Positions 1-64,000 of a DNA stretch of 64,000 bases are shown in pieces (position 1 is the stretch's first letter; each line of letters opens with the position of its first letter). This DNA is from Stramenopiles sp. TOSAG23-2 (taxonomy: Eukaryota > Sar). The position numbers and the translations under genes were made by a program. The notes under the pieces were generated by a model that was given only the letters and a program-made list of their open reading frames with translations, had not been told where the DNA came from and ran no database searches. The DNA is taken from assembly GCA_900128395.1 (NCBI GenBank), contig LT649244.1, positions 1 to 64,000 of the forward strand, read 5' to 3'.

Positions 1-183
1 TCTTTTTTCGTCCCATACACCTCGCTTTGCTCGGTCCGTTGTGTCCCGTTTATTCCATTTACCTATCCAGGTGCTCAGAAATATCAATGATACTAAGGTA
101 CTAAGATATATTGTATATCCGACTATATGATGTACAGTATACTATTTATTGTATTTTATTTACAAAAATTATAATCCGGGTAT

Positions 184-1221
184 ATGTACATGATAGTGCA
201 TATATACTTAGTAGATATGTTGAAATATCAGCCAGTCAAATCCATCCGCCCATTCCATCCACACATATTCAAACGTTTAAATACAAGTAAAGCAAATAAA
301 ATGGCATCCTTCATACCGAATCATCCAAATCAAACCATGCTTGTATCCAACGAGACAACGCAAGGTAATACAACACATTATGATATTGATGATCATGTTG
401 CAGTAGATTTGAACAAAATTAATTTATATGAAATGAACTCTTCATATTACAATAGTAATACTACTACTACTACTACTAATAATAATAATAATAATGAAAA
501 AGATATAATGGCGCAAGGAAAATTAATTAAGGATCGGTTGATAACGAATGGATTTGTTAAATTAGAAAATTTTTTGGACAAAGAAACAGTAAATAATGCT
601 AGGTTAACATTATTACAATATTTAAAGGAAAAGAACATGGTGCAAAATCAGCATGGTATACTATTAACTGGATATAAAGATTTATGCGAAGCTAATGCTT
701 TTAAGAAGTTATTTTGTAATGAAAAAATCCACAATTTATTTGCAAACAGTATATTTAATAATAATAATAATCATAATAGTAACAAGGAGGGGAAGGAGAA
801 AACAATGGTTCAAAATATTGGCGAAAAAGGCATTCGTGTTATTGGAAAAAATGAACAAACATCATTACATACTGATGGATATCGATATAATATTTTATCA
901 CCACATATAATGTATAATGTATGGATACCATTAAATGATATTGATACTATAAAACATGCCCCATTGATATTATGTAATAAATCTCATTTATTAACAACAA
1001 TAAATAATAATAAATACAATGATGGAGGAGGTGGTGATAAGAACTCTGTTGAAGAAAAATGGTATACATCATCAAAATTGAATATGGGAGATATTATAAT
1101 TTTTGATGGATTAATGATTCATGGCTCTTGTATAAATGTTACTGATCAATATCGTCTAAGTTGTGATTATCGATATATTTCAAAATCGTATTACGATAGT
1201 AAGATACGTAATGATATGTGA
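184..1221 (+). CDS. PhyH-superfamily 2-oxoglutarate/Fe(II) dioxygenase
   Basis: Likely a non-haem iron oxygenase of the phytanoyl-CoA dioxygenase superfamily; its substrate cannot be told. Numbering from the first ATG, the catalytic region starts near residue 115 with GFVKLENFLDKE, the usual opening of PhyH proteins. It then shows the iron ligands H229 and D231 in SLHTDGYRY, the distal H313 in LMIHGS, and R324 in YRLSCDYRY, the expected 2-oxoglutarate-binding arginine. The N-terminal 110 residues are low complexity with Thr and Asn runs. The start is uncertain: an in-frame ATG at 301 (MASFIPNHPN) is a good alternative and would remove a hydrophobic stretch. The gene converges on the SH3 membrane-protein gene. 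Family is fairly sure, function is not. Confidence 0.75.
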   Translation: MYMIVHIYLVDMLKYQPVKSIRPFHPHIFKRLNTSKANKMASFIPNHPNQTMLVSNETTQGNTTHYDIDDHVAVDLNKINLYEMNSSYYNSNTTTTTTNNNNNNEKDIMAQGKLIKDRLITNGFVKLENFLDKETVNNARLTLLQYLKEKNMVQNQHGILLTGYKDLCEANAFKKLFCNEKIHNLFANSIFNNNNNHNSNKEGKEKTMVQNIGEKGIRVIGKNEQTSLHTDGYRYNILSPHIMYNVWIPLNDIDTIKHAPLILCNKSHLLTTINNNKYNDGGGGDKNSVEEKWYTSSKLNMGDIIIFDGLMIHGSCINVTDQYRLSCDYRYISKSYYDSKIRNDM

Positions 1222-1813
1222 TTAAGTACGTACAAAGCGTATATGACATACGGAGTATAATATTTTATAAAAATGATATATATATATAAAAGATTCTCGC
1301 ATGGAAGGATAGAAACCTACTTGTGCTTGTGAAGTATTAGTTTGCAGAGGTGTATTAGAGCTTTACTATCTATAGTAGGATAGCATATTATTCTTGCGAT
1401 TGAGTATTGAGCATAATATGATATCATATTACTTAACACGAGAAGTGTAAAATTTTTATAACACTACGATAAAATACCAAATTATTTTATTAATATATAT
1501 AATACATATGAGTAAGAGAAAAACACATATATACGATAGCTCACGAATTGAGAACTCTCGTGATGAGATATATATAAATAATTTCCTATGTTTATACGTA
1601 TGATACCAGTATAATAAATAAGTATTTAAAAATCATTTTTGATTTGAGATGTTAATGAACGGGAGTAAAAGAAATTTAAATATAATATAATGAGTAAGAG
1701 AACATTTTATATATAATATATCTCTCATAAAAATTCTCTCTTACGAACGTATATATATTATAATATTTTTAAAAAATAAAAAAGGATACACACACACACA
1801 CACACACTCATCT
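1222..1813. other. Convergent 3' intergenic region
   Basis: No gene is seen. It lies between two gene ends and is very AT-rich. It holds one copy of a dispersed repeat (1353-1462), TACG-containing words close to the stop of the upstream gene, an imperfect hairpin around 1550-1570, and a CA microsatellite at about 1789-1808 just before the downstream gene's stop. Confidence 0.6.
1353..1462 (+). repeat. Dispersed repeat, copy A
   Basis: This stretch matches 42602-42710 on the same strand. Shared blocks are ATTAGAGCTTTACTAT, then TTATTCTTGCGATTGAG, then ATTACTTAACACGAGAAGTG, with small indels between. Both copies lie 3' of genes. Copy A lacks the inverted arm that copy B has upstream, so it may be a partial copy of a small non-autonomous element. 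Confidence 0.65.
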
Positions 1814-3151
1814 TTATCCATCAATATCAGATTCATCACTTTCAAAATCATCATGACTTGGTGGTAATGGTGGCATGTTTGGTTGCGATTGTGGTGCATT
1901 TACTACATTTTTAATATAAGGATCTATTTCGTCTGACTGGTATGGTTCAGTTCTATTTTTTGGAAATTCACCTTTATTACCATCCATATCACATCCATAA
2001 TACCATTCTCCATTATGTATTTCCTCAAACTTGATTAATAAATCTCCAGATTTAAATGCCAAGTCCCTTTCAGGCCTGAAACCTGCTGCTGAATTTGCAC
2101 CTGGAAAATCATGAATTGCACGTAAATTAGCTTTTGATGCAGCATCTGATTTTTTGCTTCTACGACTTTTTTTATTACTTTTCTTGCTGGCAGTGTTAGG
2201 TAATGGTGTACTTTGTTGTTTAATAATACCGCGTTCTTTTTGTACTTGGCTAATTGTTTTCTTCTTTTTTTTGCCAGAGTTAGATTTTTTCGAAGCAGTT
2301 ATATCCTCTCCTTTCTCCTCTTCTATCTCATCATCCACACGTTTCTTCTTGGATTTTTTGCCTGATGGTACCTGTACATCGTTAATGATATTTTTACCAA
2401 TTAATATTTCTTTAGTGTACAAATTGACACCAAACATTAAACTTAAAATTTCCGTAAAAACAATAATAACCATTACACCAACTGCCCATCTCCAATTTGC
2501 ATCCCCACTGGTGCCTCCAACGCATAATGATATAATAGTCGCAAATAGCCAACATAAATCCGTAACAATTTGAGTTTTAAGAAATGTTTCATCACGCAGA
2601 ATGATTAATTTCTTACTAGTTACAAGTGGGCATCTATCGTATATTGAACAATACATAATTAATTGTATTGCGACTAGAATGCCTAAATATATCCAATAAA
2701 GAATACCAACAGCTAATAAAAAGTTACTTGCTACAATCATGCGATAACAGCTCCCGACCATATCATCGCCATCTGTTGAACACAGCCCTTGTAAAGTAAA
2801 TTCTTCAGATTTAACCGTTGCATTTTCACCAACATCGAGAGTCGTATAACATGTCGTTGTTGTTTTAGTAGTATTTTTAACGTCTTTCCAAGTTTCTGAA
2901 CTTCCCATAAATGAAAATGATGCGCAAGCTAAAAAACATTGTACACATCGTATGATAATGAAATGAAACAATTTAATTCCATCGAAACCAGCCGTATCTA
3001 CTGGGGGCTTTCTCGCAGGTGTTTTTTTCGCTTTCTCTTGTTCTTTTTTACTTGGCGTTTTTGTATTAAATTGCCTATCTCCACTTTCTATATCTGACTC
3101 ACTACCAGAAGAGTCCATATCAACATCTTCATATTCTGATGATGATGACAT
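1814..3151 (-). CDS. Four-TM (MARVEL-like) membrane protein with C-terminal SH3 domain
   Basis: The 445-residue protein has an acidic Ser/Asp N terminus, then four hydrophobic segments at about residues 61-82, 135-167, 190-212 and 221-245, arranged like a MARVEL-type bundle. A Lys/Ser-rich cytosolic linker follows, and an SH3 domain sits at about 345-405 (start LRAIHDFPG, core GDLLIKFEE, then GEWYYGCDMDGNKGEFPKN). The tail is Pro-rich and acidic. Four TM segments plus a C-terminal SH3 is the layout of the fungal osmosensor adaptor Sho1, but I see no proof of homology. It would sit in the plasma membrane or a vesicle membrane and recruit proline-rich partners. SH3 call strong; MARVEL call moderate. 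Confidence 0.75.
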   Translation of the reverse strand: MSSSSEYEDVDMDSSGSESDIESGDRQFNTKTPSKKEQEKAKKTPARKPPVDTAGFDGIKLFHFIIIRCVQCFLACASFSFMGSSETWKDVKNTTKTTTTCYTTLDVGENATVKSEEFTLQGLCSTDGDDMVGSCYRMIVASNFLLAVGILYWIYLGILVAIQLIMYCSIYDRCPLVTSKKLIILRDETFLKTQIVTDLCWLFATIISLCVGGTSGDANWRWAVGVMVIIVFTEILSLMFGVNLYTKEILIGKNIINDVQVPSGKKSKKKRVDDEIEEEKGEDITASKKSNSGKKKKKTISQVQKERGIIKQQSTPLPNTASKKSNKKSRRSKKSDAASKANLRAIHDFPGANSAAGFRPERDLAFKSGDLLIKFEEIHNGEWYYGCDMDGNKGEFPKNRTEPYQSDEIDPYIKNVVNAPQSQPNMPPLPPSHDDFESDESDIDG

Positions 3152-3181
3152 TATTATTATGTATTCTTATTAGTATATGTA

Positions 3182-3213
<32 letters not shown>

Positions 3214-3592
3214 GTGTGTAAGTAATTTCTTCGCTTATCTATTTTAATTATTAAGATACTTCTTTGAATAAGCAATCACTTTAGTATGGTCTCGTTCGTT
3301 AATATATGATGTTTGTAAAAAGATATCAACGTCGTCGTTGTAAAGTGTGTGTGTGGTTCGTAATAACAACAATAGTACTAATATAATAACTGTTGTTTTT
3401 TTTTGCATTGGCTCTCTTCGGCTAATATTACCACAATTTACCAGGTAGCTATAATACAATTACACAATTCTAGAAAACCTTGGAAATGTGGAATTCAACA
3501 CAAAATAACGACATGCGTGCTGGCTGGCTGGTAGGTTAGAGTTAGGGTTAAATATTTTATTCGAAATTATTTTACAATAAATTGAGCGTCGT

Positions 3593-3635
3593 GTGTTCCG
3601 ACTAATTTTACAAGTTGTTGATTTAGTCGGAACAC
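3593..3635. promoter_or_regulatory. Perfect inverted repeat between divergent genes
   Basis: Arms GTGTTCCGACTAA (3593-3605) and TTAGTCGGAACAC (3623-3635) are exact reverse complements with a 17-nt spacer. It is GC-richer than the surroundings. It could be a binding site for a dimeric regulator or a transcript hairpin; its role is unknown. Confidence 0.4.
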
Positions 3636-3856
3636 GGAAGAGTACACACCAGAACACACGAATCTAAATCGACGAATTCTTACATATTAGACTATAATAT
3701 TAATACTGTAATTTTGGAATTATCGCGATACGCGATACGCAACGTGCCAACTGAAAATACCGGTATAGTCTAAGTACTGTACAATCATCAGTGTACAGTA
3801 GAGGCTGTAGCACAGTACATATTAATACTACCACCAGTGGTATACCATCAGGACTA

Positions 3857-4069
3857 TTCTTCTAGAACTATACCAGGTGGGATACAAGTAATTATTTATA
3901 GGATAATAATGAATTGCCGTGTGCCAGTGTGCACTACTTGTGACTCGTACAGTATAGATAGAATAGAGGCTGTTCTTCTAGACTAGAACTATACCAGGTA
4001 CCAGGTGGGATACAAGTAATTATTTATAGGATAATAATTTCATAATGAATTGCCGTGTGCACACTTGTG
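3857..4069. repeat. Diverged direct repeat, spacing about 116-120 bp
   Basis: Copy 1 (about 3857-3943) and copy 2 (3973-4069) share TTCTTCTAGA, CTATACCAGGTGGGATACAA, ATTATTTATAGGATAATAA and GAATTGCCGTGTGC. Copy 2 has small internal duplications (CTAGA twice, CCAGGTA twice, an added TTTCATAA), typical of replication slippage after the main duplication. Confidence 0.7.
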
Positions 4070-4391
4070 TCCCAGAGTGTGTGTATATCTACATACATAT
4101 AATACACACTGGAAATGAATAAAGTACATGTACATATTGAACAAGATAGAGAACAAGATATTGTCAGAAATAAGAGACTAAACAAAGTTAGGTAAATACA
4201 CAGCACCACACACACGCTCACACACGAACATACATATATAATATATACATGCTGCCGCTCGTGAATGACTGTGTGTAGATTCTTTAACATTATAAAATTT
4301 TGAGATATTTCCTTTTTTCGTCATTTGTTGTTATTTAAAGAAAAAAAATAATAATAATTTTGAGACTTAAACATATATATATATATATATA

Positions 4392-6191
4392 ATGGATAAC
4401 ACTACTTTGTCCCGTATAGCAAGCGAGAATGAACTTGTTAAAGTAATATACATCAACAAATTTCGAAGTCAATATTTAAGAAATAATCGTGGCCAAGGTA
4501 GGAAAAACTTGCGATGTTTCCCTAAATGTAGTGATAAATCGCACGTAGAGCGTGGATTTTGTGGAAATAGCTTACAAATAGCCGTTGTTGGCCATGGCAT
4601 AACTCCAGAGGACCGCGTATTTACGCAAATTGTTTCAGAATCGTCCACTCACCATTTAGAAAAACCCACCGAGGGTGGCCCGATCACGTTTCCACCACCT
4701 AGCTGCGTCGAAGAGCTTGAAGTCAAAATACGCTTATACGAGCTGTACAAAGGTACTAGTTTAACGCAATATACTGACCATGTATATGCTAACGATTATT
4801 TATGTCCAAGACGTTTATATGAAGGTCACTTGAATACATGTAAAAATGGAAAAGTATCGCTAAATCCAAAAGGTCAAGTGCAATTTACTGTATCTCCTAA
4901 AAGCTGGAGCTATGCATGGACGTCAAATAAGCACACGCACAAGCAAAGACATACAGTACGTGCATATTTTATGAAATTCTTAGGATATGACGATGACAAT
5001 ATTCGTATATTTAAATGTTTAGGTGTTGTTGATTCTGATCCATTTCAAGTTAGCAGCAGCAAAGGTGCACAATTAAGCCGTATATTAAATCGTCGAAACA
5101 AGAAGTTTTTAACAGCCGCGAAAGCCATGCAACAAACGTTTGAAAGATCTCAAGTAAATGCTGGAATGATCAATAATGTAACCGCGAGTGTTAGTGGCAC
5201 AACAGCAGATGCGTCTGCTACGGAATCTTTATTAGCCTTGACAAATGGTTTAGTTAATTTGGATGAGGAGCCATCGTATGCGAATTTACCAAAACGCCAT
5301 ACATTCACTGGAAACGTGAACAATTATAAAGGCATACCAGATATGAAGAATAAAACAATTGTTGCGAATAATCGAAGTCATTTGAAAGCTGCTAAAAGCA
5401 GAAAGAGATCCGTAAAAGGGTATGGTTCATTGAGTCATAAAAGAGCACGGATGGCTAAACCAGGCACGGTGCATCAAGGGGCAGGTGCTAAAAGAAAATC
5501 AAAAAAAGAAATTGCTGAATTTGAAGCGTTGCAATTGCTTACTGATGCAATTAAATCATTTGGCGACGGGGATAAATTAGCAAATGGCTATGGCAGAAAC
5601 AATGTTGCGCGACTTGGTACCCAGCAACAACAAATACAGCAGCAACAGCAACAAATATATCATCAACAACAGCAATTAGCTATGATGAATGGAATGAACC
5701 CGAACCTAGCATTACCTATGCCTAATGTTTGGAATGGAAATGGTTTAAACAATATGACGAACAATTCTGCTATGCAAATGAATCTGGTGCAATCTCAAGC
5801 GGGACTACCAGGTGTAATGCCATATCAGAACTATGTACCACAATATGGATCTGGATTACACCATCCAGGTCTCATTCAGCAGCAGATTCCTGGAAACCTT
5901 ATGCCGGGATATGTCACATTAAATGGCTATAAAGCTATACCAAATATGGTCCGCGGGATGACATCGTTAGAACAACACTCGTTGCAGCAACAACAGCAAC
6001 AGCAACAAGAGCCACAGCAACCTCAAACACAACAACAAATACTAAAAGGATTACAAGCTCAAGGATTTGCTGAAAGCCTTGATCAAAAAAGAAAACGAAA
6101 TGCCGGTGATACTGTAAGTGGTATGAAATTTCCCACAAACAACAATGCTACCGTCATTACTGCCAAAGTTGTTGGCGGTGGACCACAATAA
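4392..6191 (+). CDS. Gln-rich nuclear protein with Cys/His N-terminal domain, putative transcription regulator
   Basis: The family is not recognised. Residues 25-250 form a folded-looking region with CFPKCSDKSHVERGFCGN, a paired-Cys/His motif, then alternating strands ending in VRAYFMKFLGYDDDNIRIF and GVVDSDPFQVSSSK. Basic clusters follow (KSRKRS near 335-345, KRARMAK, AKRKSKK), good nuclear localisation signals. The C-terminal half is disordered, with polyGln near 415-435 and 535-555 and Met/Asn/Pro-rich stretches like an activation domain. Together these suggest a sequence-specific nuclear regulator, by inference only. The ATG follows a TA-repeat leader and no upstream in-frame ATG was seen. 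Confidence 0.6.
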   Translation: MDNTTLSRIASENELVKVIYINKFRSQYLRNNRGQGRKNLRCFPKCSDKSHVERGFCGNSLQIAVVGHGITPEDRVFTQIVSESSTHHLEKPTEGGPITFPPPSCVEELEVKIRLYELYKGTSLTQYTDHVYANDYLCPRRLYEGHLNTCKNGKVSLNPKGQVQFTVSPKSWSYAWTSNKHTHKQRHTVRAYFMKFLGYDDDNIRIFKCLGVVDSDPFQVSSSKGAQLSRILNRRNKKFLTAAKAMQQTFERSQVNAGMINNVTASVSGTTADASATESLLALTNGLVNLDEEPSYANLPKRHTFTGNVNNYKGIPDMKNKTIVANNRSHLKAAKSRKRSVKGYGSLSHKRARMAKPGTVHQGAGAKRKSKKEIAEFEALQLLTDAIKSFGDGDKLANGYGRNNVARLGTQQQQIQQQQQQIYHQQQQLAMMNGMNPNLALPMPNVWNGNGLNNMTNNSAMQMNLVQSQAGLPGVMPYQNYVPQYGSGLHHPGLIQQQIPGNLMPGYVTLNGYKAIPNMVRGMTSLEQHSLQQQQQQQQEPQQPQTQQQILKGLQAQGFAESLDQKRKRNAGDTVSGMKFPTNNNATVITAKVVGGGPQ

Positions 6192-6936
6192 TAACTTTTC
6201 CTTTCCCACAAAAACATTAAATACCAATTTGTGGAGAATAAATTTAGAAACCATGCATATATGTACATGAAAATAAATTAATAATTCGACTGAATACCTT
6301 AGTATATGAAATTGTTTTGAATAATTTAACTGAATACTTGGTACCATAATACATTAAAAAGAAAAATGCAGACCTAATTTTTCAATTTGAAAACAGAACC
6401 ATACATGTAAAAAATTTTTGAAACCCAGCTTACTTGAAGATGTAAACATAATTTTCGTCGTAACAAGAAAATGAAAAAAAATATTTTAAAATATTATATA
6501 AAAAATATTAATATTACATTTTATAAAATATATTTAAATGATATATAAAATATTTATAAAAAATACATTAAAATATACGCACAATACATATCATCATAAT
6601 TATATGTTTGATTGGATGCGTGCAAAGTTTTTATAGATAGATAAGATAAAGAAAAATAATACAACAGAAAGATTAGAGTGTATATATAAATTAAAAAAAC
6701 AAATCTCAAGTGTTCTTCAGTGTATGATATTTGATTGGATGCGTGCAAAGTTTTTATAGATAGATAAGATAAAGAAAAATAATACAACAGAAAGATTAGA
6801 GTGTATATATAAATTAAAAAAACAAATCTCAAGTGTTCTTCAGTGTATGATACCAGCATATGTGTTGTGATACTTTAATATAAATTATCATTACAAAAAA
6901 TACCCTATTCCCTTATATATTACAAATGGTCTCTCT
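6192..6936. other. Convergent 3' intergenic region
   Basis: AT-rich sequence between two gene ends, with no supportable gene. It includes the exact 123-bp tandem duplication at 6607-6852. Apparent ORFs here are products of the duplication. Confidence 0.6.
6607..6852. repeat. Exact tandem duplication, 123 bp x 2
   Basis: Unit 1 is 6607-6729 and unit 2 is 6730-6852, both starting TTTGATTGGATGCGTGC and ending CTTCAGTGTATGATA. I find no mismatch. The period is a multiple of three, so an antisense ORF runs through both copies without being a gene. Confidence 0.9.
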
Positions 6937-7542
6937 TTAACATCTACGATCACCTGATTTTTTCAATCGTAAGTCTAATAATTCTTCTCTCGATAACTGT
7001 TTATTACCTTTTGAACTGTAGAATCTGTTTCCAGTCGCCGATTCAATTGTTTTTAAACGCTTTCTTTCTCTTTCAATCGCTTCTTCCTTTTTCGTTTTCT
7101 TAGGTTTCAATTGACTGATGCAAAAATATTTCAAATATTCAGTAATATTATCAGAAAACTCACTTGATATCGATAAATTTGTATCTGATAATATAAAACG
7201 GACAATCTTCACTTCTTCTTTTTTGGTGTTTGGGCTAATGATTCCTATTATATCACCAACTTTAATTTCTGTAGAAAACTTTGTATTAGCTCCTGTAACA
7301 GTAGTACCTGATACAATTATATTCCCACTTCCATTAATTTTTTTCAACTCTATTTGTTTATCATTATTATCATTCATTATTGGCTTCTCATTGTCAATAA
7401 CATCTTTGCGTTTCTTATTAAATTTCTTTTTCTTCTTTTTCTTCTTTTTCTTCTTTTCATTATTATTTAATGTTACTCCATTTTTTAAAGTCAATTTAGT
7501 TTTCTTCACATTTACATTCATGGCCTTTCGTGTTTTATGCAA
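6937..7542 (-). CDS. Small Lys-rich protein with beta-strand repeat module
   Basis: The 201-residue protein starts at MHKTRK (a second Met is eight codons in), with a run of about 11 lysines near residues 30-40 giving a nuclear or nucleolar character. Residues 72-145 (GSGNIIVSGTTVTGANTKF, VGDIIGIISPN, VKIVRFILSDTNLSISSEF) read as a small all-beta module of the VSGTTVTGxGTxF...VGDxI type that I have seen in varied phage and protist proteins. The basic C terminus is helical with ERERKRL and SREELLDLRLKK. Function is unknown. The start region lies inside the 140-bp duplication at 7528-7807. Confidence 0.6.
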   Translation of the reverse strand: MHKTRKAMNVNVKKTKLTLKNGVTLNNNEKKKKKKKKKKKFNKKRKDVIDNEKPIMNDNNDKQIELKKINGSGNIIVSGTTVTGANTKFSTEIKVGDIIGIISPNTKKEEVKIVRFILSDTNLSISSEFSDNITEYLKYFCISQLKPKKTKKEEAIERERKRLKTIESATGNRFYSSKGNKQLSREELLDLRLKKSGDRRC

Positions 7543-7807
7543 TTGTGTATTGTGTATAGAATATAATATATATAGCTATGCCCAGGCAACCAATTATAAT
7601 ACATCCTTGTGAATTTACTAATTATCAATATTTTGTGATTTTTACTATATATAATTCTAATAATTAGTCGTGTTTTATGCAATTGTGTATTGTGTATAGA
7701 ATATAATATATATAGCTATGCCCAGGTAACCAATAATTATACATCCTTGTGAATTTACTAATTATCAATATTTTGTGATTTTTACTATATATAATTCTAA
7801 TAATTAG
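7528..7807. repeat. Tandem duplication (140 bp x 2) covering a gene's 5' flank
   Basis: Unit 1 (7528-7667) contains the first codons and leader of the minus-strand Lys-rich protein gene; unit 2 (7668-7807) repeats it with about three substitutions (for example CCCAGGCAACC versus CCCAGGTAACC). A second copy of the start region, GTGTTTTATGCAATTG, therefore lies upstream. Confidence 0.85.
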
Positions 7808-8446
7808 TCGTCTATCAAATATCTTTGGGATGGGAATGAATTTTTTGTGTTTGTTTTTTTGCTGGTTTTGATTCTTAGTGCATTTTCAAAGTGGCAAGTT
7901 TATTTAAGTACTACTTGAGTATACTAAATTATGCATATTTGGTTGAGAGGTATTGGGTATTACAAACAAATCGGATATTCTTAATATTTTCATCAAAAAT
8001 CTATTGGTTATGCATTTTCAAAGTGGCAAGTTTATTTAAGTACTACTTGAGTATACTAAATTATGCATATTTGGTTGAGAGGTATTGGGTATTACAAACA
8101 AATCGGATATTCTTAATATTTTCATCAAAAATCTATTGGTTATTTTTGGATTTTTTGTAATATCCAATACCTCTCTATCAAATATACATACTCATATATT
8201 ATTATACTAAATCATTACTTAAATTAACTGTCATTTTTGCAACGTAGTATTAAGGTTAAAATGATGATGAAACCATTTCTTCCAAAAATAAAAAAATCAA
8301 ACTTTCGAAGAAATAATCGTTTTGAATGAAAGATGTGTGACTAAATACAAAAATAGAAAAGACAAATAACTGTAACAAACACAACAAGAACAAAAGAAGA
8401 CACACAAAAAAGTAATTACAATAAATCACAAAGAGAAAGAAAACAA
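7543..8446. other. Divergent 5' intergenic region
   Basis: No gene is seen. It holds most of the 140-bp duplication and the 132-bp duplication at 7879-8142, leaving only about 300 bp of unique AT-rich sequence before the ankyrin gene. Confidence 0.6.
7879..8142. repeat. Exact tandem duplication, 132 bp x 2
   Basis: Unit 1 is 7879-8010 and unit 2 is 8011-8142, starting TGCATTTTCAAAGTGGC and ending AATCTATTGGTTA. The length is a multiple of three, which creates an apparent repeated ORF that I do not regard as coding. Confidence 0.9.
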
Positions 8447-9541
8447 ATGAGTGGGGATGGAGATCAAGCATTATGGCGTGCCGCATTTAAAGGCGATGCA
8501 AAAGCATTGATACATGCATTGGTTGATGGTAAAAAATTACGTTGTGTTGGTGGAAAACAATATTCACCAGCAATGTCGATTGGAGGAACATCGCAGCATG
8601 TACGCGGTTATGGATTTGAAAAGCATCAACATCATCACAGCCATGACAAAGAATCACCTCCTGTTATCCATACAACCACATCAAAATCTGTTTTAAACCA
8701 TGCAGATAGACAACATATAACATTGCGTACGCGTATGCATCCTAATCCTGATGCAGCATTACAATTTCAATATTTAAAAACTTACAATAGTACAATTGCA
8801 AAAAAACATCATGATTTAACAGTAGCTTCAACATTTGGAAAATATGAAAGATGGGATGAATTGGGATATGATATTGTTGATGAGAAATTTCAACATTCAT
8901 ATACAAGAGATTATGTATATCCTGGAAAAAACGGCCGGACAGCACTGCACATAGCTAAAAATCATAAAATTATTGAAATATTATTAGAAGCTGGTTGGTC
9001 CCCGAATATGCCAGATCATGATGGGAATACACCGGGTCATTTACATATATATGCAGACCCAGAAACTTCCGAAATCTTAGTTCCTGCATGTTTAATTGCG
9101 TATGGATGTGATATGAAGTTGAAAAATTACGATGGAGAACGACCCATGCAATATTTCGAAAGCAAAAATGAAAAGAAAGATACAGCGAAACAATCAAAAC
9201 AATGGACTCGAGAATATAAAAAATGGATACATAATAAATCAAAATATCCCAAACCGCAAACAGATGCGGTTTATAAAAGCGCATTGCCAAAAAAAGATTA
9301 TTTAGATAGAAAAAAACCTACTCATCGTCATGTTCATGAAGTTGTGCATGAACACGAAGATGAATATGGCATGGCAGCACTAGTTGAATTTGAAGATTTA
9401 ATGGGTGCAAGGCATCATGGCGAGATTGTTGATGTAGACGAAGATACAAAAGAATATACAATACAATATAAAAATGATGGTTATGACATAGAAACGAAAG
9501 TACATTTTAAAGACGTATTAGGTCATTCAGATGCATACTGA
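8447..9541 (+). CDS. Ankyrin-repeat protein with C-terminal Tudor-like domain
   Basis: A degenerate ankyrin-type helix pair opens the protein (ALWRAAFKGDAKALIHALVDG). A His-rich low-complexity stretch follows near residues 60-70. Clear ankyrin repeats are at about 160-240: NGRTALHIAKNHKIIEILLEAG, a second starting DHDGNTPGHLHIY, and a third with YDGERPMQYFE. The C terminus (about 307-364: AALVEFEDLMGARHHGEIV, then DTKEYTIQYKNDGYD) looks like a small Tudor/SH3-like barrel. It is probably a cytosolic or cytoskeletal scaffold with unknown partners. Its 3' end is only 83 bp from the convergent NhaA-fusion gene. Confidence 0.75.
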   Translation: MSGDGDQALWRAAFKGDAKALIHALVDGKKLRCVGGKQYSPAMSIGGTSQHVRGYGFEKHQHHHSHDKESPPVIHTTTSKSVLNHADRQHITLRTRMHPNPDAALQFQYLKTYNSTIAKKHHDLTVASTFGKYERWDELGYDIVDEKFQHSYTRDYVYPGKNGRTALHIAKNHKIIEILLEAGWSPNMPDHDGNTPGHLHIYADPETSEILVPACLIAYGCDMKLKNYDGERPMQYFESKNEKKDTAKQSKQWTREYKKWIHNKSKYPKPQTDAVYKSALPKKDYLDRKKPTHRHVHEVVHEHEDEYGMAALVEFEDLMGARHHGEIVDVDEDTKEYTIQYKNDGYDIETKVHFKDVLGHSDAY

Positions 9542-9586
9542 TTTAACGTACTGATATATACATGTGTACGAACTTCTGGGTGTAGT

Positions 9587-9611
9587 ACTTCGTCGGTGTG
9601 TGGTACGAAGT
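9587..9611. terminator. CG-centred hairpin between two convergent gene ends
   Basis: ACTTCGT (9587-9593) and ACGAAGT (9605-9611) are inverted around an 11-nt loop, within the 83 bp separating two stop codons. Similar TACGAAGT words appear near other gene ends, so a 3'-end processing or termination role is inferred. Confidence 0.35.
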
Positions 9612-9624
9612 TCCGTAATATTTT

Positions 9625-12588
9625 TTATATTGTCATATTGCTAAGAGTAGCAGCACGATTTGGTATTTGACTTTCAATCAACCATTTTTTTTTGGATGAT
9701 TCCTCCCTTTCATGTCGCTCTTTGTCCGCTAAAACTTTTGCTTTCATTCCAGCATTTTTTTCAAGTGCTTTCCTCGTTTTGTCAACATCCCGTATTGTGC
9801 CAATTACACTGTTCACCATAATGTTATCAATTTCTTCATCATCACTCTCGGAATCAATATCGACGTTGAGAAACTTTTTGGTTTTTTCTCTTGCAATTTT
9901 AACTGGTACAGAAAATTTGCAACAAGTTTTGCTTATCAAAATTGCAATTCCAGCTGATAAAATTGACAGTAATGCTCCAAACTTAGCTTCTCCTTCCAGA
10001 ACTGGTGAATTCGGATATGCCACACCAGAAACAAAAAGTGCAACTGTCAAACCAATTGATGCAATGAAACCAATCATGAAGCAATCACGAGTTTGAATAC
10101 CGGGAGGCGGAGGATATCCAATTTTAGTACCAATCATGCTCATCAGACCTATTCCAAGTGTTTTACCCAAAATTAAACTCAGAAAAATACTAATAGATAA
10201 TATGCCAGAATTTTTCATTTGCACACCACCATTTACTAATCCAAAACTGAACATGACACCTATATCAACAAATGGCTTCAAGTCATGCTCAAATGCATGC
10301 AGTGGTGCTTTTGATCCGTGGTCTTCTTCTTCTTCATCATCCGTATGCCCATTGTTATTGCCGTTTTCTAAATCCCTCTTCATTCGTTTCTTTTCCTCTC
10401 CAGGCAATTCATTTGGTAAAAATGGAACGACGCCAACCAATGCTAAGGCTGGATGTATTGAACATTCCATCAAACCAAACCATGCCACTGGACCGGCAAT
10501 AAATATATACAATTTCCAATTCATAAATTTAAGTTTCATAAATACGTACGATATCAACATTGATAAAACAATTAATAAAAGATACAAATAATTAGGCGAT
10601 TGACTTTTATTTGGATATGCAATTGCTATTATAATGAGACCCAAACCATCATCAACAATTGCTAATAGTAATAAATATAAAATTGCTGGATGCCCAGAAC
10701 CGAAAACAAAATATGCCGTAACCCACGCCAATGAAATATCAGTAGCAGTTGGTATTCCCCAACCATTGGCAACATCGGCAAATGTTACATCAGATGGATA
10801 TAAACCCATTGAATGAAAGATAAAAGTAAACAGGAAAAAAAAGGCAACAGGACCAAATACACCACCAAATGTACCTAATAACGGATTGATCGCTTTTTCA
10901 CGTGGTGGATACATTGAACCACCTGGCGAAACTGCTTCTGTAATTTCTTTTACTGCTAAACCGAAGAAAAAACACATGAAAATATCATTTACTATGAAAT
11001 GTATTGTAACATCATGTTTATAGTGTAAATTTAAAATTGTTGGCTTAGTAGTAGACGATGAAGACGATGATAATAACATTCTTCGAGATGCAGAGACAGT
11101 GTCATTGGTTGCAACAACACCAAGTCCACTGCCACTAACATCACCATGATGCCCAGGGCCTAACCAATGATCATATGAATTTTGGGATGTATTTGCCCAT
11201 ATCATTGCAAGTAAAATACCAAGCAATAATGGCATTGCATATGTTGTTGCCGTTTCAATTGCATGTGACAAGGTATCACATCTAAGTTCTACGTTTTGCC
11301 TTGCTTCCCATTTTGCCCATTGCTTACTTGTTTTTGCAAGAGCAGATAACTCTCTACCTAATCGTATCTCTCGTTTTTTCATACCTTTTTTGGTTGGACG
11401 ATGAATTTCCGGAACCATTTTGATCTTATGTACACGTTGCTCCAGTTCAAACCGTAATTCACTTGGATTCATCGCCGTATATGCAGCGCAACAGATATGT
11501 TCATCTTGCATCAATGCCGCAAATGACCCACCAATTTCTATATCCAATTTTCTTGCCTCTGCATTATCAACGCCTAATACAATGACTAAAAACCGAGCAT
11601 TTTTAACATCCATCCCAACATTTACAGCAAATTCTAATCGTGCAAATATGATAATTCTATGATCCGTTTTTGTATCATCTAATACACCATCAGATCTATC
11701 CTTATATTTCATAAAATCACTTTCAGCAACTTTGATCAACATTGCTTCTTCTGCATATTCTTGCTCTAATACATCGGTTAAAAAACTTAACCGACGAGAC
11801 AAAGTACTAGAGTTCACAGCGGAATTGTTACTAACTTCTCTTGACATTCTAATTTCATTTTCATTTTCAACCGGATTCCGTTTTTGATGACCACATAACA
11901 TGTCAATAGCCTCTAACCTAGCTTCCATCGGAAAAATCTTTCGTTTAATGGCTTTATCAATAATATTTCTAACGACAGCACCAAACGTAAAACCTGGAAC
12001 ATCTATCATGACATGACTGTTTGAAAGACGTTGCAATATTTGTGTCAATCCATATATGCTTACTTGTGGTATTTGTGGCTTGCCCCATACGGTAGGCTTT
12101 TCACCACCTGGATAGATTTTCTTAGCTTTCTCCTCCAATCCATAATTCCATCTATGCGTATGACACCACTTATCCCCTCGTAGTTCATCCAGTTCCGCAA
12201 ATACATGTTTATCTCTCCAAAATTGATGACTTTGTGCTGGCATTTCTATCTTTTCTTTCTTGTCACTTAACCGCATTGGGGGACGAAAATCCGATGCGCT
12301 GTGGTGTTTTTTCTGTCCTGGTGGTTCAAATGAATCTTTTTGAACTTGCTTCGCGTGACTAGCTAAATAGTGCAGTTTCTCTACTATCGACCTTTGGTTA
12401 CTTCCTGGTGATTTCATATAATGTTCCAGCGCATTTATTGTTGGCAAAGCACTTAAGTTCAAAGCTGAAGGAGCATCTTTTCTCTGAAAATTTTCATTTG
12501 TTTTATCATTATTTATTGCATTCCCACTCTCAACCGTTACTATCTCTGCTTCCACAGGTTTAATATTTGCAGAAGGTCTAAATGACAT
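9625..12588 (-). CDS. Band-3-like cytoplasmic domain fused to NhaA-type Na+/H+ antiporter
   Basis: The 987-residue protein joins two known modules. After a disordered N terminus, residues about 125-405 resemble the cytoplasmic domain of SLC4 anion exchangers. Evidence is HTHRWNYGLEEKAK...GEKPTVWGKPQIPQVSIYGL, which parallels the WxETARWIxxEE...WSKPHVxTLSL region, and FARLEFAVNVG...ARFLVIVLG...GGSFAALMQDEHICCAAY, which parallels the EIIA-like core. Residues about 435-900 are a multi-TM NhaA antiporter with the sodium-binding aspartates D617 (in ATDIS) and D646-D647 (in AIVDDGLG), spaced as in bacterial NhaA. A variable Asp/Glu/His-rich loop interrupts the TM region and a charged tail follows. 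It should exchange Na+ for H+ at a membrane under control of the N-terminal domain; direction and location are unknown. Confidence 0.85.
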   Translation of the reverse strand: MSFRPSANIKPVEAEIVTVESGNAINNDKTNENFQRKDAPSALNLSALPTINALEHYMKSPGSNQRSIVEKLHYLASHAKQVQKDSFEPPGQKKHHSASDFRPPMRLSDKKEKIEMPAQSHQFWRDKHVFAELDELRGDKWCHTHRWNYGLEEKAKKIYPGGEKPTVWGKPQIPQVSIYGLTQILQRLSNSHVMIDVPGFTFGAVVRNIIDKAIKRKIFPMEARLEAIDMLCGHQKRNPVENENEIRMSREVSNNSAVNSSTLSRRLSFLTDVLEQEYAEEAMLIKVAESDFMKYKDRSDGVLDDTKTDHRIIIFARLEFAVNVGMDVKNARFLVIVLGVDNAEARKLDIEIGGSFAALMQDEHICCAAYTAMNPSELRFELEQRVHKIKMVPEIHRPTKKGMKKREIRLGRELSALAKTSKQWAKWEARQNVELRCDTLSHAIETATTYAMPLLLGILLAMIWANTSQNSYDHWLGPGHHGDVSGSGLGVVATNDTVSASRRMLLSSSSSSTTKPTILNLHYKHDVTIHFIVNDIFMCFFFGLAVKEITEAVSPGGSMYPPREKAINPLLGTFGGVFGPVAFFFLFTFIFHSMGLYPSDVTFADVANGWGIPTATDISLAWVTAYFVFGSGHPAILYLLLLAIVDDGLGLIIIAIAYPNKSQSPNYLYLLLIVLSMLISYVFMKLKFMNWKLYIFIAGPVAWFGLMECSIHPALALVGVVPFLPNELPGEEKKRMKRDLENGNNNGHTDDEEEEDHGSKAPLHAFEHDLKPFVDIGVMFSFGLVNGGVQMKNSGILSISIFLSLILGKTLGIGLMSMIGTKIGYPPPPGIQTRDCFMIGFIASIGLTVALFVSGVAYPNSPVLEGEAKFGALLSILSAGIAILISKTCCKFSVPVKIAREKTKKFLNVDIDSESDDEEIDNIMVNSVIGTIRDVDKTRKALEKNAGMKAKVLADKERHEREESSKKKWLIESQIPNRAATLSNMTI

Positions 12589-13324
12589 TATTATTATTAT
12601 TACTAAATTGATACGAGAGTATTTACTTCGTTAATAAAAAATAATTAATAATATATTTATAAAAATAATATTATATAGCCTTTGCGCTTTCAATTAGTGG
12701 TATCCAATGAACCAAGTTGCTACTAATACCTATCTGTATATATATGACGGTATTCACAAATTTCAATCTTCTCTCATGTATATGTCTATGTAGAATATAC
12801 AGCAATCAATGTATCTATATATATTCACACACAAATATATTTCTACTATTTATTTATAATACTGATTATTCTTACTGTTTTTTTGTTTGTGGTATAATGG
12901 TATAATAATTAAGAATATATATACAGCAATCAATGTATCTATATATATTCACACACAAATATATTTCTACTATTTATTTATAATACTGATTATTCTTACT
13001 GTTTTTTTGTTTGTGGTATAATGGTATAATAATTAAGAATATATAGAATCTATTATTACATTTTGTATAGGTGCATAGCCGAGTGCTGAGTGCTGAGAAC
13101 TGTTTTGTTACATTTTGTACAGAATATTATAGCACAATACAAATCTAGAACAAAGGCTTCTGACTGATTAGAGCTACGGGCGTTTAATAGTACTACGTGA
13201 TACGTGACATGGTGGTATTAATAATATTATAAGAATACCAATTCTTATACTTAAAAAAAAGAAACTTTCGATTGTATAATATATATTCTAGATGTAAACT
13301 GGTAAACATTGGCCAAATAATTTT
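12589..13324. other. Intergenic region 5' of the antiporter gene
   Basis: AT-rich with no supportable gene. It includes the tandem duplication 12799-13046 and a run of GAGTGCTGAGTGCTGAG near 13080. The left part is probably the promoter of the NhaA-fusion gene. Confidence 0.5.
12799..13046. repeat. Tandem duplication, period 124 bp
   Basis: Units 12799-12922 and 12923-13046 both run from ACAGCAATCAATGTATC to GGTATAATAATTAAGAATAT and are identical apart from the last bases at the junction. Confidence 0.85.
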
Positions 13325-13539
13325 TTAATCATAATCACCCTTTGCAAAAATATTTCTAAACCCACAATCACCTTTCGTTCCTGCATTTCCTTGACCATCG
13401 CTTGAAGTCATTTGATCAAAACAATTGCATATTCCAGTTTCATAATTGCAAAGACCATGATCCGCGCAGAGCACATCCTCCGTTGAACCTTTTGTTTTCT
13501 CAAAGATTGTTATTGCAGCATTTGTACCCTGGTTTGCAA
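13325..13539 (-). pseudogene. Orphan C-terminal fragment of a Cys-rich EGF-like surface protein
   Basis: Read on the minus strand, this encodes a tail ending at a TAA (13325-13327): ITIFEKTKGSTEDVLCADHG, LCNYETGICNCFDQMTSSDG, then a GTKGDCGF block. The pattern CxxHGxCxxxTGxCxCF followed by SSDGxGxxGTKGDCG resembles EGF-like tails in stramenopile extracellular proteins, from memory. The frame stays open to about 13610 but has no ATG, and no upstream part of such a gene exists here. Beyond about 13535 the opposite strand looks coding instead. I read it as a 3' gene remnant left by a rearrangement, or a terminal exon whose upstream exons I cannot find. Confidence 0.5.
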
Positions 13540-13677
13540 AAGCTAATGAAAGGATTAAGACGTGTTGATCCGATTCAAATACGTAACTTTGATGACATTT
13601 TAACTAGATGTGGGGAGATTGGCGAGTTTCGGGGTATAGTGGAAGAGATTAAAAGTGTAATATATGGGAAGAAATGA
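13535..13677 (+). pseudogene. Orphan coding-like C-terminal fragment of unknown protein
   Basis: From about 13535 the plus strand reads LQKLMKGLRRVDPIQIRNFD, then a Cys/Gly/Glu stretch to EEIKSVIYGKK and a TGA at 13675. Amino acid and codon composition look coding, unlike flanking intergenic DNA. No start or upstream exon is found, and the sequence just before it is the antisense of the EGF-like fragment. The product is not recognised. Confidence 0.35.
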
Positions 13678-14220
13678 GAGAGAATGGACAAAGGAGAACA
13701 TACAAATACCGCGCGTTCGTACGTGTGATAAATATCATAATCAGTACTATATTATAACCACCACTGACTGTTGAGTCAAATTGAAAGAAGTTAGCTTAGA
13801 GAGGATCCGATCCTCTCTAAGGCTTTAAAATAGCAGCGGAATATCATCAACAACACGTGCGCACGACTGCGTAGACTCTACCCTATCATACCAGGTACTT
13901 TTTTTTCTTCTTCTTTATCTATTACCTGGTATAGCCTTAGTAACTTAGTAAACTTAGGGCTGGGATAGATAGCCAGGATAGCTACGAGGTACTATTGCAG
14001 TGCTGTTCCTCCAATAATAATACTAATAATAATACCAGGCGGCATTCCAGCATTCTTTTATATATCTATTTCAAAATATATACTGTAGATAGATAATATA
14101 GTACTATTCATTCATATTGTGTTAGTTTAGTTAGATAGTTTGTACATTGATTAATTTTTACTTGATTAGATACTATTACCATCATCACATATATATACAT
14201 TTGTTAAAAATAAAATAAAA
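13678..14220. other. 5' intergenic region of the TOM1-like gene
   Basis: No gene. It contains a near-perfect inverted repeat AGAGAGGATC/GATCCTCTCT around 13797-13818, CCAGG/CCTGG words (13890-14060) and GGCATTCCAGCATTC near 14041, the same words found in other promoter regions of this window. Confidence 0.5.
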
Positions 14221-15168
14221 ATGGATGGAGATAGTAATAATTTAATGAATGAAAATAATAATCATGAGGAACATACAGCAAATGCGTCAATATGGTATTT
14301 ATGTGCTTTCCTTTTTTATATACCTTTATTAATATGGTTTGTATTATTACTATTATTGCAATTGAATTTAATATCGTCAAAGAAAAAAAATAGATTCCCT
14401 ATTATGTTTTTAACATTATCAACCATTTCACTTTCTGCAAGGTTTGTTTGGTGTATACTAAGAGCAAGTGAAGATGCAACATCGTATCGTTCTATTTTCT
14501 CCTCTATAAGTGATTTGTCAAACCTAACAGCGTTAAGTTGCTATTTATTGAGTTTGTGTTTAATTATGGATAATGTACGCAATAAGGAATATCCACAAAC
14601 GATGCTATGCACACTATTTAATATAACAGTTTATGTTATATACGTTTTATTTAGATTAAGATATTTTTCGGAAAAATATGCTGAAATTGGATATGTAATC
14701 ACGATGAGTGTTGCACGTCTACTATTAGGTTTATATTTCATCTACGTTGGACGTGAATTACAAGTACGTTTAGGAAAATTCGGTGTTTTACGCGAAACGG
14801 GAAATCGTGTCTGTTGCTTAGGTGTAGTTGTATGTATATTTTACGTGTTGCAAGTGTCTTTATGGACGCTTGGGACTATTAGTGACAATGGAAAATTGCT
14901 TGGCAAGATCGATTCAATTTTGTATCCATGGTTTTATTATCCATTGCCTGATACTTTTTGTAATTCGTTTTTTTTATTTTTTTTCACAGCTGCTGTAAAT
15001 CGTCAATTACAAAATAGTAGAAAGCTTGGTTCTCCACTTCGATATTCCAGTTATGAACAACATGAAGATGATATGGAGACAGATGAGAATGGTTTTGCGA
15101 AGCAAACTCCATTAGATTTTGGTTATTACAACCAAATTAATAATGCAGATGTAGCTTCTGGCGTGTAA
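14221..15168 (+). CDS. THH1/TOM1/TOM3-like multi-TM protein
   Basis: The 315-residue protein has about seven hydrophobic segments: residues 21-48 (WYLCAFLFYIPLLIWF), 60-82, 95-120, 130-145, 155-180, 192-220 and 238-258. Loop positions such as SLSARFVWCILRA and TALSCYLLSLCLIMDN, a short Asn-rich N terminus and a charged C-terminal tail fit the THH1/TOM1/TOM3 family known from plants and stramenopiles, a relative of GPCR-like seven-TM proteins. In plants TOM proteins reside in the tonoplast; the role here is unknown. The ATG lies in a favourable AAAATAAAAATGG context. Family assignment rests on topology and is moderate. Confidence 0.55.
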   Translation: MDGDSNNLMNENNNHEEHTANASIWYLCAFLFYIPLLIWFVLLLLLQLNLISSKKKNRFPIMFLTLSTISLSARFVWCILRASEDATSYRSIFSSISDLSNLTALSCYLLSLCLIMDNVRNKEYPQTMLCTLFNITVYVIYVLFRLRYFSEKYAEIGYVITMSVARLLLGLYFIYVGRELQVRLGKFGVLRETGNRVCCLGVVVCIFYVLQVSLWTLGTISDNGKLLGKIDSILYPWFYYPLPDTFCNSFFLFFFTAAVNRQLQNSRKLGSPLRYSSYEQHEDDMETDENGFAKQTPLDFGYYNQINNADVASGV

Positions 15169-15471
15169 AATTATATATATATATACGCTTCTCGTATTTT
15201 TTTAATATTATATAAAAATTTTTTTATCAAAATCTCTCTTCTCTCGCTATAATTTTCGTCTCGCGCAAAAGATCTTAAATCTTGATAAAACCATTATTTT
15301 TTATTATTGTCTCAGTTAATATTGTATTCTATCTGTGGAGAGTAGGAATTATCATGAGAGTAAATTAAAAAACAAATTATTGCATTAATCATACTATATA
15401 TGCATGCATGTATATATATAATATGATATTTTTACACGAAAAATAATATACTTCGTACGAAGTATTTTTAT
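15169..15471. other. Convergent 3' intergenic region with CG palindrome
   Basis: No gene. An 18-bp perfect palindrome, ATACTTCGTACGAAGTAT at 15448-15465, ends 6 bp before the stop of the TatD gene. ATACGCTTCTCGTAT at 15183-15197, just 3' of the TOM1-like stop, is another CG-containing inverted repeat. Confidence 0.55.
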
Positions 15472-16428
15472 TTAAAATAAAGAATTGATTGAAAGAAGAA
15501 TCACGAGAGATGCATAATAATATATTTTTCTTCGTAATTGTCGGTTACTATTGATAATAGTGGTACCATCATCGTCATGATCACTCCTTTCATTTTCTAT
15601 ATTTTTTGTACCAAAACAATCTATAAAATTTTTATTCACAATATGAATAATTTCACTTTCACTTTTTTTATAATATTTCGCTAATTCTTTATATGCATTT
15701 TGAATATTGATTGGATCTGTATCATCTGTTTCTGCCAATACTCTATTAATCGGTATGCCTTTCAAGCTTTTTAAACGCAGTGGTACAGAAAAGGAATAGT
15801 AAATGTTGGGAAACGTAAGAGCAAACATTTTGCTCATATCATACGATCCACTCCATCCATGTAATAACATTGGTGGCAAATCATCTTTCAACATACTTTT
15901 TCTTTTTTTCATAGTTTTTTTATTGTCGTAATTTACATACAGATACTTTTTCAATATCTCAAACATTGTACCGTGACAACGAACACAATGAATTGAAGCT
16001 GGACGTTTTAATTCTATAGCTAATTTTAATTGGCTTTCGAAAATTTCTTTTTGTTTTACACCATAATTACGTTTCTTGTCTAATCCTATTTCGCCTACTA
16101 AGGATTGCGGGTGGTTTATTAATCGTGCCTTTAATCGCCCTAACCACCCATCTGTACAATGATCGATATACCAAGGGTGAACACCATAACATGGAATGAT
16201 TCTATTTTTAAATTGGTTTGACAATATTTCAATTTCTTTAAAATCATTTTCAGATGTTGAGTTACATATCATTTGACCAATTAAATTTTTTCTATACATG
16301 TTTTCATAATTCTTTAATTTTTCATCTGAATTATTCCCTAATTGCAAATGTGCATGTGAGTCATGATACATGATTATGATACATATATATATAATATATA
16401 TATAGAATTTTGATATTTTGACTTTCAA
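15472..16428 (-). CDS. TatD-family metal-dependent hydrolase
   Basis: Likely a TatD-type nuclease of the amidohydrolase fold. Motifs in order: DSHAHLQ (metal-binding HxH), PCYGVHPWYID, LVGEIGLDKK (metal-bridging Glu), PASIHCVRCHGTM, PMLLHGWSGSYD and LAETDDTDP, the terminal Asp motif. All expected metal ligands appear present. The first ATG adds a hydrophobic leader of 19 residues; the Met at 16371 (MYHDSHAH) gives the usual family start and is my preferred initiator. The C terminus carries an Asn/Asp-rich stretch and a hydrophobic end (YYYASLVILLSINSLF), which could anchor it in a membrane. Family members act in DNA degradation and repair. Confidence 0.8.
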   Translation of the reverse strand: MKVKISKFYIYIIYICIIIMYHDSHAHLQLGNNSDEKLKNYENMYRKNLIGQMICNSTSENDFKEIEILSNQFKNRIIPCYGVHPWYIDHCTDGWLGRLKARLINHPQSLVGEIGLDKKRNYGVKQKEIFESQLKLAIELKRPASIHCVRCHGTMFEILKKYLYVNYDNKKTMKKRKSMLKDDLPPMLLHGWSGSYDMSKMFALTFPNIYYSFSVPLRLKSLKGIPINRVLAETDDTDPINIQNAYKELAKYYKKSESEIIHIVNKNFIDCFGTKNIENERSDHDDDGTTIINSNRQLRRKIYYYASLVILLSINSLF

Positions 16429-16704
16429 TTTTTTCTATATATTGTTCTAGTATTTACAGTAAGCATATTGATAATGACATCAATAATATATAGTTTTTTT
16501 TAGTAGTACCAGGTGGTAGTTTTTTTTTATTAGGCCACATCAGGTAATATTTTTGAGATAGGAAAAGACGAGATGTTAGAATATATACTTTGAAAAACTA
16601 ATAAATAATAACTAAATTTAAATAATATACTAATAATTTTTTACATCTTACACAGCCTTTTTATTTCACTTCTTATAATAAATGAAATAAATAATATCAT
16701 ACCT

Positions 16705-19700
16705 CTACTCAAACCCAGGCTCATCCAATTTTTCGTATGATGATATATTATTTCGTAAAATATAAACATTTCCTAAATCATCGCCAACCATAAGAATACT
16801 CTTATCCTGCGGATGAAAACATATTGATTGAACATCGCCATACGATTCAAAGACCGGAAAAGTTACACCTGTCGAAATATCTTTTATACAGACAGTTGTC
16901 TTTGTCGGTGTAAATACATACGTAGAAGATCGATTACATACATCAATAATATTACCATCCACAAATGATCCAAGTAAACCTTCATCAACAAGCGGGTTCA
17001 TTTTGAATTGTAATTTTTTCAAGCTAGAATTTACATGTTCTAATAAGGTCTCCTTTTCCATCTTGCTGACAGCATCAGTTAACGATTTGAACCGCAAGTA
17101 AATTTCGTTTTTAATGGTAGAGATACCTTTTTGTAATTCCAAATCCTCATGCCATATCTTCATTGTTCCCTTCGATAGGTCTACAAGTTCCTTTATATCC
17201 AAGCTTTTTAACCGGCCATCAATTATACCAATGATTGATGGAATGGATGATGCCTTATATCGAAATACAATACGTTTATAACCTTTTAAATTTTGGAAAT
17301 CCGTATTTACATATAACAATTCAAATGTGTTTACTGAAAAAACTCTTAATTCCCCCGTTCTACTACAACTAATCACACTGGTTTCATCACGAGTCAATAT
17401 CAAAAGTTCGACAGGATGCTTGTGCATATTATTCAGTGCTAGTATTTCAGCACCATTTAGATCATCTTCGTTAATTTCATTGCCATCGCCATTAGATACA
17501 TTTGATGCATATTTGGCAAATTTTCCAGAAATTGTATTCCAACTTTGTAAGACTCCGGTTACAGAACCAGAAACGAAAAATTCGCTGTTTTTGGAAAATG
17601 TTATAGCAGAAATTTTTGAAGTATGCCACTCAAATTCACGGAAAAAGGTGTAATCTGTTCCATTCCATAAACGAATAATCCCTTTATTAAATCCAGCCAA
17701 AATAAATTTATCGGTTGGAGAAAATTGGACTTGTGAAACAGGATCGTTTACCTGAGTCGATAGAATATCTAGTGTTTCACCGCTTTCATACGACCATACA
17801 TTTATAGCTCCCTGGGCGCACCCACTCAATGCACGGGAAGAATCGCAGCTAAATGAAGTACATGTAATTTTCCTTTGATGCAATCGCAACGACAAATTAT
17901 CTAATATCGGTACATTCAAATCATCCTTAGAAGACTGGGAAGAAACACTATTGTTCAATTGTATTGACGAGCTATAGTTACCAATGCTTTTGTTCTTCAA
18001 AGGCATTGACCGATGGTAGTTAATATAATTCTTTTGTTCAAACATTTTTTTTTCTTTTAGTATTTTATTTATCACTTTGACAGAATATTTATCAACCGTT
18101 AAAATTGTTTTCACTTTCGTATCGTCGTTGCTATCTTTGAAGTCTTTCTCTGCATTTGCATCAATGTTATTCATAACAAAGCCACTTGATATGATGGTGT
18201 CATGATGTTGATCAACAATGCCTTTGCATGCATAAGTATTGGCATCCCATACTAAGGTTTTTCCATCGGATCCAGAGGAAACAATGTGCAGCTCATCTTC
18301 TGCCCAAGATAGAGAAGTAATTGATCCAATATGTCCACTGCATCTGAATAACTGTTCGCCACTTATTTTGTATACATCCATGCATCCATATATCTTATCA
18401 CCCACCAAAACTATTTCAGAATTTCGATTGAATGCAATAACCTTTGCGAACGTTTGATTTCTTAAACGAAATTTAGTTTTAAATTTTAGGCCCGATTTTA
18501 AAACTTCCCATATCTGTACAAAACCGTTTTCTAGACCCACACCAACAAACTTTGAGTCTGGAGACATAGACACAGAACTAATGACCGATGATTCACCAAC
18601 GGAGGAAAATTCAACATGTCGCAAAAACTTATTTCCTTCCGATGGGTTAATATCCAAATACCAACATATAATTTCACCCCCCTCAGTACATGTTACTAAT
18701 GCAGGAGAATCTTTGTTATTTGCATTGCCGCAACATGAAACAATAAGATTTTTTTTGAATTTGGTCTTCTCAAGTGTAGTAGCAGTGGAAGTTTCCCATA
18801 ATATCAATGTATTTTGTGCAATAGACGCAACAAACATACCAAAATGCAGCATGAAAACGTTGGTAACTGGACTTCGATGACCATCAAAGACGAACGATTG
18901 TACTTTTTCCCCTGAAGCCTTTTCAAAAAGGAACAAATGCCCATTGAAATGGCCAGTTACAAATAAATTACTCTTTGAATTAGTATGGAAAGAAACAATA
19001 TCACTGGTTTTTATTGTAAATATTGAGCGAGAGACGGCATTGTTTTCCGGTTTATTGATCCATGTATATAGAGATTTACGAGCTTCACTTCCCAATGATT
19101 CAAGATAATCTAACGCTTCCATGTATATTGGAGACTGGCTTGGAAAGTTTAAACCGAAAAGTGTCATATGTTGCTTGTTTTTGCTTCCGTTATGTGCAAT
19201 CCAAGATTGAAAATATGTAAAATATTGCATTATATCTTTCCGCACTTTATTAATTTCTACATTAGTAAATTCTTTAAGTTTACTTGTAGTATATTTGCCA
19301 TTATCCCGACGGGATAAAACAACGAATGCATTATCCCCATATGCATTACCAGACATCTTTTGTATTATATCGCCATATAAGTTTAATGCTAAATCTTGAA
19401 ATTCAATACCTATTTGCTCTTGAACGTCTTCCATCATGCATTGATTTATAAAATCAATCGAACAAACAGCTCTGCGCAAATTTTTAAAATTATACGACAT
19501 CACTTGATAAAATGGCATATCTAATAAATATCTTGTGGTTACAACTGCATCATCTTCTTCTTTTAAAATATGCATTGCCTTACTTAAATTGTTGTAATGA
19601 TTTGCTTGAGATTGAAATGAAGATGCGTACAATTTTTTAATAGTTGCATTTAAAAGCTTCGATTTGATTTGATAACATGATGTGTCTGAGGAGGAATATG

Positions 19701-22700
19701 AACCATTCCAATTTGGAATGAAGTAATCCAACTGCTTCTTCAGCCAACGAATGATGCGTTTGCCACTTACACGTTCTTCATCGGTCACTATATCTTGTAT
19801 AAATAAGATTCTTAATATTTCATTTATTTCTAACCCGTTTCTTGAAACATAAATCGCACCTAAAATACGCTCTACAATGAAACTTGACAATGTCTGTTCA
19901 TCATTATTTTTGCTATGTATTATTGATGCCTTGTCAAACGCATCAATAACTATATTGCGGATGTTACTTTCAAATAAAAACTGTTCCATTTCCAGTATGA
20001 TCATAGATATTATTTCAAATCCAAGCTCTACGCTTCTACGTGGCATTTTAAGAATAACATCTTTGCGTTTTTTATTTTTTCCATCATTTTTTACCAGTCC
20101 ATCAATTAGTCGTATATAGGACAGAATTTTTTTCGGCGATACAGTATCTACCGTTTTCCGTAACAGCGCAATATCTAATGACTTCCACTTTACATCATGC
20201 AATTTCAGAATCTTTTGAAGCATATCTTTTTCGTTCATTGATAGCCAAATATCTTCCGTAAGCAATGTGTACGTATGATCAGCAAACCAACCATAGACCC
20301 AATTGGTAACATCAGAATTTTTATCTGAAGTTAGAACTAAAAGAACATTTGAAGGCATTCGCTGTGGCAACCAGTCGGCAACTGAGATGCTATAGCCCAT
20401 AGCATCTACCAGGGAATCAAGACCATCAATGATCAAAACAAGTTTAAGCCCTCTAGTCAAAAGTTTCTTTGAGTAGCGTTCAAGCACCATGACAAAATAC
20501 AATTTCAAAGTTGAAATATCTCCACGTAATATCTGGCTTGAAATTTCTTCTCCATCTTGAACCAACACTTGAAATATCAAATATCGAAGCATTTGATCAA
20601 CGGATTTAGATAATCGAGTGGCTTGTGAAGAAAAAAAAATAGTAGCATACCCTTCTTTATGCTTGTAATAATCATAGACGGACGTTGCGCTGGAAGATCT
20701 CCCTGATTCCGGATCCCCTAGAATCATAGTTGGTTTATCATCATTTGCAGCTTCTAATTTTTCAATGAAAAAAATATTTCGCTCTGTATTGAAAGAATTC
20801 ATACTCTTTTCTGATATGAATTTACTTTGTTTCTCTTTTTCAACAATATATGGATCTTTTTCTGGCATATTAAACAATTTTTTTAATTTATGATATAAAT
20901 CTTCTATTACTTTCATTTCAAATTGTTTCTGTTCCTTTTCACCATTGCTGTTGCTATCGTATGTTGAAAATCTACAGGATGAATAAGATTTCAAAGCACT
21001 ATCAAGTGCATCATCCTCTATTGTTCTCTTTTCTTTATCATTTTTTTTTTTACAATATGCAAAAATATATTTACCAAGATCCATAGCGTATTTTAATTCG
21101 ATATCAATAGCAGTAGGGGAAGACGAAGATAATGTATTAGATACAAAATGATTCATGTAAGGATCTTTAGAAACAAAATTTTCTATAGGATTTCTAAATT
21201 GTGTATTGTCGTTCTGTCCTCTTAATGCTATAACGATTGTACTTTCTTTTACCTCATTTAAGTACAATATCAAGTTTGCAGCATCTTTATTGATCTGTCC
21301 TTCATTTTCCACTATGAATCGATCGGAATTATTAATATTATTATTAAATCTTAAAGCTATTGGGTGCAAATGTATTTTCATCTCTTTTAATTGGTGATTT
21401 AATGTTGGAAAAACGTTTGTGAATAGAGAATCCAATTCCATGGCATTATTGTCTTGAATAGAGGATGAAATATAAACATAAATGTTCCGGTCTTTAATGC
21501 TGATATTATTATCCAGAGAATTGTTGAATATTTGACTTTCGATATTATTCTCTTCTAAACCGCCTTGAGAGATGGATTCGCTACCTCTTCTTGTAGTGAT
21601 CGAAACACTTAAAGACATATCAGATCTAGGAGCAGATATTGGGGCTGTTGAAGAACGTTTTGGCACTACAATATCTTCTCCATCTATATTTAATATATCA
21701 CTTCCGGATAGGGATGCACGCAAAGCAAGTTTGTTACTTGTCATGAACGTTGTCGAGTTATCTGCATTATCATTTTCTTGACTAAGCTTCTCCATTGGAG
21801 ACAAAAGTTTTTTGTATTCTCCTATGCCAAAGATTCTTCGACTTGAGTATGTCGCAACATTTGCCGTACCACGTCTCTGCTCGTTTCGACTAAATTGATT
21901 TATAGCTTCAACAGCTTTACGTGTTTTGCTGTCAAGTCGCTTGTTTCTATTATTAAGTTGAATTTCTCGATTTTTTAATGCTTGCACCAAGAAAAATGCA
22001 TCATTCGGGACATTAGGCATCTCACCTTTTCCAGGCGCCGCTGGAACAATTGGTAATAATGGACACGATTGACGCCTTTTCCGTTGGAGGAAGATATTTA
22101 ATAACTTTGCCTCGTCAAAATCTGGTTCAAACGGATATTCTGCACGACTTTTTGCATGAATGTGAGCTTCATCATATATTTCTGCAATTGTTTTAAAATA
22201 ATCATTATTGCTTTCTTCATTAGTTTCCATATTATCATATCGCTTTAATTCATCTTCCGTCATTGGCTCATCTATTGGTTTTTGTGCCCTTGGATTATAT
22301 TGCTCTCTTAAGCTTATGTCACTATTACTATGTACAGGTTGTAATTTTTGTTGTTGTCTTCGTCTTTCTTGCCTTTGTTGTAGTAGCTCTGGATCAGTAT
22401 GTGGTCCTACGAGATCCTTTGGTTTTGCGGTATAGGCCAACTTGGTCCATCTATCGCTATATCCACTACTGACATTTTTAATATTCGGCATTGAAGGCGA
22501 TTTAGCTATTTTTTTCCTTCTGTCAACAGAGTTTACTGCTGGGTCTGCATTATTAGATATATTCATGGTTGCCATTTGCTGCCTTCGTCTTGATCTGCTA
22601 TATGGACGTATATGAAAAGTTTTGTTTGGTAAAAAATTTTTGATTGGTATTCCATCTGCTGATATCCCATTTTGCAATTGGTGTTGACTTGTTGTTTCTG

Positions 22701-22911
22701 GATCTAATATTAGTGGCATACCTTCTTTTGTCATATCCTTCGTAAAGACTGCCATAACTTTACGATCCAATGTCCCTTTTGCACCACCAAAGACTCTTCG
22801 TCTTTTTCCTTTCCTACTTTTACCTCGTTGTTCCGTCTTCCATTTCCGTTCATAATCCTCCTTTTTAACGGGCGAATTGTAAGTACCGCTGGAATAAAAC
22901 TGCGATGACAT
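16705..22911 (-). CDS. Giant DUF4062-like/NACHT/WD40 signalling protein
   Basis: This 2068-residue protein resembles NWD1/TEP1/NPHP3-type STAND ATPases. A basic disordered N terminus (1-470) is followed by a DUF4062-like segment starting NIYVYISSSIQDN and VFPTLNHQLKEM. The P-loop near residue 732 is GDPESGRSS, where Walker A lysine is replaced by arginine, and Walker B near 827 is KLVLIIDGLDSL. Helical winged regions span about 950-1300. WD40 repeats occupy about 1320-2060 (for example GHIGSITSLSW, SSGSDGKTLVWD, and GFNKGIIRLWNG). Such proteins oligomerise on nucleotide binding and scaffold signalling or RNP complexes; the WD40 part would sense a ligand. The frame is uninterrupted, so no intron is needed. 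Confidence 0.8.
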   Translation of the reverse strand: MSSQFYSSGTYNSPVKKEDYERKWKTEQRGKSRKGKRRRVFGGAKGTLDRKVMAVFTKDMTKEGMPLILDPETTSQHQLQNGISADGIPIKNFLPNKTFHIRPYSRSRRRQQMATMNISNNADPAVNSVDRRKKIAKSPSMPNIKNVSSGYSDRWTKLAYTAKPKDLVGPHTDPELLQQRQERRRQQQKLQPVHSNSDISLREQYNPRAQKPIDEPMTEDELKRYDNMETNEESNNDYFKTIAEIYDEAHIHAKSRAEYPFEPDFDEAKLLNIFLQRKRRQSCPLLPIVPAAPGKGEMPNVPNDAFFLVQALKNREIQLNNRNKRLDSKTRKAVEAINQFSRNEQRRGTANVATYSSRRIFGIGEYKKLLSPMEKLSQENDNADNSTTFMTSNKLALRASLSGSDILNIDGEDIVVPKRSSTAPISAPRSDMSLSVSITTRRGSESISQGGLEENNIESQIFNNSLDNNISIKDRNIYVYISSSIQDNNAMELDSLFTNVFPTLNHQLKEMKIHLHPIALRFNNNINNSDRFIVENEGQINKDAANLILYLNEVKESTIVIALRGQNDNTQFRNPIENFVSKDPYMNHFVSNTLSSSSPTAIDIELKYAMDLGKYIFAYCKKKNDKEKRTIEDDALDSALKSYSSCRFSTYDSNSNGEKEQKQFEMKVIEDLYHKLKKLFNMPEKDPYIVEKEKQSKFISEKSMNSFNTERNIFFIEKLEAANDDKPTMILGDPESGRSSSATSVYDYYKHKEGYATIFFSSQATRLSKSVDQMLRYLIFQVLVQDGEEISSQILRGDISTLKLYFVMVLERYSKKLLTRGLKLVLIIDGLDSLVDAMGYSISVADWLPQRMPSNVLLVLTSDKNSDVTNWVYGWFADHTYTLLTEDIWLSMNEKDMLQKILKLHDVKWKSLDIALLRKTVDTVSPKKILSYIRLIDGLVKNDGKNKKRKDVILKMPRRSVELGFEIISMIILEMEQFLFESNIRNIVIDAFDKASIIHSKNNDEQTLSSFIVERILGAIYVSRNGLEINEILRILFIQDIVTDEERVSGKRIIRWLKKQLDYFIPNWNGSYSSSDTSCYQIKSKLLNATIKKLYASSFQSQANHYNNLSKAMHILKEEDDAVVTTRYLLDMPFYQVMSYNFKNLRRAVCSIDFINQCMMEDVQEQIGIEFQDLALNLYGDIIQKMSGNAYGDNAFVVLSRRDNGKYTTSKLKEFTNVEINKVRKDIMQYFTYFQSWIAHNGSKNKQHMTLFGLNFPSQSPIYMEALDYLESLGSEARKSLYTWINKPENNAVSRSIFTIKTSDIVSFHTNSKSNLFVTGHFNGHLFLFEKASGEKVQSFVFDGHRSPVTNVFMLHFGMFVASIAQNTLILWETSTATTLEKTKFKKNLIVSCCGNANNKDSPALVTCTEGGEIICWYLDINPSEGNKFLRHVEFSSVGESSVISSVSMSPDSKFVGVGLENGFVQIWEVLKSGLKFKTKFRLRNQTFAKVIAFNRNSEIVLVGDKIYGCMDVYKISGEQLFRCSGHIGSITSLSWAEDELHIVSSGSDGKTLVWDANTYACKGIVDQHHDTIISSGFVMNNIDANAEKDFKDSNDDTKVKTILTVDKYSVKVINKILKEKKMFEQKNYINYHRSMPLKNKSIGNYSSSIQLNNSVSSQSSKDDLNVPILDNLSLRLHQRKITCTSFSCDSSRALSGCAQGAINVWSYESGETLDILSTQVNDPVSQVQFSPTDKFILAGFNKGIIRLWNGTDYTFFREFEWHTSKISAITFSKNSEFFVSGSVTGVLQSWNTISGKFAKYASNVSNGDGNEINEDDLNGAEILALNNMHKHPVELLILTRDETSVISCSRTGELRVFSVNTFELLYVNTDFQNLKGYKRIVFRYKASSIPSIIGIIDGRLKSLDIKELVDLSKGTMKIWHEDLELQKGISTIKNEIYLRFKSLTDAVSKMEKETLLEHVNSSLKKLQFKMNPLVDEGLLGSFVDGNIIDVCNRSSTYVFTPTKTTVCIKDISTGVTFPVFESYGDVQSICFHPQDKSILMVGDDLGNVYILRNNISSYEKLDEPGFE

Positions 22912-23765
22912 GATTTATTAATAGTCAGATTAATTTACAAACTCCTTTCTTACTCAAAATCACTTTCTTATAAGTATATATGTGTGTGTATATATATAAA
23001 CGATGCAGGCAGTTGTGTACTACTATTTTAACAAATAATAATAATAGTAGCAACAGTATAATACAGGATGTATAATAATAATAATAAAAAAAAAATAATG
23101 CCAGAATGCACTACCGACCAGATAATAATAATATTAATAACTGTTTTTTTTTGTATAATAATATAAATATAAAAGCTGGAAATCTCAGCTGGGAAGACCA
23201 GAAGACTCTGCGCTTGCCAGAGTAATATCTGCTGGTATGTACAGCTCTATTAGTGCTAGCTCGAGCTACCTCTATACTATTATAGAGGATATATCAGACA
23301 GTGAAATTTCTGAGATAGCCAGATAGCCAGATAGCTGGATATTAATATTATAGCTCTTATAAGGAGATCCGTTTTTGGTGGTTGTTAGTTGGTAGTTAGC
23401 CAGTTAGCGTTAGCCAGTTAGCCAGGTTAGCCTGGTTAGCCGCTAGCTAGCTAGAGCTAGCTTGAGCTACCACCAGGTGGTAGCTCTAGCTTGTAAGTTG
23501 GTAAGTCCGGTTATGTATAATAATATGTCTAAAATCTAAAATAAACTTCGACGCCGCGAGATATAATACTACAATACTACTACTAAAACTACTAAATAAT
23601 ATTAGTAGTAAGTAGTAATACTTGCCCACATGCAAGCATCGAAAAAATAATAAATTATAATGTATGTATTAATACTAAAAGGAAAAGCATTCCATTCATG
23701 CTGCTTTAATTCATTATATCCTGTAAAATAAACTTCAAATAAACTATAGTTGTCACAATTTTAAA
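22912..23765. other. Divergent 5' intergenic region rich in AGCT/CCAG words
   Basis: No gene. From 23160 to 23520 the AT-rich background gives way to overlapping words GCTAGCTAGC, TTAGCCAGTTAGC, CCACCAGGTGG and GATAGCCAGATAGCC. Several are palindromes or short tandem repeats. It lies between two divergent genes and is probably their shared promoter. Confidence 0.55.
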
Positions 23766-24830
23766 ATGACTAAACGTTTAAGCTATGAAGAAGAGAAAGA
23801 GAGAGGCCAAAAAATATTCGCTTCAACTGTAAGGTTTGGCATTAAAAGTCCTGAATTAAATCGTATGACAATGGACTATAATAGTACTACAGGTTTGAAT
23901 GATACACCGAAAGGAATTATAGATGGGATTAAAGATACGCTTTGCGTATTAGATGATACGCTTGCAGAAACATCCCCCTTTGTATGGATCCCAGCAAAAT
24001 TTTATAGATTGAAGAAAAGTTGCCCAGAACTTTTTGATATTGATCGTGACGTGACAAAACCAATCGATAGATTAAGTCCTCAAAAGAAAACAAGTGTAAA
24101 TCAAAATGATAAAGTCGCTGATGATGAAATACGTGAGCTTGTAAATGATTTATCAAAACAGATTGTAAAGACTCCAGTGAAACAAAGCGTTGATAAAGAA
24201 CCAACTTCGGAAAGGTACGTAGGATCTGTAGCATCAGATCCGGCTGTACTGGCTCTTTTGTATTCAAATGACCAAGAATATAATAAGAGAAAGCGTTCAA
24301 TGAAGAAACAGAAACCAACACCGAAAATGTCAAGTCGTCGACAAACTAGCGTACGAAAATCAACTGCTAGAAAAAGCGCAAGGTTGAGTGCCAGGTTACC
24401 CGGTATCTCTCCATTAAGTGCGAGTAGAAGATCAAGGGGAAGCTCTTCCGCATATGTAGTCAATACACCGTCTAACAAAAATGCACTGGCGGTGACTGGT
24501 ACTACTGCTGCTGCTAACGAAACGAAAAATATTGTTAAAAATGTTACGATAGTCGAAGAGGAAAAAAAAGAAGAAATTCCAGTTAAACCTAAAAAGAAAT
24601 TAAAAGGAATAGCAACCGTTATGGATTTATCAGAATTATCTGCAGGATTAAAACGTAAAGGCAGTCTTTACAAAGATTGCTATAATGAGTATGGATTGGA
24701 AAAAGAGTTGAAAAATATTTATGCGATTAACGCACAGCATTGGATTCCACGTACGGAACAAACAGAAATTAATGAGAGAATGGCATTAGACAGGAAATTG
24801 CGTCGTATGATAGCAGGAAAAGATACTTGA
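23766..24830 (+). CDS. Unknown basic Ser/Arg-rich protein
   Basis: The 354-residue protein is not recognised. Residues 1-100 look folded and helical (EEEKERGQKIFASTVRFGI, then a DTLAETSPFVWIPAKFYRLK stretch). The centre (185-245) is very basic with SR and KS clusters (KKQKPTPKMSSRRQTSVRKS, ARKSARLSARLPG), typical of DNA- or chromatin-binding tails. A conserved-looking C-terminal segment (about 300-350) contains YNEYGLEKELKNIYAINAQ and HWIPRTEQTEINERMALDRK. Nuclear location is inferred from composition only; a chromosomal or kinetochore protein is possible but unproven. The start follows TTTTAAAATGAC, with no earlier in-frame ATG. Confidence 0.6.
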   Translation: MTKRLSYEEEKERGQKIFASTVRFGIKSPELNRMTMDYNSTTGLNDTPKGIIDGIKDTLCVLDDTLAETSPFVWIPAKFYRLKKSCPELFDIDRDVTKPIDRLSPQKKTSVNQNDKVADDEIRELVNDLSKQIVKTPVKQSVDKEPTSERYVGSVASDPAVLALLYSNDQEYNKRKRSMKKQKPTPKMSSRRQTSVRKSTARKSARLSARLPGISPLSASRRSRGSSSAYVVNTPSNKNALAVTGTTAAANETKNIVKNVTIVEEEKKEEIPVKPKKKLKGIATVMDLSELSAGLKRKGSLYKDCYNEYGLEKELKNIYAINAQHWIPRTEQTEINERMALDRKLRRMIAGKDT

Positions 24831-25215
24831 AAGCTTCTAAATAATGATAAAGGATACATTCATCTACGAAGTAATATATGTCCTTAAAATACATGTTTCG
24901 TGTGTTTTTTTTTTAATATACAGCTTTGTACGATGTGTGTGTGTGTGTATTGTATGATAAGATTTTCAATCAATCAATATGTCGTTGAATAATGAATTTA
25001 CAACTAGAACCCTCCAGTTTAAGTTTTTTTTTTTGTTGCGGCGGCAGTTGTTGTTGAAATTTTTTTCTAAATACACACATTTACCATGCATAATCTATAG
25101 AATACATATAATAACATACATACGTGAAAATTGTTCGACTTATTAAAGAAAATATCATATCTAAAACAATAAAATCATTAACGATACAAGAATCACGATA
25201 TATGTAATAGGGGGT
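24831..25215. other. Intergenic region between two co-oriented genes
   Basis: Nothing gene-like. CTACGAAGTA near 24864 is a 3'-end word seen at other gene ends. A GT microsatellite lies near 24935-24948 and a T11 run near 25027. Confidence 0.5.
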
Positions 25216-26128
25216 ATGAATTGTCCCCTACCGCCACCTCGACTTCTATCTACAGAGAACAATTTACCAGTATCAGAAAATTTTTCTGCCCATAATTTGA
25301 CTTGTTGGGAGAAAATTCAGTTTAAAAACATTGGTAAGTAAAGAAATTCCCCTAAAACTATAAACGATATAACCTCTCTAACTCCTTGTTCTTTCATACG
25401 CTTCGCCCCACACAGGAGGAAAAGGAAAGAAAATTTATGTAAAAAATTTAAATCCTCCACGATGCTGTATCAAGGAGACTACGGAGAACAATAATCATTT
25501 TGAAATATGTCCTAAAGGCTTAAAATTCATACGTTTTTTGAAATGTTTTTTCAGCCAATGTGGTGTTGTCGCTGATATATTTGTATTTTTTGAAAGTCAA
25601 ACGCACTGTGCTTGTATTGTTGTATATGCTTCATATACTGCTGCCACCCGTTCGTTAAAAGAATTAAATGGCGTACCGTTGAACGGTAGGTCAATTTTAG
25701 TTGCTAAACCAAAACAACATTATTTTTCCAATTTATATGTACATAAACAAGAGAGGCAAATAATAAATTTGGCAAATGTTGTATTTGGTTTCAATCATTG
25801 GAGTTCAGAAATAATTGAAACAAAATTAGAAAAAGTAGAAGTTGTAAAACGAAGGACAACGGAAGGGGGAACTTATGAAAATGAAAATGTATTATATGTT
25901 GCAGCATGTACAACTACTATACAAGTTAATATTGCGTTGTCTCCAACTATATTAAATAATTTATCAGTCCTAGGAACAATAACATATGAGGCTACAAGTG
26001 ATAAAAAATTAGAAGCTGTAAAACAAAGTCGAATTGAATCAAAAACTAGAGCATTAATTATTGCTTTTGAGAAAATCCAAGTTGCTGTATCTTCAAAATT
26101 TATTATCCCAATGATAATCAAAACATAA
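25216..26128 (+). CDS. RDM1-like RRM protein (RAD52 motif), two exons
   Basis: Splicing 25216-25333 to 25416-26128 gives 276 residues. The RRM spans about 42-130: RNP2-like KKIYVKNLNP is created only by the splice, and RNP1-like CACIVVYASYTAATRSLKEL is followed by NGVPLNGRSILVAKP. The second half carries LANVVFGFNHWSSEII, matching the RAD52-motif signature LANYYLGFNGWS of RAD52 motif-containing protein 1, a DNA-repair-linked protein. Length is close to human RDM1. The intron starts GTAAGTA and ends CCCCACACAG, with in-frame stops inside. The ATG at 25216 is the first in the open frame. Family assignment is good; role in recombination is from family knowledge. Confidence 0.7.
25334..25415 (+). 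other. Spliceosomal intron, 82 nt, phase 1
   Basis: Donor GTAAGTA and acceptor CCACACAG are canonical. Reading through gives a stop at the third codon, whereas removal joins exon 1 to the RNP2 strand of the RRM in frame. It is the only intron I can firmly support in 64 kb. Confidence 0.8.
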
Positions 26129-26262
26129 AAAGAGAGAGAGATATATACTCGTAAAATATATTTTAAAATAATGCACATTGAATATTTTATTCCCCTACAA
26201 CAATATATTCTTGTTTATGACATAATTTTAGTCTTCGATAATGGTGATCTGAAACAATGGAA

Positions 26263-26797
26263 TCATACAAGATGATATGATAATTCAGTTGCATTACGTT
26301 TAATATTATTTTCAATTTTGTCTATTGTCATTTTTATTGTTTGTATCGTTTTCTCATGTTTTTCAATTTGCTTTAGTATTATTGCAATCTTACGTGCCTC
26401 ATCCTTATCATATACTTTTTTATTTATTTCATTATCTTCCTTTCCATTGATCTTTGTTCCACTTTCTTTGCTTTAGTATTATTGCAATCTTACGTGCCTC
26501 ATCCTTATCATATACTTTTTTATTTATTTCATTATCTTCCTTTCCATTGATCTTTGTTCCACTTTCTAGATCTTTTTCTTCACACTTCTTTACTTCCATC
26601 GAAATATCGTTATTTGCATTTTGACCATCTGATGATGTTGCAACCTCACTATCACTGGTGGTAATAATATTAGGATGATTTGAATCATCTTGCTTTCGTT
26701 TACAAATTGTATTACGACAACAATTTTCAGGAATAGGAACTTCTTGTAATGCAAATGATAATACAACAAGGCCATTGAAAAAATGTGCAAACCACAT
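26263..26797 (-). CDS. Coiled-coil protein gene frameshifted by a 100-bp tandem duplication
   Basis: From the ATG at 26797 (MWFAHFFNGLVVLSFALQ) the frame gives a hydrophobic N terminus, CCRNTICKRKQDD, an acidic low-complexity centre and the start of a helix (EARKIAIILKQ), then runs out of frame and stops at 26432. In the second duplicate copy another frame continues that helix: IILKQIEKHEKTIQTIKMTI, ending at a stop at 26263-26265. Removing one 100-bp unit restores a single frame with a C-terminal coiled coil. Either a duplication broke the gene or the assembly is wrong. A coding-like but ATG-less minus frame also extends upstream to about 27066, so the true start may lie there. Family unknown. 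Confidence 0.4.
26367..26566. repeat. Exact tandem duplication, 100 bp x 2, inside a gene
   Basis: Units 26367-26466 and 26467-26566 both run from TTTGCTTTAGTATTATTGC to GATCTTTGTTCCACTTTC. The period is not a multiple of three and so shifts the minus-strand reading frame. Confidence 0.9.
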
Positions 26798-26831
26798 TGT
26801 AAATGTAACAAAAATTGAAGGTCTTTTATAG

Positions 26832-27068
26832 AAAAATTCAATAGTACATCTCGTGGACAATGAGTGGCAATCAATATATCTTCATAAAGATACGCATCAT
26901 CATGATGATGGTGAACAAGCTGGAAGCCATAAGACGGAGTTACCTCCATTAGATGGATATATTTGTGATCCAAAGTATAAAGGCGATTGTGGCACCCCAC
27001 CGATATTTCACAGGAAGTATAATCAAGAACCGTCTGGACTGTTTCGGCAGGAGCATCAAGAGCTGTAG
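26832..27068 (+). other. Possible coding fragment or exon of unknown protein
   Basis: An open plus frame, ending in TAG, reads HKDTHHHDDGEQAGSHKTEL, then ICDPKYKGDCGTPPIFHRKY and GLFRQEHQEL. Purine-rich first codon positions suggest coding. It has no ATG and is preceded by TCTTTTATAG, a possible splice acceptor. The minus strand over the same bases is also open and plausible (TVQTVLDYTSCEIS, TLDHKYIHLMEVTPSYGFQL), with TTTCCTGGCTTCTACAG at its upstream edge as a possible acceptor. I cannot decide between strands. Confidence 0.25.
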
Positions 27069-27510
27069 AAGCCAGGAAATTAATATTTTTTCATATTTAT
27101 TACGAGTGTGTTTGCATTTTTTTTTACGAACAATAATAGTAGAAAAATATGTGTTCTCCCCCGGTAAAATTAAATAAAAGTCGTGTTTTTGTGCTTTTTT
27201 TTTAAATTAAAAAAGATACAGACAACAAATATATCTTGTGTAAATAAGAGAATTATTTACAATATTTACATTTTTATTATTTTTACACACATATTTTTAT
27301 TTATTTTTTTAAATATTTTATTTTTTATAAATTTAAATAAAAAATATATTATTTTCCTTATTTTTTAAAATAATTACACACGAATATTACTATAATTACT
27401 AATTACTGGTAATAATATTCGTTTTTAAAATGTTAAAACACATTATTGTCTCAACATTGAAAGTAGCTCAGCTAGCATATAAAAATTTACGTTCGTACCT
27501 GCTGGTAGTT
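27069..27510. other. AT-rich intergenic region
   Basis: Nothing gene-like; long T and A runs dominate 27180-27370. It lies 3' of the PI3-kinase gene. Confidence 0.5.
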
Positions 27511-30500
27511 TTACGATCGTCGAATTAAATGCGCAGCATCATTCATTTTTTGTTTTGTACTTTTCATATTCTTATATATTTCTTTCTCAAAATGTTTTGC
27601 TGCATCTTCTGGTGATAAATGTAACATTAACTTTTCACGCATGTACATAATGTCCTTTTTAGATCTCAATTCAGGAATTTCAGCAGATATCATCAATTGC
27701 AGCAACGAAAATAATAAATTAGCGTTTTCGCGCAAGATATTGTATGCTTCACCACACGTTTCAACAAATTGACCAAACATTGGACTGTTTTCCCCATCCA
27801 TAACAGAGGCAAACGCAGGAGTAAAGACGAATGATTCTCTTTCCCTTTTATAACCAAACTTCGATTTAAAATTACCTAAAAAATGACCAAAATCAATGTG
27901 AAAGAGCCTACCGTCTCTCGTTACCATAATATTGTCATTGTGACGATCACCAAGCCCTAAAACATAAGTTGCTACACAATATCCTGCGCATGACCTCATA
28001 AACCGACGTTTGTAGTAAGGCCGTTTCTTTGTAGCCGTGTTACTCCTGCTGGTAACCATTTTGCCTCTATTTCTAGAATTTTCACGACCATATGTTTTCC
28101 TTTTTTTTTGTTTCTTACCAAAAAGCTGTTCAGTTTGCGTATCAAAAGTCTGCACCGATTCAAAATTCCAATTAGTGCCATGCTCATTATTTTGCAAACT
28201 GAGCCAATCACTGATATACGTCGTTTTAAACATCGCATCCCGTGCTATACGTAACTTTTTCAAAAAGAGACCTTCTGTATTTCCAGTTTTAACAATGCCA
28301 GCAACTGTCTTTGAATTTTCAACAATTTCAATGAAACCTTCTTCCTCTCCAGTTGGAACAACAGAATATGCCGATATTAATAAATCCAGTTTGTTTTTCT
28401 TCCACATTTGATCCATAACTTGCAAAATTTGTATTGTCAACTGATCTTGCCGTAAATCATCTCCAGTTTTAAACATCGCTTGCAATGTATAGGTTGGAAA
28501 ATTTGATTGACCTCTTGCTTCTTGGGTGGATAAATTTTTTGGAATAGCAATTGCGTCGAAATTCAACCAAAGCGGAACTTGCTTTGAATCCATGACACGA
28601 CATTTTTGAATGTTAATGTTTTTACATATAAAATCAGGAGATAGGGGCAATTGATATGTTTTGAAAAATTTTTCAGTTGTTAAATGCTGCAGCCCTGTTT
28701 TGATTTCGCGACGTTTACGATCCAATGATTTGAATTCTTTCAATGCCATGCTTAAATCTTTTAATTTTTGTACTAAATATAATTGACGGCCAAACTCAAG
28801 CCTATGAATATCTTCAACATGCATGAGATAAATTTGCAATACTATAGTATTCCTTGTTCGAACCAAATTATCATATAATGAAGATCGCAGGTTCCAATAC
28901 AAAACATGTCCAATTATATCTGGATTACGTAATGCCCTACGAACTAATAAACGTGAAAGTGCAGAATCATGATAAGGTTCATGTCGCAATGAATTTGTCA
29001 GTTGTAACATATATATGCGCATCTCGTCATCTGTCCACGAATCTAAACGTGTGACGGCAAATGATCGAACGGCTGGATCCGCAAACGATGGCCCTAATAA
29101 TGTTAAAGCATCAGTGGCAGAAAAACATTGCCACATGTTCAAAAGACGATGCAGCTCGGTCACTTGCTCTACTTTTGTATAATCTACTGCCAAGACCAAT
29201 TTTGGTAATGCTGCTGGTATTGACATCAACGATTTCCGACTTTCCCATATCAATAATTTCTCTGCTGCGACCATAGGTTCAAGTAAATCAGCTTTCACAA
29301 CTGCAACTGCCGGATGCGTATGGCGCCCATCTCTGCTATCCTTTAAAAAACCTTCAGGATCAAGGAATAGCTGATTTGGCGTTGCAACTTGATTAAAATC
29401 GGAGCTAGCACCAGCGAAAAGATTTTCATCGTCATCAATTGCATCCTCGTCATCATCTCCATCGATTACATTATCTCCATCGTTATTATTCTTTTCCTCA
29501 AGCTGATCCCGTTTTTTTTTTGCCGAATCGGGAGATGAAATGAGATCTATATATGAGCGCCCTCTTTCTTTTTGGTAAGAATGCACCACTGATCTTTGAT
29601 CTGGGGATACTCGTTCAAAAAGTACACGTAAGTCACCGCCAGATGCTGTATTAGCAACAACCATGCTCGATGATTGTGCTGGTTTAAACTCTTTCCCAGC
29701 CCATGTACTTAGTGTAATATTACCAGTTACGAGTTCACCTAAGTAATCGTATAACATAATACCAGCCCAAGAGGAAGGCACTGGATCAGCTTTCGCATTG
29801 TACTTTGCCGGCATAATTTTAAAAACCACACGTGTTGCTTTAGGCAATTCATTAATTTTCAAGCTAAACTCTGTTTTAGCTTGCCATTGCATTGAACTCC
29901 CTGATTCACCATCAAGTTCAATTTCCTTACTTAAAGTTGTTTCTTGTTTTTCTAATAAATGTAAACCGTGCCACAATTCAACAGAAACGATGCTCGGTTC
30001 ATATTCCCCCCCCTTCTTTTCTTCAAGGCTTAATATTGTTACTGAAAATGGCACCTCTATAAATGCGGAGGAAATATCCGTCTTCATATTCAAAGAACGG
30101 ACAAATTGAGAATTATTTTCAAAAACACTTGCCAATTGCTTTGCTACTCCTTGAATAAGAATTTCATCTTTTTCTCCGAAGTAACTCCATTTCTTTGTCC
30201 CAGACAATCTCTTATTTATCACTTGGATCACCGCACATATATCGTTTTCACCATGTTTATTAGAATATACTGGGGCGCACAGAATGGAACGAGTTTGAAA
30301 TCCCGTTTTTTTATCAACATCCCGATTAAATCTATGGTCTTTATACGCCCGGGGTATATTTTCTATCTTTCCTGTTTTTGCAACCTCACCTGCAATTCCT
30401 TTTACTGGTAATCTCAAACCTTTTGCCGTTTTATCAACTAATAAGACCAATGCTGGTGGATCTGCATTTTTATCATATAAAAATAGTCCACATCTTTCTG

Positions 30501-32019
30501 CATCAAAAAATGAGGTCAAACTTTCCATAATTCGTTCTATCACATCTTGCGGACCTAATTCTGGCGAATATACTTTTAACAATTCGAGATACAAGGATGA
30601 CTTTAAGTACAAGCTTTCATCATGATCTACATCGGCTTTTAATTTCATGGATAGAACATCTGCATATTTTTTACTATATAATAATAAAGCATCTCTAGCT
30701 CCAGAGTCATCCTCATCACTGTACAATGCTCCAATTAGATGAGCGTGACCAGACAATACTTTTTGAAAAATGTTTCTTGACAATGACAATAACGTCACAC
30801 TTTCATTTGCATAAACAGATGCAGTGCGGCGTTCTGCCGTTAATAGTGCACGTTCCCCGAAGCATTGACTGGTACCTAATCTACCAACTTCTTCCTCCTC
30901 CATACCAGGCGATTCCTTATTTATTTTAGTAATCTTAACACTTCCTTTAATTATGATATAAAATTTTTCACATTTATCATCTCCCTCGTATATGATTTTT
31001 TCACCAGCTTCGAAAAACTCTTTGACGCACTTATCATTTACTTCTTGTAAGTCTTCTCGACTCAATTGCCTAAGTGCAGATACATTCATTAAATATTTTA
31101 AATAGTTACCATCTTCAATTTGTTCTTCTTCAAAATTTTGCCTGACAATGTCTCTCACTCTAGCCTTTTCTCTAACCATATTTTCATTGGAAGAAGCTTT
31201 ACTTGGTTCGTCATCATCATCGTGAAAGAAGAAATTATTGACGCGAAGAATATCCTTATTTGATGATACGCGTGATAGTGGACCTAACCGTGGTATTATC
31301 GAGCTGCGATCTGCAACAAGTCCATTCTGTGCTCCATTATTTATATCCTCAAAATTTTGCTTACCAACATTTATTTCACTACTTTCGAGTTCATAGTGTG
31401 CCTTGTTAAAATGATCGTGCAACGCCTCTTGCCGTTTACTCCAGAATCTACAATAACTGTTCAAATCGTGTAACTCCGAAGCTATTGAATACATATTTAA
31501 ATATTTTTTTCTATCCTCTTCCTCTATTTGTTCTGACAGCTCACTAGCTAAAGACAGCCCCCCCCATTTGCTGTCTGCACCCCCATAATTATTACTATCA
31601 TTACTATATACCATCTTTCCTTGATTCCGAAAGGTAGACGTTTGAAATGGAATGAGCTCTTCTTTAATATCTGAAAACTCCCCATATTTTTGTAAATAGT
31701 CAACCTGAATAGAATCTGCAATTTCATCATCAGTCAACAATAGGTTTGGTATTTCGCGCCCAATCCATTTCAACTCGTTATTTGTGGGCTTCTTATTTAC
31801 ATCCTTTTTTGCAAATGTTGTAATTTGCTTTTGTTTCATTATTTTTTTACTATACTTGGTATTTCTACTTTCTTTTTCTTCTTTTGTATTTAATTGTCTA
31901 TTACCTTTATGAATATTTGCATTTGCAGTTTGTGGAGAATAAGCAGTCAAAAACGACGCCAAAGATGCACGACGAGCGCGCCTGCTTTTAACGTTGGAGT
32001 TCATACTTTTTGTTGTCAA
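27511..32019 (-). CDS. PI3-kinase with cyclic-nucleotide-binding and GAF domains
   Basis: A 1502-residue lipid kinase with added sensor domains. Residues about 305-425 are a cNMP-binding fold (FFEAGEKIIYEGDDKCEKFY, then FGERALLTAERRTASVYA, the phosphate-binding cassette with its Arg). About 476-610 is a GAF domain (ERCGLFLYDKNADPPALVLL, CAVIQVINKR). About 646-760 is a PI3K C2 domain, 910-1080 the helical PIK domain, and 1130-1495 the catalytic domain with FKTGDDLRQDQL, the catalytic loop LGLGDRHNDNIMV and HIDFGHFLGN. The activation loop FKSKFGYKRERESFVFT resembles class I enzymes. It should phosphorylate phosphoinositides at position 3, possibly gated by cAMP or cGMP. No ras-binding domain is obvious. 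A basic insert lies near 1310-1345. Confidence 0.9.
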   Translation of the reverse strand: MTTKSMNSNVKSRRARRASLASFLTAYSPQTANANIHKGNRQLNTKEEKESRNTKYSKKIMKQKQITTFAKKDVNKKPTNNELKWIGREIPNLLLTDDEIADSIQVDYLQKYGEFSDIKEELIPFQTSTFRNQGKMVYSNDSNNYGGADSKWGGLSLASELSEQIEEEDRKKYLNMYSIASELHDLNSYCRFWSKRQEALHDHFNKAHYELESSEINVGKQNFEDINNGAQNGLVADRSSIIPRLGPLSRVSSNKDILRVNNFFFHDDDDEPSKASSNENMVREKARVRDIVRQNFEEEQIEDGNYLKYLMNVSALRQLSREDLQEVNDKCVKEFFEAGEKIIYEGDDKCEKFYIIIKGSVKITKINKESPGMEEEEVGRLGTSQCFGERALLTAERRTASVYANESVTLLSLSRNIFQKVLSGHAHLIGALYSDEDDSGARDALLLYSKKYADVLSMKLKADVDHDESLYLKSSLYLELLKVYSPELGPQDVIERIMESLTSFFDAERCGLFLYDKNADPPALVLLVDKTAKGLRLPVKGIAGEVAKTGKIENIPRAYKDHRFNRDVDKKTGFQTRSILCAPVYSNKHGENDICAVIQVINKRLSGTKKWSYFGEKDEILIQGVAKQLASVFENNSQFVRSLNMKTDISSAFIEVPFSVTILSLEEKKGGEYEPSIVSVELWHGLHLLEKQETTLSKEIELDGESGSSMQWQAKTEFSLKINELPKATRVVFKIMPAKYNAKADPVPSSWAGIMLYDYLGELVTGNITLSTWAGKEFKPAQSSSMVVANTASGGDLRVLFERVSPDQRSVVHSYQKERGRSYIDLISSPDSAKKKRDQLEEKNNNDGDNVIDGDDDEDAIDDDENLFAGASSDFNQVATPNQLFLDPEGFLKDSRDGRHTHPAVAVVKADLLEPMVAAEKLLIWESRKSLMSIPAALPKLVLAVDYTKVEQVTELHRLLNMWQCFSATDALTLLGPSFADPAVRSFAVTRLDSWTDDEMRIYMLQLTNSLRHEPYHDSALSRLLVRRALRNPDIIGHVLYWNLRSSLYDNLVRTRNTIVLQIYLMHVEDIHRLEFGRQLYLVQKLKDLSMALKEFKSLDRKRREIKTGLQHLTTEKFFKTYQLPLSPDFICKNINIQKCRVMDSKQVPLWLNFDAIAIPKNLSTQEARGQSNFPTYTLQAMFKTGDDLRQDQLTIQILQVMDQMWKKNKLDLLISAYSVVPTGEEEGFIEIVENSKTVAGIVKTGNTEGLFLKKLRIARDAMFKTTYISDWLSLQNNEHGTNWNFESVQTFDTQTEQLFGKKQKKRKTYGRENSRNRGKMVTSRSNTATKKRPYYKRRFMRSCAGYCVATYVLGLGDRHNDNIMVTRDGRLFHIDFGHFLGNFKSKFGYKRERESFVFTPAFASVMDGENSPMFGQFVETCGEAYNILRENANLLFSLLQLMISAEIPELRSKKDIMYMREKLMLHLSPEDAAKHFEKEIYKNMKSTKQKMNDAAHLIRRS

Positions 32020-32962
32020 TCCAACGACTGTTGTACAATTATCTGCAGTTTATTTGATATAATAAATATGATACCGATGTAATATAACAATTAACAAACT
32101 GTAATGTTTATTACAGTATGTTAAATAAATGGATAGATATAAGTTTAAAATAAGTAGTTGTTGTTTTTTTGCACTTTTTTTTTTTTTAATTAATAAAGTT
32201 GTTATTATTTATAATGTGGCTTTTTGTTGTTTTTTCATGGTAGTCTACTGGGTAAGAAAACACTGTATCAATAAATACTATACAGCCTTTTGCCTTTTAC
32301 TTTTACATTGTGGTTACATTAACAAAAGTTGTAGTTGTATTATAATAAATATTAATACCACACCAGCACACTGGCTGGCTGGCACAGCATTACATCAGGC
32401 ATCAGGATCTTGAACTACAGTATTGATTTAGATACGAGGACTGAGCAAAAATCGCAAAGAAATATACGTTATGGTATTTCCATATTAGTGTATAAGTTGA
32501 GCAATTTCTACCTGGTATAACCCGGTAATAGTATTTTTTCAACTTTTTCGGTGCATAATATTTAATAGTACCAGGGAGGGAGTATACTGTACTCTGATGG
32601 GTACTATATAATAATATCTAATATTAGTATACTTGTAATAAAATGCTTATACAACATGTAAATACTATTAATAATATATATAACTAATAGTCGATTTAAA
32701 GTATATATCTATTTCAATATAATATATAAAGAGAATTCTTTCTAATACATATACAAGAAAAACCAAAAAAATTAACCGGTATCTATATATAGTTATAATA
32801 AAATAGTCATAAAATTTGTGTAATAAAAATTAGAATCATCTAACATAGAAAACAAAATTTGTTTATAGTATGAAATACGCCGTCTAGACTAATAAATCAG
32901 AAAATTAATGTAAAACAATAACTTTAAGTCGATTTAATTGTCGTACACCATATAATATAAAC
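32020..32962. other. Divergent 5' intergenic region
   Basis: No gene. It is the shared upstream region of the PI3-kinase and IQ-protein genes. GC-richer words CTGGCTGGCTGGCAC, CATCAGGCATCAGGATC, ACCTGGTATAACCCGGTA and ACCAGGGAGGG cluster at 32360-32590; the rest is AT-rich. Confidence 0.5.
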
Positions 32963-35900
32963 ATGGAAAGAAAATATTATGATTACGCTAATAATCATGA
33001 TGGCTTTGACATATACCAAGACTTCGATTATCACGGAGACGAACGCAAGCAAACTAGGACAAGGAGAAGAAAATGGGAAAAAGTACGTAGAAGAGGTAAA
33101 GTTAAGAGCATCTTGAATTATCCACGAAAAAAATATGATATGGTCGAAAAAGCCAAAGTATTATCGAAATCCAGTAAGTCCATACCAGCTACAGGTGGTC
33201 CAAATCTTATACGGCATCGTTTAAAACTTCGGGCCAGAGGACAATTACAAACAACCAAGGCAGAGGCATCATTTAAAAGCGCTAAATCAAGTCTAAAAAA
33301 TAATAGAAAATCTAAATCCATTCGAAAAAAAGCGCGAAAAAATGCGCATAAAATTAATAAATTACTCACCGATGTAAAACAAGCAGCACCTCAACCAGAT
33401 TGGCTTATAAAAGCACAAGAACCGATTCCATCACGCTCTATTATACGGGATATACGTAATATGCGCGAAGTACGCGATGATAGATTTTCAAAATTTTTGT
33501 TACCACCACGCTCTAGATCAGACTTAGGCACTGCAGCATCATCATCCATCCACACAGAGCATGAATTGTATACACAACGAGATTGGCAACCCAGGACACC
33601 AATACAACATTTAGCTCCAGACGTTATGGATCATGTTCGGAAATCCCTCGGCATGAATACAAGAATAGAAGAATCTTTAGTTGATCTTCATCGTACAACA
33701 TACGGCACGTCAGATACCCAATCAAAAATGGCATCACTAGAATGGTTTACATATCGCTACCCTATACTCCTGCAACGAGATAAATTTGCTGAAGACAACG
33801 CAGTTACGACTATTGGCAAAGCATGGAGAGCATTTCTAGCACGGCGAGCTTATAAAGAAATATTATTCATCGTTAGGGAAAAGGAACGAGCAGCAACAAA
33901 AATCCAACGCATGTACCGCACACGATTGCATAATCGATATACAAAGGAGGCAATATCCATAATGAAAGGTATAATTGTAAATTATTGTATTGATGCTGGC
34001 CTTGAAAATAGAGTTAAAGCTTTACGTGAGGAAGAAAAGTTGGAGAGGATACGACTGAAAAAAATAAAGGAGAAAAGATGGGCTGAAAAGGCAGAGGAGA
34101 GAAGAAAAAAAAGAGAAATTTGGCTTGAGAAAGAAAAAATAAGATTAGCAAAAGAAGCACTTGAAAGAAAAAGACAAAATAGCGCAAATAAAATTCAGCA
34201 ACTACGGAAATCATTTAAATTACGAAAAGAAATTTCAAATAGAATAGAAATTAGGAGAAGAAGGTATTTTGCAGCGATTATGGTGCAAAAACATGTAAGA
34301 GCAAAGCAAATTCAAAAAAGGAATCAAGAAATATATTCTCATTTAAAAAAAATCAGGACTGCTCGTATACAAAAGGAGGCTGCGATTAAAATCCAACGCA
34401 CATTTATGTATTTTAGAGGGAAAAAGTGGAAACAAAGAATGCTGTACGGGTTATACATTTGCAAGATAACAGGTGCAGATTATGAAATTCCGTCACCGAA
34501 TAAATTGCATCGCTGGATTTTCATGGATGATCCTGACTACGTGGATCCAGTGCATAGAGATAGATTGTTTACAGAGATGTTTGCACATAGTCCCAATAAA
34601 AGGACAAATCAGGCTTTACGTGCAAAAAGACACTTAATGAGTTCCATTGAGCTTGCTCATGTATATCACATGACTGGAAGGCTTAAATCAGCTCAAAAGG
34701 CTTGGCATGATATAATATTGAATCGCATAGGAAATGCAAAACCAACACAGCGCTCTGTAGCCTACATATCGCAGCTTATACTTGTAATGCATGCTCGAGG
34801 AACGTATGAAGCTGCAGAGCCTTGGATAATGGCTTGCGATGACGTTGTTAAACTTATTGAGCACCAAAAGAAAATGGCAAGACTATTTTTTGTAAGAATA
34901 GTCGCCGGGCCATGCTGGAGAGCGCTTGAATTGATACACCATAGGGCTAAAAAAAAACGTAGAAAGGCTGCTGAATATTTTGCATCCCTTGCAGGCAAGA
35001 AACGGAAGTTAATCTTTATTAGATGGAAATTTTATACAGAGGCATCTGTTTTTAATCGAATTAGGTTGAAATCTTACTCAATTCGTACATGGAAAAACAA
35101 TGTGGAATTTTTAAAACGATTAAAAGCAACGATGAGATCTATTTTAAATGGAAATATGAAGCGTTTGATGTACGCATGGAGGGAAGCTGCCGATGAGGAG
35201 AAACGATTACGTTGGGTACGAAAACTAGCAAAAGTATTTGCCAGTCGAACTTTAAAACGAAACGCGCTTCGAAAATGGATGACATATTTGTACTACAGAA
35301 AAGTACTTGGTCCAGCAATTAATAATATTAATCAAGCACTTTATCGACTAATGAAGGAAGCAATGCGAATATGGAAATGGTTCCCATCGCCATTTCAAGA
35401 AAAGTGGGCAGCTTTGAGAATTCAGGCAACTTGGAGAATGCATTTAGGGAAACGCCGTTTTAGAATGTTTTGGCGACGAAGAGCGTTGCAACAGCTCCTT
35501 GACGAAGAAAAAGCAGTGGAGTTAGCAAAATTAAACGCTGCAGCGTCTAAAATACAAGGATTATTTAGAATTAAAAAGGCATGGGCACGTAGAATGGACA
35601 GAGTGGTATTTCTGATACAAGAAAAGCACTTTCGAGATGAGAGATTGAAAGAATTGCTATTCGATTTTCAAGAAGTCAAAGAAGAATTGTCATACATTGG
35701 GAGCACCCCTGATACTGTTCAAAAGCTACAAAAAAAAGCGAAACAAAGCTCCGTTAATGCCGAACGTGTAAGGAAAGGCTTGCGTATAGTGGTACGAAAG
35801 GAAAAGGATGAGTTGCGATTAGTCATTAAGAAAACTGCACCAAAAATAGTGAAAGCAGAGTGTGTAAAAATTGCAAAAGAGATTAGATCAGAAGGTAGGT

Positions 35901-38092
35901 TATTAGGAAGAGAAAAAAAGAAGGTAGACGGTCAAGTGAGACGCTCTGTCAAAGAATTTAAAAAGAAGTGTACGGACAAAAGAGAAAAGGCATATGCTAG
36001 ATACAAACGTTTTTTAGAATTGCAAAAGCGGAATAAAGATGATATTGAAAGGTATCGAATTTACGAAGAAAAATGTGATGCGGAAGTGGAAAAGTTCCTG
36101 GAGCTAGATGAAATCGAGCAGGTAGAACGAAAGATTAAAGAAGCTAAACAACAAATTATTGATGATTCAGCAAAAAGAATCACGGCATTATTTAGAGGAA
36201 ACATGGTTTATAAAAGAACAAATAGATTACTTCAATTAAATCGGAACAAGAAAGTCCTAGATATATGGGCGGCAGAAACAGTCCAAACCTGGTGGAGATT
36301 TGTATTTGCGAGAGGCATAGCGAGGCAAAAAAGAGAACGGAAAGCATTTGAAGATAAATCTAGTATTCGATTAAAATATTTAAGAAAACTTCGCGGACAA
36401 AAATCAGCTGGTGATTCAAGGGAAAAATTATATTTGTCGCGATTAGATCGTATAAAACTGACAGACGATAATGTGAAGAAAGTAATTGATAAATTTGAAG
36501 AAAAAGTTATAAAAAAGCTGAGATTGAAAGAAGAAACAATAACCAAAATAGAAAAAATTTTGGAAAAGAAACCACGTTTAGAGAAAAGATGGAATAAGTA
36601 CTTTCCATCAGTTTTCAAACCCCCAAATTGGGGAAAGCAAGATTATACTAAACCATCTGTTTGCCTTGATAGATTTTTCAATGATATGCACGAAGTTGTA
36701 TTAGATTTCGTAGCTGCGCAAATACCTTTCAAAGAGGAAGGACCTTACGCATATATAAAAGTTAAAATTGCAGTGAAACAAGTCAATCGCTTGATGAAAG
36801 TCTTCAAGAATTCTGTTAAATTTGATGTCCACTCAATAACTGATGGAATCTTAGAACGCGGGGGAAAGTTATGCTTGAAACCAGTCACATTTGATGGATT
36901 TAGCGGCAGTGGAGGAGTCCCGTTGAAACCACAAATCCATGGAATTTGGAGAGTTCCAGTTTACCACGCAAATTTTGGCTGGTTAAGACAATCAAGGCAA
37001 CGAGAGGCTAGCTTCAATTTCAAAAATGCTACTTTCGGTGCAGATATGCACATGTCAATGCAAGCGATTATGAAGAAACTAGAACTCCAAGCAAAGAAAC
37101 AAAGGGAAGCTGATCAAGCAAAAGTAAGAATGAGGGAAGAGCAAGAGCAAGCCGCGGAAGAAAATAAGAAAAAATCGCGAGAAATTGCAAAAGTCAATTA
37201 TTTGGAACATTTAGAAGATGATGTAAATGTTGATTATGCATATCAATTACTAGGTGGAGAACGTGTCAAAGAAGATGAAATTAAACTGTTGGATGATGGT
37301 GCAGCGGATGCAGCAGCAAGACGAGCTGCCGAACTGCTGGCTAATGAACTAGCATTAGTGCCAGCAATGGAAGGCGAGTTAGATATTGGAACGGATGAAG
37401 AATTATCTAAGAAAGCACGTGGATATAAACCAGGACAAGAAGAACACTATTCAGAATATGTCATGTGTGCCATATGCGAATTACGCCATGAGAAAAAACG
37501 ACCTGCTGCACGTTTATGTCATAAATGCGCTCAACCATATTGTAATGAATGCTGGAGAATGTATCATGGTAAACATGCATATGGACACAACTGGACTAAA
37601 ATTGATATTTACCACAACGCCTTGCGAGATCCGGTACATGAAAAACATATTGAACGGACAGAACAAGATGCATATCTTTTACATTTACAAATTGTTAATC
37701 CACAACGATATGCAGTATTACAATATAAAAAGAAATGGCTATGGTCTGATCAAAATCTCGCTCGTGTTCGACAGATGTTTGTTGACATTGATAAAGGTCG
37801 TACTGGACGTATTGAAATCAATGATGCTGCCAACGTTTGCCGTGTTATACTTGGCAAACGAAGTGATGAACTGCCAGTTGTTAAAGTTTCATTATTGCGC
37901 GCTTGGAAAGTCAATAAAATTCCTGATCTTGGGATCACTTTTAGTGAACTTCAGCGTTTGTTTGTGCCATTTTATGAATATTTGAAGATAAATATGCGTG
38001 AGCGTTTAAAATTGAAAGTTGCAAGTGAAGGTGCGGAGAAGGGAACAGTAGATTTTAATCAGTGGAGAGTTGCGAAAAATAAAAAAGGGTGA
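32963..38092 (+). CDS. IQ-motif/B-box/EF-hand protein, probably flagellar or cytoskeletal
   Basis: A 1709-residue, highly basic helical protein. At least seven IQ-type calmodulin sites are visible: GKAWRAFLARRAYKE (about 276), ATKIQRMYRTRLHNRY (about 313), ANKIQQLRKSFKLRK, IMVQKHVRAKQIQKR, AIKIQRTFMYFRGKK, LRIQATWRMHLGKRRF and SKIQGLFRIKKAWARR. Coiled-coil segments lie between. A B-box-like zinc finger is at about 1497-1545 (MCAICELRHEKK, LCHKCAQPYCNECWRMYHGK, HNW). An EF-hand-like region follows (MFVDIDKGRTGRIEINDAA). The mix of calmodulin, zinc and calcium modules suits a ciliary or cytoskeletal scaffold; this is inference. The single ORF shows no intron. Confidence 0.75.
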   Translation: MERKYYDYANNHDGFDIYQDFDYHGDERKQTRTRRRKWEKVRRRGKVKSILNYPRKKYDMVEKAKVLSKSSKSIPATGGPNLIRHRLKLRARGQLQTTKAEASFKSAKSSLKNNRKSKSIRKKARKNAHKINKLLTDVKQAAPQPDWLIKAQEPIPSRSIIRDIRNMREVRDDRFSKFLLPPRSRSDLGTAASSSIHTEHELYTQRDWQPRTPIQHLAPDVMDHVRKSLGMNTRIEESLVDLHRTTYGTSDTQSKMASLEWFTYRYPILLQRDKFAEDNAVTTIGKAWRAFLARRAYKEILFIVREKERAATKIQRMYRTRLHNRYTKEAISIMKGIIVNYCIDAGLENRVKALREEEKLERIRLKKIKEKRWAEKAEERRKKREIWLEKEKIRLAKEALERKRQNSANKIQQLRKSFKLRKEISNRIEIRRRRYFAAIMVQKHVRAKQIQKRNQEIYSHLKKIRTARIQKEAAIKIQRTFMYFRGKKWKQRMLYGLYICKITGADYEIPSPNKLHRWIFMDDPDYVDPVHRDRLFTEMFAHSPNKRTNQALRAKRHLMSSIELAHVYHMTGRLKSAQKAWHDIILNRIGNAKPTQRSVAYISQLILVMHARGTYEAAEPWIMACDDVVKLIEHQKKMARLFFVRIVAGPCWRALELIHHRAKKKRRKAAEYFASLAGKKRKLIFIRWKFYTEASVFNRIRLKSYSIRTWKNNVEFLKRLKATMRSILNGNMKRLMYAWREAADEEKRLRWVRKLAKVFASRTLKRNALRKWMTYLYYRKVLGPAINNINQALYRLMKEAMRIWKWFPSPFQEKWAALRIQATWRMHLGKRRFRMFWRRRALQQLLDEEKAVELAKLNAAASKIQGLFRIKKAWARRMDRVVFLIQEKHFRDERLKELLFDFQEVKEELSYIGSTPDTVQKLQKKAKQSSVNAERVRKGLRIVVRKEKDELRLVIKKTAPKIVKAECVKIAKEIRSEGRLLGREKKKVDGQVRRSVKEFKKKCTDKREKAYARYKRFLELQKRNKDDIERYRIYEEKCDAEVEKFLELDEIEQVERKIKEAKQQIIDDSAKRITALFRGNMVYKRTNRLLQLNRNKKVLDIWAAETVQTWWRFVFARGIARQKRERKAFEDKSSIRLKYLRKLRGQKSAGDSREKLYLSRLDRIKLTDDNVKKVIDKFEEKVIKKLRLKEETITKIEKILEKKPRLEKRWNKYFPSVFKPPNWGKQDYTKPSVCLDRFFNDMHEVVLDFVAAQIPFKEEGPYAYIKVKIAVKQVNRLMKVFKNSVKFDVHSITDGILERGGKLCLKPVTFDGFSGSGGVPLKPQIHGIWRVPVYHANFGWLRQSRQREASFNFKNATFGADMHMSMQAIMKKLELQAKKQREADQAKVRMREEQEQAAEENKKKSREIAKVNYLEHLEDDVNVDYAYQLLGGERVKEDEIKLLDDGAADAAARRAAELLANELALVPAMEGELDIGTDEELSKKARGYKPGQEEHYSEYVMCAICELRHEKKRPAARLCHKCAQPYCNECWRMYHGKHAYGHNWTKIDIYHNALRDPVHEKHIERTEQDAYLLHLQIVNPQRYAVLQYKKKWLWSDQNLARVRQMFVDIDKGRTGRIEINDAANVCRVILGKRSDELPVVKVSLLRAWKVNKIPDLGITFSELQRLFVPFYEYLKINMRERLKLKVASEGAEKGTVDFNQWRVAKNKKG

Positions 38093-38150
38093 TAGATTAT
38101 ATATTGTGTGTACGTCAGTACCGAAGTCGTATAATATATCATTCGTAGAG

Positions 38151-38182
38151 GAGATTTTAAAAAATATTTTTTTAAAAATCTC
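38151..38182. terminator. AT-rich hairpin 3' of the IQ-protein gene
   Basis: GAGATTTTAAAAA and TTTTTAAAAATCTC are inverted around a short AT core, about 60 bp after the stop codon at 38092, and preceded by CCGAAGTCGTAT. It lies between convergent genes. A role in 3'-end formation is inferred. Confidence 0.3.
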
Positions 38183-38292
38183 TGCGGTGTAAAAAGATGA
38201 AATTTGAAAAAATTTTAACCAAAACATGAAAAATTAAAAAAATGTTGTTTTAGAGCTTTTAAATATTATTTTTTTGTGGTTCTGGGGGTGTT

Positions 38293-39114
38293 TTATCTTT
38301 TTGTCCTTCCCAATGTCTTTATAGTTTTTTTCGTTATCGTACTTTTATCAAATGTCATCATAGCCCAGGTGCCTTTATTCTTCATTGGGTTAGTAGATCT
38401 ATTATTGATATTTCCATCATCATTTTTATTTATCATACTTTCGACACCTCCTGATATTCTCATTTTTCTACTTCTACTCATTGGTCGAATAGGCAATGCT
38501 GAGGGTTGATATTTTATTTTATTTGCATTTTGATGTAACAATTTTTTCAATAATTTCTCTTGTTGTTCCAATAAATCATCAACACCACGTGGCAAATTTT
38601 TAAATATCGAATCTGCATCTGTATCTGGATAATTTAAGCCCCTCAATTTCTTAGCAGTTTCATCCTCAGCCACTTCATCGTGATCATCACCTTCAATTTC
38701 ACTGTCTGTGAATAAGCTTTTGATTTTATTTTTGTGCGAGAGTAATAATTTATTTTCTTGTATTACTTTTTTACCAATTAAATGCTCTTTTTTATATGCA
38801 GCATAAATATGCTTTAACCCTTTTGATTGGAATCGTTTATTTTTACGTTTCATTTTTTTGATATTTCGTGTATTTTGTTTTATTTTAATTCGTAATTCCG
38901 TATTGTATTTTTTCCTGTCCTTTATGTTTCTTCGAAGTTGCAAAACACGTTTCTCCGGTATAAAATTCATATTCTCATTAAGTGGTAAGGCCGGTCGTCT
39001 TTTTTCAAATGCAGGAGCTGGTGAAAGTAATGCTGTACGTTGTAGCATATTTTCTATCATACCCTGTTTTATAGTTTTCTCGTTCAATGTAGACTTTGAA
39101 GTTCTCGGGGACAT
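38293..39114 (-). CDS. Unknown basic coiled-coil protein, N-terminal frame unclear
   Basis: Unrecognised protein of 273 residues from the first in-frame ATG. Residues 40-140 are Lys/Arg-rich and helical (LQLRRNIKDRKKYNTELRIK, then a KKMKRKNKRF stretch); an acidic patch (GDDHDEVAEDETA) and DLLEQQEKLLKKLLHQNANK follow. The frame stays open and coding-like upstream to about 39205 (SPLNPVPKSTEEIKKELKKA, then ISTERKIKR) but lacks an ATG. Just upstream in another frame is MASSSTSKINNSQSTFDDVL. So the real N terminus probably involves a frameshift, an unseen short intron, or a sequence error. Confidence 0.55.
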   Translation of the reverse strand: MSPRTSKSTLNEKTIKQGMIENMLQRTALLSPAPAFEKRRPALPLNENMNFIPEKRVLQLRRNIKDRKKYNTELRIKIKQNTRNIKKMKRKNKRFQSKGLKHIYAAYKKEHLIGKKVIQENKLLLSHKNKIKSLFTDSEIEGDDHDEVAEDETAKKLRGLNYPDTDADSIFKNLPRGVDDLLEQQEKLLKKLLHQNANKIKYQPSALPIRPMSRSRKMRISGGVESMINKNDDGNINNRSTNPMKNKGTWAMMTFDKSTITKKTIKTLGRTKR

Positions 39115-39217
39115 GCGTTTTATTTTTCTTTCTGTAGATATTGCTTTCTTTAATTCTTTCTTTATTTCTTCTGTAGACTTCGGTACTGGATTTAATGGTG
39201 ACGCAATACATCATCAA

Positions 39218-39554
39218 ATGTTGATTGGCTATTATTTATTTTAGAAGTTGATGATGATGCCATATACGTTTCCTGCATTTTGTACGTAAAATTTATTAAA
39301 ATTCTAAATATATATATATATATATATATATTACTAAATGTGAAATGAATCATGTATAAACACAAGTCTAAATATACTTTAGTAATGTACAAACATGTGT
39401 GTCAAAAATGTTATGTATTAAACGACAAAACGGATTGTTTGAAAAAACCTTTTTCCCGTAAATCTAATTAAGGATAACGAAGGGGTAAATTGATGATTAG
39501 TAGTTTTTAAGAATATTTAAGTATACTAAAAATATCATATAATAGGGTGGAAAT
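39218..39554. other. Intergenic region between two co-oriented minus-strand genes
   Basis: Contains the candidate first-exon frame MASSSTSKINNSQSTF for the preceding gene (about 39196-39263) and a TA microsatellite at about 39307-39331. Nothing else is seen. Confidence 0.4.
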
Positions 39555-40385
39555 TTAATAATTATTTTGCGTTCTTTTTCGCATGCTTGTAAATAAAACA
39601 GGCCCATACATTTCTTCATCATTTTCAAGTTCAACAAAATCTTCTAATGTTCTACCACCCCATGGAATTTTTACTGTATCTATGATTTCATAATTATATT
39701 TTACATTTGTAGTAGCTAATTCAAAAAAAGATGGGGCATGTTCATTATGATGTTGATATGTTAGATAAATAATACCACTTTCTTCATTGATTATATCATT
39801 AATCATATCTAATAATGCTACATGTTGATCACCCAACCACAACGTATCAGCAAGAAGAATGCAATCAAAACGTTCATTTTCAGAAAGCTCAAATATTTTT
39901 TCTGCTGGTGTAACACCCCATGTGACCCCTAATGACCGAATGTTACTATATTCTTTAATGTTTTTTTCAATATTTTTGATCATATTATCTACTATTGGTT
40001 TTGAATCATAATCAGTTGCTAATACAAGTTTTGCACTAGCCAATGCAGAAATAATAGCTGGTAAAGCAGCACCTGCACCTAATTCAATCACGTATTTCCC
40101 CTTTACATCGATTTTACCATTGACAATTAAATTGGACAATTGTATAGCAGCTTCCCATACATGATGCGCCATTAAATCTGGCTCACTATTTGCCAATGTT
40201 AGTTCAATATCTTTACTTAATGGGTTATTTAAATAGATTTCCTTCTTTTTATCATCATCTTCATTTCCTGTTTCCTGTTGCTGTTGCTCTGGCCATACAT
40301 ACAAAAATGGATTCTCACAATCACCATGTGCATTTTGTGGATCGTCAAAGAGGCCACCTAAACTATCATATACTAAGTCGCTCAT
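39555..40385 (-). CDS. EFM7/Nnt1-like protein methyltransferase
   Basis: A seven-beta-strand SAM-dependent methyltransferase of 276 residues. Motif I is VIELGAGAALPAI, with motif post-I LVLATDYDSKPIVDNMIKNI and motif IV-like FDCILLADTLWLGDQH. The upstream HHVWEAAIQLSNLI and the LELGAxxALPS-type motif I match the METTL21-like group containing yeast EFM7 (Nnt1), which methylates the N terminus and adjacent lysine of translation elongation factor 1A. The acidic N terminus (LGGLFDDPQ) also fits that protein. It would act in the cytosol. The group is reasonably certain, the exact orthology less so. Confidence 0.7.
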   Translation of the reverse strand: MSDLVYDSLGGLFDDPQNAHGDCENPFLYVWPEQQQQETGNEDDDKKKEIYLNNPLSKDIELTLANSEPDLMAHHVWEAAIQLSNLIVNGKIDVKGKYVIELGAGAALPAIISALASAKLVLATDYDSKPIVDNMIKNIEKNIKEYSNIRSLGVTWGVTPAEKIFELSENERFDCILLADTLWLGDQHVALLDMINDIINEESGIIYLTYQHHNEHAPSFFELATTNVKYNYEIIDTVKIPWGGRTLEDFVELENDEEMYGPVLFTSMRKRTQNNY

Positions 40386-40892
40386 TTTTTCTTTATTATC
40401 TGTGTATTATGTGATAATATATATCTCTGGTTGTTCTTTGTTTGTAAATATATATGAATTTATCTAAAAATTATTTTATATCATGCCTATGATGTGCACA
40501 TGTGGTGGTAAACCGAGGATGATTATTAATATTGAAATAGCATTACAGAGTCTGCAGAATAAATAGGCGTGTGCTTCAGAGATCCTATTATCTCTATACT
40601 CTATAGTCTATAGTAATGGCTTTCCTATATACTATACTACGCGTCTATAAGCTATAGCTATAAGCTCTACGCGTGCATATATATACCATAGACTAGATAG
40701 AAATATATATATATGTCACTGATGAGAGTGAGAAAGAGTGAAGAAAGATTATTAGGTTATGTGCATATATGTTATGTCATTGTATTGAAACAATTACATT
40801 GGATTTTATAAATACTAGTACTACAAGGCAGATATAGGAATTTATATATATATTACTCTGGAGAAAAGAAAGAAAAAAAAATTGAAATAAAT
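40386..40892. other. Divergent 5' intergenic region
   Basis: No gene. A run of CTATAGTCTATAG, CTATAAGCTATAGCTATAAG and ACGCGT words lies at 40595-40680. It probably holds promoters for the methyltransferase and the KBL genes. Confidence 0.5.
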
Positions 40893-42155
40893 ATGTTATT
40901 GAGATCAATCTATAAAACAACAAATAATGTGATTATTAGACCAAATATTCAACATTTACAGAAATGTAATAAATCAACTTTACAAACTATTTTATCTGAT
41001 CAATTACAAGAAATGCGTGATGCGGGAACATATAAAGTGGAAAGAGTCATTACATCGCCACAATCATCTATGATATCGGTTCAAAATATGGATAATGATG
41101 TTATTAATTTCTGTGCAAATAATTATCTAGGTTTATCTAATGATCCAGAACTAGTTGAAGCAGCAAAAGCTACGTTGGATTCACACGGATTTGGATTAAG
41201 TAGTGTTCGTTTTATATGTGGTACACAAGATATTCATAAAGAATTAGAAGAAAAAATTAGTAAATTTCATGGCATGGAGGATACCATATTGTATCCTAGC
41301 TGTTTTGACGCAAATGCAGGGTTGTTTGAAGGTATTTTAACAGATGAAGATGCTGTTATTAGCGATGAGTTAAATCATGCTTCTATTATTGATGGGATAC
41401 GGCTTTGTAAAGCACAACGTCATCGTTATAAACATATGAATATGGAAAGTTTGGAGGAAGAGTTAATAAAAGCTAAAGATGCTCGCGTTCGTTTAATTGT
41501 TACGGATGGTGCATTTAGTATGGATGGTGATATTGCACCTTTGGCTGAAATTGATACATTGGCGAAAAAATATGATGCAAGAGTTTTTATTGATGAATGT
41601 CATGCAACTGGTTTCTTAGGTGCAACTGGTCGTGGCACGGATGAACATTTCGACGTGAAAGTTGATATAATCAATTCCACATTAGGCAAAGCATTAGGTG
41701 GTGGTACTGGAGGGTACACATCTGGGCCAAAAGAAGTAATCGATACGTTGCGACAAAAAGGACGCCCATATTTATTTTCAAACACGCTAGCACCAGCAGT
41801 TGTTGGGGCATCTTTAAAAGTTTTTGATAAATTAATGACATCTTCAGATTTAGTTGAAAAAATACGTTTTAACACCCATCGATTTCGTGATCGTATGACA
41901 GAAGCAGGATTTACAATAAGTGGTGCAAGGGATCATCCAATCTGCCCTGTCATGTTAGGTGATGCAAGGCTTGCTAGTGAAATGGCAGATGCTATGTTAA
42001 CTCATAATGTATTTGTTATTGGATTTAGTTATCCAGTAGTACCAAAAGGTAAAGCACGTATTCGTTGTCAAGTTAGTGCAGCACATACAACAGAACAAAT
42101 TGATCATAGTGTTGATGCATTTATAAAAGTTGGAAAACAATTTGGTGTTATTTAA
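40893..42155 (+). CDS. kbl: 2-amino-3-ketobutyrate CoA ligase (glycine C-acetyltransferase)
   Basis: A PLP-dependent alpha-oxoamine synthase of 420 residues that cleaves 2-amino-3-ketobutyrate with CoA to glycine and acetyl-CoA in threonine breakdown. The core contains NFCANNYLGLSNDPELVEAA, GFGLSSVRFICGTQDIHKEL, DELNHASIIDGIRLC, the PLP Asp region VFIDECHATGFLGATGRGTD and the Schiff-base lysine K266 in STLGKALGGGTGGYTSG. These are typical of KBL rather than of ALA synthase or serine palmitoyltransferase. The first 30 residues (MLLRSIYKTTNNVIIRPN) are basic without acidic residues, like a mitochondrial presequence, matching the usual location of the enzyme. Confidence 0.93.
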   Translation: MLLRSIYKTTNNVIIRPNIQHLQKCNKSTLQTILSDQLQEMRDAGTYKVERVITSPQSSMISVQNMDNDVINFCANNYLGLSNDPELVEAAKATLDSHGFGLSSVRFICGTQDIHKELEEKISKFHGMEDTILYPSCFDANAGLFEGILTDEDAVISDELNHASIIDGIRLCKAQRHRYKHMNMESLEEELIKAKDARVRLIVTDGAFSMDGDIAPLAEIDTLAKKYDARVFIDECHATGFLGATGRGTDEHFDVKVDIINSTLGKALGGGTGGYTSGPKEVIDTLRQKGRPYLFSNTLAPAVVGASLKVFDKLMTSSDLVEKIRFNTHRFRDRMTEAGFTISGARDHPICPVMLGDARLASEMADAMLTHNVFVIGFSYPVVPKGKARIRCQVSAAHTTEQIDHSVDAFIKVGKQFGVI

Positions 42156-42445
42156 AAAAATACGTTCGTAAGGTTCGTGTACGAAATGCGAGCGCGTGAA
42201 AGATCCTGTGTTGTAAACAACAACCACCGGTAACTAATCGGAAAAAGATTTCTAATATATATATATAAAAAATTCTCTTATTTATAAGTTAAAGATATAT
42301 ATATGTACATTATATTTTATTTTTTTTTAAATATGCGAGGGAGAAGTAATATCTTTTTAATGTTACATCTCATATCAATTTATGATGTGGTTGAAATCTA
42401 AGTTATAATAATTTTAGTTCCCGTATTAAATACTACCAGGACTAC

Positions 42446-42670
42446 GCTCAATACTCAATCTCAGGAATAACATTGTTTAATCCTCGCAATCTAAGAAGGA
42501 TTTTACTCACCTTACTTACTAATAATAAAAGCTCTCATGCGCCGCCGCAAGCGGATACTCTAGCAAGCTATACTCTATATATATATATACGACGTATGCA
42601 TCATTAGAGCTTTACTATATACGTAGTATAGGATCTAGAATAATATTATTCTTGCGATTGAGTATTGAGC
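42446..42670. mobile_element. Candidate small element with 25-bp inverted arms
   Basis: Left arm 42446-42470 (GCTCAATACTCAATC then TCAGGAATAA) and right arm 42646-42670 are reverse complements with two mismatches in 25. The 225-bp span is non-coding and the right arm is shared with the dispersed repeat at 1353-1462. Size, arms and recurrence suggest a MITE, but I see no clear target-site duplication. Confidence 0.4.
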
Positions 42671-42710
42671 ATATTACTTAACACGAGAAGTGTAAAATTA
42701 TTATAACTTA
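42602..42710 (+). repeat. Dispersed repeat, copy B
   Basis: Homologous to 1353-1462 with small indels. It overlaps the right arm of the candidate element and the first unit of the 75-bp duplication. Confidence 0.65.
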
Positions 42711-42821
42711 GATTTTAACCATCAATATATATTTTTTATGAACTGATATTACTTAACACGAGAAGTGTAAAATTATTATAACTTAGATTTTAACCATCAA
42801 TATATATTTTTTATGAACTGA
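42672..42821. repeat. Exact tandem duplication, 75 bp x 2
   Basis: Units 42672-42746 and 42747-42821 run from TATTACTTAACACGAG to TTTTTTATGAACTGA without mismatch. The second unit supplies the stop codon of the last frame of the decayed esterase locus. Confidence 0.9.
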
Positions 42822-43754
42822 CTAACGCTGCAAATAAGGCAAAAAAAATAGCAAAAACTCCAAAAAGGGCAATTAATATACAACCAGCACATTTTGCCAT
42901 AGTTGGTTTATTGACAAATTGTAATTGACAACAGTCTGGAAACAATAGAAGCGTTTTACCGTTGAATAATCGACACCGTGGTTTACATGTGGCAATTTCA
43001 TCAATATTGTCTGTTTCTTCAGCTATTTCTTGATCCTTGGTCCAATACCATAAAACCCGGCTCTCACTTTCTTCAGATACCTTTGTGACTTTTACTTTCA
43101 TATAAATAGATATTCCAACCCAATGACAAAGATCTTGCTAATAATATATTCGGACAGACCAATTTTAGATCTAATATAATTTTGTTTAAAAGTTCATCAT
43201 TTTTCAGAAGAGGATATTTTATGCTACTGTCATCCATATCTTCGCCATCATCAACATCATCATAATTGTCTTTCATTAAATTGCTATCATCATTGATAAT
43301 GTAATCAAATGCGTTATTATCATTACTACTATCAATTATATTGCCCAAATCATTGAATAATTTACTTCGTGATAAATAATAATCTGCAAACTCGTTTGAG
43401 AATTGTTTTCCAAATTTCGCGGTTAACTTTTTCAAATATTTAGAGAAAGAATCCGTTTGCATCGCACTAAAATTTTCATCTACAACATGGACCGAAATTA
43501 TTTGCGATAAAGGTTTTTTTCAATTTTCGTAATTGTTTTGTTCGTTTAAAACGCAATTTACCAACTGGCGGCGATGCATATGGTATACCAAGAAATTCCA
43601 CGATTTCATTGTTATCATCATCATCCGCCTTTGTTACATAATGACCTTGGATTTTTCCAATTGTTGTTGTAACAACAATTTTATTATTCTTACTTGTCGC
43701 AACGATTGCATTAATTGTCAAAAAAAGTACTATTAACAATAATAATGTTTGCAT
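42811..43754 (-). pseudogene. Decayed type-B carboxylesterase gene
   Basis: Three minus-strand frames carry separate parts. The first (43754-43476) has a signal peptide (MQTLLLLIVLFLTINAIVAT) and the type-B carboxylesterase opening: VTTTIGKIQGHYV, VEFLGIPYASPPVGKLRFKR, NNFGPCC, then a stop. The second (about 43480-43073) reads VVDENFSAM...ADYYLSRSKLFNDL...ARSLSLGWNIYLYESKSH, matching the C-terminal third, where the VYLYEF-like strand follows. The third (43101-42811) ends in a hydrophobic membrane-anchor-like tail. The central approximately 230 residues, including the GESAGG nucleophile region and the acid residue, are absent, and there are two frame changes. It cannot encode an active esterase. 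Confidence 0.65.
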
Positions 43755-44165
43755 TTTTTAAAAAAATGATTGGAAGAAAAAATAAAAAAGAAAACAAAAA
43801 GTAGTGTAAAGGGGTATCCAAGAATATTATGATTAATTAGAGTTTTATTGTTGATAACATATATATATATACATATACTCATTTTTACACAATGTTTTAA
43901 TGTGTGAGTGGCACGTGATGACCAGATGACACATGTGCACCGACTTGCACCACCCTTCCTCACATTTATTCAAAAAATCAAATTTTTGATGTGTGTTTGT
44001 GTGTTTCTTTTTAGACTAATAATTATTGTACTTAAATATGATATTTCCCTAGCACAATGTACCGATTAGGATATATAAAGTATAATCATAATCATAAAAA
44101 TCATAAAATTTTGACACAGAACAAAAAATATACACAGCAGTTTAAAAATTTTATAGCCATTCTTT
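43755..44165. other. Intergenic region between two minus-strand loci
   Basis: Nothing gene-like is seen. AT-rich, with a TA microsatellite near 43860 and GTGTGTTTGTGTG near 43990. Confidence 0.5.
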
Positions 44166-46187
44166 TTACAAACCACTACTACCCTCACCATCTTTACTTG
44201 TGCTTGCATTAATTAATCTACTACCATCACTTTGTGTACCACGTTGACTGTCGGTCCCTGTTGTATACGTTGAATCTGTATGTCTACCACGTTTTGGTGG
44301 AGATTTTGCAAAGTCTTTCATCCTTTCCATTTGCTTACTACCAGGTCGGGGCAATATTGTAGCTCCAGTATCCCGAGTTTGTCTTCCAGTAGTAAATTTA
44401 CTTTCCGTTCTTTGCCACATACCATCAGCAATTGGTTTTTCATAACGATGTACAGGATGGTCCGGTGGTAAATAATATCGTGGACATGGTTGCGTACATG
44501 CGTTTTGAAATTCAACTACAGGGCATGAACATTCAGCATTTTCGCTACCGAAATTTCTTTTATGTAATGCATTGCCAAATACTGGGACCGTGAAACTACC
44601 AGCATCTACATCGGCACTTGCACGACGCGGCTGTTTCCTAGCAACAACTTCTACTCTATATAAACGCCATTTAATTTTCAAATAACCAGCATATTCACCA
44701 GGATTCTCAATGTAAGAATCGACAATGACATTAACAGTTAAACCAGTTGGTATTGGAGATCGTGCATATTCCAACGTCAAAAAGTCACATCCATAACGTT
44801 CAACTTCTATTGTTATGGCATCTCTCATCGGATTACGAACTACAATGCGATAACGATGTTTTTTCTTTGTCAACACACGACCAAGGTATAATAAAGGGGC
44901 ATGATATCCTTTCCAAACATCCGCACTTCCTTTTAATTGTCGCAACGGATGAAATGGTTTGGTTAACCCTTCTCGCCATTCCCGTCTACATTTATTTCTT
45001 CTATTCATGATTTTTGGTGCTGTATAATCACACATCGCTCCATCTCGTTTGCGCAATAAACGATTCATTTGCGATTCACCATCATTGTCGCGAGGGGAGT
45101 TTAATTTAATCGTCCCATTTAATCTACCAGCTGTTGTTTTACCTTTGTTTTCAATAATATTTTTTACATATTCAGTATTTGATAAACCTAATTCTCTTAT
45201 CAACTTTTTAACCTTTTTCGTAGGACTCAACACTTCAACTTTTACATTTAATGCCTTTTCCTCTGATTTTGAACGCCAGCTTGTATCTATATGAAATCTA
45301 GGCCTTGGAAGTTTCTTTTCGTCATCACCCCCATCCTCTCCACGTCTACGTGTAAATATAGGATTCCCTTCACTATCTAATACTATGGAATCTTTCTCTC
45401 TAACTTCACCAGGTAATACTGGTAACTCAATTGTTTTTTCATATGCTACTAAAGATACACGTGCAAGAAATTCTTCAAATTGCTCGTATGTCAATTCATT
45501 GATATAATCTTCCGAATCTCGCTGAACATATGCAAATACATATCGTAAATCCCCACGAGATAACAAATGTGGAACAATATCAAAGTCCCAAGCAAACGCT
45601 AAACATTCCGTAAAAGTACACGTACGTGCAGCACGTTCTATTGCCTCAAATGTTGGATAATATGAACCTGTAGCAATTTTAGGGTCTAATAACTTTGCAT
45701 AAAAATTGAATGCACTAGCAACAGGTCCAATTTGTATAGTATGTGGCCGAGGAACATTCCATGATGTCGTATCGTATGCAGTATGAACCTGGACGTTATT
45801 ATAATCTTGTACTCCATCCACTGTATCACGAAAACCTAAAGGTTCCGCCTGTCTTATAAATCGCTTAAATAACCGAGAACGTGCTTGCCTCGATGGCAAA
45901 CGCGCTGTATCGCCTTTCACACTTTTTTGTTTTGATTCACTATCTCTTAATTTGCTCAAATATCTTGAGTGGCGTACCAATGCTTGGACTGTTCGTAACG
46001 GTTTATAAACTTCTGGTCTTTTTGGCAGTAACTTACTATCATTTTTATCACCGCTTAGACCGCTTAAATTAGTATCCGTCGTTTCTTGGCCTCTAACACT
46101 TTCAACAGTATCTAACGGAAGCTTTAAGCTGATCAACTCCTCTTGCACCGCATTGATTTCTTCTGGGTTATTTATCGTTGCATCCAT
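44166..46187 (-). CDS. Unknown protein with ASH/MSP-like Ig fold, possibly ciliary
   Basis: The 673-residue protein has an acidic N terminus, then a basic stretch. A helical region at about 165-250 follows (FEAIERAARTCTFTECLAFA, WDFDIVPHLLSRGDLRYVFA, LTYEQFEEFLARVSLVAYE), reminiscent of EF-hand-like or calponin-like modules in flagellar proteins. Residues about 445-520 (LLYLGRVLTKKKHRYRIVVR, EVERYGCDFLTLEYARSPIP, TGLTVNVIVDSYIENPGEYA) read as an ASPM/SPD2/Hydin or MSP-type beta sandwich, common in ciliary proteins. A Cys-rich patch (SENAECSCP, NACTQPCPRYYLPP) and a disordered Ser/Thr/Gly tail end the protein. The ciliary role is inferred from fold resemblance. Confidence 0.55.
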   Translation of the reverse strand: MDATINNPEEINAVQEELISLKLPLDTVESVRGQETTDTNLSGLSGDKNDSKLLPKRPEVYKPLRTVQALVRHSRYLSKLRDSESKQKSVKGDTARLPSRQARSRLFKRFIRQAEPLGFRDTVDGVQDYNNVQVHTAYDTTSWNVPRPHTIQIGPVASAFNFYAKLLDPKIATGSYYPTFEAIERAARTCTFTECLAFAWDFDIVPHLLSRGDLRYVFAYVQRDSEDYINELTYEQFEEFLARVSLVAYEKTIELPVLPGEVREKDSIVLDSEGNPIFTRRRGEDGGDDEKKLPRPRFHIDTSWRSKSEEKALNVKVEVLSPTKKVKKLIRELGLSNTEYVKNIIENKGKTTAGRLNGTIKLNSPRDNDGESQMNRLLRKRDGAMCDYTAPKIMNRRNKCRREWREGLTKPFHPLRQLKGSADVWKGYHAPLLYLGRVLTKKKHRYRIVVRNPMRDAITIEVERYGCDFLTLEYARSPIPTGLTVNVIVDSYIENPGEYAGYLKIKWRLYRVEVVARKQPRRASADVDAGSFTVPVFGNALHKRNFGSENAECSCPVVEFQNACTQPCPRYYLPPDHPVHRYEKPIADGMWQRTESKFTTGRQTRDTGATILPRPGSKQMERMKDFAKSPPKRGRHTDSTYTTGTDSQRGTQSDGSRLINASTSKDGEGSSGL

Positions 46188-46768
46188 TCTTATGGCTTTG
46201 AATCTATTCTATGAATGTCTATTGTTATTCTATGTATATACATATATGTGTGTGTGTATACAATCCAATATATAAAAAAATATATAATAATAAATACGGC
46301 CAGCTGGTATTTATTTGTAACTTCTTGCAACTGACAAATGCAATGCAAATGTTAACAAAGACAAAGACCCAATGCCAGGAATGCTAGAGCTCCCAGCCCA
46401 GAGCTCTAGCTGGATATAGCATTGCTATTTTGCTTGAAGCCGGCCGGGCAGCAACCCAGCAACCCACAGACAGCAGCCTTTTACCTTTTACTACCAGGAC
46501 CAGCTGGCCTCCTATTATTAATAATAGACTAGTAAGTATTAGTAAGTATTTTAATAACTTCTTTAATAACAACTCTATAAATATTAATTATAATACATAC
46601 TTATACATATATATACATATACAATAATTCAATATTTAAGTAAAATTACATTTCTTTCTTTCTTTCTTTCTTTCATTTACTACTTGAAAAACCATTCTTT
46701 TAAGCTCGTTATATATAGAGCAAATAATAAATTAAATTGTATATATATTAGTATATCTGTAAACAATA
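46188..46768. other. Divergent 5' intergenic region
   Basis: No gene. GC-rich words at 46370-46515 (GCCAGGAATGC, GAGCTCCCAGCCCAGAGCTC, GCCGGCCGGGCAGC, ACCAGGACCAGCTGGCC) and a TTTC microsatellite at about 46650-46674. Confidence 0.55.
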
Positions 46769-49174
46769 ATGAAAATTAAATTAAAATGTAACTTGTATCC
46801 ACCTGGTCAAAAGCGAAGGTTATTGTCAACACTAATGTCCCTGGAAATACCATTTAATGTACCGCCTAATTGGGCTATTAAAAAAGTGTTATCTTTAAAG
46901 TTGTTTCTTGTAAAAACATGGAATATAAAACATGGTCATATACGTAAATTGGATTTAGAATCGACATATTTTGTAGATCTACATGGTATTGTCATTCATG
47001 ATGCAGATAGAATTGGTGCAGTGATAAGCGAAGGCGACATATTAAATTTGTTTCAAGGCGATAAAACAAACACTACAGTACCACAATCAAAGTTAAGTGG
47101 GACATTAGCAGCCAGTGGAAAGGAAACTTTAAGACGTGAATATGAAAGAAAACAAGAAGAATATATGAGGGAATTAATGCGGCCGAAGCCAAAAATAAAT
47201 TGGGAATTGAAGAAGCGTGTATATAAAGAGCATAAATCAACCCCGTTTGAGCTAGCTGGTATTGGCGCGACTGACCGTATGTTTGAGTCTTTCAAACATA
47301 ATGGCTTAGGGTTAAACGACGTGGACTCTCAAGGAAGAACAGCACTCTTAATTGCTGCAACATTTGATCATTATGACACATGTCATGAATTGTTAGAGGC
47401 TGGTGCAAATCCAGATATATTAGATTATGAAGGTTGGACTGCATTGGCAGCCGTATGCCGCTACGGGCATGTGAGTATATTGATTTTACTTTTAGACAAT
47501 GGTGCAGATCGGTCGTTACGTGCTACTGGTGGACCATGGCATATGGAACATCTGGTCGTACATGGAAAAGCATGTCAAGACAATGTGAAAAGGGATCAAG
47601 TATTATCAATTTTACGCGGTCATCGTATAGCTGGTTCATGGTTGGAAATTATCGACTCACACTGGTTATCGATTGGAGGTAGACCAGATTACGATGAAAT
47701 GATAAATAATACATCAGAGTTTTTAAGAAAATATGGCGAAAAATTAGAGAAAGAGGAAAAAGAGGAATTCGAAGCAATGGAAGAAGCAAAGAGAAATGGC
47801 ATGGAATATAAAAAAGAAAGCACAGAAAAAAATTCATCCTTAGATTTAATAGGGCCATGGAATTTACCATTAAAATCAAAGGATAGAAAAAACAACGAAG
47901 CCGTGATATTCCATATATTTCAACAAATGCTACAATCGACGAACAAAAATAAATCAAGACATTTTATACAACAAATTCCAATGGATTCAGATTTATTATT
48001 ATCACCAGAGGAACTTAAGAAAAAAAAGAAGAAAGAAAGAAAGAGAAAACAAAGAAATAAAGAAAAAGAAGAGGAGGAAGAAACGCCGATGGAAGAAATA
48101 GCTGAACATGTAATTACGAAAAATCAATTATTTGAATCATTGCGATCGGACAAAGAAGTCATTATGAACATGGCTAGATTTTCAACGTTTAAACCAATTT
48201 TACGGAATGAACTATTTAGCGATTTATATGATAGATTGATCACACGAACATCAGGTTTGTTAAATTTTTCAGAATTTTTACAATTTCTTGAATATGGTGA
48301 AAATGAAGGTGAAAACAGATTAATGTTAAGGAGATTATTCGATGCTATAGATTTTGATAACAGTGGAACCATCGAGAAAAAAGAACTTTTAACTGCTTTC
48401 AATTACAACAAAGATGTCGTGAGTCTTTTGAAGCGTAAGCCTAGTCTAGCAATCTTGCTAAGGCCGGAGTTGTTTAAGGAAAGCTTCTTTAAATTTGACA
48501 CAGATGAAAATGGAATGGTAAATTACGAAGAATTCGTTCATTTTGTAACTGTTAGCCAAGCTACAGCGAATCACAGAGCAAAACTTCGCGAAATTTTTGA
48601 TATTATTGATCATGACGGTAAAGAAATCATTACAAAAAGGGGTGTCCTAAAGGCATTTACAGTAAACAAAAAAATCATCAAGTTAGTCAATTCAGAGCCC
48701 TTGTTACGAATTTTATTAGTACCTAGATTATGGGAAAAGGCTTTCATGTCTATTGAGTCCAAATCAAGGAAGACAGACAAAGTCACCATAACATTTGAAG
48801 AATTTGCATCATTCGTTTTAAATCAGAAACATTCAAAAATTAATCCAGTCCTATTGGAATATTTATATCAATCCATCACATCTATGTCTGATGATTATTG
48901 TACAAGGCGTCAAATGTTTCGCAGTTTAACCAGAAATAAAAATATATACACAATCTTGAGTCAAACAGGACCTTTAAAACGTTTAGTGCAAGGCCCGGCA
49001 ATGTTAAAAGCATTTAAACGGTTGTCAAAAAAACGTGGATATTTCAGTCTTAAAGATTTTTTAATATTTGCTGCTAAATCAAAGAAAGAATTTCGAGAAG
49101 AAAAGAAACGAACAAGCATATTTAAAGAAGAGACTATAAATAGTTTAGAGACTGATAGTGATAAGGAATCATAA
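46769..49174 (+). CDS. Ankyrin-repeat/EF-hand protein
   Basis: The 801-residue protein opens with a possible ubiquitin-like fold (residues 1-100). Ankyrin repeats lie at about 188-255 (QGRTALLIAATFDHYDTCHE, LLEAGANPDILDYEGWTALA, VCRYGHVSILILLLDNGAD). A Lys/Glu coiled coil follows at about 310-460. EF-hands sit at about 515-620: RLFDAIDFDNSGTIEKKELL, FKFDTDENGMVNYEEFVHFV (both with good calcium-ligand spacing) and a degenerate IFDIIDHDGKEIITKRGVL. Calcium-responsive scaffolds of this kind are common in flagellated protists. No catalytic domain is visible. The ATG at 46769 is the first in frame. Confidence 0.7.
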   Translation: MKIKLKCNLYPPGQKRRLLSTLMSLEIPFNVPPNWAIKKVLSLKLFLVKTWNIKHGHIRKLDLESTYFVDLHGIVIHDADRIGAVISEGDILNLFQGDKTNTTVPQSKLSGTLAASGKETLRREYERKQEEYMRELMRPKPKINWELKKRVYKEHKSTPFELAGIGATDRMFESFKHNGLGLNDVDSQGRTALLIAATFDHYDTCHELLEAGANPDILDYEGWTALAAVCRYGHVSILILLLDNGADRSLRATGGPWHMEHLVVHGKACQDNVKRDQVLSILRGHRIAGSWLEIIDSHWLSIGGRPDYDEMINNTSEFLRKYGEKLEKEEKEEFEAMEEAKRNGMEYKKESTEKNSSLDLIGPWNLPLKSKDRKNNEAVIFHIFQQMLQSTNKNKSRHFIQQIPMDSDLLLSPEELKKKKKKERKRKQRNKEKEEEEETPMEEIAEHVITKNQLFESLRSDKEVIMNMARFSTFKPILRNELFSDLYDRLITRTSGLLNFSEFLQFLEYGENEGENRLMLRRLFDAIDFDNSGTIEKKELLTAFNYNKDVVSLLKRKPSLAILLRPELFKESFFKFDTDENGMVNYEEFVHFVTVSQATANHRAKLREIFDIIDHDGKEIITKRGVLKAFTVNKKIIKLVNSEPLLRILLVPRLWEKAFMSIESKSRKTDKVTITFEEFASFVLNQKHSKINPVLLEYLYQSITSMSDDYCTRRQMFRSLTRNKNIYTILSQTGPLKRLVQGPAMLKAFKRLSKKRGYFSLKDFLIFAAKSKKEFREEKKRTSIFKEETINSLETDSDKES

Positions 49175-49717
49175 GAAAGTAGATGAATGTCTCGATAATC
49201 TCACCAAAAATATGTATGATAGCGTGTTTTTATAGAAAAATACACGTGTGTACGTATCATACGAAGCGTAAAATATCATATGATATCTCTCTACCCAACT
49301 TTTTTTAAAATGGTATGCATATCATATCATATATATATTATATATATATCATACATGCATGTACATGTATGTATCACATTATACATAAAATATGTGATAT
49401 ATAATATCATATATGTACGCGTATATATATATACACACACACACACACACGTATATTTGTTTTCTTTCAGTTTCTCTCTTTTTACTATTTTTTTTTCTTT
49501 TATCTATATTTTATTTATATTTGTTGGCTTGTTACAAAGAACGCACTGTTAATGAATTATTAACATTAGTTTTCAGAAAAAATCAATCATTGCCACGTGC
49601 TACCGGTACATATCATATAATATATATATATACTTCGTATTATATATATATATAATACGTATATCACCAACTTTACTTTATTTCCTGTATATTTATTTAA
49701 CGTTAATACAAGTACAT
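49175..49717. other. Convergent 3' intergenic region
   Basis: No gene. It contains CATACGAAGCG near 49258, TA/CA microsatellites at 49330-49452, and TATACTTCGTATTATA near 49630, CG-centred words typical of gene ends in this window. Confidence 0.5.
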
Positions 49718-52039
49718 TTACATTTTGGCGCCTAAGGTTGCAAAAATACTAGGAGATGCAGGCTCGCCAAATTTCTTTGCAAGTTTTTTTAATTCCCAGT
49801 CAGTTGTTAATTTATGATGGTTTGGTTCTGCACCTTCCCAATGTGCATCCCATGCAACAGGCGCATCATCAACACTTGCAGTTTTCATTGCTTCCCACAT
49901 ACCAGGACCCCATCCGGCAGCATTAATCATATTTGTTCCTACTAATGCATGCGGTTCGCCAGTTTCCCCCCGTGGATAGAAGCGTCGAGATCCAGCTCTT
50001 TCTAGCAATTCATCAATCATGCGTGGTACGTTCATGTAGGTATCATAATATGTCTCATCACCATTACCGTAAACAGCATGTTGAAGACCTTTTAAAGGTT
50101 TATTTGGATTTTCTGATGCAGCTTTTAAATGATAATAAAATTCCCAGAAGTTTTTTGGTGGGTTACCATACATGCTTGATGTACATACAACTAAAAATTT
50201 CGTATTTTTCAATGAATTGAAATTAAAATCATTACCAGTAACAATTGAAGCAGGTTTTTCCAAATCGCCTCCCTCTGGGAACATTCCTAAAATATCTGTA
50301 GCATCACGCTCGGAATCACCCATGAAAAAGGATCCGAATACAAGTGCGACATCTTGACCACCAATATCTCCACTATCCATGGCTGGGGCACTATTATCAC
50401 TTCCTTCTGTGCCATCAGCTGCTGCTGTTAATTTACCAACTTCCGTTGTTACAGCTTCATCCCATTCGATGATATCAACTTCGTCACCAACAACTTCACC
50501 AACTTCTTGTGATGGTGCAGAGCTATAGGTGATAGTAATAGGATCAGCCCCATTATTCTGTGGAATGGTAATAGTAGTGGTACTACCTGGAACAGTTCCA
50601 GTTACAATAGGCGGTGGAGGTTGTTTTACATATTCAGAAGCAGATGCACCTGCAACACGTCCAAATACAACACATTCAAGCAAAGCTGAGCCACCAAGAC
50701 GATTACGTCCATGGATACCACCAGCTAACTCACCAGCAGCAAATAATCCTGGGATTACACGATTTGAACCATCGTATACACATTCTGATTTTGGACTAAT
50801 TGCAAGACCACCCATTGTGTAATGTACAACTGGGGTAACTTGTGCGACGTAAAAACTGTCATTAATATCAAATGGTGCATTTGTGAAATAAATTTTACCA
50901 AATGGATCCGTACCTTTCTTTGCATAATCATTATATTGATCAAATGATTCTTTTAATTGTGAGGTAGGGATGCCCATTTCTGCAGCAAGGTCAGCACCAC
51001 TGTCGAAATGCTTCATAACACGACGGGAGACGTAATGTTTACAATGCCAATCTAAATTTGATGCTGCAGCACTGTTCAATACAAGACGGTATGGTGCTTT
51101 GCCGTGTTCCCACATATTACCGGTTACATAATCACGTTTGCCGATATCATTGCAAAATCGAAAGCCATCGTTACCAAGTAAAATACCACCTTCACCACGC
51201 AATGCTTCTGCTGCTAAAAATTTAGTTTTATTGTCTGGATCATCTGGATTAACAAGACCAGTTGGATGCACTTGTACATGTTTCAACGCAATAGCTTTTG
51301 CACCAATATCCATGGCAATATCAATACCTTCGCCTTGGGAATGGTCACCGTTCGTTGTTGGCAAATGTACTAAATCTGGACGGATTTTTTCCAACAATGA
51401 ACCTTTATGGTTGCCGCCAGCACCATAACCACCAGTTGCTAATACAACAGCATCTGCTACAACGGTTTCCATTGCACCATCACCATTTTCAAATTCCACA
51501 CCAACAACACGACCATGTGGATCTTTAATAAGCTTTTTCGCAGAGGCATTGATTACTAAGTCACACGTACCATCTTCGGCATCAGCTAACTGTTCATATT
51601 TTTGCATAAGTGCAGAAGTAATCTCCATGCCTGGAAATTTACCACCAGATTTTGAACGATGCGTACGTTGATTTGTATGCCCACCTAAACGGGATACAGT
51701 ATCAAGAGCAAGACCAAAATTATCTTGGATCCAATGTACAGCACCTGCACTATTTCCTGCAATAACTTTTGCAAGTGGATATGGTGTAGGCATTGGACCA
51801 GTTTTCACACCAGTAGCGGAACGTACGGTATCCTCAAGAAACTGATCAACACTATCTTTCAAACCCATTTTAGCTTGTGTACGACTACCAGCACCATTAA
51901 TACCAGAAGTTGCTTTAGTACTATTACCACCAAGGAAAGGATTTTTTTCCAATAATGTTACTTGTACACCATTTTGTATGAGTGTATGTGCGGCTGATAA
52001 ACCTGATAAACCACCTCCAACAACAATTGCGCTTGGCAT
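49718..52039 (-). CDS. Soluble fumarate reductase flavoprotein fused to flavodoxin-like domain
   Basis: The 773-residue protein starts with the FAD-binding AIVVGGGLSGLSAAHTL, then LLEKNPFLGGNSTKATSGIN, and has the FRD core: GGHTNQRTHR, HVQVHPTGLVNP, ALRGEGGILLGNDGFRFCND and GLFAAGELAGGIHGRNRLGG. These match the FRD1/Osm1 type that reduces fumarate to succinate. Residues about 565-740 add a flavodoxin-like module (DVALVFGSFFMGDSERDATD, KFLVVCTSSMYGNPPKNFWE, YAVYGNGDETYYDTY-type strands), replacing the cytochrome b5-like domain known in other eukaryotes. The linker is Gly/Thr/Val-rich. The FMN module may feed electrons to FAD. No clear targeting peptide, so a cytosolic place is likely. Confidence 0.85.
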   Translation of the reverse strand: MPSAIVVGGGLSGLSAAHTLIQNGVQVTLLEKNPFLGGNSTKATSGINGAGSRTQAKMGLKDSVDQFLEDTVRSATGVKTGPMPTPYPLAKVIAGNSAGAVHWIQDNFGLALDTVSRLGGHTNQRTHRSKSGGKFPGMEITSALMQKYEQLADAEDGTCDLVINASAKKLIKDPHGRVVGVEFENGDGAMETVVADAVVLATGGYGAGGNHKGSLLEKIRPDLVHLPTTNGDHSQGEGIDIAMDIGAKAIALKHVQVHPTGLVNPDDPDNKTKFLAAEALRGEGGILLGNDGFRFCNDIGKRDYVTGNMWEHGKAPYRLVLNSAAASNLDWHCKHYVSRRVMKHFDSGADLAAEMGIPTSQLKESFDQYNDYAKKGTDPFGKIYFTNAPFDINDSFYVAQVTPVVHYTMGGLAISPKSECVYDGSNRVIPGLFAAGELAGGIHGRNRLGGSALLECVVFGRVAGASASEYVKQPPPPIVTGTVPGSTTTITIPQNNGADPITITYSSAPSQEVGEVVGDEVDIIEWDEAVTTEVGKLTAAADGTEGSDNSAPAMDSGDIGGQDVALVFGSFFMGDSERDATDILGMFPEGGDLEKPASIVTGNDFNFNSLKNTKFLVVCTSSMYGNPPKNFWEFYYHLKAASENPNKPLKGLQHAVYGNGDETYYDTYMNVPRMIDELLERAGSRRFYPRGETGEPHALVGTNMINAAGWGPGMWEAMKTASVDDAPVAWDAHWEGAEPNHHKLTTDWELKKLAKKFGEPASPSIFATLGAKM

Positions 52040-52656
52040 AATTGATATCTTTTTTGTTTTAAATATTATTTCCTTTCGTATTGATTTAATGATATATCAC
52101 GTATATATATATAATTATATATATGTATATATGTGTAAATATATATGTTTGTATATGTCTATATCTTTATATATATATGTATATTTGGATATTTTCATTC
52201 ATTCTGTGTCTGACGATTCATGTGCAAATAATCGAATTTTATCATATAATGATATTTGCATGTTAATTTGCATGTTAATTGGCACACGATTAAGGCACGT
52301 GCTATTTCGATCCTCCAGGAAAAAGTGATGGAGTAAAATACGAAAAAAGATAAAATATCGGATTTTGCACCACCAGGACCACCTTAATTTAATATAACTT
52401 GTGTCACCAATCACCAATCTAAATCAATCACCAAAAAAAAAATGCATTAATCATCACCAAAAAGAGAATCACCACCACCAATACCACACATAAATAATAT
52501 CTTAATCTTTATTAAAATGTATTCACACATTATCAATGTACATACACCACACTACATATACATCAGTATATATACTATACAAACATACATACAAAAATAT
52601 AATAATTATATCATTATTATTAACTCGATTGTTTTAATACCACAAATAGCATTTGC
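52040..52656. other. Divergent 5' intergenic region
   Basis: No gene. A 13-bp tandem repeat TTTGCATGTTAA x2 near 52255-52280, then CACCA-rich sequence at 52370-52490. It should hold the promoters of the fumarate reductase and aldo-keto reductase genes. Confidence 0.5.
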
Positions 52657-53649
52657 ATGATCAACATAACAAAACGATTATTTAGTTCGATAAAAGTAAT
52701 ACAACAAATTGAAACAAAAGTTTATATTATGTCAAAAACAATTAAATTAAATAATAATTTAGCAATACCACAACTTGGATATGGAACATATATGCGGAAA
52801 GATACGTATGAGGATGTTGGTGGTGTGAAGCAAGCTGTATTGAAAGCGTTGGAGATCGGATATCGACATATAGATTGTGCATCGTTTTACAAAAATGAAA
52901 AGGAGGTTGGCCAAGCTATCAAAGAAAGTGGTATTCCAAGAAATGAATTATTTATTACTGGTAAAGTCTGGAATGATTTTCAAGGTCTTGAACGTGCAAA
53001 AGTTAGTTTCTTAAAATCAATGGAAGATTTAGATATTGACTATTTTGATTTATTTTTAGTTCATTGGCCTTTACCAGGGTACCATTGCGAGACATACAAA
53101 TGTTTAGAGCAATTGCAAAAAGATGGAAAAGTGAAAAGTATCGGCTTAAGTAATTATACAATTGATGATTATGAAGAGTTGGAAAAAAGTGGAATATCTG
53201 TGAAACCTGTATGTAATCAAGTTGAAGTGAATCCTGGTTTATATAGGAAGAAAACAATTGATTATTTCATGGAGAAAGATATTATTATTGCTGCTTACAA
53301 GCCTTTACGTGCTGGTAAAATATTAAAAAATCAAACTGTAATTGATATGGCAAGTAAATATAACATATCACCTGCTAGATTATCGATATTATGGGGGTTA
53401 CAACATGATATGATTGTTATACCGAAATCATCGAATCCAAAAAATATGCTAGATAATTTTGTATCAAGTAGTAGTAGTAACGATGATGATAATAACAGTG
53501 GTGATGTGACAATATCAAAAGAAGATATGGCAACATTAGATGCTTTGACGACGGACGACGACAAAAAAGCTTGGTATGAACATTATCTTAGTCGTCGTGG
53601 GCAAGATCCACCACCAAAAGGTGAAAAACGGAAATCGATGGAGGAATGA
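52657..53649 (+). CDS. Aldo-keto reductase
   Basis: An NAD(P)H-dependent oxidoreductase of the AKR superfamily (330 residues). The catalytic tetrad is complete: D73 and Y78 in HIDCASFYKNE, K103 in ITGKVWND, and H136 in FLVHWPLPG. Further AKR signatures are GYGTYMRKD near the start, KSIGLSNYT, VCNQVEVNPGLY and the cofactor-binding VIPKSSNPKNMLDNF, with the KSxxxxR-type motif altered to KSSNPKN. An Asp/Asn/Ser-rich insert lies before the C terminus. The first 24 residues are basic and could be a presequence; MSKTIKLNN at residue 25 is the alternative start. The TGA at 53647 is followed in the same frame by the next gene. Confidence 0.88.
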   Translation: MINITKRLFSSIKVIQQIETKVYIMSKTIKLNNNLAIPQLGYGTYMRKDTYEDVGGVKQAVLKALEIGYRHIDCASFYKNEKEVGQAIKESGIPRNELFITGKVWNDFQGLERAKVSFLKSMEDLDIDYFDLFLVHWPLPGYHCETYKCLEQLQKDGKVKSIGLSNYTIDDYEELEKSGISVKPVCNQVEVNPGLYRKKTIDYFMEKDIIIAAYKPLRAGKILKNQTVIDMASKYNISPARLSILWGLQHDMIVIPKSSNPKNMLDNFVSSSSSNDDDNNSGDVTISKEDMATLDALTTDDDKKAWYEHYLSRRGQDPPPKGEKRKSMEE

Positions 53650-53655
53650 CTCTCC

Positions 53656-54360
53656 ATGCAAGATAAAATGAAGTTATTAGATTCCATAAATCGTTTGAAA
53701 TTGTTTCCAAAAATTTATATTAATAAAAAAATAAATAAATACAGTTTAACAAATGATTGGGATGGAATTGGCAATAACAACGTTGTGGAGGATGATAATA
53801 ATAATAACTGTATGAAAACAAATGCATCTGATAATGATATTAAATGTATTCCACCACCAATTTTACCAAGCCAACCAATGTCCATTTGTATTCGAATGGG
53901 TATAGGAAGTTTTAGTAGTTATACACGTCAATCAATTTTACATTGTGGTATAAGTGATTCCAATGGAAAAGTATATCATTTTGATGAAAATGGATATAAT
54001 AATGAATCTAATTGGTATGAGAGTTTATCCATGCAATTAATAGCAATGTCACCGATTAATAATAATAATAATAATAGCAAAGGTAAGAACTATAACGACA
54101 TAGATGAACAAATCATCAACAAAGAACAATGGGATGAAAATTTGAAACGATATCATATATATCATCAAAATAATTTACAAAAATGCATTTATCATGCAAA
54201 GGAGAATAATTGTTATGATTATGTAACTGATTTTTTAAATATGGTACAATGGAATAATTTCACAAACCATACCAAAAATGTCATCGTGAAAACATATTTA
54301 GAACCACTGGTTTTAAATATGGAAAATTATTTGTATATGTGGAAGGAGTTAGTTAATTAA
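53656..54360 (+). CDS. MKRN2OS-like protein, in frame with the preceding reductase
   Basis: A 234-residue protein resembling the MKRN2 opposite-strand family, whose function is unknown. Matching regions are HCGISDSNGKVYHFDENGY, WYESLSMQLI, a central Trp-Asp helix (EQWDENLKRYH) and ENNCYDYVTDFLNMVQWNNF, where NCYDY..DFLN parallels the family's NCYSYALTFIN. Poly-Asn stretches interrupt it. The ATG is only 6 bases after the aldo-keto reductase TGA and lies in the same frame, so it has no room for its own promoter beyond the reductase coding region. It could be made from a shared transcript, by TGA readthrough, or the TGA could be an error. Confidence 0.6.
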   Translation: MQDKMKLLDSINRLKLFPKIYINKKINKYSLTNDWDGIGNNNVVEDDNNNNCMKTNASDNDIKCIPPPILPSQPMSICIRMGIGSFSSYTRQSILHCGISDSNGKVYHFDENGYNNESNWYESLSMQLIAMSPINNNNNNSKGKNYNDIDEQIINKEQWDENLKRYHIYHQNNLQKCIYHAKENNCYDYVTDFLNMVQWNNFTNHTKNVIVKTYLEPLVLNMENYLYMWKELVN

Positions 54361-54734
54361 CGACAAAATCAAGAGTGCATTTAGATATCATTTTAAAAGA
54401 TAAATATGTGTGTGGGTATTAAATTATTATTTAAATGATATCATATTCGTATATACGAGTAATATAATCAATATATGATATCTAATATAATAATTTGAAA
54501 TAATTTACAAAAATGTACGCGTAATTTTATATGATGCCATACTATTTTTCAAAAAACATTTTTTATTTTTATATACGAGGAGAGTGTATTCATATATATA
54601 TTATATTTTATAAAAAATAAAATATTTTTTTAAAAAATATACTCGTATTTTTCTCATATCATATTACTTTTATTTTCATTAAAATGTGTGTTCATCATCA
54701 TGTCATGCTCTCTCTCTCTCTCTCTCTCTCTCCC
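54361..54734. other. Convergent 3' intergenic region
   Basis: No gene. A long AT hairpin with TATACGAGGAG and ATACTCGTATTTTTCTC arms spans about 54572-54657, and a CT microsatellite at about 54710-54732 touches the transporter stop. Confidence 0.5.
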
Positions 54735-56216
54735 TTATGTCATCTCTACAAATGATGGCGATCTACTACCAACTAATCTTGCCATATTTAAATCATCATC
54801 ATCGTCTTCATCAATTTCCATATCATTTTCATCGTTCAATTGTGTATAATACCCTGCCTCATTTTGTTTATGAGATAGTGTTGTATTATTTATATCAACA
54901 GAATTAATGAAATTTGCTACATAAATAGCACCAATGAAACCAAATATAGAAAATACTAGAAATGGAAAACCTTGAAAGTAAACATCGTTTACATCTTCTT
55001 TTTCCCTATATACCTTGCTAAGTTTATCGGAATATGAAAATAGTAATCCACATGGTATAGTCAATACAAATGATGCAATTGCACGACATTGACTCATAGC
55101 ACCCATTATAGCTCCTTGTTCCTCGGAAGATACAAAACTACTTGTAACACTATCCAGCATAGTATTTGCAGTAAAACATAGAAATGCAAAACTTGCAGGT
55201 ACAAAAAATGCAATGTAAAAAGATTCTTGTATAATCCCATAACCAATATCTTTAAAAGCATAAAATAAAAATCCAATTACAATGACTTGTTTCCGGCCAA
55301 ATTGTTTTGCAATAAACTTAATATTTAAATTTGCAATGATACCCATAATGCCAGATACCATTACAAAACTTATATAATTTGGACTTTTATCCTTAAAGCG
55401 TAATTGCATGTATGGTCCGAAGCCTGTTGTAACTGGCTGAAATGCAGCAACTCTTAAAATATTCAACATTGCCATATGTTTTATATTCGGTTTAGCATTC
55501 ATAATGTATGTTATGCTATCAAATAAATTGATACTTCGATCATTTTCATCTTTCATCTTTTCAATTTCAGTTCTATTAACTGTACCTTTTGGCAAAAAAA
55601 CGGATACTAAAACACCAAATCCTATTAAGAATATACCAACATATCTCAAAAGCAATGTATGAGCATCTAATACTGGTTGAAAATCAGCTACTTCTTCTTC
55701 AATAGCCCATTTCTCAAATGTCATACCACGGAGTGGGTATTTACCTTCAATCACCGCGCCCAAACCACCACCTAGCAAGAATCCGAATGCTATTGTTGCG
55801 TACATGATCCCTAAATTTTTCATTTTTTCATCTGGAAGTGAATTGTCGATAATGTATGATTGTAAAATGCAAACAACAGCTTGGCCTATGCCGCTACAAA
55901 TTACCATGGCAATTAAAACTGACATAATTGATAGCTCGTTATGAAATGATAGACTTATCAAAGGAGCTGGCATCATCGCTGTTGTAATGGCAAGTGGAAT
56001 ATTTCTTCCAATTTTATCTGATAATTTCCCACCTAATGGAGAAACAAAGAACGTTATGAAATTGATGCATGTAGCAACAATTGCAGTTACGGTTTGTGTG
56101 TCTGTTCCATAATTTTTATTCAATATGGAAATCCATGCAAAGATAGGCAATAATGTAGATAGACCTATTAGCAATGGCAGGGTGTAAACTAATTGCCATG
56201 CAACCATGATAATCAA
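54735..56216 (-). CDS. Major facilitator superfamily transporter
   Basis: A 493-residue membrane protein with about 12 hydrophobic segments in two sets of six. The family motif A is visible after TM2 as GGKLSDKIGRN (GxLxDxxGR), and the TM4-5 region contains AMVICSGIGQAVVCILQSYI. A charged loop at about 215-240 (NRTEIEKMKDENDR) separates the halves. The C-terminal tail is acidic with an Asp run. It resembles drug:H+ antiporter or TetA-like members, but the substrate cannot be inferred. The first two ATGs (56216 and 56207) are both possible starts. Confidence 0.85.
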   Translation of the reverse strand: MIIMVAWQLVYTLPLLIGLSTLLPIFAWISILNKNYGTDTQTVTAIVATCINFITFFVSPLGGKLSDKIGRNIPLAITTAMMPAPLISLSFHNELSIMSVLIAMVICSGIGQAVVCILQSYIIDNSLPDEKMKNLGIMYATIAFGFLLGGGLGAVIEGKYPLRGMTFEKWAIEEEVADFQPVLDAHTLLLRYVGIFLIGFGVLVSVFLPKGTVNRTEIEKMKDENDRSINLFDSITYIMNAKPNIKHMAMLNILRVAAFQPVTTGFGPYMQLRFKDKSPNYISFVMVSGIMGIIANLNIKFIAKQFGRKQVIVIGFLFYAFKDIGYGIIQESFYIAFFVPASFAFLCFTANTMLDSVTSSFVSSEEQGAIMGAMSQCRAIASFVLTIPCGLLFSYSDKLSKVYREKEDVNDVYFQGFPFLVFSIFGFIGAIYVANFINSVDINNTTLSHKQNEAGYYTQLNDENDMEIDEDDDDDLNMARLVGSRSPSFVEMT

Positions 56217-56805
56217 TCTATATTGTTACGTATGTGTGAGTACTCTATATATATTGTTTGAATGTTTGGATATCTATATATTATAGACATTTTCCCACGA
56301 GAGGATAGTTCAATGTATCTATATATATATCTTTTTGATTATTATTCGATCTGGCTAATTTTGTGCCATGTGTGACGTGTGGTACCATCATTCACGCGCT
56401 GAATGTGCTGCGTAGATCTATACCATGTATACCTCCTGTGCTGAACTTTACTACACCCCAAAAACCTTTGTGTGAATTTAATGAATTTAAGGGAATTAGC
56501 ATGTTGAAATAGATTTGAAATACTGAACAAGCTCTAACACATGTTTACGACAGTACTAGTACTGTAGCATTAGCATCATTTTGATATTGATGTGTGGCCA
56601 TACTGTATGTGGTGAGAAGATGCTGCAGTTGTTAATAATAATAATGTTATTATTTTTTTTTTGTTGTAAATTAATTTCTATAATTTTGAATTTAAACATA
56701 GATTTGGAAATAGAGTCCTCTACAACGCCAGCACGTCAATAATAGTAAGTTAATAATAATAATAGTTATTATTATTGCTGTTACTTATTTTAAAACAAAA
56801 ATAAA
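56217..56805. other. Divergent 5' intergenic region
   Basis: No gene. Moderately GC-richer sequence at 56370-56470 and TAA/TAG trinucleotide repeats near 56630-56650 and 56735-56775 before the topoisomerase ATG. Confidence 0.5.
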
Positions 56806-59800
56806 ATGAATAAATTATGGATACCATATCATACATCCATGAAACAAATGTTGAGACGAAGACGATATGGAAATACATTAAATTATTATAATAATCATAA
56901 TATTAGACTATTACAAAAATATTCATCTACTTTAGAAAAAGAAGAATATACTAGGGTAGATCCAGTGGAACACGTTTTATTACGTCCTGGGATGTATGTC
57001 GGCGCAACACAACGATCTAGTAGAGTAATGTGGCTTGTGAATCAAAATAATAGTGAAATGGAAAATGTAAATAAAGACGATGAAATTATAGATGCCACTT
57101 CTGCAATAAGTATTGGACAAGAAAAAATATCATTTACACCTGCATTATATAAAATTTTTGATGAAATACTTGCGAATGCAGCAGATAATGTTCAGCGAGA
57201 TAGTAAAATGACAAAGATCCACGTTGACATAGATGAAAATACTGGCGAAATATCCATATTTAACGATGGGGCTAGCATCCCAGTACGTATGCATGAAAAA
57301 GAAAAAATGTACATACCAGAACTTGTTTTAGGTAATTTAATGACAGGGTCCAATTTTGATGATAATGTAGGTCGGTTAACAGGTGGCAGGCATGGGTTTG
57401 GTGCAAAATTAACAAATATATTTTCCAAACGTTTTGAAATTGAATGTGCCGATCCAAAAGAAGGTTTGCTATATAATCAAGTATGGGAAAATAATATGCA
57501 ACAAAAATCCGTTCCACATATTGAGCCGTATAATAGCAAAAATGGTTATGTGCGAATAACATTTCAACCAGATTTTCATCGATTTAATATGGATACATTA
57601 TCCGATGATGATACATCTCGTGTTATGGAAAGAAGAGTCATCGATGTTGCTGGCGTGAACCCCCAGTTAGACGTGCAATTGAATGGAAAGAAAGTGCCGA
57701 TATCCGATACATTTGGCTCGTATGCATCGTTGTATCAATCAAAAATAAATAAAGAACCAATAATATGTAAACCAAATAATCGTTGGGAGGTATGTGTTAT
57801 GCCTTCACCTGATGGTATTTTTGAACAATTTAGTTTTGTTAATAGTTTAACTACTTTCCGTGGAGGTACACATGTTAATGTCATTGCAGATCAAATTGCA
57901 CGTAATTTAGCACAACAAATCAATTCTAAACATGGTAAAATATTAGATCATCCCGTAACACCAATGCAAGTGAAATCACACATGTGGTTATTTGTAAAAT
58001 GTTTAATTGAAAATCCATCTTTTGATTCGCAAACTAAAGAGTTTTTAGAAACGCCACCAAATGCATTTGGTAGCGTATGCTCTTTAAGTCCATCGTTCTT
58101 AAAAGATGTTTATCAAAACAGCGGCATTGTTGAGCGCGTAGTGGATTGGGCAAGGGCTAAGCAACAAGTTGAATTTATATCAAAAATGAAATCTCAGCCT
58201 AAATCGAAATTGTTAAATATACCGAAATTAGAAGATGCGAATGATGCTGGTTCTGCAAAATCATTGGAGTGCTCGTTGATATTGACTGAAGGTGATTCAG
58301 CAAAGGCATTAGCAGTTGCTGGACTTTCAGTTGTCGGGCGTGATAAATACGGTGTATTTCCATTAAAAGGTAAAATGTTAAATGTGCGTGATGCACCTGC
58401 TAAACAAATTGTAAACAATGAAGAAATAAAAAATATTATATCGATATTGAATTTAGATATGAGAAAGAAATACAAAGGTGATGATTTAGCTGGTCAAGGT
58501 TTGCGTTATGGGCGTATTATTATCATGGCTGATCAGGATCATGATGGGTCGCATATCAAAGGTTTATTGTTGAATATGATAGCCTGTTTTTGGCCGGAAT
58601 TGATTAAGAAAAAAGATTTTCTGTGTACTTTCAATACACCCATTGTGAAAGCATTTAAAAAAGGTCGTACAAAAAATAAAAAAGGGACCAAAACATTTTT
58701 CACATTGGCAAATTATAATAAATGGAAAACTTCCTTAACAGATGAGGAATTGAGAACATTTAATGTAAAATATTATAAAGGTCTGGGAACGAGCACAGCT
58801 GATGAAGCTCGATCATATTTTAGTCATTTAGATAAACATTTAGTTCCATTTTCACACGTAGGAGATGGTGATCGTGATTTTGAACGGTTGGATATGGCAT
58901 TTCGCGGACATCGCGCAGCAGATCGTCGGGAATGGCTATTGGGGCATTTGGAAAACGAAAAAACAAAGGAAGATGGAGATGGCCGGTTGCGTTTACAATC
59001 AAAAGTACCAATATCAAAGTTTGTTGACGATGAATTGGTTTTATTTTCGTGTGCGGATAATATACGCAGCATTGGCAATGCTATTGATGGGTTAAAACCA
59101 TCACAGCGTAAAGTCTTATATGCATGTTTCAAACGTAAATTAAAATCAGAAATTAAAGTTGCACAGCTGGCAGGTTATGTTAGCGAACATTCTGCGTACC
59201 ACCATGGTGAAATGTCATTGCAAAGTACGATTATGGGTATGGCACAAGATTATGTTGGCTCCAATAACATTCCATTGCTATTTCCATCTGGACAATTTGG
59301 AACTCGTTTGCAAGGTGGAAAAGATAGTGCTAGTGCACGTTATATATTTACTAGGCTGCAAGCTGTTACACGTATGATATATCCAGTGGCTGATGATCCA
59401 TTATTGACATACAATGATGATGATGGGTATTTAGTTGAACCAGAAATGTACGTGCCGATTATACCAATGGCTCTTGTTAATGGTATTGAAGGGATTGGCA
59501 CAGGTTGGTCAACATCTGTTCCAATGTACAATCCATTGCATTTGATTCAATGGCTAATTGCGGATATGGAAGGTAAAAGTAAAAATAAGTTAATTCCATG
59601 GGTCCGTGGATTTACTGGGGATATACGGCCAAAACGTGCCGTCAAAGGCTCTACCTCTGTTGCCACCTTTGAAAGCGCTGGTAAAGTCCACGTGAAAAAC
59701 ACTACTACTGTTGAAATAACTGAATTGCCAGTAAATCGATGGACGGAGGATCAAAAGCTTTTATTGACAAAATTATTAGCAAGTAAAACGATTACAAATT

Positions 59801-60471
59801 TTCGTGAACATCATACAGAGGAGAAAGTTTCGTTTCGAATTACTTTGAAACGTAACCAATTGAAGGTACTAAATGATGAAGAAAAGTTGCTCCGATTGTT
59901 TAAATTAATATCACCAATACATACATCAAATATGCATTTATTTGATGCTACTGGTACTATTAAGAAATTTCATACGCCGGAAGATGTAATTGAGGAATAT
60001 TATCCAGTACGATTGAATTTGTATGAAGATAGGAAAAACTATGAATTATCAAAATTGAGTGTGAAGAAAAAAATGCTTGATAATCGTTCTAGATTTATCG
60101 AAATGGTTAGTGATGGTAACATTGAAATTCAAAATCGTAACCGTGATGAAATTGCTGCATCATTATCAAGCAATGGATTCTTAACTAAATCTGCCATAAA
60201 TGATTCAAATATGGAAATGGAAATGATTGATGGTGAAAACATTGAAGAAAATTCACATCTTGATTCAGCCGAATGGAAAGAGTATGATTATTTACTAAAT
60301 ATACCATTGTGGCAACTCAGTGCTGAAAGTGTTGAAACACTTCGAAAAGAAAATATAGAAATTAATGAGAAAGTTCATTTAGTGGAAAATACTTCAGCAG
60401 AAGCTATGTGGAAAAATGAATTGGGTACCTTGTCGAATTATTTGAGTACTAAAAATAAAGGTTATCAATAA
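56806..60471 (+). CDS. DNA topoisomerase II, probably mitochondrial
   Basis: A complete type IIA topoisomerase of 1221 residues. GHKL ATPase: EILANAADNVQRD and GGRHGFGAKLTNIFS. TOPRIM: LTEGDSAKALAVAG, VFPLKGKMLNVRDA and MADQDHDGSHIKGLLLN. The breakage-reunion domain has the catalytic tyrosine Y846 in SASARYIFTRLQAV, preceded by a PSGQFGTRLQGGKD loop. It passes duplex DNA through a transient double-strand break. The first 40 residues (KQMLRRRRYGNTLNYYNN, then RLLQKYSS) are rich in Arg and Asn with no acid, like a mitochondrial presequence. The protein lacks the long acidic/basic C-terminal tail of nuclear TOP2, which also suits an organelle isoform. Enzyme identity is certain; location is inferred. 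Confidence 0.95.
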   Translation: MNKLWIPYHTSMKQMLRRRRYGNTLNYYNNHNIRLLQKYSSTLEKEEYTRVDPVEHVLLRPGMYVGATQRSSRVMWLVNQNNSEMENVNKDDEIIDATSAISIGQEKISFTPALYKIFDEILANAADNVQRDSKMTKIHVDIDENTGEISIFNDGASIPVRMHEKEKMYIPELVLGNLMTGSNFDDNVGRLTGGRHGFGAKLTNIFSKRFEIECADPKEGLLYNQVWENNMQQKSVPHIEPYNSKNGYVRITFQPDFHRFNMDTLSDDDTSRVMERRVIDVAGVNPQLDVQLNGKKVPISDTFGSYASLYQSKINKEPIICKPNNRWEVCVMPSPDGIFEQFSFVNSLTTFRGGTHVNVIADQIARNLAQQINSKHGKILDHPVTPMQVKSHMWLFVKCLIENPSFDSQTKEFLETPPNAFGSVCSLSPSFLKDVYQNSGIVERVVDWARAKQQVEFISKMKSQPKSKLLNIPKLEDANDAGSAKSLECSLILTEGDSAKALAVAGLSVVGRDKYGVFPLKGKMLNVRDAPAKQIVNNEEIKNIISILNLDMRKKYKGDDLAGQGLRYGRIIIMADQDHDGSHIKGLLLNMIACFWPELIKKKDFLCTFNTPIVKAFKKGRTKNKKGTKTFFTLANYNKWKTSLTDEELRTFNVKYYKGLGTSTADEARSYFSHLDKHLVPFSHVGDGDRDFERLDMAFRGHRAADRREWLLGHLENEKTKEDGDGRLRLQSKVPISKFVDDELVLFSCADNIRSIGNAIDGLKPSQRKVLYACFKRKLKSEIKVAQLAGYVSEHSAYHHGEMSLQSTIMGMAQDYVGSNNIPLLFPSGQFGTRLQGGKDSASARYIFTRLQAVTRMIYPVADDPLLTYNDDDGYLVEPEMYVPIIPMALVNGIEGIGTGWSTSVPMYNPLHLIQWLIADMEGKSKNKLIPWVRGFTGDIRPKRAVKGSTSVATFESAGKVHVKNTTTVEITELPVNRWTEDQKLLLTKLLASKTITNFREHHTEEKVSFRITLKRNQLKVLNDEEKLLRLFKLISPIHTSNMHLFDATGTIKKFHTPEDVIEEYYPVRLNLYEDRKNYELSKLSVKKKMLDNRSRFIEMVSDGNIEIQNRNRDEIAASLSSNGFLTKSAINDSNMEMEMIDGENIEENSHLDSAEWKEYDYLLNIPLWQLSAESVETLRKENIEINEKVHLVENTSAEAMWKNELGTLSNYLSTKNKGYQ

Positions 60472-60542
60472 AAATTATATGCATCATATATATATATATT
60501 TTTATTTTACACACGCATAATTTATTTTTAATTTTTACTCAT

Positions 60543-60558
60543 TATACGAAGTCGTATA
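60543..60558. terminator. CG-centred inverted repeat between convergent gene ends
   Basis: TATACGA-AG-TCGTATA is a perfect inverted repeat with a 2-nt centre, in the 113 bp between the topoisomerase stop and the FIST/LON gene stop. The same type of word occurs at several other gene ends. Confidence 0.35.
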
Positions 60559-60584
60559 TTATATACATATCGTAACACATGTTT

Positions 60585-63254
60585 TCATACCTTTTCTTGA
60601 AAACCCGTTAATGCTTCTTCCACTTTATCATTTAATTCATTGATAAATACATCTATTTCAACTAATCTATTCTTACCATTTTCCATTTTAATCCATTTTT
60701 CAAATTTCTTTTTTAAAGATTCAAGTGTCATTGGTCTATTGATTAAATCATCACGGAAAATTATATACATGCATTGATTTGTCGCTGAGATTAAATCAAA
60801 CGTGAAATCTTCTAACATTTTGGAATCTGTAAAGAAATTCTTGTCATCATCATTATCATCATTGGGGTCATCCTTTTTTAATGATGATACAGGTGGATCT
60901 GGAAATTTTCGCAATATATCCATATAACCATTGTTAAATTTTTCTAGTGTGGCTAAAATAATTTCCTTTTCATCATTGAAAATGTTGCTGTGATTTAAAG
61001 CCATTTTACGATTAATATTGTTGATAATCGTTCTATCACCACCACCAGTACCACTTCCATCACCTTCATCTTCGTCATCATCTCCATCAAGTTCCATATT
61101 ATCCTCCAACATATCTTCATCGTATATTAAACCTCCCTTATCTAACACTTCTTCTAAATTCGCAATCATTGCATCGCGTTCTGTTACATATTCTTTTAAA
61201 TTTGCCTCTTCCAATTGCGTCAATAACATACAATTGACTAATAGTTTTCTAATTTTAGCCGACAGTTCATATACATCTGAACGATGTATTGGTGTTTCCA
61301 ATTCACAGTCATTAACTTCCTTGCAATACGAATGCGTTAAACCAAACATACCAGGTGCATATACAGGTTTTCCATGCAAATAACATCTACCTGTTACTTT
61401 TGTTTTTATTTTATAATCACCATTTAAATCTGTATATTCATAAATTCGATGTATCATACATAAATCTTCATCTGCAAAATGCATTACAAATTCTTTATTG
61501 TTTGCTATACAATATGCAACTAAAAATCGATTGCGAGGCTCAAAACAAAGAAATTCTTGCTTCATTCCAGGAAAATACAATTGTCCTGCGCCCCATTTAA
61601 ATACAGGCAAGGCTTCCATGTCATCTTTATCCTTCAATGGTGCAAATATACTTCCATTTTCCTCATTTGAAAACTTCTGTGCACTATATACTGTCTTACC
61701 ATATAATTTATTAAATTCCATCACTCCATTTGTTGTTAGATTACAAAATGAATATTGTGAAGGAAGATCGTTATTATCATTTAATTCACGAAAAATGGTA
61801 TATGTTGTCGCTTCATCAAAGACGTTCGTATCACCATCCTCGTTAGATGGGCCAATGCCTTGTTTGCAATAAGTACCAATCGATGGCAATGGAATTTTAG
61901 TATTGTTGTCATTATTATTTACATTTACAATATGATTATTTACCAATTCGTTCCATGAATTCATTTCAAAATCATCATTGCCATAATAATGATTACCATG
62001 ATAAGATGAAAACATCATCATTCCAGCAATATTATTCGTATAACCATTCTCATCGACATGGTCACCACCATCACTACCATGATCCTCCTGATCATTGTTG
62101 GATACCGATGATAATAGATTTTTATCTACATATTCTTGCAAGGTGACGCATATATTACGTGCCATGAACATTGGATCCTCTTGTAACAATACTACTGATT
62201 CATCCTCTGCATCGTCTACTATATCACCACTAAATTCAAACTTTGCAAAATTTGGTGCAATTTCACCTTTTTCTTCATCGTATTCCGTTACCCATTGATA
62301 CTCCCTTCCTGGGCCATTGATACCATCAACTTCTGGAAACAATATACGATCATAATCTGGTATATACGAAAGCCATTGTCGTAACTCTGGATTAGTACTT
62401 AACGAGAAAAAATTACCATCGTGTATACTAGCATTTTCTAATCGAAATGAATTTGCATATGGTTGTGTCGTGATAATATCCATTGCAACATTGCCTTCAA
62501 TGGATAACCCGGCAAACCCATTATAATGTATGTCATTGCCTAAAAATATACGATTGTAACTAATATTACCAACTTTAGATGCTTCTGGCATCAACCCATT
62601 GATTGGTCCAAGTACAGTATTCATATCATATGATGGTGTGGAAAAAAATAGCATATTTAAACTATTTTCATACTGTTCCTTATCTATTTTTAACCTATCA
62701 GAAAATAATTGCAAGCATTCCGGTGGCATTCCATCTTCTTCTGATGAAAATGTTAAAAGAGAACACTTATCATCGAAGGAACCTATCATTAATGAAGCTT
62801 CCACACCACTATCTTTCGTATTTGTTACGTTCAAATCATCTTGTTTGATATTTCTTGAGTTACATAAGTTTATATTATCATTCCCAATAACAATATTGAA
62901 ATTATCATTTAATAGAGCTAATATTTTTTTAATATCTTCATCTGTTTGATCTGTTGCGAAGAAAAAAGCAACTAAATGTTTATTTTTATTGTCAAAAATT
63001 AATGTATCGTTTGACTTTATCTTAGTAATTTCATTCGATATTTTGTCAACCAATGGTATGGTTACATCATCAATTAAAAATTCTTTTGATACAAAATGTA
63101 AATATCTTTTATTATTGTAAAGGTGACTATTATTATTATTATTAAAATGCAGTGATTGTAGATTGGCATTACATAAAAATAAACATTGTCGTCTTGGGCG
63201 ATATTTATTACCAACGCTTCTGAAAAATGGTTTCGTATATTTAGTTAACATCAT
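60585..63254 (-). CDS. FIST-domain/LON-substrate-binding-domain protein
   Basis: An 889-residue two-part protein. Residues about 55-380 look like a FIST sensory domain (small-ligand sensor): LVAFFFATDQTDEDIKKILA, a GSFDDKCSLLTFSSEEDGMP segment, RIFLGNDIHYNGFAGLSIEG and DIITTQPYANSFRLENA. Residues about 550-640 are a LON N-terminal (PUA-like) domain: LPVFKWGAGQLYFPGMKQEF, CFEPRNRFLVAYCIANNKEF, then GRCYLHGKPVYAPGMFG. A C-terminal helical region includes an Asp/Gly-rich insert near 750. Asn/Asp-rich inserts mark the low-complexity regions. The N terminus is Arg/Asn-rich with few acids (MMLTKYTKPFFRSVGNKYRP), resembling a mitochondrial presequence. No ATPase or protease domain is present. Function unknown; a ligand-sensing adaptor is plausible. 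Confidence 0.65.
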   Translation of the reverse strand: MMLTKYTKPFFRSVGNKYRPRRQCLFLCNANLQSLHFNNNNNSHLYNNKRYLHFVSKEFLIDDVTIPLVDKISNEITKIKSNDTLIFDNKNKHLVAFFFATDQTDEDIKKILALLNDNFNIVIGNDNINLCNSRNIKQDDLNVTNTKDSGVEASLMIGSFDDKCSLLTFSSEEDGMPPECLQLFSDRLKIDKEQYENSLNMLFFSTPSYDMNTVLGPINGLMPEASKVGNISYNRIFLGNDIHYNGFAGLSIEGNVAMDIITTQPYANSFRLENASIHDGNFFSLSTNPELRQWLSYIPDYDRILFPEVDGINGPGREYQWVTEYDEEKGEIAPNFAKFEFSGDIVDDAEDESVVLLQEDPMFMARNICVTLQEYVDKNLLSSVSNNDQEDHGSDGGDHVDENGYTNNIAGMMMFSSYHGNHYYGNDDFEMNSWNELVNNHIVNVNNNDNNTKIPLPSIGTYCKQGIGPSNEDGDTNVFDEATTYTIFRELNDNNDLPSQYSFCNLTTNGVMEFNKLYGKTVYSAQKFSNEENGSIFAPLKDKDDMEALPVFKWGAGQLYFPGMKQEFLCFEPRNRFLVAYCIANNKEFVMHFADEDLCMIHRIYEYTDLNGDYKIKTKVTGRCYLHGKPVYAPGMFGLTHSYCKEVNDCELETPIHRSDVYELSAKIRKLLVNCMLLTQLEEANLKEYVTERDAMIANLEEVLDKGGLIYDEDMLEDNMELDGDDDEDEGDGSGTGGGDRTIINNINRKMALNHSNIFNDEKEIILATLEKFNNGYMDILRKFPDPPVSSLKKDDPNDDNDDDKNFFTDSKMLEDFTFDLISATNQCMYIIFRDDLINRPMTLESLKKKFEKWIKMENGKNRLVEIDVFINELNDKVEEALTGFQEKV

Positions 63255-64000
63255 CTTTCATGTGCAAGCAAAAGGTTTTATAATATATTCGTGGAATATG
63301 TTGTTTGATATAATGATATATAATCGTATATGTTACGTATATGTATCGATATATTCACATACTAATAATAAAATGTAAATTCAGTGTACCTAGGTAGTGT
63401 TAATGCAAATGCACAAATCGAAAATCGAAGAAGATGGTCGGTAATTGGTAATGGAAAAGGACGAAGTACATTTGCACATTTCTAATTCTGGCATTCCATT
63501 CCAGCATTCCAGGCATTCCAGCATTCCTGGCCTTGCTGGCCGCTGGCCTTAGGGCTGGCCCAGCTGGCCCAGCTGGCCCAGGGCTGGCCCGGCTGGCATT
63601 CCACCCATTCCTGGCATTCTGGCTGGCTGGGCTGGCCTTAGCTGGCATTCCAGCATTACCAAGTACATTTATTCCTAGACTAGCTACTATGGCCATACCA
63701 GAATCTACATTTGGCATACTTCACTAGATGGATGATGAGATGGATATATTCGTTATACTTGGTACGATATCAATACAGTCTTATTATGATGGTATTTCTA
63801 TATAAAAATACGATGTGAAACACACATCAGAGGGGTGTCCATAATACACGCCGTATACAAATATATATATATCATACAATATAAACTATTTATCCAATGA
63901 GATATAAAGAGAAATATATTTCATCAAAGTATATACATCATATCTAAACAACATTGAATTTGTATTTATTTATATAAATTACCCATCTTGAAATGTATTT
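63255..64000. other. 5' region of the FIST/LON gene
   Basis: No gene is supported. A GC-rich island (63489-63660) is embedded in AT-rich DNA. The rest shows nothing recognisable up to the window edge. Confidence 0.5.
63489..63660. repeat. GC-rich island of overlapping GGCTGGC/CATTCCAG words
   Basis: Built from GGCATTCC, CAGCATTCC, GCTGGCC and GGCTGGCTGG in varied order. It is about 60% GC in a background near 28%. The ORFs across it are low complexity and not believable proteins. The same words occur sparsely upstream of other genes. Confidence 0.6.

Follow-up and report, generated by a model that had tools for sequence, protein, structure and literature searches.

An SLC4/band-3-type cytosolic domain joined to an NhaA-type antiporter in a protist gene family

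The window analyzed here, i.e., a whole stretch of 64,000 nt of DNA, carries on its minus strand a single gene in which a cytosolic domain of the SLC4/band-3 type precedes an NhaA-type antiporter domain (Table 1). We found that this combination is not unique to the source genome and is conserved across two large clades. The joint reading that best accounts for the data, and that we hold to be moderately probable, is an NhaA Na+/H+ antiporter with a captured SLC4-type domain that would control its activity with cytosolic pH. The first-pass annotation had described one uninterrupted frame joining an SLC4 cytoplasmic-like segment to an NhaA with D617, D646, and D647 intact and had suggested a link to the cytoskeleton; the frame, the residues, and both domain identities were borne out, in that the Pfam matches of both domains lie above their cut-offs and the predicted structure of the N-terminal domain matches the band 3 cdb3 fold, whereas the cytoskeletal link is without support (see below).

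Table 1. Features of the fusion gene and its product, with positions in the window
Feature	Position	Strand	Basis or remark
Whole fusion gene, Band_3_cyto + NhaA	9625..12588	-	987 aa, single uninterrupted frame; Pfam
N-terminal tail, residues 1-117	12238..12588	-	Mostly predicted disordered
SLC4/band-3-type cytosolic domain, residues 126-400	11389..12213	-	Sequence profile and fold
W..T.RW..LEE block, residues 141-153	12130..12168	-	Matches W.ETARW.KFEE of SLC4 (alignment)
Helical linker between domains, residues 401-444	11257..11388	-	Helices 400-419, 422-431, and 440-449 in predicted model
NhaA-type antiporter domain, residues 445-890	9919..11256	-	Pfam, Foldseek, bacterial relatives
D617	10738..10740	-	Matches E. 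coli NhaA D133 (HMMER alignment)
D646-D647, ion site	10648..10653	-	Match E. coli NhaA D163-D164 (HMMER alignment)
Acidic loop, residues 726-761 (36 residues)	10306..10413	-	Site where P0086 has cNMP domain and P0090 EF hands
K809	10162..10164	-	Matches E. coli NhaA K300 (HMMER alignment)

The cytosolic domain and its proposed role

Pfam analysis revealed Band_3_cyto (PF07565) in the N-terminal part of the protein, with its best stretch at residues 128-261 and a second stretch besides (whole-protein E-value of 2.1e-14; 54.3 bits, cut-off 34.3), and this identity is backed by a profile comparison with PDB, two structure models, and fold matches. The predicted model adopts the cdb3 fold of band 3, with the N-terminal strands that lie outside the EIIA core also present, and its pLDDT falls below 50 at residues 1-66 and 85-125. 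Sequence profile and predicted fold thus support an SLC4/band-3 cytosolic domain. The SLC4 membrane domain (PF00955) is absent from the Pfam matches of the fusion protein at E ≤ 1; the membrane part is PF06965.

We analyzed conservation in an alignment, A1, that comprises 54 of 96 proteins, namely the window protein and 53 homologs with precomputed PF07565; seven more homologs match B3C, a cytosolic-domain model built from A1. The W..T.R..LE block lies within the N-terminal strands and retains W141 in 48, T144 in 44, R146 in 41, and E152 in 47 of the 54 rows. It aligns with residues 340-351 of human AE2, which we take to be the pH hot spot mapped at approximately residues 336-347 of mouse AE2. 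The title of a reference in PMC10810954 speaks of a pH "regulatory hot spot" located within the N-terminal domain of AE2. In a 2026 review (PMC13263692), the AE2 domain is described as interlocked with loop IL5 at pH 6.55-7.20 and as decoupled at ~pH 8.32. The same review gives the proposal that the AE2 cytosolic domain is an intracellular pH sensor, on evidence termed inconclusive, and judges the part of the SLC4 domain in transport to be unclear (PMC13263692).

Sensor domains were also seen in other NhaAs, i.e., a cyclic-nucleotide-binding (cNMP) domain in five (P0086, P0087, P0089, P0091, and P0092) and EF hands in P0090. The EF hands of P0090 and the cNMP domain of P0086, the one member of the cNMP group in which the domain position was scanned, interrupt the NhaA middle loop, before the pH-sensor helix, and the four further cNMP NhaAs have gaps of ~220-270 residues between the NhaA halves. 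Median middle-loop lengths, derived from simple motifs, were 51 in the B3C proteins (54 of 60 measured), 31 in the bacterial proteins (48 of 79), and 315.5 in the cNMP proteins (4 of 5), with 0 of 1 EF-hand protein measured.

By analogy with these systems, we infer that the band-3-type domain may regulate the NhaA part. The host would be a marine protist, likely a stramenopile, and the product an NhaA-type, probably electrogenic Na+/H+ antiporter. A bacterial NhaA gene would have entered eukaryotes, and an early eukaryotic member would have acquired, ahead of the antiporter, the N-terminal domain of an SLC4 transporter of the eukaryotic type. As a dimer above the cytosolic side of the paired antiporter, the band-3-type domain would control activity in response to cytosolic pH, binding and letting go of the transporter's cytosolic loops in the manner proposed for AE2. 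Among these loops, the acidic one preceding the NhaA pH-sensor region would be the most probable point of contact. AE2 docking, the conserved block, and the loop inserts of P0086 and P0090 together suggest that a cytosolic state read by the domain could be passed to this loop.

The strongest competitor, to which we give a real but clearly minor share of probability, is that the domain only dimerizes or anchors the antiporter, binding partners or enzymes as in band 3, with no pH gating. The conserved positions, i.e., the W..T.R..LE block and the core strands, speak against such a role, since they are presumably not the surface known for ankyrin binding, as does the presence of ligand-sensing domains in two other NhaAs; in its favor, the cytosolic domain is the faster-evolving part of the protein. 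It also draws on AE1, whose domains are described in PMC13263692 as dimeric and as binding ankyrin and enzymes, and whose transport persists without the cytosolic domain, a point that we count against pH control as well.

The antiporter domain

Na_H_antiport_1 (PF06965) matched residues 520-882 across profile positions 47-369 of 374, i.e., over most of the model and far above the cut-off (E-value of 4.3e-51; 174.4 bits, cut-off 23.5). Foldseek comparisons with Escherichia coli NhaA gave TM by target values of 0.78-0.85, including 0.82 for 4au5_B (E-value of 5e-14). The roles of E. coli NhaA D133, D163, D164, and K300 are known, and the aspartate pair typifies electrogenic antiporters. Among the 54 members of A1, D617 and D646 are each kept in 53, with the single misses being gaps, and D647 and K809 in all 54. 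The antiporter part of the fusion looks intact and, judging from its residues, is probably of the electrogenic Na+/H+ type. Beyond the domain, the protein continues into a C-terminal tail (residues 891-987).

Other positions proved somewhat more variable among the 91 protein-search rows of the NhaA alignment, with the window residue found in 89 rows at E548, 90 at H712, 85 at E767, and 87 at K771. E767, H768, and K771, into which the acidic loop leads, match E252, H253, and H256 of E. coli. We consider it improbable that the substrate or direction has been altered (e.g., to K+/H+ or Li+), such that sodium export would not be the role of this protein: although H768 is His in only 65 of the 91 protein-search rows versus 76 of the 78 bacterial rows (it is His in the window protein), none of the 91 or the 78 rows lacks D617, D646, D647, or K809.

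Distribution and phylogeny of the fused family

Both Pfam domains were found in 53 of the 95 listed homologs (7997 candidates sharing most words were scored), including proteins from Pelagomonas calceolata, Aureococcus anophagefferens, Chrysophaeum taylorii, and Prorocentrum cordatum, and one entry of the fused family is assigned to Gymnodinium catenatum by its taxid. P0055, P0065, and P0079 are, judging from their source names, transcriptome-derived, which indicates that relatives express the fusion as one transcript.

For the main NhaA tree (IQ-TREE), thinning at 62% identity left 14 of the 78 bacterial rows, which were combined with 74 of the 91 protein-search rows; the latter were taken as eukaryotic, most of them being without a named taxon. 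Omitted were P0081, P0094, and P0096, the near-copies P0002, P0040, and P0071, and P0093 and P0095, which had too few columns. This tree supersedes a first one that contained the long bacterial row P0096 and in which P0081 and P0094 fell inside the bacteria; these two are probably bacterial. The 14 bacterial rows were separated from the 74 protein-search rows with a support of 100/94, a split that partly reflects our choice of rows, because P0081, P0094, and P0096 were left out. The window protein grouped with pelagophytes in a clade supported at 98/95, of whose rows 23 are fused and 3 lack the domain; in a clade of dinoflagellate sequences (100/98), 26 rows are fused and 9 lack it. One fused protein, P0032, belonged to neither clade, with a weakly supported placement.

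The tree of the cytosolic domain, in which clade labels were assigned from the NhaA trees and long branches are joined, recovered both clades, with 25 rows each, on opposite sides of a branch with a support of 100/99. Pairwise distances in the two domains were correlated among 50 fused proteins (Mantel r of 0.73; the highest of 999 permutations was 0.17), with values of 0.92 within the clade of the window protein and 0.64 within the other. Since the distances correlate and both trees give the same two groups, the two domains appear to have long traveled together. Mean identity between the clades was 21% for the cytosolic domain versus 45% for the NhaA part; thus, the cytosolic domain evolves faster and its surfaces may have changed, which weighs against pH control. 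In addition, homologs without the domain lie among fused ones, which indicates that the domain is dispensable. In the first tree, 10 such rows, some of which may be fragments, form one group inside the dinoflagellate clade, and a minimum of 9 changes in the B3C label is required on the IQ-TREE topology. The domain may have been captured once or twice.

Origin of the cytosolic domain

Bacterial relatives of the antiporter part, considered as the best 80 of at least 522, belong to the Planctomycetota, Chloroflexota, Deltaproteobacteria, and others and reach at most 48% identity. In 74 of the 80, the match starts no earlier than query residue 419, and in the other six it starts at residues 365-405, i.e., in the domain end plus linker. 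No B3C match at E ≤ 10 was found in the 79 bacterial NhaA proteins searched (from the same 80, with L054 left out). Band_3_cyto matched in 0 of 8 genomes that hold NhaA relatives, in a search whose controls were also without a match. Within the Planctomycetota, the phylum of relative L004, 17 of 294 genomes matched Band_3_cyto, 10 of them above the cut-off, and the 10 of 18 places fetched encode eight SLC4 transporters and two EIIA proteins without a transporter domain.

The eight planctomycetal SLC4s (L087-L094) match PF00955 with E-values of 8e-162 or better and carry an N-terminal EIIA-type domain: PF00359 lies above the cut-off in all eight and PF07565 in seven, with parts of the model matched. 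In the alignment, before which L090, L094, and L095 were N-terminally trimmed (the Pfam matches of L090 and L094 start at profile position 198-203 anyway), these bacterial domains are without the strands that carry W..T.R..LE and contain the PH motif, which presumably resembles the EIIA active site. The NhaA-fused domains have the W..T.R..LE strands, like animal SLC4s. Searches for protist SLC4 proteins by domain or by profile returned only five fused relatives each.

Because the nearest bacterial NhaA relatives are without the domain and bacterial SLC4s carry a simpler EIIA, the direction from a eukaryotic-type SLC4 to NhaA is favored, and descent of the fused domain from an SLC4 domain of the eukaryotic type is the simplest reading of the sequences. 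The proposal in the first-pass annotation that the domain was moved onto a different transporter is therefore the more probable one as far as direction is concerned. It is possible that the planctomycetal EIIA-SLC4 proteins represent an ancestor-like form of the band-3 domain. Tentatively, and with more doubt than confidence, the domain may be a portable sensor that began as a bacterial EIIA on an SLC4, gained extra strands in eukaryotes, and was captured by the antiporter early in the stramenopile/alveolate line, conferring AE2-like pH control on Na+/H+ exchange; if so, the fused NhaAs would separate the role of the cytosolic domain from that of the SLC4 membrane part. A viral origin was considered and set aside, as none of the 39 pattern matches obtained by scanning viral_contigs with A1 was a relative.

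We regard it as very improbable that the N-terminal domain is instead a surviving EIIA-type phosphorylation switch and not a band-3 domain. PF00359 gave no match at E ≤ 1 in the fusion protein, and at the column read as the PH histidine the window protein has Leu284, whereas 27 of the 54 members have His; the alignment there is loose, and we count this position against our preferred reading. By eye, NBCe1 apparently has Asn at this column. Separately, the PF00359 stretches of P0031 and P0058 were rejected as separate EIIA domains, since they overlap the Band_3_cyto stretch.

The gene and its surroundings

The fusion ORF contains no internal stop across its 987 codons and lies in an open frame of 1001 codons, with a stop ~14 codons upstream of the ATG. 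That it is a misassembly, or two genes taken for one, has next to no probability: transcript evidence does come from relatives and not from the window gene, but set against this are the 987 codons without a stop, a database relative (P0002) that is likewise 987 aa long with three differences, and the 53 of 95 listed homologs that have both domains, some of them transcriptome-derived, so that for the family as a whole an artefact is already refuted. In the 17.45-Mb source assembly, which is possibly incomplete, the fusion gene is the sole match to either the Band_3_cyto or the NhaA family. The same assembly yielded no SLC4 membrane domain in a search whose run gave no control match; in a separate run, the search detected the domain in both of two genomes that are known to carry it.

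Other genes, including those for a PI3-kinase, a topoisomerase II, and a WD40 protein, mark the genome as eukaryotic. The PI3-kinase (27511..32019, minus strand; 1502 aa) has cNMP-binding (334-423) and GAF (490-631) domains before its C2, PIK, and kinase domains, a combination that looks unusual, and a 773-aa protein (49718..52039, minus strand) joins an FAD_binding_2 domain to a flavodoxin domain. By eye, intergenic repeats of roughly 120 bases occur in apparently two copies each at ~12790-13045, 6554-6859, and 7891-8160, and one of these pairs sits just upstream of the fusion gene. An ankyrin-repeat protein is encoded at 8447..9541 on the plus strand, tail-to-tail with the fusion gene and with 83 bases between the ORF ends. 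A connection through this neighbor was rejected, as adjacency is weak evidence in a eukaryote, and the gene provides no evidence for a cytoskeletal link.

Discussion

Public databases already assign both domain labels to proteins of this kind. In the open-licence literature searched, we found no paper on the combination of NhaA with a band-3 cytoplasmic domain (PF07565/PF06965). The same holds for stramenopile or dinoflagellate NhaA fusions and for a bacterial SLC4/EIIA, within the portions of that literature covered (titles and abstract openings for the dinoflagellate part). A coral paper with NhaA in its text has the term solely in the title of a reference.

The fused family amounts to a natural domain-swap experiment, in which the same domain sits on a structurally unrelated transporter. 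Should pH control accompany the domain, we would be dealing with a sensor that can be transferred; otherwise, anchoring or dimerization becomes the more likely role in SLC4 proteins. The family is also relevant to the possible handling of sodium and pH in some marine algae and dinoflagellates, and the planctomycetal EIIA-SLC4 proteins suggest a source of the band-3 domain.

In comparison with known systems, the N-terminal domain of the window protein resembles the N-terminal cytosolic domain of SLC4 transporters (band 3 cdb3, AE2, NBCe1, and NDCBE; PF07565), while the remainder shares its fold and the ion-site residues D133/D163/D164/K300 with E. coli NhaA (PF06965), to which it adds the cytosolic domain, the acidic loop, and the C-terminal tail. 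The planctomycetal SLC4s likewise place an EIIA-related cytosolic domain before a transporter; however, their transporter is an SLC4 (PF00955), and their domain has the PH motif and no W..T.R strands. Finally, the sperm Na+/H+ exchanger SLC9C1, a weak Foldseek match (E-value of ~1e-5), similarly combines an antiporter core with fused regulatory domains, which in that case are a voltage sensor and a cyclic-nucleotide domain, not a band-3 domain.
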